Positions 1-26,396 of a stretch of DNA of 26,396 nt are shown piece after piece. The notes under the pieces were generated by a model, which worked only from the letters and a program-made list of their open reading frames with translations, did no database searches and was not told where the DNA came from. Position numbers and translations under genes: made by a program. Positions within the stretch are counted from its first letter, which is position 1; each line of letters opens with the position of its first letter. Source of the stretch: a virus; IMG/VR virus record IMGVR_UViG_3300021963_000566, positions 1 to 26,396 of that record; one strand, 5' to 3'.

Positions 1-129
1 GATGACCTGGTTAGTGGTCACGTTGGTAATAAGCAGCAGACGCTCTCTAGGAATGTAGCGCGGAATTACAACTGTTTTTGTGGATGGCGTAAAGGTATAG
101 TGCGTTTCCAACAAGATTTTTCTAGCCAT
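1..129 (-). CDS. Tail-tip/fibre structural protein, 3' part missing
   Basis: The first 43 codons of a minus-strand gene that continues past the left edge. The protein begins MARKILLETHYTFTP and then has a beta-like stretch with PRYIPRERLLLITNV. The ATG is at 127-129, preceded by a purine-rich GGAAGAGG about 8 nt upstream. It follows the 967-aa tail fibre by 26 nt and lies last in the visible virion operon, so a tail or baseplate role is inferred from position. The MARK start is shared with the 424-aa tail protein upstream in the operon. No catalytic motif is visible, and the family cannot be fixed from this fragment. Confidence 0.7.
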   Translation of the reverse strand, partial: MARKILLETHYTFTPSTKTVVIPRYIPRERLLLITNVTTNQVI

Positions 130-155
130 TAATTAGCCTCTTCCATTATCATTAC

Positions 156-3059
156 TTAGCTTCCTAATAAGATATCCATTGCACGGAATGGATACGCCTT
201 TCCAACAGTATTTACGTTAGGTCCTAGCATAACTCTACCATCAAAAGTAGATCCTGCGGGCGGAACCTGCGAAAAGGCTATCCACCCATCGCTATCTAGC
301 ATAAATCCATCTAATGGTAACATAGACTGCCACATATATTCAGGGTAACTTGGGGTTTGAACCACGCCGTTTAGGTTGATCATTAAGCGTAGAGGGTTAT
401 AAAGGTTTACTTTTTCCCCTTGGAATCTAGGCTCAAAGCGGCTTTCTCTATCATCAAAGGTATAACGAAGGTCATCTAATGGGATGATATCTGGTAGGTA
501 AGGCAAGCTAGCAAAGATTAAGTCATCGACGTATTTCTTGCTAGTAGCATCAGCATTGTCTACAGGAATTAAAGGTACGTGGACGTGACCTGTAAACGTA
601 GGGCTTTCTGTACGAGCAACAGCTGTAGATATATACGGCTCAGCAATTGGGGTAGCTGCCCAAGTACCGATGGTTACGTATCCAAGAGTAGCAATATTTA
701 GTGGTACTCCTGAGTATTGAGCAAGGTTGATAACGTCTGTTCCAACTTTAATAGCGCCGCTAGTTACGCTAGAAGTACCAGAGTTAGAGACAATCCAAGA
801 AGAGTTAGCAAGATAGGTACCAGAGGTAACAAAGATATAGTTACCTGGCTTAATGGTTCCAGCTAGAAGGTTGCCGTTAAAGTCAGTTGCACGGGTAAGA
901 ACCCACTTTGTAACCGCGTCACCTGGGTTGGTAGTGACATAGATACCGTTTTGCTTTGCATCAGTCTGGTCTTTTACAAGAACTCGTTGGTTAATAGTAA
1001 CGCCTATCCCATCAAGGATAAGAGCTCCGTTTACCGCAGCTGTAAGAGTTGCCCCTACGCCAAGACCGCCAGTAGAGTCAGAGGTTCCGTTTACATATAC
1101 TGAAGATAGATTGGCGCTAGTTGTATAGACAACTTGGTTCTTAATAGTAAGACCAGAAGCAATGTTATCTACGTATTCTTTATTAGCGGCTTGAGTTCCA
1201 ACAGTTGGATATGGTACAGCAACTGTACTGTTAAAGGTTGTAGGCAGGTTTATGCCAAAAGATCCGGTAGCTCCACTTGTAGACGATCCCACATTAATAT
1301 TAGTAATAGAGCCAAATGCTCCGCCTGTTCCAAGATTTACGGTCTTAGTTACGCCACTTGTTGTTTGGTTAGCAGAGTAGTTGTGAGTTACGGCACCTGT
1401 AGGTGTTCCACCAATGGTTAGAGTTGTAGCTGCTCCAGCAAAACTAACTGTGGTTGCTACTGTGTTGTAAAGGTCTACGTAGGTTAGGCTACCTTTAACT
1501 GTAGGAGAATTAAGAGTTGTAATAGCAGTTGAGTCGTTAGACCCAATACCTAAAGTAGTTGCAGCACCAGCAAAGTTAACCGTAGTTGCAACCGCATTAA
1601 TTAGGTTAAATGAGGTTGTTCCAGAGACTATAGACGTGTTAAGTGTAGGAGATGTGGCGGCCGCATAAGAGTTTGTGTCAATAGCATAAGTATTAACACC
1701 TGTGCGCTTTACAAATCCAGTACCGCTAAGTGCAGCTAAAGCAGTAAGTTCATTACTTGCTGTTTGATACGAGTGGCTGTGAGAAGTATCAGACTTTCCA
1801 CCAAGCTGTGTTTGAATAGAGGATGTAACGCCTGTTACGTAGTTTAACTGGGTAGTGGTTACTGTTGCACCAGCAAGCTTGTTTAGCTCTGCAGTTGTAG
1901 CTGTTAACCCCGCTAACTTATTAATTTCTGTGGATGTAGCTGTAACAACCACTGTATCGTTAATATAAGGGTTAGTTAAAGTCTTATTAGTAAGGGTCTG
2001 TGTACCTGTAAGTGTGGCCACTGCTGAGCCAATAGCAAGTGTGTAGGTTCCTGCAGAATCGTTGTATGTTCCAGTAAGGCCAGTGCTGGCAACAATTGTG
2101 TTGTTGATCTCATCTTGTACACGCTCTTGTGTGTAATATAGGTTTGTGCCTTCAGGAACTGTTGAGCTAGTAAGGGCTGTAAACTTTCCGTCAGTGTAAG
2201 TGTTTGCGCTAGAAAGAGATGCCGCATCTCCACTGATACGCAAAGAAGCTTCTGCAGCAATAGCGGTAGTACGGTTGGTAACCTCAGTAGAGATAGCTGA
2301 TGAAATTGCTGTGCCACGATTTGAAGTTTCAGTAGCAATAGCTGCGTTTCGGTCTGTAACCTCTGTGGCAATTTTTGTATCTGTGTATGCCTGGTCTGTA
2401 ACAGAAGCGGCAGCAATAGCAGAGTTGCGGTTAGTTACCTCAGTGCTGATAGCTGTACTAATAGCTGAGTTACGGTTAGTAACTTCAGTGTTGATTGCAG
2501 AGGTAATTGCTGTACCACGGTTGGTAGTTTCTGTAGCAATTGCGGCGTTTCGGTTTGTAACCTCAGTTGCCATAATGCCATCTGCGTAAGTCTGTGAAAT
2601 ACCTACAGCTTCGTTCTTAGCGTTAGCAATATTTACGTTACGGTCAAGTACTTCATTAGCAATTGCAGTAGCAACTTTTGTATCTGTGTACGCTTGAGCA
2701 ACGCCAATACCGTACCCAACACCACCGTTAATAGAATCGTATATGTCTTGTGGAAGAAGTCCTACTTTTACCCAAGCAGTTCCGTTATCTAAATAGAGAT
2801 GTCCAAGGTTACCATTAAAACTGTAAGTATCTGTTGCTACATATACACGACCCGCGCTACCAGCAGTTGGGCGAGATGCCAAAGTTCCGTATAAAACTGT
2901 AGTGCTAGATCCTCCGGCAGCAACCCAAGCAGAACCTGAATAACTATAAAGAGTTAGGTCAGAAGTATTAAAATATACGTCACCAGCAACAAGGGTTGGA
3001 ATTGTTGGAGCAGTCGCTGAGGCTAGTACGTTTAACGGAACAAGGCTTTTTCTGCTCAT
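156..3059 (-). CDS. Long repetitive tail fibre protein (967 aa)
   Basis: Probable host-recognition fibre exposed on the virion tail. Residues 1-100 contain two short beta modules of the type 'P..G.VYF/L...G.AW', common at the start of phage fibres. Residues 164-270 are tandem EVTNRN/ETTNRG repeats predicted to form a trimeric coiled coil. Residues 375-415 carry successive ELNKLAG/QLNYVTG units, and a TSHSHS stretch sits near 426-430. Residues 635-785 hold a globular module (VLVKDQTDAKQNGIY...WVLTRATDF) also present in the 424-aa neighbour. The C-terminus (855-967) is unique and may be the tip. Start ATG lies 3 nt after the upstream stop, with only a weak GGA ribosome site, so translation may be coupled. 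The family is clear by composition; the receptor is unknown. Confidence 0.85.
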   Translation of the reverse strand: MSRKSLVPLNVLASATAPTIPTLVAGDVYFNTSDLTLYSYSGSAWVAAGGSSTTVLYGTLASRPTAGSAGRVYVATDTYSFNGNLGHLYLDNGTAWVKVGLLPQDIYDSINGGVGYGIGVAQAYTDTKVATAIANEVLDRNVNIANAKNEAVGISQTYADGIMATEVTNRNAAIATETTNRGTAITSAINTEVTNRNSAISTAISTEVTNRNSAIAAASVTDQAYTDTKIATEVTDRNAAIATETSNRGTAISSAISTEVTNRTTAIAAEASLRISGDAASLSSANTYTDGKFTALTSSTVPEGTNLYYTQERVQDEINNTIVASTGLTGTYNDSAGTYTLAIGSAVATLTGTQTLTNKTLTNPYINDTVVVTATSTEINKLAGLTATTAELNKLAGATVTTTQLNYVTGVTSSIQTQLGGKSDTSHSHSYQTASNELTALAALSGTGFVKRTGVNTYAIDTNSYAAATSPTLNTSIVSGTTSFNLINAVATTVNFAGAATTLGIGSNDSTAITTLNSPTVKGSLTYVDLYNTVATTVSFAGAATTLTIGGTPTGAVTHNYSANQTTSGVTKTVNLGTGGAFGSITNINVGSSTSGATGSFGINLPTTFNSTVAVPYPTVGTQAANKEYVDNIASGLTIKNQVVYTTSANLSSVYVNGTSDSTGGLGVGATLTAAVNGALILDGIGVTINQRVLVKDQTDAKQNGIYVTTNPGDAVTKWVLTRATDFNGNLLAGTIKPGNYIFVTSGTYLANSSWIVSNSGTSSVTSGAIKVGTDVINLAQYSGVPLNIATLGYVTIGTWAATPIAEPYISTAVARTESPTFTGHVHVPLIPVDNADATSKKYVDDLIFASLPYLPDIIPLDDLRYTFDDRESRFEPRFQGEKVNLYNPLRLMINLNGVVQTPSYPEYMWQSMLPLDGFMLDSDGWIAFSQVPPAGSTFDGRVMLGPNVNTVGKAYPFRAMDILLGS
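2250..2570 (-). repeat. In-gene repeats coding a coiled-coil fibre shaft
   Basis: This part of the 967-aa fibre gene encodes roughly residues 164-270, a series of imperfect units: EVTNRN at 166, 192 and 207, EVTDRN at 233, EVTNRT at 259, with ETTNRG/ETSNRG at 177 and 244. At DNA level the copies share stretches such as 'cggttagtaac' and 'ctgtaccacg', so recombination between units could change shaft length. Confidence 0.75.
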
Positions 3060-3062
3060 GTG

Positions 3063-4337
3063 TTATCCGTGGACTACTGCGCGATACTGTCCTGCGGTAG
3101 GGGCAACTGAAAACAGAAGAGTAACTGTGTTGACTGTGGTGTGTTGAATATCGCACATCACTTCGTCATAAGTAGAGGTAGCTGAGTAAACACCAACAGT
3201 TACGTCACGAGTGTTGAGATTGTGAGTAACAGTGATTGAAGTAGCTGAGCCATCCCCAATAGCCACTGCATACTTACGAACAACTACTGCAGTATCAATT
3301 GCAACGTCATTAACGTTAGAAATAATACCTAAACCTGCACCAACATCAAGTGTGTTAGCTGTCTTAGTTAAACCATTACCTGCTGTAATCTGACCAAGGC
3401 CAGTAAACTGTGTGAAAACTAACGCTGTTGTTCCGATTGTTACTGTGCCGTTGTTTGTAAGAGTCCAACCAGAATCAGCGTTTGCAGTTCCTTCTTCTAC
3501 AAATACTGCAAAGGAGGCTGTAATCTCAGCTGAGGTATCAGCGTCAGTTGCTCGTGTAGGAGCTCCTGTTGCGTTTACTGTATAGATACCATTTTCAGAT
3601 CCAGTTGCCTGGTCTTTAATAAGGATGCGATCACCTGTAGCAAGTGTTACGCCATCAATAACTTGACCGTTAGCAAAAGATGTAGCAAGAGTTCCAGCTA
3701 CAGCCGTAGCTGCACGTACTGAAGCTTTCCAATCAATACCGACAACTGCTGCGTCAACGTAGCGCTTGTTAGCAGCATCTTGTGCGTTAGTTGGGTCTGC
3801 AAGATTTGTAATCTTTTGGTTGTTGTAATCAACAGCTGCTGTTGCAAGAGCAAAATCATGAAGCTTGTTTTCTAGAAGAGCCACTGTACCAGTAGCGTTT
3901 GGTAGAGATATTGTCCGTCCAGCAGTTGGATCAACTACTGTCAAAGTTGTTTTATTAGCGTCTGCTGTAGCACCATCAAAACGGATTGAGCCAGTAGCAG
4001 CAACATCTACGATTCCAGTAAAAGTTGGGTTAGCTGAAGGAGACTTAGTATTGATCTGTGTCTGGATAGACGAAGTAACTCCGTCTACATAGTTAAGCTC
4101 TGTAGCACTTACAAGAGTTCCAGCAAGAATATTGATTTCAGCCGCGGTAGCTGTTACGCCGTTAAGACCAATCGCTTCAAATGCGGTTCCATTATAAATG
4201 CGCATTTCATTAGCAGAGGTATTGTAATAAACTTGACCAGCAACAGGGGTCGATGGATCAGCAGCTAGGTTTTGAATAACCGCATTTTGAAGTTCATTTT
4301 TGGTTAAATCAATCGGGGTTAAAAATTTACGTGCCAT
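3063..4337 (-). CDS. Tail fibre/tail structural protein (424 aa)
   Basis: Virion tail protein of modular beta architecture. The N-terminus (MARKFLTPIDLTKNEL, residues 1-60) contains a VAGQVYYNTSANEMRIYNG module found at the start of many phage fibres. Residues 62-95 hold AAEINILAG and ATELNYVDGVTSS units. Residues 200-312 form the RILIKDQATGSENGIYTV module shared with the 967-aa fibre. The C-terminus (355-424) is a beta domain with ITVTHNLNTRDVTVGVY, related in pattern to the 101-aa protein encoded upstream. ATG is preceded by TAAGGAGATAGTGA, a strong ribosome site. It lies between the 101-aa protein and the 967-aa fibre in one operon. A fibre or fibre-connector role is inferred from composition and position. 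Confidence 0.8.
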   Translation of the reverse strand: MARKFLTPIDLTKNELQNAVIQNLAADPSTPVAGQVYYNTSANEMRIYNGTAFEAIGLNGVTATAAEINILAGTLVSATELNYVDGVTSSIQTQINTKSPSANPTFTGIVDVAATGSIRFDGATADANKTTLTVVDPTAGRTISLPNATGTVALLENKLHDFALATAAVDYNNQKITNLADPTNAQDAANKRYVDAAVVGIDWKASVRAATAVAGTLATSFANGQVIDGVTLATGDRILIKDQATGSENGIYTVNATGAPTRATDADTSAEITASFAVFVEEGTANADSGWTLTNNGTVTIGTTALVFTQFTGLGQITAGNGLTKTANTLDVGAGLGIISNVNDVAIDTAVVVRKYAVAIGDGSATSITVTHNLNTRDVTVGVYSATSTYDEVMCDIQHTTVNTVTLLFSVAPTAGQYRAVVHG

Positions 4338-4348
4338 TCACTATCTCC

Positions 4349-4654
4349 TTATGATAGGTAAGCTGATCCACTAAAGGCTGACCTAAACGTTAGCAGTACT
4401 GTAGCAGGGTTTGGGTAAGAAATCTCTCCTTCAACAACACTACCCCCAGAGTCTACTACAGTAACATTAGGGTGAAAGGCCAAATTATGAGAAATGGTCC
4501 ATGTAGCAGAAGGTGTATTCTGAGTATAGACGTACCCCAGCTGTGGAAGCTCTGTACTTGGATCTGAAAGAACAATATCAGGAGATTCTATGATAGTAGT
4601 GATATCGGGAATCTCTACTCCATAGGCTGGGTTTGGTTGCCAAATCGGGGTCAA
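4349..4654 (-). CDS. Small tail-associated beta protein (101 aa)
   Basis: Short protein with a C-terminal beta module: ATWTISHNLAFHPNVTVVD followed by EGEISYPNPATVLLTFRSAFSGSAYL. This 'HNL...P.V.V.D' pattern recurs in phage tail-fibre proteins and resembles the end of the neighbouring 424-aa protein. The likely start is TTG at 4652-4654, because no ATG is available and the TTG overlaps the TGA stop of the upstream connector gene (TTGA), with AGGTGA just upstream. Translational coupling is therefore probable. Function as a fibre adaptor or tip module is inferred. Confidence 0.7.
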   Translation of the reverse strand: MTPIWQPNPAYGVEIPDITTIIESPDIVLSDPSTELPQLGYVYTQNTPSATWTISHNLAFHPNVTVVDSGGSVVEGEISYPNPATVLLTFRSAFSGSAYLS

Positions 4655-5736
4655 ATTGTCACCTGCTTCTGAGTAAAGACCTTTCCTGTGGCATACGTTT
4701 TAACTTTGCCATCAGCACCAGTCATTTGAATATCATAATAGCATGTCTTTGGTAGATCCTCTGTAGTTGTTGCAGGAAGAGAAATTACTAGGCCGTCTAA
4801 AACGCTGTTGTTGTTTACAGAGTACTTTGTAATAGTAAAGTCTGCAAGCAGAACTGGACCAACCTGTGCGAAGTCTCCTTGAGTATACAGACGAATCTGT
4901 CCCTTAGGAGTAAAGGTAGTAAGGTCAAATCCAAACTGATACCTCATAGTGAAGTCGTCCCCAGAGTACATCGAGATGTCTCGTGTAAGAACTGGAGTAG
5001 GGGGAGTAATGTCTCCGTAGTCCGGCATAGGTAAGGTAACTCTGTCTGGCAAAGACCAGTCGTCGATTTCTTGTGGACGATAGATTGGTACGTACTTGTT
5101 TGTACGACGGCTAATGCGACGTAGGCTTGCAACCTCAATACGATACATACCAACACCCAGCATAGTACAAAGCTCTTTGTATTGATTCTTACGAATCTCT
5201 ACCATCTCATTGACTTGACGGAAACGCTCTGAACGTGGGATAGAAACACCGTCAGGTGAGATAATATCAATATCAAAAGCTGAGTCTGTAGCTAGGGTAT
5301 AAAGGGCCATAGTTGAAGCCAAAAGAACTAAAGGATATTCGTCAATAGTTGGAAGCAGAGCTACTTGACTTACTCGTGAACCGTTAGGATCTGTAGTGTG
5401 AGCTGCGTGTTGAAAAAATGCTGTGTTGATATAGTATGAGATCTCTGAATCTGTAAAATATCTGTAAGACTGTCCGACTACGCTGATAATAGATGCGTTA
5501 GCGGGAACCTGGGTAGAAGCAAAGGTAATTACTCCTGTGCCTTCTTCTACGGTTACAAAGGAGGACTTGTCCACACCGTTTACTTTGATAACAAGTGTGT
5601 ATCCCTGAACAGGGTAAGTTGTAAGCTGAAAACGTACAGTTGTTCCATCACCAGTAAAGGAGTCAGTAAACGCTCTGGCTGTGTCGCCAATTTCTGCTCT
5701 TAGTCTTTCTGAGAGCTGTTGTACTGAGGCAGTCAT
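4651..5736 (-). CDS. Neck/head-tail connector protein with C-terminal beta domain (361 aa)
   Basis: Probable neck component. Residues 1-30 (QQLSERLRAEIGD) and residues about 93-210 (YFTDSEISYYINTAF ... MVEIRKNQYKELCTML) form a mainly helical region of the sort seen in head-tail connector proteins. Residues 25-90 look like an inserted beta domain (DGTTVRFQLTTYPVQGY). Residues about 255-361 form a second beta domain (SGDDFTMRYQFGFDLT ... YDIQMTGADGKVKTYATGK) resembling baseplate or fibre-attachment modules. The ATG is preceded by GGAGG with 5-nt spacing. A terminator-like hairpin precedes the gene, and tail-fibre genes follow, so it lies at the head-to-tail switch. The connector call rests on position and pattern only. 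Confidence 0.6.
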   Translation of the reverse strand: MTASVQQLSERLRAEIGDTARAFTDSFTGDGTTVRFQLTTYPVQGYTLVIKVNGVDKSSFVTVEEGTGVITFASTQVPANASIISVVGQSYRYFTDSEISYYINTAFFQHAAHTTDPNGSRVSQVALLPTIDEYPLVLLASTMALYTLATDSAFDIDIISPDGVSIPRSERFRQVNEMVEIRKNQYKELCTMLGVGMYRIEVASLRRISRRTNKYVPIYRPQEIDDWSLPDRVTLPMPDYGDITPPTPVLTRDISMYSGDDFTMRYQFGFDLTTFTPKGQIRLYTQGDFAQVGPVLLADFTITKYSVNNNSVLDGLVISLPATTTEDLPKTCYYDIQMTGADGKVKTYATGKVFTQKQVTI

Positions 5737-5794
5737 TTATCCTCCATATAGGTAATGTGCTAATCATCTAATAGAATACGTAATTAGTCAGGTT

Positions 5795-5837
5795 AAAAGG
5801 CTCAACTCCGACAGGAGGGCGGTTGTCGGAGTTGAGC
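5795..5837 (-). terminator. Terminator-like hairpin after the capsid genes
   Basis: A perfect 14-bp stem (5800-5813 pairs with 5824-5837) with a 10-nt loop. On the minus strand it is followed by CTTTTAA. It lies 26 nt past the stop of the 122-aa gene and before the connector gene. The short U-run suggests partial termination, reducing tail expression relative to capsid. Confidence 0.7.
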
Positions 5838-5863
5838 GGTCTTTAGAGGAAAACTAGGTCCTC

Positions 5864-6232
5864 TTACAATCTATTTGACAAGTAACCTTTTTCTTCAAGG
5901 TGGCGAGCAAGATCTTTAGAAACCTTGTACTTCTTACCAGCTTGGAATGAATAGTAATTACCTGCGCCAAATGCCATCATCTCTAGTGTTTCCGCAACAC
6001 GGATAACAACCTGGTCATCTGCTAGAGAAACCCCTACGCTTTCAACTTCGTCAATGATAGTTGGGTTTCCTGGGTTTTCTGTGAGGTCTGTAACTTCTAC
6101 CTCATCTTTATATTCTTGCACTCTTGTTGCCATTGAAATTTCATTTGCCCGCGCAGCTTGCTGCTCAGCCACTGCCTTAAGTTGTTCTTCTCTTTGACGT
6201 CCTGTGACATCTGATACTTTTGCTTTTGACAC
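5864..6232 (-). CDS. Head-associated protein downstream of the capsid gene (122 aa)
   Basis: Unrecognised family. The N-terminal third is charged and probably helical (GRQREEQLKAVAEQQAARA). The C-terminal half is compact: VVIRVAETLEMMAFGAGNYYSF, then QAGKKYKVSKDLARHLEEKGYL, which looks like a small fold ending in a helix. Proteins of this form commonly follow the major capsid gene in tailed phages, where they act in head completion or decoration; that role is inferred from position. The start is GTG at 6230-6232 with AAGGAG about 10 nt upstream. A strong hairpin lies between the capsid stop and this gene. Confidence 0.65.
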   Translation of the reverse strand: MSKAKVSDVTGRQREEQLKAVAEQQAARANEISMATRVQEYKDEVEVTDLTENPGNPTIIDEVESVGVSLADDQVVIRVAETLEMMAFGAGNYYSFQAGKKYKVSKDLARHLEEKGYLSNRL

Positions 6233-6264
6233 GATTTGTGTTCTCCTTGTAGTTTAGTTTGAAA

Positions 6265-6297
6265 GTAGCTGGGGGAGCTTGCGCCCCCCCAGGCTAC
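6265..6297 (-). promoter_or_regulatory. GNRA-capped hairpin between capsid gene and next gene
   Basis: On the minus strand, GUAGC, one bulged C, then UGGGGGGGC closes on GCAA and returns GCUCCCCCA-GCUAC: about 14 pairs with a GCAA tetraloop. It starts 10 nt after the capsid stop and is followed by UUUCAAAC rather than a long U-run. It could be a weak terminator or an mRNA 3'-end stabiliser for the abundant capsid message. Confidence 0.6.
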
Positions 6298-6306
6298 TGT
6301 GTTGAA

Positions 6307-7401
6307 TTAGTTGGTTTCTGCGATAACTACAGACTGATCTGTGATCAGACCTAGACCGTAGATTGCGTACCAAGCAAGTGCGTGCTCACGACCGAAGTCT
6401 AGAATACCGCCATCGCGGAGTTCTACTGGAAGAGAGATTGCGTGACCGAATGCGTTATCTCCAATGAAGATAGCTGAGTAGCGGTCTGCGTTACCGTTAC
6501 CTGTCTTGCGAACAGGAGTTGTGTATCCACCACCAGTTGGGTAGACGATTGACTCTGGAGCAACTGCAGTATCAGTGGTGTAGTTAGTACCTGCACCGTT
6601 TGTTACCTTGTCGATCTGAGTTGTTTCGATGAATACTGTGTCGTATAGACGACCAATTTCACCTAGCATGAAGTTACCTGGAGCTGCGTACTTTGTTACT
6701 TCGATGAACTCTGAGTTGTCACGAAGCTTACGGCTCTGGTGTGGGTGAACGAACGCAACGTAAGTCTCACCAAGGCGAGGAATGTTACGTGTTGCAAGTG
6801 TCTCAACTGCGTCCTTAACAGTACGTGTTGAAAGGTTGAAGTTACCTGTCATTGAAGCACGTGATGTACCGTTTGTACCGTATGCGTAAAGGTTGTTACC
6901 AGCAGCGTTTGAAGATGTTGAGTATAGACCTGAGCGATCTTCACCGTAGATTACAGATGAAGCGGCCATTAGTGTGTCACGAGCCTGACCATCAAGGTAT
7001 AGGGCCATGTTACGTCCTAGAAGACGTGAAGCTGATGCCATAACGTCATCGAATGATGCGTTAAGTAGTAGCTCTGATACAGCAATTGCAAAGCCGTGCT
7101 CTGCTACTGTGATTGAGAACTGCTGTGCTGTTAGTGCGTTTGTTGACATACGGACACCTTCAACTAGTGAAGATGCTGATCCGAGGTTGTTATAACGCAT
7201 GAAGTTGATCTGGAGACCAGGTGCAACTCCTAGTTCTGTCTTCTTAACAGCGAACTGCTCGAAGCGTAGAATTGGCATTGACTGGAAAAGGATTTCCTTT
7301 GACCAGATTGTCTGAATTGCTTGTGTTAGCTGGCTGTTAGAGCCAGAGTATGCTGTAGGTGCTGCGGCTAGATTGCCGGTACCTGTTACGGCTGATGCCA
7401 T
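6307..7401 (-). CDS. Major capsid protein, N4-gp56 type (364 aa)
   Basis: Main shell protein of the head. Diagnostic stretches are QAIQTIWSKEILFQSMPILRF (split: SKEILFQSMPILRFEQFA, residues 34-51), then SSLVEGVRMSTNALT, TVAEHGFAIAVSELLLNASF, VAFVHPHQSRKLRD, and near the C-terminus GHAISLPVELRDGGILDFGREHA. This pattern and the length match the N4-gp56 family of HK97-fold capsid proteins. ATG is preceded by AAGGAG at about 10 nt. It follows the scaffold gene and is bounded downstream by a strong hairpin, as expected for a gene needing high expression. The region about 160-185 and 270-305 is probably surface-loop sequence. Confidence 0.92.
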   Translation of the reverse strand: MASAVTGTGNLAAAPTAYSGSNSQLTQAIQTIWSKEILFQSMPILRFEQFAVKKTELGVAPGLQINFMRYNNLGSASSLVEGVRMSTNALTAQQFSITVAEHGFAIAVSELLLNASFDDVMASASRLLGRNMALYLDGQARDTLMAASSVIYGEDRSGLYSTSSNAAGNNLYAYGTNGTSRASMTGNFNLSTRTVKDAVETLATRNIPRLGETYVAFVHPHQSRKLRDNSEFIEVTKYAAPGNFMLGEIGRLYDTVFIETTQIDKVTNGAGTNYTTDTAVAPESIVYPTGGGYTTPVRKTGNGNADRYSAIFIGDNAFGHAISLPVELRDGGILDFGREHALAWYAIYGLGLITDQSVVIAETN

Positions 7402-7457
7402 GTCGGTGTTACTCCTTGTTCATATATGTTTGAGGGGGTGTAATTGCTATTTAGTTT

Positions 7458-8231
7458 TTAACCAAAGATTCCTTTGTCCGTGCCACGTCCCATTCCGAGA
7501 CGATCACGAACCTTTGCGTATTCAGTAACCGACATAGCGGCAATTTGTTCCGCTGAGAACTGTTGTTGGTCCGAATTATTTTCCATGGTTGGAGGCAATG
7601 TTGGACGAGTACCTGTCATTTCACGACGTGCACTCTGCATAGCCTGTGATGCTGAATCTAGGATCTTAGAGGATCGGTCTCTAAGTCCAGTAATACTTTG
7701 TTCAATCTCTTCAGGAGTATTTCCTGAGATTAGATCTACAAGCTCAGGGATAATATTATCCTGTTCTTCCTGAACGCGACGTGTACGATACTCTGTAAGA
7801 GCTGCATACTGACGTTCACGCTCTACTAACGCGAGATTGCGTGCGTTTTCTTTACGTACTTCTTCAAGCTGCTCTTGCCACTCTTTTTCTTTGAGTGATA
7901 GAAGCTCACGTGTATCCATTTCAGACTCAGCCTTCTTACGGGCTTCTTCCTCTGCTTCTTTGCGGAGGCGATCTGACTCAGCTAAACGTTCTTCACGATC
8001 TTTAGCAAGAAGGTTTACTTCTCCCTTAAGAGATTCAATAGTGTCGTAGAGCTTTCCTTTTTCCTGCTCACGTACACGCTTTAAATCATCTTCTGTGTAG
8101 CTCTTCTGTTCTACGAACTGTGAAGAAGCCACTGCTTCATTTGTTGTAGGGGCCGGGGTTCCTTTAGCTTCCATGTGGAAAGCTTCTTGAGCCACTGCAT
8201 CAGTTACAACTGGAGATGCTTGTTCTGACAT
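7458..8231 (-). CDS. Capsid scaffolding protein (257 aa)
   Basis: Internal assembly scaffold by position and composition. Residues 45-160 are almost entirely charged helix (Glu, Lys, Arg rich), predicting a long coiled coil; residues 165-200 are a further helix; 205-225 is a Pro/Asn linker; and the last 30 residues (SAEQIAAMSVTEYAKVRDRLGM) form a small helix pair typical of the capsid-binding end of scaffolds. It lies directly between portal and major capsid genes. ATG follows AAAGGAACAATT. No protease motif is visible, so processing of the scaffold would need another enzyme. Confidence 0.85.
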   Translation of the reverse strand: MSEQASPVVTDAVAQEAFHMEAKGTPAPTTNEAVASSQFVEQKSYTEDDLKRVREQEKGKLYDTIESLKGEVNLLAKDREERLAESDRLRKEAEEEARKKAESEMDTRELLSLKEKEWQEQLEEVRKENARNLALVERERQYAALTEYRTRRVQEEQDNIIPELVDLISGNTPEEIEQSITGLRDRSSKILDSASQAMQSARREMTGTRPTLPPTMENNSDQQQFSAEQIAAMSVTEYAKVRDRLGMGRGTDKGIFG

Positions 8232-8341
8232 AATTGTTCCTTTAGGTTTAAGAGGTCGTTGTCCGAATAAGTGCCACGATGACCTGAGGTTTAGTTTGGT
8301 ATATAGTCTGTCAAATATTTATAGTATTTACAGCCTAAAAG

Positions 8342-10063
8342 TTAAGAAGTTGAGCCTTTGAACGGATCTGCTCCACCGGACTCATCACTTGAACGCCACT
8401 GCGGAATCTTAGTTCCGTAGGCATCTGTAACAAGGTCAGTTTGCATCTGCGCCAAAGTTTGTTCTTCAAATGGAGTTACTACTCCTGGTTGTCCAAGAGG
8501 TCCTGGACCCGTTCCATCGCCTGGAGCAGCCCCTGGAGGAAGTGTACCATCTGGCATCATGCCTGTTAACGATGTAATTGCTGAGTTAATTTGCTGCTTA
8601 ATTAAAGCAACAGCTCCATCAGCCTTAGCATCTTGAATAAGCTCTGCACGAATTTCTTCTAGCTTCTCTGTTGGGAATTCCTCACCAAGCTGTCGCAAAG
8701 CACCTTCGCGGCTTTCTAGGTTAAGCTGCATCTTCATCTGAATCTCATTCAAAACAATCAGCTTATCTAGAGGCAAAGGTTGTGGGAAATGGACCATGGT
8801 CTTGTATGTTAGTGGGCTAGCTAAGTCTAACTGAGGCATTTGATTTGGCTTAATTGGCCCGTTAAACTGTGGGTTATAAATAAACATCTCTGGCTCTTTA
8901 AATGCAAGAGTTCTTAACACCAGCTCATTAATACGCTCTAGGCCCTCTCCATACTGAACAAGCTTCTGTTGGTAGCGATTCATCAGAGGTTGGTACTGAA
9001 TGGCTAGAGCAACACCAGATGTATTAGAGATAGGTTGTACTTGACCAAGTGCTGTTTCAGGAACACCGATCATCTCATGCATGGCTGTCTTAAGTACCTT
9101 TAGGTACTCCATAGCGCCCTGTAAGCCCTGTCCACCGCCTTCTAGGTTAAATACCTGGGCGTCCTTAGGAAGACCGCCCCAGACCTTCTTAGGGCCCTTC
9201 TCAAGGCTAGATGCTTTAGCTCCTGTAATAACAGTAACTGGCGCAGCGTGGTAGTTAATGATGTCAGCAATATCTGTTGCTGTTTCATTGTAGGCACGGT
9301 TTAACGTAATAACGTCGTGGCAATCAGCTAGTCCCCATGGGGATCCAGAGACGCGTACGTTAGGAATATGAATGACTGGAACAACGCCAATTGGATTTGG
9401 ACGAGAGTCAATAAGCTCGTCGTTAATGTATTCTTCAATGCGATCATCAGTCAAGATTTCGGTGTAAGTATATACCTGGCGTGTTCCCTCAACAGAAGTA
9501 CCCCAAAAGCGATACTTAAGTTTAAAACGAATTAGACGGGAACGATCATGTGGGTGGAATTCTGGGAAGCAGAATGAGGCGTTAAGTGGAAGGATTCTAA
9601 CTCGTCCAGGGTGAACCTGACCGATAGAGTCAGCGTATGCTTCTTCGTAAGCTACTTTAACAAATGAGTCACCAGATACTCCGCCTTGCTGACCAATTTC
9701 CCAAAGTACGCCTTTTTTATCGTTATCGATTTCCCAAACTCTCTTTAGAATATCTGGGATGATCGCCTCAGTTGCTACTGGGCTACGGAATTGAACTCCG
9801 CGACTAAATGTAAAGTTAATAACAAAATCTGTAAATGCGCGGTAATAGTTATACACCATCTGTGATTCGCCAATTTCACGGCGATAAGACCAGTGATGGC
9901 CTAGATACATTGCCCAGTTAAGTGAGTAACGGTTTAAGCGTGGACCGTGTACTTCAAACTCTTCATCAGCTAGTTCTACAAGACCTAGTGGAGAAATTGA
10001 GATAGTTAAATCACTCGACGCCGCTCTATACGACGGAGGACTGAAATCAATACCACCGGCCAT
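8342..10063 (-). CDS. Portal protein (573 aa)
   Basis: Twelve-subunit DNA entry channel at the head vertex. Length fits portal families. N-terminal region has LNRYSLNWAMYLGHHWSYRRE, then a central wing (VSGDSFVKVAYEEAYAD, GVVPVIHIPNVR), then the helical stem/clip region around VIGVPETALGQVQPISNTSG and QYQPLMNRYQQKLVQYGEGL, all typical of portals. The C-terminal 100 residues are Gly/Pro rich and probably flexible. It sits between TerL and the scaffold. ATG is preceded by AGGAAATAATTA. The 110 nt separating it from the scaffold has no convincing promoter. Confidence 0.9.
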   Translation of the reverse strand: MAGGIDFSPPSYRAASSDLTISISPLGLVELADEEFEVHGPRLNRYSLNWAMYLGHHWSYRREIGESQMVYNYYRAFTDFVINFTFSRGVQFRSPVATEAIIPDILKRVWEIDNDKKGVLWEIGQQGGVSGDSFVKVAYEEAYADSIGQVHPGRVRILPLNASFCFPEFHPHDRSRLIRFKLKYRFWGTSVEGTRQVYTYTEILTDDRIEEYINDELIDSRPNPIGVVPVIHIPNVRVSGSPWGLADCHDVITLNRAYNETATDIADIINYHAAPVTVITGAKASSLEKGPKKVWGGLPKDAQVFNLEGGGQGLQGAMEYLKVLKTAMHEMIGVPETALGQVQPISNTSGVALAIQYQPLMNRYQQKLVQYGEGLERINELVLRTLAFKEPEMFIYNPQFNGPIKPNQMPQLDLASPLTYKTMVHFPQPLPLDKLIVLNEIQMKMQLNLESREGALRQLGEEFPTEKLEEIRAELIQDAKADGAVALIKQQINSAITSLTGMMPDGTLPPGAAPGDGTGPGPLGQPGVVTPFEEQTLAQMQTDLVTDAYGTKIPQWRSSDESGGADPFKGSTS

Positions 10064-10088
10064 TAATTATTTCCTATCATGTTTGCCC

Positions 10089-10361
10089 TCAAACTACGAA
10101 TCCTTTTTTCTTCGTCTCACGCTTTTTGCGTGCTACTTTTTCTTTTTGTCGATCTTCTTTTACTTTTTTCCAATCAACATCTTTTGGATCAGCTTCTCTT
10201 AAATTTTGTGGTGCGTTACCGCCAACAAGAGCCCACTGTTGACTAATATATTTATTAGCTTCCGGTGATGTTCCTTTTCCTCTTTTGTTTGAACCCTTTA
10301 ATGCTTTAGCTTGATTTACAATCGCTTCGTGTTGCAAAAGATACTTATCAACATTAGCCAT
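10089..10361 (-). CDS. Small basic protein before the portal (90 aa)
   Basis: Unrecognised. Sequence runs MANVDKYLLQHEAIVNQ, then a Lys/Gly linker, then a very basic Lys/Arg-rich C-terminus (KVKEDRQKEKVARKKRETKKK) that could bind nucleic acid. ATG at 10359-10361 is chosen because GGGGAG stands just upstream; a longer in-frame form would start inside a hairpin and is less likely. Placed between a 135-aa protein and the portal gene, it may have a packaging or head role, which is inference from position. Confidence 0.65.
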   Translation of the reverse strand: MANVDKYLLQHEAIVNQAKALKGSNKRGKGTSPEANKYISQQWALVGGNAPQNLREADPKDVDWKKVKEDRQKEKVARKKRETKKKGFVV

Positions 10362-10379
10362 GGTTCTCCCCTGTATTAT

Positions 10380-10399
10380 CCCCGGCCTTGCGGCCGGGG
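10380..10399 (-). promoter_or_regulatory. 8-bp GC hairpin with GCAA tetraloop
   Basis: CCCCGGCC pairs with GGCCGGGG around TTGC on the plus strand; on the transcribed minus strand the loop reads GCAA, a GNRA tetraloop. It lies 19 nt upstream of the ATG of the 90-aa gene and just after the 135-aa gene, with no U-run. It could be an RNA stability or processing element, or a U-less terminator. Confidence 0.6.
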
Positions 10400-10419
10400 A
10401 CAACATTAGTATACAGTAA

Positions 10420-10827
10420 TTAGTCGTTGACTGAAGCAGGGTTCATGCGACCATAACGGCCACCTGAGCGCACAACTTCTTCGATAACAATCTGAGAGTG
10501 ATCACCAAAGTTACCCTGTGCGAATTCGCCAAGGTATGTTGGTGCTTCTACCCATGAAGCAGAACCAACGTGAGCACGTTGCTTCATTGTTTCTTCTGCG
10601 TACTTTTCCATTACGTTTAGGTTGTGGTTAGGACGACCGTTTGGTGTGTCGTAACCCTGATCTAAACCAACTTGGAAATCATTTGGAACGTCTGTATCTG
10701 TTGCGATACCTTCTTCGAAACGAAGTGGTCCACGAAGACCAGCTGTTGCTGGGCTGAACTTGCGCTCATAAGATGAGCCTTCACGCTCAGGGAACTGAGG
10801 TGTTGGTGCAATATTTTCCATTGCCAT
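10420..10827 (-). CDS. Virion-module protein of unknown function (135 aa)
   Basis: Not recognised. The protein is polar with much Gly, Pro and Asn, contains NDFQVGLDQGYDTPNGRPN in the middle and ends with IVIEEVVRSGGRYGRMNPAS. No membrane segment or catalytic motif is visible. ATG at 10825-10827 follows AGGAGAATAAACA. The gene lies between terminase and portal with an 86-nt gap on its 5' side that has only weak hairpins. A minor head protein is possible. Confidence 0.7.
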   Translation of the reverse strand: MAMENIAPTPQFPEREGSSYERKFSPATAGLRGPLRFEEGIATDTDVPNDFQVGLDQGYDTPNGRPNHNLNVMEKYAEETMKQRAHVGSASWVEAPTYLGEFAQGNFGDHSQIVIEEVVRSGGRYGRMNPASVND

Positions 10828-10913
10828 TGTTTATTCTCCTATAGGGTTGGGATTGAGGTCCTCAGGCTTAATTCTGTCGCCTGTAGGGCGTTTTGTCACC
10901 TTAAATACAATAA

Positions 10914-12494
10914 TTAAAAGAAAGGGCTGGCGCTTACTTCAATAGTAGGCATAACCATTTCTTGGGTCAAAGAACAAGCTAAAGCTAAAGAATCCACAAA
11001 ATCGTCGTGTGCGTGCGCCTCATCAGGAGCAGCCACTAGAAAGTTAGGGCCTTTGTACTGAACCTCGGCATCAGTCATCTGCTGATAGAACTTCTTCCAA
11101 ATTCGTAGGCGCCTTGTCTTAGCATGTGCGGGCCAGGAAACCATTTGACGTTGGATTAATGCTTGAAGGTGCTTCCATCGTCTAGATTGTTCAGATGGGC
11201 TAGAAGTAACAGATATAACTTCAGCTCTTGGCATAAGGATCTTTAGTCGCTGTGCAACAGCATCTCCGACACCGTTAGCGTCTACACCAATAGCTAGCAC
11301 GTCGTAGTTAGATAAAAATTGTTGGATCTGAAAATACTGCTCTTCCCAGTCATCGCCTTGAATCTCTAACCAGTTTAGAACTCTATGATCGTAATAGCCA
11401 AACTCATCCGGCCTATCCCAGTCAACCCACACAACAGTTACAACTGTTGAGTCCATCTTACGAGCCGGGTCAATTCCTACAACAACAGGCGATCTGAAAT
11501 GGCTCTTAACAAGTTCTTGTGAGGTATCACCAAGGTCATCCATAATTGAGGATGTAATGAACATACCGCGTTCTAGCAACCACTTACAGTTATATGAGAG
11601 CTGGAACTCGTCTGAGTCCTCTCCAATACGTAGCATTTCTTTTCTAATAAACTTCTCGTAGTTGGTTTGCACTTTTGCCACATCTCTCCAGTCCCACTGA
11701 AAATGATTTTGCTTAGCTCGTGCACTCATCTGTCGACGCTTATTTAATTGAATAGCTCGATAAAAGTTGTTCTTGTGTGTAGTAGGTGTGCCTGTTTTAA
11801 CAATAGTAGCGTTATAGTACGCACCCATAGGAGCAATAGACTTTGATACTACAAAGTCGTCTGCTTCTTGACACTCATCAATGATAATTAAATGGAAAGA
11901 CTTAGATTCAATCTTAGCTCGTGGGTTAGCTGTCATCATCATAAGAGTAGAGCCAGACTTCTTAAGCTTAATATTCTTAGTTACTCCGGGAGTTTTTGTT
12001 GGAATATCGTCTATCTCAGGATCTCCAAAGACCTCCATAGCACGCTCACTAGTAAGTCGTGATACTGTACGCCCGTATAGGGTTTCTACCTGGTTTTGTA
12101 CGGGGGCAAACATTCCCACCCAGATACCATCACCAAATTTACCTAGCAAATCTGGGTACATTATAGCTAGACGTGGAAGAATAACCATAAGAGTTGCCAC
12201 CGTGTTAGCAATAGTTTCAGACTTACCTGACTGACGAGAAGCAAGAGCTGTAACTTCTTCTCCATCATTAATAATTACTGACTCAATAACACGACGTGCA
12301 AGAGGCTTCTGATAGTTATGAAGCTCATGTCCAACCAACAGCTCCATAAACTGCATAATTTTATCTACAAGTACTTTTACAAATTCTTTTGATAGTTCGG
12401 ACAGCTCTTCTTCAGGCTCGTCTAAACCTATCTCTTCAGCATCAATATCGTCTTCGGCATCAAATTCTTCTAGATCTTCATCTAAATCGCTCAC
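10914..12494 (-). CDS. terL: Terminase large subunit, TerL (526 aa)
   Basis: ATP-driven packaging motor and nuclease. The N-terminal 35 residues are acidic. Walker A is ALASRQSGKS (83-92), Walker B is HLIIIDE (201-207) with the catalytic Glu207, and a coupling motif TGTPTTH is at 234-240. The RNase H-like nuclease domain shows its acidic residues in GIDPARKMD (Asp341), AIGVDANG (Asp405) and DDFVDSLALA (Asp497/498 and 501). Start is GTG at 12492-12494, overlapping the TGA of the 77-aa gene as GTGA. The complete set of motifs argues for an active enzyme. No small terminase is recognisable beside it; one of the small upstream genes could fill that role. Confidence 0.95.
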   Translation of the reverse strand: MSDLDEDLEEFDAEDDIDAEEIGLDEPEEELSELSKEFVKVLVDKIMQFMELLVGHELHNYQKPLARRVIESVIINDGEEVTALASRQSGKSETIANTVATLMVILPRLAIMYPDLLGKFGDGIWVGMFAPVQNQVETLYGRTVSRLTSERAMEVFGDPEIDDIPTKTPGVTKNIKLKKSGSTLMMMTANPRAKIESKSFHLIIIDECQEADDFVVSKSIAPMGAYYNATIVKTGTPTTHKNNFYRAIQLNKRRQMSARAKQNHFQWDWRDVAKVQTNYEKFIRKEMLRIGEDSDEFQLSYNCKWLLERGMFITSSIMDDLGDTSQELVKSHFRSPVVVGIDPARKMDSTVVTVVWVDWDRPDEFGYYDHRVLNWLEIQGDDWEEQYFQIQQFLSNYDVLAIGVDANGVGDAVAQRLKILMPRAEVISVTSSPSEQSRRWKHLQALIQRQMVSWPAHAKTRRLRIWKKFYQQMTDAEVQYKGPNFLVAAPDEAHAHDDFVDSLALACSLTQEMVMPTIEVSASPFF

Positions 12495-12724
12495 TTAACC
12501 ACTCTCTTACTTAAAGTCTCCAGAATAGCGTGAAGCGCTTCAGCTCCAACACGGGCTTCTTCTAGGGTGTATTCGTTTCCACTCTTAGCCCAAGCCGATA
12601 AGTTTCGACCTAGTGTGAACATAATTTGATCTGTCCAACCGAGAAGCTCGGAGTTAGATAAACTACTTACTCTTCGTTCAATTTTTGTTAGCTCACGAAC
12701 TTTTTTACTTTTAAAGATCTTCAT
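12491..12724 (-). CDS. Small helical protein before TerL (77 aa)
   Basis: Unrecognised; mostly helical with a basic start (MKIFKSKKVRELTKIERRV) and a helix pair ending ALHAILETLSKRVVK. It overlaps the upstream gene by 14 nt and the TerL start by 4 nt, so it is translated as part of the same chain. Position next to TerL makes a packaging accessory or small terminase-like role possible, but no helix-turn-helix is convincing. Confidence 0.65.
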   Translation of the reverse strand: MKIFKSKKVRELTKIERRVSSLSNSELLGWTDQIMFTLGRNLSAWAKSGNEYTLEEARVGAEALHAILETLSKRVVK

Positions 12725-13004
12725 ATTCTGCCCCGTATCTTACTGTATCCCAATCAAACGAGTTCTCTTCTATAGCTCGTCCATTGATAGCTCTTGTTAA
12801 AGCCATGCTTTCACTAAAAGTGGCTGTCCACTTTCCTACAACAATTGATAGTCTTGTAAATGGAAGTCGTATTGCCCAACCATGTCCGCCTCTATATTTT
12901 CCGTCTATTTCTTGAGTCTCTGCTTTATCGAGTATAACAGGTGGTTTTACTGGATACACCATAGTATGCCAATAAAAGTTACCTACATCATGAGTTTTCG
13001 CCAT
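12711..13004 (-). CDS. Hypothetical protein (97 aa)
   Basis: Not recognised. Begins MAKTHDVGNFYWHTMVYP and has a beta-rich centre (GWAIRLPFTRLSIVVGKWTATF) followed by a short helix (ESMALTRAING). The ATG at 13002-13004 is preferred to a longer in-frame start because GAGGG stands about 9 nt upstream. It overlaps the upstream gene by 17 nt and the downstream 77-aa gene by 14 nt. Function unknown; an early position in the packaging operon. Confidence 0.65.
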   Translation of the reverse strand: MAKTHDVGNFYWHTMVYPVKPPVILDKAETQEIDGKYRGGHGWAIRLPFTRLSIVVGKWTATFSESMALTRAINGRAIEENSFDWDTVRYGAEYEDL

Positions 13005-13260
13005 TAACAATACCCTCGCATATGTGGTCCGCCGTTTTGTGCTCAAACATAATCTCAGTACATATTTTACACCTAAATTGACGAGGCTCTACAAAATTAT
13101 TCTGAGCGGTGGCACCTACAGGAGTGTCCTGATCTAAAGGTATGTAATCAACGATTATTTCAGTAGGCATGTAAATCTCCGCTGGAAACGGACCTTTTGC
13201 ATATCCAGCAGTTTTTGGTACTGGATGTCCTTGCTTTGTTATTACCCTCTCAATGCGCAT
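12988..13260 (-). CDS. Hypothetical protein with C-terminal zinc-finger-like motif (90 aa)
   Basis: Begins MRIERVITKQGHP. The last third holds CKICTEIMFEHKTADHIC, a CxxC followed by His and Cys at finger-like spacing, suggesting one zinc site. The ATG at 13258-13260 overlaps the TAA of the upstream gene as TAATG, which decides this start over a GTG nine bases earlier. Zinc binding is inferred from spacing; function is unknown. Confidence 0.65.
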   Translation of the reverse strand: MRIERVITKQGHPVPKTAGYAKGPFPAEIYMPTEIIVDYIPLDQDTPVGATAQNNFVEPRQFRCKICTEIMFEHKTADHICEGIVNGENS

Positions 13261-13586
13261 TAAAGCCACTCAGCCGTTTCAGCAATTGCGGCTTCTAGCC
13301 CAGGGTTTGCCTTTTTATTTTGTTCAGCTAATTTTGCTGCTTTAGCTAAGTCTTCTTCTCCCAGAGTGATGTTCTTAGTACGGTGCTTTTTAGGCAGCGC
13401 CTTGTGCTTCATCTCTTCATCATCAGTGTCGTGAAGATGATTTAAAGGAATCTCCGTAATATGAGCAGGTAGGTTAGATTTATTAAAGAAAGAAGGGAGA
13501 TCTTTATCACAGTACACCTGAGGCATTGCGCCAGGATTCTCTACTAAATATCCGCCATCTCGCTCACAGTTTACACATTTTGCCAT
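13260..13586 (-). CDS. CxxC zinc-binding-type protein, first gene of virion operon (108 aa)
   Basis: Starts MAKCVNCERDGGYLVEN and continues to VYCDKDLPSFF, a CxxC plus a later Cys with nearby Asp/His, like small zinc ribbons. The C-terminal half is charged helix (EDLAKAAKLAEQNKKANPG). ATG at 13584-13586 is chosen because AAGGAG stands 6-7 nt upstream. It is the first gene after an extended -10 promoter at 13627-13635 and so heads the left virion operon. Function unknown. Confidence 0.7.
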   Translation of the reverse strand: MAKCVNCERDGGYLVENPGAMPQVYCDKDLPSFFNKSNLPAHITEIPLNHLHDTDDEEMKHKALPKKHRTKNITLGEEDLAKAAKLAEQNKKANPGLEAAIAETAEWL

Positions 13587-13626
13587 TTTTAGCTCCTTTA
13601 TGCATATTTTAATAAGATAAGTACAC

Positions 13627-13635
13627 ATCATACCA
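13627..13635 (-). promoter_or_regulatory. Extended -10 promoter for the virion operon (candidate)
   Basis: Minus-strand TGGTATGAT, an extended -10 element, about 41 nt before the ATG at 13586. No good -35 is seen at 17 nt. It is back to back with the plus-strand lysozyme promoter, so the two upstream regions overlap. Confidence 0.45.
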
Positions 13636-13644
13636 GACTCTATG

Positions 13645-13674
13645 TTGCTAGGTGCCTGTATTTACTGGTAGAAT
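13645..13674 (+). promoter_or_regulatory. Promoter of the lysozyme transcription unit
   Basis: TTGCTA (13645-13650), 18-nt spacer, then TGG followed by TAGAAT (13669-13674), an extended -10. The TAGAATATT core recurs upstream of hsp20 and of the structured RNA. The transcript would begin near 13681, at the first hairpin of the leader. Confidence 0.6.
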
Positions 13675-13681
13675 ATTGAAT

Positions 13682-13815
13682 AGGGGAGTAAAACCCCCAA
13701 CACTAACTACGTAACAAAAGGGTTGCAACTAGCTTGGCAGACAGACGCTGAGCTATTTTTTATCTGGTGACAGTAGATAAAAGATTCGGGTTGGCCTTCT
13801 AGCCTAGGAGATAGT
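13682..13815 (+). ncRNA. Structured leader with internal terminator (attenuator or small RNA)
   Basis: The 5' leader of the lysozyme gene. GGGG at 13683 can pair with the C-run at 13694-13698, or AACCC (13692-13696) can pair with GGGTT (13720-13724), so two folds compete. A 9-bp stem (13730-13738 with 13747-13755, two wobbles) is followed by six U (13756-13761), the form of an intrinsic terminator. A next hairpin (13758-13765 with 13775-13782) takes up that U-run. This suggests conditional read-through, or an 80-nt small RNA. No known riboswitch class is recognised by eye. Confidence 0.5.
13730..13761 (+). terminator. Intrinsic terminator inside the lysozyme leader
   Basis: TAGCTTGGC pairs with GCTGAGCTA (two G-U wobbles), 8-nt loop, followed by TTTTTT. 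It lies 55 nt before the GTG start, so it would stop transcription before the gene unless relieved. Confidence 0.6.
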
Positions 13816-14364
13816 GTGATTATTAATGAAGAAACTATTGTAAAAATAAAGGTTACTTTGATGGCAGCAATGCTACTCATAGTTACAACAAACCAGGCCT
13901 ACGCGGTCTACAATCGGGTTGATACGCCCACTGTGATCACTGCCCCGGAGGTAGTTGATCCTCTAGATAAGTATCGGGAAATGACTAAGTTTAGTCCTAC
14001 GGACCTTGCAGACATGCTTGAACTAGTTGGCTTCAAGGGATATTCCCTAAAGCTAGCTTGGGCAGTAGTTATGCGAGAGTCTAGGGGCAACTCAGGTTCC
14101 CACAATAAAACGTCCTCAACCGGAGATAACTCTTATGGGCTATTCCAGATCAACATGCTGGGTAGCCTTGGGGAAGACCGAAGAGAAAAATTTGGTATTA
14201 AATCTAATGCTGAACTCTTTGACCCAGTAACCAACGCCCAAGCCGCTTTCTACATGACTAGTCGTGGAGAAAACTTTGGGTCCTGGGGATTAGGTCCAGA
14301 CGCATACGATGGAACAGCTTCTGAAACAGCGGTAACGGTGTGGCTAAAAGACTTTCCTAAGTAA
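13816..14364 (+). CDS. Secreted lysozyme-like/SLT transglycosylase protein (182 aa)
   Basis: Probable muralytic enzyme cutting peptidoglycan glycan strands. Residues 9-30 form a signal sequence or signal anchor (VTLMAAMLLIVTTNQAYA) with an AYA cleavage-like end. The catalytic domain follows: VVMRESRGN with Glu88 as the likely catalytic acid, then SYGLFQIN (106-113) and NAQAAFYM (140-147), the standard lysozyme/SLT motif series. Start is GTG with AGGAG about 5 nt upstream. It is the only plus-strand gene in the left 22 kb, with its own promoter, leader and terminator, like a moron cassette. It may be the endolysin exported by Sec, or a superinfection or release factor. No holin is seen next to it. 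Confidence 0.8.
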   Translation: MIINEETIVKIKVTLMAAMLLIVTTNQAYAVYNRVDTPTVITAPEVVDPLDKYREMTKFSPTDLADMLELVGFKGYSLKLAWAVVMRESRGNSGSHNKTSSTGDNSYGLFQINMLGSLGEDRREKFGIKSNAELFDPVTNAQAAFYMTSRGENFGSWGLGPDAYDGTASETAVTVWLKDFPK

Positions 14365-14370
14365 ATAGAA

Positions 14371-14396
14371 AAGGCCCCGTAACTGGGGCCTTTTTT
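14371..14396. terminator. Bidirectional terminator between convergent units
   Basis: AAGGCCCC, 6-nt loop, GGGGCCTT with TTTTTT following on plus; on minus the stem is followed by TTTTC. It ends the lysozyme unit from the left and the small-gene block from the right. Confidence 0.85.
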
Positions 14397-14397
14397 A

Positions 14398-14661
14398 TTA
14401 CTTCTTACCTTTATCTAAATATCCGTTCTTTTTAGGGTTCTTATTATTATCTTTATCTTTAGGGCCTTTTGGTGGATTTTTTGGTGGGTTCTTTGGGGGT
14501 GGAGAACCACCGGCAGCTGCAGCCTTAGGTTTATTTTTTTTCTTGGTTTCAACGTACATTGGTTTTGTACGCTCAGGCAAGCCTACTCCTCGGTCGCTAT
14601 CACTTAAACCTATCCGACCTAGTGGTGGTAATCCTGCGCTTAGGCTATCAAATTGTCCCAT
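14398..14661 (-). CDS. Lys/Pro-rich low-complexity protein (87 aa)
   Basis: Not a recognised family. The first 35 residues are ordinary (MGQFDSLSAGLPPLGRIGL), the rest is Lys, Pro, Gly and Asn (NPPKNPPKGPKDKDNNK), so mostly disordered and strongly basic. It starts 2 nt after the HNH-like gene's stop, with GGAAAG upstream, and ends at the bidirectional terminator. DNA or RNA binding in the virion is possible but not shown. Confidence 0.6.
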   Translation of the reverse strand: MGQFDSLSAGLPPLGRIGLSDSDRGVGLPERTKPMYVETKKKNKPKAAAAGGSPPPKNPPKNPPKGPKDKDNNKNPKKNGYLDKGKK

Positions 14662-14663
14662 GT

Positions 14664-14957
14664 CTACTTCTTTCCAGCTCTACGCTTGTTCTCTTTGGCA
14701 GTATTCTTGCCATGCTTTAATGGTCTAAGGTTACTAGCAGAATCGTTGTCGTGGTTGTTATCCTTATGATCAACGTCTGTACCCTTAGGTAGCTTGCCAT
14801 GCTTCTTCTCATACTTAGCTTTAGCGGCATTCTTAGAGGTAGTGTGCCACTTACCTGACTTATCTTTATAGTGTTCAACAATAATTTTACGTCCGCCATT
14901 AGCAGCAGAGCCTTTGTACTCTTTGCCGCCAGCTACTTCTTTTTTCTTAGTCGCCAT
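14664..14957 (-). CDS. HNH-like nuclease domain protein (97 aa)
   Basis: Contains the HNH-type core KLPKGTDVDHKDNNHDNDSA followed by SNLRPLKHGKNTAKEN (residues 55-90): a DH pair (His64), Asn71/Asn76 and a final Asn85, as in the 'HxDxNxxNN...NL' endonucleases. The N-terminal half is basic and would contact DNA. Its ATG overlaps the stop of the upstream 46-aa gene as TAATG. Small HNH proteins in phages act as homing endonucleases or aid packaging. It lies in a run of basic proteins, and activity is not certain because the domain is short. Confidence 0.6.
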   Translation of the reverse strand: MATKKKEVAGGKEYKGSAANGGRKIIVEHYKDKSGKWHTTSKNAAKAKYEKKHGKLPKGTDVDHKDNNHDNDSASNLRPLKHGKNTAKENKRRAGKK

Positions 14958-15097
14958 TACTTTTTAGCTTTCTTAACTGGCTTCTTAACTTTATCTTTGC
15001 CTGAACCTTCTGGTACACAGTTAGGGACTTTTTTGCCGCCCTTCATCTTCATACCAACCTGTACATAACCATCCCAGCACGGACCCTTTGTAGCCAT
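14957..15097 (-). CDS. Small basic protein with CW..GY..VG..KK motif (46 aa)
   Basis: Begins MATKGPCWDGYVQVGMKMKGG and continues KKVPNCVPEGS, then a Lys-rich tail. The two Cys flanking 'GY.Q.G.K.K.GK.VPNC' recall a short motif seen in small proteins of aquatic T4-like phages (from memory). It starts and ends with TAATG overlaps, so it is translated within the same chain as its neighbours. Function unknown; virion association is possible. Confidence 0.6.
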   Translation of the reverse strand: MATKGPCWDGYVQVGMKMKGGKKVPNCVPEGSGKDKVKKPVKKAKK

Positions 15098-15360
15098 TAG
15101 CAGTCCCATGCCCTTCTTGCTTTATTTAAACGACTATCTGGATCTTTAGCTGCCTTAGGAAACTTCTTTGCTTGTCCAGCAGAACGTGCACAGTAAGACT
15201 TACGACGTGCAGCAGACTTCTCAGACTTAGCAGCCTCTTCCTTTTTTACAGGTGGCTTAAGATTATGTCCTTCTTTTTTAGCAGAAGCTCTTCCTTTGGC
15301 GTTAAGTCCGCCGTTAGGGTTCTGCCCTTCTTTACGTTGCCACGCAGCTGTTTTAGCCAT
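15097..15360 (-). CDS. Small basic protein, DUF6321-like (87 aa)
   Basis: MAKTAAWQRKEGQNPNGGLN at the start and YCARSAGQAKK ... DPDSRLNKARRAWDC at the end match the pattern of a phage family (AWQRKEGKNP.GGLNAKGR ... SFCAR ... AW.C), seen for example in aquatic myoviruses; I recall it as DUF6321. ATG at 15358-15360 is favoured by GGGGAAG upstream and by the TAATG overlap with the 33-aa gene. Very basic; function unknown, probably nucleic-acid or capsid associated. Confidence 0.65.
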   Translation of the reverse strand: MAKTAAWQRKEGQNPNGGLNAKGRASAKKEGHNLKPPVKKEEAAKSEKSAARRKSYCARSAGQAKKFPKAAKDPDSRLNKARRAWDC

Positions 15361-15461
15361 TATGCTTCCCCATTCGTTGTGCAAACGCAACGGCACAAGT
15401 TAGATACACACACTGTCATATCCATTTCATGGTTGCAGTTCTTGCAATATGTTGTACTCAT
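15360..15461 (-). CDS. Cys-rich microprotein (33 aa)
   Basis: MSTTYCKNCNHEMDM followed by VCVSNLCRCVC: six Cys including CxxC and CxCxC, so probably a zinc-binding knuckle. It is joined to both neighbours by overlaps (TGATG at the start, TAATG at the end), which supports it being a real gene despite its size. Function unknown. Confidence 0.6.
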   Translation of the reverse strand: MSTTYCKNCNHEMDMTVCVSNLCRCVCTTNGEA

Positions 15462-15745
15462 CAGTTATCCAAATCTTTACGTTCAGGCAGCTTCTTATCA
15501 TCTGCTGCACACCCATTAGCTAAGTGTAGCTGAGCTTTGTGACTAATTCCACGGGTATTGTTTTCCATAGAAAACTGAGAAAGCCCTACACGCCCACTGT
15601 TATTGGAGTTAAATATCTTTTCTCCGCAGGTTGTACAATCCCAGGTATGCCCTAGGCGATACTGATCCCATACAAAAGGGGACTCAGAAACAAGCTTTTG
15701 CAACCCTGTTGCTGGTGTACGAGGTTTTGATTTTCTGCGCCCCAT
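15461..15745 (-). CDS. Hypothetical protein with CxxC and His/Cys (94 aa)
   Basis: Basic N-terminus (MGRRKSKPRTPATGLQKL), then WDCTTCGEKIFN and later ISHKAQLHLANGC, which gives a CxxC...H...H...C set suitable for one zinc ion. The ATG overlaps the upstream stop (TAATG). Not a family I recognise; a zinc-ribbon or treble-clef fold is possible. Confidence 0.65.
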   Translation of the reverse strand: MGRRKSKPRTPATGLQKLVSESPFVWDQYRLGHTWDCTTCGEKIFNSNNSGRVGLSQFSMENNTRGISHKAQLHLANGCAADDKKLPERKDLDN

Positions 15746-15930
15746 TAGTTGTTGCTCCCTGAAGATCGCCCATGTCGCTGATTAGTAATTGCATGGTCTC
15801 CACCTTGATCAGGTTCTAGACCGTGTGCAAAATCAGCGTACTCATGTGCGTTTAGGCGCAAGTTTTTAGGCAAGCGCCCTTCTACTAAGCACTCCGCAAC
15901 CACAGAATAAAACGTCTCGTTAATAGACAT
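15745..15930 (-). CDS. Small hypothetical protein (61 aa)
   Basis: MSINETFYSVVAECLVEGRL at the start forms a helix, followed by LRLNAHEYADFAHGLEPD and a polar tail. No motif recognised. It starts 3 nt after the stop of the 940-aa gene and ends in a TAATG overlap with the 94-aa gene, so it is an operon member. Confidence 0.6.
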   Translation of the reverse strand: MSINETFYSVVAECLVEGRLPKNLRLNAHEYADFAHGLEPDQGGDHAITNQRHGRSSGSNN

Positions 15931-15933
15931 TTT

Positions 15934-18756
15934 TTATTTCCCAGCGTTAAACTCGCGGGCTTTTGCTGCTGCTTCCATGATTTGCTGGCTTCCAGCCATA
16001 TCGCCTAGAATACGTATGGCAGCAGGACCGGCACCATCAGTATCAATTGGTGCAGACTTAGGAGATCTAGGTCCTGCCTTAGGAAGACCACCTGGAGCAG
16101 GAACTACTGCACGAGGATGTTCGCTACCTTTAGCGCGATTATCCTGTGAAACGCTGTCTGCTAGATCTGTGTTAGTACTGCCAATGTTTCCAATCCAACG
16201 TTGATCTAAGAATCCCCATTGTTGTCCGCTACGCTTAAACTTCTTACCGGTAGTAGCATCTACGCCAAAATTAGCAGCAGAAGCCTCAGCACGTGCGTTT
16301 TCTTCTTCACGCTCTGGTTGACCAAAATCAAGCATAGGTTGAACAACAGTACTAGGCTTCTTTTCTAAATTGATGCGGCTGTACTTGCTAGCTTCAGTAG
16401 ATGTCATTGTTGGCTTGCTTAGAGTAGGAGCTTCACCTGTAGGCATAGCTGATTGAATCCACTCTTGGCGCTCTGTCAAAGGAGCCTGTGTTGGACTAAA
16501 CGGAGTAGCATATGCTGTACGACCGGGAATTAAAGGCAATTCTTCCGTAATAATCGCATTAGTTCTTTTGTTTCTGCGTGCAGGTCTTGCTTGAGATCCT
16601 GTAGTTGGTTGTGGACCTTCTGCACCATCTGCTGGAGCATTAACTGGCTCAAAGAACTTTTGAAGAGGCTTTGGCATCATATTACCTGTAGCGGTACGAC
16701 TTCTAACAAATAAACGCTTAGCACCCTTAACACCCACTGTAGGTGGGTTAGGGATAGGGTTGCCTACATGATCTACACGATATGATGGCATTTCTGTAGG
16801 CTTAGTATTATCAACTGAACCAAATCCACGTCCACCAGCTGAACCGGTGTTTTCATCTTGATCACGAAGTTTTTCGCTAAGAGCTGTATTTTCTGCCGCT
16901 GTGCCAGCAACTACTTTCTTTCCAGGTTGAAATGCTGATGCGCCATCTGTAGCTGTAGATTGTAAAGTAGCCATTTCTGTAGGAATTGCTACATCCTCAT
17001 CAGCTCTACCCAAATATGCTGGGTCTACGCGTTGTCCAGGAGTACGAGGAGCCGCACCAAATCTAACATCTCTTGCAGCTTCTCCGACACCACTTACTGG
17101 TCCGCTACCAACTGTAGCGGCCAGCTGCTGAGAAACAAGATGGCTAACATCTTTAAGTACATTTTTACCGCGCCCACTACGCTTGTAGACTGTTGTGTCT
17201 TCTGCAGGTGTGTCGGTAGTCTTGAAAGTATCTTGTGGTTCTGTAGGTACTTTTTTAGGCTCATCAAGGGCACGTCCTGTAGTTGGATCAGTTACTTGAG
17301 TATTACTTATTCTACCTTCTGTAGAAACACCGCTTGCAGCTGCAATCTGTGCCATAGCTCGAGCAGCCTCTGCAATTTGTGCACGACTCTGCTTAGATCC
17401 CATAGGAATAGCTTCACGTGTCTGTTGAAGAGTATAGTCATAAGCAGGCATAGGAGCAGTTTGTGGGTTAGCGTCTAAAGGTAGAACGCTAGATCGATAG
17501 CTCCAATTACCTGGTCGTTGAGCTAAATTTTCACGTCCTGAATTTCCATCAGTTGGGGTTTTCCACCAACCAATATGTGTAGGAACAGTAGTTTGCAGGT
17601 TACCACGACTATCTTTATAAACAGATGTGTTGGTTCCCTTCGTTGCAGTAAGGTCTGGTAACCCCTCGCCTGTTATAGGCATGTTGTGAACAGTAGACCA
17701 CTCACTAATAGGATGAGTTGCTCCTGTTTCAGGATGTGTAAAAGTATCGTTTTCATGCAGATGTTGCATGCCGTAGTTGACAGGTGTAGCTGAATCTTTT
17801 TTATCTTGCAAAAGAGCGTGACGACTTTCTACAACATCATACTCAGTCATCTTCATTTTACGAGCATAGGTAGAAATATCATCTGGGTTTTCTCCTGCGG
17901 CCTGTAAACGACCTAGGCGTTCGTAGTGACCGCCTTTGTGAGCAAAAGGAGATGCGTAATCTTCAGAACCTTGTAGTCCTGCAAGACGATTAGCCCTACC
18001 TGAGTTCTTTTGCCAATCTAAATCATAGAGGCGATGTGCACGTGCAATATCTGCAGGTACTTCCATCTCTCCGTGTACAGGGTGGTTAATGATTTCTGAA
18101 GGTGTGCCTTCTTGCATACCTGGCAAACCTCTGCCTGAAGCAAGACGTCCTTCAGTATTTTCTTGAACTGCAGGTGATGCAGGTTGAGCACGGTTACCAC
18201 GAACCGCTCCTGTTGGAGCAGGAGTAAAGATTCCAGTACTTGTGCTTGGTGACCAACTGCCCTTAGGTTGATCCATGTCAGCAACTGGTACGTTAACTGG
18301 TTCAAATTTAGATTCTTGTTCTGGTTTTTGATCAACAAAGCTTGCGTTACCAGCACGAATTGCTATAAGCTCTTCTGGAGTAACACCTGTTGCGGCTGCA
18401 TCTACTGCTGCTTGTTCTGAAGGTGTCTTCTCACGACGAGCTTCTTCAATATCTTTTTCATCAAGTCTTGCGATAGAGTTCTTAATTCCTCGGGCAGTTC
18501 TTGCTTGCCCACTCTTACCAAGATCTTCAGCTGTATTTAATGTGTAAGGTTGAGTATCTTGCTCAACTTGACTTACATAATCAACACCTGGCTTAATAGC
18601 TTCAGCTGGAACAGTATTGTCTTTACGTGGAGCAATACCCTCTGTTGCTTTAACAATTTTTTCTATCTTAGTTGCTTTAGCAGATTTTTTTGAATCTCTG
18701 CGAGCAGCACGATTAGCAGGATTGTTCTTATTTACTTTCTTACCACGCTCAGCCAT
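15934..18756 (-). CDS. Very large, mostly disordered phage protein (940 aa)
   Basis: Not a recognised family. The N-terminus is strongly basic (KVNKNNPANRAARRDSKKS). Long Pro/Thr/Ser/Gly-rich stretches separate more ordered parts, chiefly about 225-440 (LYDLDWQKNSGRANRLAGLQ ... GMQHLHENDTFTHPETGATH, HIGWWKTPTDGNSG) and near 839-855 (FKRSGQQWGFLDQRW). No catalytic motif, membrane segment or signal peptide. The ATG overlaps the stop of the 242-aa gene (TAATG). With the 242-aa neighbour it looks like a virion-associated pair, for example a protein packaged in the head and carried into the cell, but that is inference. The large size for a disordered protein is unusual. Confidence 0.75.
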   Translation of the reverse strand: MAERGKKVNKNNPANRAARRDSKKSAKATKIEKIVKATEGIAPRKDNTVPAEAIKPGVDYVSQVEQDTQPYTLNTAEDLGKSGQARTARGIKNSIARLDEKDIEEARREKTPSEQAAVDAAATGVTPEELIAIRAGNASFVDQKPEQESKFEPVNVPVADMDQPKGSWSPSTSTGIFTPAPTGAVRGNRAQPASPAVQENTEGRLASGRGLPGMQEGTPSEIINHPVHGEMEVPADIARAHRLYDLDWQKNSGRANRLAGLQGSEDYASPFAHKGGHYERLGRLQAAGENPDDISTYARKMKMTEYDVVESRHALLQDKKDSATPVNYGMQHLHENDTFTHPETGATHPISEWSTVHNMPITGEGLPDLTATKGTNTSVYKDSRGNLQTTVPTHIGWWKTPTDGNSGRENLAQRPGNWSYRSSVLPLDANPQTAPMPAYDYTLQQTREAIPMGSKQSRAQIAEAARAMAQIAAASGVSTEGRISNTQVTDPTTGRALDEPKKVPTEPQDTFKTTDTPAEDTTVYKRSGRGKNVLKDVSHLVSQQLAATVGSGPVSGVGEAARDVRFGAAPRTPGQRVDPAYLGRADEDVAIPTEMATLQSTATDGASAFQPGKKVVAGTAAENTALSEKLRDQDENTGSAGGRGFGSVDNTKPTEMPSYRVDHVGNPIPNPPTVGVKGAKRLFVRSRTATGNMMPKPLQKFFEPVNAPADGAEGPQPTTGSQARPARRNKRTNAIITEELPLIPGRTAYATPFSPTQAPLTERQEWIQSAMPTGEAPTLSKPTMTSTEASKYSRINLEKKPSTVVQPMLDFGQPEREEENARAEASAANFGVDATTGKKFKRSGQQWGFLDQRWIGNIGSTNTDLADSVSQDNRAKGSEHPRAVVPAPGGLPKAGPRSPKSAPIDTDGAGPAAIRILGDMAGSQQIMEAAAKAREFNAGK

Positions 18757-19484
18757 TATAGTCCACCATCTGTTCCTGTTTTTTTAGCTCTAGGGGCCCT
18801 AGCTTTTTTAATTTTTGGTGCAGTAACTTCTGGTGAACCAGTGCTTGGTCCAGTTGGATTATCACCAAAAGGTAACTCTGGTTGTTGCCACCCTCCTTTA
18901 TCAGGTGTAGCATCTGTTCCTACCTGCGGTGCAATAGGTGCAACCTTAGTTTTGCGTCCTCGTTTTTTACCGCCATCAGCAGCAGGAGTTTCTGTCTTAG
19001 TACCTGCATTACCCCCGCTAACACCTAATAGTGGGTTGCCTCCAAGCAAAGGACCAATCTTTTGAAGGTTCTTAGATGTTAGTGGAGAAACTCCCTTAGA
19101 AGGGTCTAAAGAATTTTCGTAAAGCCCCCTAGTTAATCTTTCAGAATCTTTATAATCACGGTTACCGCCATGTGTGCGAGTAAGACGCTCTTGACGACCA
19201 GATTCTTTTGTTTGCTTAATCTTGTTTCCGCTTTTAGTGTTTTCAAGAGTAGTATCAAAATAGTTGCTTATAGCTTTAGATGAACCATCTGCTATTACGT
19301 TTGTCATAGCTCTGTGAGTATCGCGTTCTTTACCAAGCTCGTGCTGCTGCAGCATTAACTCGCCTTCTTTTCCAAAACGATAGTCGATTTCCTTTTTGCG
19401 CTGCCAACCTCGCAGCACCATGCCTAGTGGATTAAACCCACTGCCTGAACCTGCTTGAGTAACGTTCTGATTTAAATTTCTCAT
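18756..19484 (-). CDS. Hypothetical protein with basic disordered C-terminus (242 aa)
   Basis: Residues 1-130 are charged and helical (GMVLRGWQRKKEIDYRFGKE, ERDTHRAMTNVIADG, GRQERLTRTHGG). Residues 150-242 are Gly/Pro/Lys/Ala rich with two AT-hook-like basic patches (KKRGRKTK and KKARAPRAKK). The start overlaps the upstream stop as ATGA and its stop overlaps the 940-aa start. The basic tail could bind DNA. Family not recognised. Confidence 0.7.
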   Translation of the reverse strand: MRNLNQNVTQAGSGSGFNPLGMVLRGWQRKKEIDYRFGKEGELMLQQHELGKERDTHRAMTNVIADGSSKAISNYFDTTLENTKSGNKIKQTKESGRQERLTRTHGGNRDYKDSERLTRGLYENSLDPSKGVSPLTSKNLQKIGPLLGGNPLLGVSGGNAGTKTETPAADGGKKRGRKTKVAPIAPQVGTDATPDKGGWQQPELPFGDNPTGPSTGSPEVTAPKIKKARAPRAKKTGTDGGL

Positions 19485-19693
19485 ACGGAATCCGTTTCTT
19501 TATCGTATATGTCCAGAATTCTAGCAACTCCACCCTGGTTTGTAAGCGCTTGGGCGTTCTTATTATAGTGATGTTGGCAGAAAGATAGGTACCCATACGG
19601 CAGCTCTACCCCGCACATTGCCCTAGCCGAGCACTGGTCACACTGAACTCGTCCTTCTTCCACCTGCTTTGAAGCCTCTATTACCTGAGTCAT
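19481..19693 (-). CDS. DUF7455-like CxxC/CxHH small protein (70 aa)
   Basis: Contains CDQCSARAMCGVELPYGYLS followed by FCQHHYNKNAQAL. The order CxxC - beta - (L)xFCxHHxxK matches a small zinc protein family common in actinobacteria and their phages (which I know as DUF7455). This supports an actinobacterial host. It begins 22 nt downstream of the terminator that ends the preceding gene, with only a weak GAGAGAA ribosome site, so its transcription depends on read-through or an unseen promoter. It overlaps the 242-aa gene by 4 nt. Confidence 0.7.
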   Translation of the reverse strand: MTQVIEASKQVEEGRVQCDQCSARAMCGVELPYGYLSFCQHHYNKNAQALTNQGGVARILDIYDKETDSV

Positions 19694-19714
19694 AGGACTA
19701 TTCTCTCACTAAAG

Positions 19715-19743
19715 CAAAAAGCCGGGAGCGTGAACTCCCGGCT
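19715..19743 (-). terminator. Intrinsic terminator after the PASTA/beta-domain gene
   Basis: A 9-bp stem (19720-19728 with 19735-19743), 6-nt loop, followed on the minus strand by TTTTTGC. Also flanked by CTTTTATTT on plus, so possibly bidirectional. It separates the 351-aa gene from the 70-aa gene, indicating separate, higher expression of the former. Confidence 0.85.
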
Positions 19744-19761
19744 CTTTTATTTGCCTTAACC

Positions 19762-20817
19762 TTATGAAGCTGTTGCAAACGGTGTAATTGTGATTGTAGC
19801 TGTTGAAAGGACTGAACCTGTTCCAGCTGCAACTGACTGAGTCTTGATTGTTCCAGCAACGCCTGTGAGACCAGCAACAGAAAGTGATCCTGTTGATAGA
19901 GCTCCTGAAGTTGTTGTTGTGTAAGAAACAGAGTTTGTAGCAACTGCTGTAACTGTGAATGTACCGTTGAGATCTGTATTTGGTGATACAAGGCTTGCAA
20001 CTGTAATCTTTGTTCCAACTGGGTACTTTGCACCAGCACCTGTTGAGGTGATTGTTGCTGTTGTACCTGTACGTGATACTGCTGTGATTGTTGAAGCTGC
20101 GTTTGTAGCTGCTGTTGCAGTTGTAATGTTAGCTGCTTCGTAACCAGCATCCTTAAGCTCATCAAGAGCTAGAGCTGTTGTTTCACCGATTACTGAAGGT
20201 ACTACGATGTAAGGGATTCCTGCGCCATCAGCTGCTGAACGAGCTGTTGTCTTTTCTACCTTACCGTACCACTGTCCTGTAATTTCACCAGCGTTAGCTG
20301 CGTTAGTTACTGTGAAGCCAAGCTTGTTAGCTGTAGCAACTGTTGCTGCTGATAGGTTGTAAGCTGAAGCTGTAAGACCTGTAATGTTTACAACGTCTCC
20401 TGCTGCAAGTTGGTTTTGTGATGTGTATGAAACTGTTGTGCCGTTACCTGAAACTGCGGTAATCATATAGTTACCTGCTGCTTCGATGTATCCTGGGAAA
20501 CCTGCCCACTCTGCTTCTACATCTGAGTGGTTTCCAAGTGCTGCGTTTAGGCGTGCACTAGGTACTGTAGTTGTGGTTGTCCACTGTGCATTACCTGTAG
20601 CTCCATAAGCTACAGTTGCTGTTGGTGTTCCATCAGCACGTTCATCATTTGGTAGAGCTGGGCGTGATCCCCATACGAAATCTACGCGTAAATTTCCTGC
20701 TGAGTCGGTAGCGTTACCGTTGTTGTTAACTCCAGCTGGTTGTGCCGCAATAGCAACGGCGGCTGCGCCAGTAGCTTGTGGGTCACCCACTGGGAGTGGT
20801 GCGTTATAACTTGACAT
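19762..20817 (-). CDS. Virion surface/decoration-type protein with PASTA halves and beta domains (351 aa)
   Basis: Probable capsid decoration or tail surface protein. Residues 118-172 (ITAVSGNGTTVSYTSQNQL ... ATANKLGFTVTN) and 243-302 (ITAVSRTGTTATITSTGAG ... GTFTVTAVATNSVSYTT) are two copies of one beta domain. Residues 203-240 (VPSVIGETTALALDELKDAGY) look like the first half of a PASTA domain, and 319-347 (VAGTIKTQSVAAGTGSVLST, TITITP) like its second half, so the second beta copy appears inserted into PASTA. PASTA domains bind peptidoglycan or stem peptides in Gram-positive kinases and PBPs. ATG follows AAGGAATACAA. Strong terminator follows, as for an abundant protein. Confidence 0.7.
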   Translation of the reverse strand: MSSYNAPLPVGDPQATGAAAVAIAAQPAGVNNNGNATDSAGNLRVDFVWGSRPALPNDERADGTPTATVAYGATGNAQWTTTTTVPSARLNAALGNHSDVEAEWAGFPGYIEAAGNYMITAVSGNGTTVSYTSQNQLAAGDVVNITGLTASAYNLSAATVATANKLGFTVTNAANAGEITGQWYGKVEKTTARSAADGAGIPYIVVPSVIGETTALALDELKDAGYEAANITTATAATNAASTITAVSRTGTTATITSTGAGAKYPVGTKITVASLVSPNTDLNGTFTVTAVATNSVSYTTTTSGALSTGSLSVAGLTGVAGTIKTQSVAAGTGSVLSTATITITPFATAS

Positions 20818-20879
20818 TTGTATTCCTTCACTTGATCAATGTGAGTGTCCGGGATTGGACTGACCAATAATGACAGAAA

Positions 20880-21446
20880 TTAAGCCTCTTGTACCTGTGT
20901 AATGATCTTACCACCTGAATATATATCGTGTTTGATAGCAGCCTCTATAGCTTTTCGCAGAATTTTTTCTGCGGCCTCGGGAGTAGTTGCTTTTTCATAG
21001 TTAAGAGCCTCTAAAGCGCCCAAAGCAATATCTCCACCGCTACCTGCGTAATAAACGCGGCGGGCTTCTCTATCCCAAGAGTAGTCATTAAAGATCGGGT
21101 AGATAACACCACGAACCGAAACTAGAAGGTTAGAGTCGTGAAATGCTGCGTCTCCATCTTCCTTACCTTCAAAGCCGGCATCTTGAAATGCTTTACGCAT
21201 TGAAGGAATAAAAGTTTTAGTCATAAACGTATCTAAGTTATCTGTAGCACGTGGCTTTGGTGGTTTCCAACCAAACTGTGTAATATTTCCACCACGAGAT
21301 GCACCAGAGACAGCTATCAGTACACCGTTGTTATTAATAATTTTTGGTGTTGCTAAATCCATGTAGCGACCATCTTCATCAGATGCACGACTATCGCACC
21401 CGATTACGGTCCAGCCATCACCCTGTATAGCAGCAAGCGTAGTCAT
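20880..21446 (-). CDS. Proteasome beta/HslV-like N-terminal threonine hydrolase (188 aa)
   Basis: Ntn-hydrolase fold of the proteasome/HslV type. Starting at the ATG (21444-21446), the protein reads MTTLAAIQG; Met removal would expose Thr2 as nucleophile, as in HslV. Counting from that Thr, Asp is at 17 (CDSRAS, with Arg at 19), a Lys at 34 (TPKI; canonical 33), a Gly-rich SGASRGG at 47-52, and SGGDIALGAL at 135-144 corresponding to the SGG near 129. The C-terminus (EAAEKILRKAIEAAIKHD) matches the helix pair of the fold. ATG is preferred over the GTG at 21452 because GAGG is correctly spaced only for the ATG. No ATPase partner is present in the window. Confidence 0.8.
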   Translation of the reverse strand: MTTLAAIQGDGWTVIGCDSRASDEDGRYMDLATPKIINNNGVLIAVSGASRGGNITQFGWKPPKPRATDNLDTFMTKTFIPSMRKAFQDAGFEGKEDGDAAFHDSNLLVSVRGVIYPIFNDYSWDREARRVYYAGSGGDIALGALEALNYEKATTPEAAEKILRKAIEAAIKHDIYSGGKIITQVQEA

Positions 21447-21482
21447 GATCACCCTCTCTTGGTATAGCTATAGGATAGCAGA

Positions 21483-21947
21483 CTAATCTATGGTGCCTTG
21501 CCCAAAGCTCTGCTCGTTACTTTGCGGAGGGGTTCCTGTAACAGTATCCCACATACCACCTGTATACCTAGCTAGCACGTTGTCAATATAGTCAGTTGTA
21601 GAGCCGTAGTTTCCTAGTTGATCCCATTCGCCCTGAGATACCCCAGGGTAACCTACAACTGTATCATCACGCATTAGGATTACTAAATACTCTTGCTCTT
21701 TGTTGTAACCTAGCTTTTGAGCTCTAGAACGCCCACTGTTCCTTGATGGGGCTGGATCGACTACTTCATAGCCAACACCAAATTGAGGATCCACAATAGA
21801 GGTGTTCCCAACAAGTTGGTTCATTCCGTCGTTACGTCCACCAAAGTAACCTGGAGGAGGATCTATTCCATACTTAGACTTATAGGCAGCAGTCATTGCT
21901 GCTTTGTACTCAGGTGTATCTGAGAAAAATCTATGTGCTCTTGCCAT
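21483..21947 (-). CDS. Hypothetical protein with short beta domain (154 aa)
   Basis: Unrecognised. N-terminal helix (MARAHRFFSDTPEYKAAMTAAY), Gly/Pro/Asn linker, then a compact beta/helix stretch EYLVILMRDDTVVGYPGVSQ followed by EWDQLGNYGSTTDYIDNVL, somewhat like KTSC-type small domains. C-terminus polar. GGAG lies about 12 nt upstream of the ATG, overlapping the stop of the FmdB-like gene. It precedes the proteasome-like gene by 36 nt. Confidence 0.65.
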   Translation of the reverse strand: MARAHRFFSDTPEYKAAMTAAYKSKYGIDPPPGYFGGRNDGMNQLVGNTSIVDPQFGVGYEVVDPAPSRNSGRSRAQKLGYNKEQEYLVILMRDDTVVGYPGVSQGEWDQLGNYGSTTDYIDNVLARYTGGMWDTVTGTPPQSNEQSFGQGTID

Positions 21948-21956
21948 AAGAGTATG

Positions 21957-22127
21957 CTACTCCTTACCGGCCCAACCGCCACCTTTAAAGTGAGCGGGTG
22001 TGGCTGACCAGACGCGGGACATATTTGTGCTACACCCAGAACACATAGGCAGGGTATCCTCATGGAAAGAGCGTTCAAACTCTACAGTGATTCCACACTT
22101 GTCACATTTAAAATCATACTTTGGCAT
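21957..22127 (-). CDS. FmdB-like zinc ribbon protein (56 aa)
   Basis: MPKYDFKCDKCGITVEFERS, then PMCSGCSTNMSRVWSATPAHF and FKGGGWAGKE: two CxxC pairs in the order and spacing of the FmdB-type zinc ribbon family, ending with the family's typical FKGxGW. The ATG at 22125-22127 overlaps the TAA of the upstream gene (TAATG), which decides it over a longer start. Putative regulatory or nucleic-acid-binding role; not known in phages. Confidence 0.8.
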   Translation of the reverse strand: MPKYDFKCDKCGITVEFERSFHEDTLPMCSGCSTNMSRVWSATPAHFKGGGWAGKE

Positions 22128-22264
22128 TAGTCTTGGCACTCCTTGCATCTAGCAGTCGGGTTCTTAGTTCCTACTTCTACTTTGAACATAACTCCACAAT
22201 TGAAGCAGAGCACATTCAACATCAGTCCTTCTTGTTCCATAATTTCCAAACTTTCGGCGGGCAT
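22127..22264 (-). CDS. Small CxxC/CxxC protein (about 45 aa)
   Basis: Starts around MPAESLEIMEQEGLMLNVL and contains CFNCGVMFKVEVGTKNPTARC then KEC, giving CxxC...CxxC, a one-zinc ribbon. The start is uncertain: ATG at 22262-22264 (used here), 22238-22240 (with GGAAATT upstream) or 22220-22222 (AAGGA upstream). A longer reading frame beginning at 22357 would run through the tRNA gene and is rejected. Its stop overlaps the FmdB-like start as TAATG. Confidence 0.6.
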   Translation of the reverse strand: MPAESLEIMEQEGLMLNVLCFNCGVMFKVEVGTKNPTARCKECQD

Positions 22265-22284
22265 CTTTTGGTGTGTGTACAGCG

Positions 22285-22356
22285 CTGATCTTCCTGGATT
22301 CGAACCAGGGACAACTCGATTAACAGTCGAGGGCTCTGCCGCTGAGCTAAAGATCA
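22285..22356 (-). tRNA. tRNA-Asn (GTT)
   Basis: Minus-strand cloverleaf: acceptor TGATCTT/AAGATCA, D arm GCTC/GAGC, anticodon stem CTCGA/TCGAG around CTGTTAA with anticodon GTT, and T arm CCTGG-TTCGAAT-CCAGG. 72 nt including discriminator G; CCA is not encoded. It sits just downstream of a structured RNA candidate and upstream of small zinc genes, and would be cotranscribed with them. Confidence 0.95.
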
Positions 22357-22361
22357 ATAAA

Positions 22362-22457
22362 GGACCTGTAAGCCCAGTGCGCCTTAGAGTGCTACGGCGT
22401 ATCCGTTAACTTTCGCTAACTCACCAGCTTTTACTAGATTGCGGTACTTACAGGTCC
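22362..22457 (-). ncRNA. 96-nt structured RNA candidate next to tRNA-Asn
   Basis: An 11-bp closing stem (22447-22457 with 22362-22372) encloses three hairpins on the minus strand: ACCGC with GC(U)GGU; GUUAGC-GAAA-GUUAAC (22405-22420) with a GNRA loop; and CGCCGUAG-CACU-CUAAGGCG (22380-22399, one G.A mismatch). The GNRA loop favours the minus strand. It lies 5 nt from the tRNA and begins 4 nt after the expected start of a promoter. It lacks a T arm, so it is not a tRNA, and matches no ncRNA class I recognise. Confidence 0.6.
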
Positions 22458-22467
22458 GTTAATTAAT

Positions 22468-22494
22468 ATTCTACCACAAGTTACTTGATTTCAA
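22468..22494 (-). promoter_or_regulatory. Promoter for the structured RNA and tRNA-Asn
   Basis: Extended -10 TGGTAGAAT (TAGAAT at 22473-22468) and TTGAAA (22494-22489) with 15-nt spacing, inside the 3' end of hsp20. The 14-nt string TAGAATATTAATTA is identical to that before hsp20. Expected transcription start near 22461. Confidence 0.6.
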
Positions 22495-23002
22495 TAACCT
22501 TTGGCTTCTTCTCCTCGGGTAGCTCTTGCTCCAAAGTGATTCGTAGCAATCCATCCTTAAGCTCTGCACCCTTGACGACGATATACTCAGCTAGAGCGAA
22601 CTCTTGCTTGAAGTCACGGGTAGCGATTCCCTTATGGAGTGCTTCCTCCTGAGGTGCCCCTAATTCGCCTTCTACGGTCAACTGGAGCTCTTTGACACTG
22701 ATCTTGATATCTTCCTTAGCAAAACCAGCTACAGCCAGTTCTAGTACGTATGTATCCTTGTTTTTGTAAATGTTGTATGGAGGATACCCGCCAGTTTTTA
22801 CCTCAGCGCTGATGTGCTTGAAGGTGTCAAACATTGGATCGAAACCAATTGCCCAGCGATTAAACTGAGGAAAGAGCGAATTGATTGTAACTACCTCTGG
22901 TTTTGTGATTTTAGGATATGTACCATGAGGTTTTGGTTCCCATTGACCTGTGTAACGGTCTGCGAATGGGTCTTTATTGTTTCCAATAGGCATATTTGCC
23001 AT
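22481..23002 (-). CDS. Small heat-shock protein, Hsp20/IbpA-like (173 aa)
   Basis: ATP-independent holdase that binds unfolding proteins. The alpha-crystallin domain (about 73-165) starts with YPPYNIYKNKDTYVLELAVA and GFAKEDIKISVKELQLTVEG, followed by the IbpA-type GIATRDFKQEFALAEYI and GAELKDGLLRITLEQELP. A C-terminal VIEIK provides the IxI motif used for oligomer contacts. The N-terminal 70 residues include FDPMFDTF. Length and motifs fit a complete class A protein. ATG follows AAGGAGATAAAAA. It leads the minus-strand block that contains the proteasome-like enzyme. Similar genes occur in T4-like aquatic phages, where they are thought to help virion assembly. Confidence 0.93.
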   Translation of the reverse strand: MANMPIGNNKDPFADRYTGQWEPKPHGTYPKITKPEVVTINSLFPQFNRWAIGFDPMFDTFKHISAEVKTGGYPPYNIYKNKDTYVLELAVAGFAKEDIKISVKELQLTVEGELGAPQEEALHKGIATRDFKQEFALAEYIVVKGAELKDGLLRITLEQELPEEKKPKVIEIK

Positions 23003-23095
23003 TTTTTATCTCCTTAGACGATAAATTAGTTATGCTAAATTAGTGAAATACATTAAATTAGCTAAAGAGGACTCATTTGAGCTCCTCTAATTAAT
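23003..23095 (-). promoter_or_regulatory. hsp20 5' leader with hairpins (possible RNA thermometer)
   Basis: The leader begins with a 9-bp hairpin with one bulged G and AAAU loop (23066-23088), placed at the expected start of transcription. Then come three copies of CTAATTTA-like sequence forming an imperfect AU-rich stem (GCTAATTTAATG with CACTAATTTAGC). The ribosome site CTAAGGA can pair with UCC...UUUAG just after the first hairpin. IbpA-type messages often carry ROSE-type thermometers, so heat control is plausible but unproven. Confidence 0.4.
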
Positions 23096-23104
23096 ATTCT
23101 AGCA
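23096..23104 (-). promoter_or_regulatory. hsp20 promoter (extended -10)
   Basis: TGCTAGAAT on the minus strand, followed by ATTAATTA; this matches the -10 region of the structured-RNA promoter over 14 nt. The -35 region is poor. Transcription would start near 23089. Confidence 0.55.
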
Positions 23105-23177
23105 CATTTAGCCACTGTCTTGTACCTACAAAAGGTAAAAACCTCACAACCCCCCTATTTGTAGCTCAAAATCTTTT

Positions 23178-23193
23178 AACTATGATAATAGTT
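23178..23193. promoter_or_regulatory. Inverted repeat, operator-like
   Basis: AACTAT-gata-ATAGTT, a perfect 6-4-6 dyad overlapping the candidate -10. A degenerate copy (ACTA-tgatcc-TAGT) is at 23222-23235, and a related dyad is at 24144-24156. Confidence 0.5.
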
Positions 23194-23321
23194 CCCCCGA
23201 TTCCCGCATAAAATTTCCCCAACTATGATCCTAGTCACACAAGTGGGGATAAATCGGACATAGGTGGGCCACTGTGTAGCTCCAAATACACTCAACCACT
23301 CGCGTTACCTGGTGGACATTT

Positions 23322-23352
23322 GGGATAAAAGGGATTTAAGGGTGGCAGGGGG
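23322..23352 (+). other. G-quadruplex-forming motif
   Basis: Four G-tracts (23322, 23331, 23340 and the G5 run at 23348) with loops of 6, 6 and 5 nt, meeting the G3+N1-7 pattern. It lies in the leader or promoter region upstream of the 176-aa gene. Confidence 0.5.
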
Positions 23353-23420
23353 TAAAAGCCACAACTAAAATAGTCGCGTACAGCACAAAGGAGAGGGGAG
23401 AGAACCTACCCGCATTACTG

Positions 23421-23558
23421 GTAGTGTATCGCCCCAAAAGGATACCTAGACTACTCCGTGTAGCCCGTAGCCCTAGCCCTTCAGGGGTAGTGCGTCATAG
23501 CACACTAGGGCACGGGGAGACCCCCGATACTATCTGTATCGGTAGCGAAAGGCGTCAA
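23421..23558 (+). ncRNA. Strongly folded leader of the 176-aa gene
   Basis: Successive stems on the plus strand: GTAGT-GTATC with GATAC..ACTAC (23421-23454); outer GCCCTAG (23470-23476) with CTAGGGC (23505-23511), enclosing CCC-TTCA-GGG and GTGC/GCAC; CGGGG-AGAC-CCCCG (23513-23526); and CCGATAC-tatct-GTATCGG (23524-23542). The last two share bases, so they exclude each other, just upstream of the AAAGG ribosome site. An in-frame GTG at 23424 would give an Arg-rich extension of 45 residues, less likely than a structured leader. Confidence 0.5.
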
Positions 23559-24089
23559 ATGTCAAAGACATTGACTCTCGCGGTTGCTAAGGCAATCATC
23601 TCACACTCAGAGGACACCTCTCACTCCATCACAGAGTTCATCAAACTCTTTAGTGGTAAGGCAGAGTTGTCTGACATCTACACAGGTGGCAAGTACAAGC
23701 GTGCCATCAACGCCTCCCGCGTATTCGGTGGCTATCTGTCTGGCAAGTTGCAGATAGAGCCTACCAAGTGGGAGGACTTGACTCAGACATTTTACAAGAT
23801 GCCTGAGGAGTGCGCTGCTGTTATCGCAATGGGCGGTGATGTCCTTGCAGGGCTTAACACCCTTAAGGGCAAGGTTGATGCAGCCTCAGCAGAGGCAGTA
23901 GCAACACGCCGTGCCAATGGCAAGGCACACGCCACATCTATCACGACCATCACCAAGGGTCGTGAGGCTTTCATCAAGGCAGGCTTGCCTGCTGGTGAAG
24001 CCATCAAACTCCTTGAGGCAGAGGTCAGCGCATTGACCCTCCTCCTTGAGGAGACACGGGCGAACGCGGAGAAGGCTTTGGTTGCCTAG
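23559..24089 (+). CDS. Unknown right-arm protein (176 aa)
   Basis: Unrecognised. Begins MSKTLTLAVAKAIISHSEDT. The region 20-80 is helical (ITEFIKLFSGKAELSDIY, RAINASRVFGGYLSG), followed by WEDLTQTFYKMPEECAAVIA and an Ala-rich helical C-terminus ending in LLEAEVSALTLLLEETRANA, which predicts a coiled coil. No Cys pattern, membrane segment or catalytic motif. ATG is chosen because AAAGG lies 6 nt upstream. It has its own folded leader and a strong terminator, so it is a single-gene unit, probably highly expressed early. Confidence 0.75.
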   Translation: MSKTLTLAVAKAIISHSEDTSHSITEFIKLFSGKAELSDIYTGGKYKRAINASRVFGGYLSGKLQIEPTKWEDLTQTFYKMPEECAAVIAMGGDVLAGLNTLKGKVDAASAEAVATRRANGKAHATSITTITKGREAFIKAGLPAGEAIKLLEAEVSALTLLLEETRANAEKALVA

Positions 24090-24107
24090 TCTTTGCTCGT
24101 AGTGAGA

Positions 24108-24135
24108 GGGCGGGGGATAACACTCCCGCCCTTTT
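24108..24135 (+). terminator. Intrinsic terminator of the 176-aa gene
   Basis: GGGCGGG (24108-24114) pairs with CCCGCCC (24125-24131), 10-nt loop, followed by TTTT. It is 19 nt past the stop codon. Confidence 0.85.
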
Positions 24136-24136
24136 G

Positions 24137-24156
24137 CTATGCGCATAGTAACTATG
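24137..24156. promoter_or_regulatory. Overlapping palindromes, operator-like
   Basis: CTATGCGCATAG (24137-24148) is a perfect 12-nt palindrome, and CATAG-TAA-CTATG (24144-24156) is a second dyad overlapping it. The AACTATGA portion (24150-24157) also occurs twice in the divergent region at 23178 and 23221. A regulator-binding site is plausible. Confidence 0.45.
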
Positions 24157-24212
24157 AGCATACTCGGGCTGGGGAATCTAGATTAACCTAGGTGACATAT
24201 GTCTGCCGCACA

Positions 24213-24400
24213 GTGCTATGGAACTGCTAGCACGCCCAAGAGTAGTCTTGGTATCCATTTTCGGTGTCCTGCTAACGAATAGGCTCTCAACTCTCATCAT
24301 TGGGAGTTGGGAGTCTATTCAGGCTACTACCCACCCACAACTCTTATCATTGAGAGTGCGACCAGGCTATGGACTAGGGGTGGGCTCTATTATCAGGTAA
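24213..24400 (+). ncRNA. Hairpin-rich non-coding stretch before the microprotein operon
   Basis: The 324-nt gap 24090-24413 has no supported gene. After the terminator and palindromes come GTGCTA/TAGCAC (24213-24233), CCAAGA-GTAG-TCTTGG (24236-24251), a 15-bp hairpin (24281-24295 with 24302-24316, G-U pairs included), and ACTCT/AGAGT (24340-24357). CAACTCTnATCATTGnGAGT occurs twice (24288-24307, 24338-24357), 50 nt apart, and CCCACCC (about 24330) can pair with GGGTGGG (about 24378). Either a structured RNA or a folded leader for the operon. Confidence 0.45.
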
Positions 24401-24413
24401 GAAAGGAGTGCCT

Positions 24414-24524
24414 ATGAGTAAAGAACTGTGTGACTGTGGTCATACATACAAGCATTGCGTATGCCCTACTTGTCCCAAGTGTGGCTACATAGAGTGTTAC
24501 TGCAAAGAATTATCAGGTAGTTAG
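24414..24524 (+). CDS. Cys-rich microprotein (36 aa)
   Basis: Begins MSKELCDCGHTYKHCVCPTC and continues PKCGYIECYCKELSGS: nine Cys in CxC, CxC, CxxCxxC and CxC groups plus two His, enough for two zinc ions. Start ATG with AAAGGAGTGCCT upstream. First gene of the plus-strand microprotein operon. Function unknown; similar phage microproteins often bind host factors, which is inference. Confidence 0.65.
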   Translation: MSKELCDCGHTYKHCVCPTCPKCGYIECYCKELSGS

Positions 24525-24529
24525 CGATG

Positions 24530-24587
24530 GATACATAGGTCGTGCACAGCACTAGCAGCAGAGCACATAAAAGTATTCCTATGTATC
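24530..24587. repeat. Inverted repeat between microprotein genes
   Basis: GATACATAGG (24530-24539) is complemented by CCTATGTATC (24578-24587), with an inner GTGC/GCAC. This could fold as a long hairpin in the mRNA 3' of the 36-aa gene. Confidence 0.6.
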
Positions 24588-24633
24588 TCTCACTCTCTAT
24601 CTGAGGGTGCTCAACACAAACATTGGAGGCTGT

Positions 24634-24762
24634 ATGTCTGTACAAGCAAGGCTGTGCTGTTCTGTCTGTAAGGAGTATTCCTATCCTTCACAGGCTATCT
24701 TCCTCTTCTCTCTATCTACAGGTGCTTATGTGTGTAAGCCTTGTAAGGTGAGTGACAAATAG
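24634..24762 (+). CDS. CxxC/CxxC microprotein (42 aa)
   Basis: Begins MSVQARLCCSVCKEYSYPSQ and ends GAYVCKPCKVSDK: a zinc-ribbon pattern with two CxxC pairs about 22 residues apart. ATG with TTGGAGGCTGT upstream. It stops at TAG, but the same frame stays open after it for 71 codons up to, and in phase with, the ATG at 24976, and the first part encodes another CxCxxC. Read-through or a decayed longer gene is possible; see findings. Confidence 0.65.
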   Translation: MSVQARLCCSVCKEYSYPSQAIFLFSLSTGAYVCKPCKVSDK

Positions 24763-24880
24763 GTTTCCCCGCCTATTTTCTGCCGTTGCCCTAAATGTAG
24801 TGCAATTACAGGGACGCCTCCTGAGTATGAGGAATACAAACTGCTCAACACAAACACCCATCCCGCGAAAGGAGATACAA

Positions 24881-24979
24881 ATGACAACCGCACTACTACA
24901 GATTATCGCAGGCGCACTAATTCTAAATACACCTCTCATCATCTTGTGGGTTTGGCTAGCCCGAAAGGAGCAAGTATGA
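24881..24979 (+). CDS. Single-span membrane microprotein (32 aa)
   Basis: MTTALLQIIAGALILNTPLI followed by ILWVWLARKEQV: one hydrophobic helix (about 4-26) with a positive C-terminal end, so inner membrane with the C-terminus inside is likely. ATG with AAAGGAGATACAA upstream. Stop overlaps the next ATG as ATGA. Function unknown; a membrane effector or holin-like role cannot be told from size alone. Confidence 0.6.
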   Translation: MTTALLQIIAGALILNTPLIILWVWLARKEQV

Positions 24980-25110
24980 AGTGTTTTGATTGTAAGACAC
25001 AGATAGATGATGCTATTGCCTATGAGGCACACATCCTCTGTTATCCCTGCTATCACATCTGGTCTAAAGCAGATACAGATGCACGATTGACCCTATCTAA
25101 GAAAGGATAG
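24976..25110 (+). CDS. CxxC/CxxC microprotein (44 aa)
   Basis: Begins MKCFDCKTQIDDAIAYEAHI and continues LCYPCYHIWSKADTDAR: CxxC then CxxCxxH, a one-zinc ribbon. It starts inside an ATGA overlap with the membrane microprotein, with AAAGGAGCAAGT upstream, and ends 4 nt before the WhiB gene. Probably translated together with WhiB. Confidence 0.65.
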   Translation: MKCFDCKTQIDDAIAYEAHILCYPCYHIWSKADTDARLTLSKKG

Positions 25111-25114
25111 TGCT

Positions 25115-25372
25115 ATGTGTAATCCCTTTGATGGCACTCAGTTATGTGCCACAGTATCCCCCGACCTTTTCTTCCCTGAAGATCGGAAAGACTGGAAACT
25201 CAATATCGCACAGGCAAAAGCCCTGTGTGCTCAATGCCCTATGTTATCTGCTTGCCGTACATACGCTGATGGGACTGTTGGTCTCTATGGTGTATGGGCT
25301 GGTGAGTGGCGTGATGGCTCAGGGTATGTAAGTCCGGCTCCATACCCACTAACTAACAGAAAGGTAGCATAA
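25115..25372 (+). CDS. WhiB-family Fe-S transcription factor (85 aa)
   Basis: Four cysteines in the WhiB arrangement: Cys11, then Cys38-xx-Cys41-x5-Cys47, which bind a [4Fe-4S] cluster, followed by the turn GLYGVWAGEW (56-65). Leu10 and the SPDLFFPE stretch after Cys11 are typical. The C-terminal basic segment that contacts DNA is short here (NRKVA). WhiB proteins bind the primary sigma factor and redirect transcription; phage copies (such as WhiBTM4) can block host WhiB2 and septation. Stop overlaps the next ATG as TAATG. This is the best indicator of an actinobacterial host. Confidence 0.93.
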   Translation: MCNPFDGTQLCATVSPDLFFPEDRKDWKLNIAQAKALCAQCPMLSACRTYADGTVGLYGVWAGEWRDGSGYVSPAPYPLTNRKVA

Positions 25373-25530
25373 TGGTACTAGATAATGGCACAACGCTTGG
25401 AATCATCATTGCATTGCTTGGTTCAATGACAGTGATGGGTCTGTTCTGGAAAGAGAACATCAGACTAACAAAACAAGTGCGATTCTTACAGGTCACACTA
25501 CGAGATGAAAAGAGAAAAAGCAATGGATGA
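25372..25530 (+). CDS. Small membrane protein with basic coil (52 aa)
   Basis: MVLDNGTTLGIIIALLGSMT then VMGLFWKENIRLTKQVRFLQ: one transmembrane helix (about 8-26) followed by a charged helix, similar in form to phage membrane microproteins. It starts in the TAATG overlap with WhiB, so it is translationally coupled. Function unknown. Confidence 0.6.
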   Translation: MVLDNGTTLGIIIALLGSMTVMGLFWKENIRLTKQVRFLQVTLRDEKRKSNG

Positions 25531-25648
25531 AGTAATGAAAGCACTTGATGAACTCGAAGAGTTCTGTATCAAGACACTAGCAGAGATTGGTGTGTTACGC
25601 ATACAAGTAGCACTTATTCACCAGACCCTCAAGAGCATTGAGGACTAG
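25523..25648 (+). CDS. Small helical protein (41 aa, or 47 with an upstream start)
   Basis: MDEVMKALDELEEFCIKTLA followed by EIGVLRIQVALIHQTLKSIE: one long helix with heptad-like Leu/Ile spacing. It overlaps the membrane gene by 8 nt from the ATG at 25523; an in-frame ATG at 25505 adds MKREKA but has no better ribosome site. Last gene before the terminator. Function unknown. Confidence 0.55.
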   Translation: MDEVMKALDELEEFCIKTLAEIGVLRIQVALIHQTLKSIED

Positions 25649-25683
25649 TTTTATCTGAGGGGTCTGCAATATGCGCAGACACA

Positions 25684-25725
25684 GGCGGGTGGAGGTTTGA
25701 GGGAGCCTTCACCCGCCCATTTTTA
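25684..25725 (+). terminator. Terminator of the microprotein/WhiB operon
   Basis: GGCGGGTG (25684-25691) pairs with CACCCGCC (25710-25717); an inner AGG/CCT extends it; followed by CATTTTTAT. A small TCTGC/GCAGA hairpin lies just before it. Confidence 0.85.
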
Positions 25726-25746
25726 TCCCTACACGAAAGGATTACA

Positions 25747-26396
25747 ATGGCTGATGTAGCATCGATGTGGTATGGCTCTGAGATAAATCAGATTGGCCGG
25801 CTTACCATCGCATCGTTCCTCCAACACAAACATACCTTCACGCTATACACCTACGACACCAGCATCACAGTGCCCAAAGGAACTATCGTAATAGATGCTA
25901 ATGAGGTATTAGATGCCTCTCATATATTCGGTAAGAACAATATATGGCAACCATTTTCTGACCTATTTAGGTACAAGTTGCTTATGGAGACTGACCACAT
26001 CTGGGTTGATATGGATATGGTGTGCCTGAAAGACGATTGGCATTTCCAGCACGACTATGTGTTCTCATTGGAAAACACAGTTGAATATGGCTTGCGCTAT
26101 AACAATGCTGTATTAAAAATGCCACGAGATAGCGAAGCGCTTCAATATATGTATGAGACTACATCATCAGGTATGCATAATGAGTTACTTTGGTTTGAGC
26201 CTAAAGGAATCCCAATTAATTACGGACCTGTTTTACTCACTGATGTGGTTTATCAGTACGACCTATCTAGGTATGCTCTTCCTAAGTATGCGTTCTATCC
26301 GGTACTTACTGAGGAATCCTACAAGTTTTTACTACCTCAGCACACATCATCAATAATAAAACAGGCTGAGGACAGTCACGCTGTACATATGTACGG
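25747..26396 (+). CDS. Glycosyltransferase (GT-A, DxD type), 3' end missing
   Basis: 216 codons to the right edge. Pattern of the GT32/capsule-type family: MWYGSEINQIGRLTIASFLQ at the start, HTFTLYTYDT, then WQPFSDLFRYKLLME (67-81) and HIWVDMDMVCLK with the DxD at Asp88-Asp90, which binds the metal and nucleotide sugar. It would transfer a sugar to protein, lipid or glycan on the cell or virion. ATG follows ACGAAAGGATTACA. It is a separate unit after the terminator. Phage copies often alter surface glycans or decorate virions; which one is unknown. Confidence 0.85.
   Translation, partial: MADVASMWYGSEINQIGRLTIASFLQHKHTFTLYTYDTSITVPKGTIVIDANEVLDASHIFGKNNIWQPFSDLFRYKLLMETDHIWVDMDMVCLKDDWHFQHDYVFSLENTVEYGLRYNNAVLKMPRDSEALQYMYETTSSGMHNELLWFEPKGIPINYGPVLLTDVVYQYDLSRYALPKYAFYPVLTEESYKFLLPQHTSSIIKQAEDSHAVHMY

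Follow-up and report, generated by a model that had tools for sequence, protein, structure and literature searches.

A single-copy proteasome-fold Ntn hydrolase in a group of freshwater actinophages

RESULTS

Gene content of the window

The window, meaning the whole stretch of DNA analyzed, is a 26.4-kb IMG/VR virus fragment (26,396 nucleotides [nt]; IMGVR_UViG_3300021963_000566) whose minus strand carries the head module of a tailed phage, with terminase, portal, scaffold-like, and capsid genes. The protease open reading frame (ORF) has exactly the boundaries given in Table 1 and specifies a product of 188 amino acids (aa).

Table 1. Features of the window and the evidence for each
Feature	Position	Strand	Basis
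Major capsid protein	6307..7401	-	phrog_1357 1.3e-65, PF25209
Probable scaffolding protein, charged, helical	7458..8231	-	Composition and place between portal and major capsid; no family match
Portal protein	8342..10063	-	phrog_64, PF05133 5.5e-22
Large terminase	10914..12494	-	phrog_2, PF17289
Lysozyme/SLT-type gene	13816..14364	+	PF18896 2e-15
Variable 940-aa gene	15934..18756	-	
Intrinsic terminator, bidirectional hairpin, closing the protease/351-aa unit	19720..19743	-	Perfect GC-rich hairpin plus TTTTT; plus-strand match too
Beta-rich/PASTA-like 351-aa protein, probably virion-associated	19762..20817	-	Weak PASTA match; directly downstream of protease
Proteasome-like Ntn peptidase, group I, HslV/BPH branch (assignment qualified in text), 188 aa	20880..21446	-	PF00227, phrog_1040, AlphaFold2, Foldseek
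Ribosome-binding site GAGAGGG and spacer before ATG	21447..21460	-	Sequence; similar purine-rich site in most relatives
Weak KTSC-like domain gene, 154 aa, directly upstream of protease	21483..21947	-	PF13619 E 0.002, below cut-off
tRNA-Asn (GTT)	22284..22356	-	
Hsp20 small heat-shock protein	22481..23002	-	PF00011 6.1e-16, phrog_432

The genes on either side of the protease recur in many of its relatives. Of 79 loci, 46 have the 351-aa gene immediately downstream, at a gap of 46 to 72 nt, and 48 of 75 have the KTSC-like gene immediately upstream. The conserved adjoining gene is that of the virion-type beta-rich protein, which is other than the scaffold. An "Hsp20 block" had been predicted to adjoin the protease, and an Hsp20 gene is indeed present about 1 kb upstream; however, it is a single gene, and of 64 testable loci, only 25 have Hsp20 within 3 kb upstream of the protease. 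Among 13 Hsp20-bearing genomes, the two genes are next door to each other in 8 and tens of kilobases apart in 5, a linkage so loose that we rejected a partnership between them.

Several further features were observed in the window and its relatives. The tRNA gene sits between the Hsp20 and zinc-ribbon genes and shares its strand with the protease unit. The lysozyme/SLT-type gene, whose family is present in 57 of 81 loci, stands inside an otherwise minus-strand region. The 940-aa gene is highly variable, with a match in 1 of 19 relatives, and is flanked by conserved genes. One related contig (L074) has six tandem ORFs of a single family downstream of the protease (after position 8573). On the Rhizobium etli plasmid pRetNXC12d, a proteasome-like homologue and an Hsp20 family gene are separated by about 1.6 kb (L181:2875-3351 and 5001-5549), repeating the Hsp20 neighborhood in another setting.

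The N terminus lacks a propeptide

The original prediction placed the start at the ATG favored by the ribosome-binding site, and this assignment holds. GAGAGGG lies a few bases 5' of the ATG at 21446, and a longer protein from the GTG at 21452 was rejected: this codon is too near the GAGAGGG site, and the nearest relatives do not conserve it. The protein begins Met-Thr-Thr, as had been claimed, with Thr2 (Thr1 once Met is removed) as the predicted nucleophile. Thr immediately follows the start codon in all 95 relatives, whether that codon is ATG (84 cases), GTG (8), or TTG (3). In 79 of the 95, the interval between the preceding stop codon and the start used contains no in-frame start, so a propeptide is impossible in most relatives. 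Methionine aminopeptidase accepts Met followed by Thr, and normal processing would therefore be expected to leave an N-terminal Thr.

Fold and family

The product matches the Pfam Proteasome family (PF00227; E = 6.5e-8, over the cut-off) and PHROG 1040, "peptidase HslV family" (E = 5.6e-26); a sub-cut-off match of the ORF to LRR_15 in Pfam was taken as spurious. An AlphaFold2 model based on an alignment of 44 relatives has a pLDDT of 91.5 and a pTM of 0.87, and its best Foldseek match in the PDB is BPH (5ovs; TM 0.77, E = 7.4e-12), after which come 20S beta subunits and then HslV at a TM of about 0.66. Against viral models, TM values of 0.91 to 0.93 were obtained for an unnamed protein and for a phage protein called "HslV ATP-dependent protease." The ORF product is thus confirmed as a proteasome-fold Ntn hydrolase. 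Both helices of the first pair are modeled (residues 50-58 and 71-89), the chain terminates in a strand (181-187), and a fifth helix is absent. The loop at the pore position (89-104) is acidic, with a mean net charge of -4.0 in 44 relatives.

The description "proteasome/HslV-like" was correct as to a proteasome-type Ntn hydrolase, but the protein is no true HslV by model cut-offs, by clade, or by the presence of HslU. Its scores against the HslV equivalog models are 16.6 bits for TIGR03692 (cut-off, 157.75) and 16.8 for NF003964 (cut-off, 137), versus 288/304 bits for E. coli HslV as a control. In a maximum-likelihood tree, three true HslV sequences form their own clade (100/99), apart from nearly all phage sequences; the window protein belongs to a freshwater clade of five sequences (99/99), or of six (94/88), and the deeper forks of this tree are mostly unsupported. 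A profile of 15 phage relatives matched the PDB sequences of HslV (2.9e-13) slightly better than that of BPH (2.2e-11).

HslV, BPH, AAH, CPH, PPH, RPC, and DPH constitute "group I" of the proteasome homologues, and PPH and AAH have been found in phages (PMC8665760). Assignment to PPH was rejected, that protein having about 140 aa and no helix H2, as opposed to the 188 aa and both first-pair helices present here. Assignment as a 20S beta subunit was rejected as well: the protein has no propeptide, there is no alpha-subunit copy, and scores fall far under the beta-subunit model cut-offs. We place the protein in the HslV/BPH branch, with BPH as its nearest structural match.

Active-site residues are under purifying selection

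Conservation was counted over 44 nonredundant relatives, numbered from Met = 1 (mature numbering is one less). The residues shared by proteasome-like Ntn hydrolases, Thr/Ser1, Asp17, Lys33, and Gly47, are all present, as T2, D18, K35, and G48. These four positions are invariant in all 44 relatives, as are G135 and G137. The original prediction, which either a fold other than that of an Ntn hydrolase or a lack of conservation of Thr2, Asp18, and Lys35 would have refuted, thus withstood both checks. S136 is Ser in 43 relatives and Thr in one; at D174 (equivalent to D166), 42 relatives have Asp and two divergent ones have Asn; and the position of S177 is occupied by Ser, Thr, or Cys. Even when phages of Vibrio, Geobacillus, Moorella, and Xanthomonas and E. 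coli HslV are included, M1, T2, D18, G135, and G137 are invariant. The proposed active-site map of Asp17, Arg19, a Lys at 34, and a Gly-rich loop largely stands, since D17, R19, K34, and G134-S-G-G137 (mature numbering) all occur in the window protein and, being mostly invariant, are no chance resemblance, but the Arg is incompletely conserved (R20 from Met = 1), with Arg in 39 and Gln in 5 of the 44 relatives. Within the main clade, 653 pairs gave a median dN/dS of 0.10, indicative of purifying selection. With the catalytic positions kept at such a ratio, an inactive relic was rejected.

Distribution and hosts

A first IMG/VR scan yielded 80 relatives. A set of 17 related contigs (93 to 131 kb) was picked for carrying the protease, so it is informative about its copy number and not about its presence. 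The protease is single copy in all 19 near-100-kb relatives examined, which include phages DSL-LC01 and F5. When loci were instead selected by terminase, the protease was on the same contig in 14 of 15 with at least 9.6 kb upstream, the exception being a 45-kb contig without it (L266). The gene therefore represents a single-copy actinophage branch that is near-universal in a group of freshwater phages of about 100 kb.

The actinobacterial host that had been predicted is supported because every one of the 19 related genomes has at least one gene for WhiB, an accepted mark of actinophages (PMC6802176, PMC10202952). Homologues also occur in the Actinomycetia phage DSL-LC01 (38%), a metagenome-assembled genome (PMC10611076); in Arthrobacter phages Hum25 and Pitbull; in Microbacterium phages Pumpernickel and LeeroyJenkins; and in OX376640 and OX376641, the Planktophila phages LanE43AprE7 and F5, which were the first phages of "Ca. 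Nanopelagicales" to be cultured (PMC10202952). In both E7 and F5, the homologue is just behind the portal gene. The order in F5 is terminase, a small gene, portal (18201-19985), protease (20001-20537), and, further on, scaffold-like and capsid genes.

Neighbors in other phages include ThyX, thymidylate synthase/DHFR, exonuclease VIII, and WhiB, and a further homologue is in a thymidylate-synthase/RNase/ribonucleotide-reductase cluster. Because neighbors vary among phages, no single neighborhood defines the role of the protein. Two scans of bacterial genome contigs found no bacterial relative, and a plasmid search with an Arthrobacter phage query and alignment-seeded scans gained nothing.

Turnover of protease alleles

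In three relatives defined by their terminases, the protease is only 43 to 47% identical and occupies the same slot, as against 84 to 91% identity for terminase, portal, and capsid (alleles L212:1139, L229:1682, and L211:672). The 351-aa neighbor is likewise divergent in these phages (45 to 49%). All three divergent alleles keep the Thr, Asp17, Lys, and GSG loop. Block exchange explains the divergent alleles, the slot being kept while the allele changes. The protease behaves as if it were following a target that evolves more quickly than the capsid, a point against the explanation favored below.

Absence of a dedicated partner

The original prediction noted no ATPase partner in the window, itself a 26-kb fragment, and the wider search agrees: in the 17 related contigs and DSL-LC01, no HslU/ClpX-type AAA_2 protein scored over the cut-off. 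ClpP-type and S78 prohead proteases are absent from all 17 relatives; DSL-LC01 likewise has no ClpP but has an S78-type match. These absences are provisional because the completeness of the contigs is not given. Most relatives encode an AAA+ protein of about 470 to 480 aa (e.g., L091:841-2280 and L089:871-2280), which we rejected as an unfoldase: it is of the AAA_5 (MoxR/CobS) type, and its gene is roughly 7 to 12 kb from the protease, mostly in divergent orientation. A phage peptide deformylase that would expose Thr1 was also rejected, none being found in 19 genomes. In Vibrio phage V6Aob, a peptide deformylase gene lies two genes upstream of the homologue (L186:1283-1771), where the two enzymes could act sequentially on N termini.

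DISCUSSION

Taken as a whole, the best explanation of the locus is that it probably encodes an active, one-gene threonine peptidase of proteasome type that is ATP-independent and self-compartmentalized. Its fold, catalytic residues, lack of a propeptide, single copy, purifying selection, and actinophage setting were established computationally. In such an enzyme, host peptide deformylase and methionine aminopeptidase would remove Met1 and free Thr1; Lys34 and Asp17, together with the Ser of the GSG loop, would then activate Thr1. Identical subunits would stack, as those of BPH and HslV do, into a double ring that encloses the active sites, and unfolded or loosely folded chains could be taken in without ATP. 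Two observations suggest such ATP-independent uptake: the loop at the pore position is acidic, and no HslU-, ClpX-, or Mpa-type unfoldase was found in the relatives searched. Activity is not assured, given that BPH, the nearest solved relative, was inactive on the substrates tried in vitro (PMC5777263).

The job that we consider likeliest, and that we put forward tentatively, is to dispose of or trim polypeptides that are unfolded or in surplus during virion production, because the protease gene adjoins a virion-type gene and, in cultured relatives, follows the portal gene. Against a role in virion assembly, homologues in other phages are found among nucleotide-metabolism or early genes. A rival reading is capsid maturation, in which a proteasome-type enzyme replaces the S78- or ClpP-type prohead protease and digests the scaffold. 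Consistent with this, a gap of 15 nt separates the portal gene of F5 from the protease gene that follows it, neither type of prohead protease is present in the 17 relatives, and the window and F5 each encode a scaffold-like protein separately from a phrog_1357 capsid protein. However, a distance of about 10 kb with many genes separates the protease of the window from the portal, scaffold, and capsid genes, and LeeroyJenkins has the homologue plus a gene annotated "capsid maturation protease," just as DSL-LC01 has it plus the S78-type match. Many scaffolded phages need no protease, and a barrel with internal sites would not easily act inside a procapsid. With homologues elsewhere among metabolic genes, capsid maturation is not favored, and we regard it as unlikely. 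The removal of host proteins in host takeover or counter-defense, which is possible if on balance improbable, would fit the turnover of protease alleles in a constant slot beside a constant virion core, and the early or metabolic neighborhoods in several other phages; but dN/dS is low within the main clade, the neighbors in the window are virion-type genes, and no specific host target or defense gene is linked.

Actinobacterial hosts in general possess Mpa/ARC, and the protein might carry out proteolysis for an AAA+ partner, either one from the host (Mpa/ARC, Cpa, or ClpX) or the phage AAA_5 ATPase encoded at some distance in relatives. Mpa, however, docks on the alpha rings of the proteasome, and a second PF00227/phrog_1040 copy is absent from all 19 genomes; MoxR/CobS-type proteins are outside the unfoldase families known to feed proteases; and the acidic pore loop resembles that of BPH, which has no unfoldase. 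We consider this arrangement distinctly unlikely. Least probable is that the fold was kept and the protease function was not, leaving an inactive protein or a ligase. Connectase is a precedent for the same fold turned to ligation (PMC8665760), and BPH activity went unseen with standard substrates in vitro; but every catalytic position is kept under purifying selection, the first helix pair, which connectase is missing, is present, and no two-helix insertion separates the early strands.

In the most far-reaching reading, freshwater actinophages would deploy a dedicated, ATP-independent, one-gene "mini-proteasome" at virion production, replacing the prohead protease or clearing assembly waste, with an actinophage-specific subfamily diversified in its slot; so full a scenario we consider doubtful. 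Phage-borne proteasome homologues were already known: a 2021 survey by Fuchs, Alva, and Lupas described the phage-borne PPH and AAH, for which an AAA+ partner was unidentifiable, and a marine phage paper labels one phage homologue BPH, by annotation alone (PMC8665760, PMC8953757). The additions made here are the actinophage branch, its near-universality within a single group, and its connection with two phages in culture. An actinophage group thus has the gene almost universally, although the survey that defined the families found no Actinobacteria-specific phage with AAH (PMC8665760). In the open-license literature, we found no paper with a functional test of any proteasome homologue encoded by a phage. 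E7 and F5, "Ca. Planktophila" phages in culture with the homologue behind the portal gene, make the function of a viral proteasome homologue testable in culture.

Comparison with known systems

With HslV (ClpQ) of HslVU, the phage protein shares the fold, the Met-Thr-Thr start, and the active-site map; it differs in the absence of HslU and in its acidic pore residues, which in HslV are basic, as opposed to the acidic pore loop of BPH (PMC5777263). BPH (PDB 5OVS/5OVT/5OVU) is closer in structure and likewise has no propeptide, an acidic pore loop, and no unfoldase partner, but identity is about 20% and BPH is a chromosomal bacterial protein. The actinobacterial 20S proteasome (PrcB/PrcA with Mpa) has the same fold and Thr1-Asp17-Lys33 chemistry. 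The phage proteins of PHROG 1040 and the PPH and AAH types also combine a phage-borne proteasome fold with the lack of a propeptide and of a known AAA+ partner. By its published description, AAH is similar in being a compact group I subunit with no propeptide and no C-terminal S12/H5. The window protein differs in coming from an actinophage, a setting in which the survey found no AAH, and in belonging to a distinct, supported clade.
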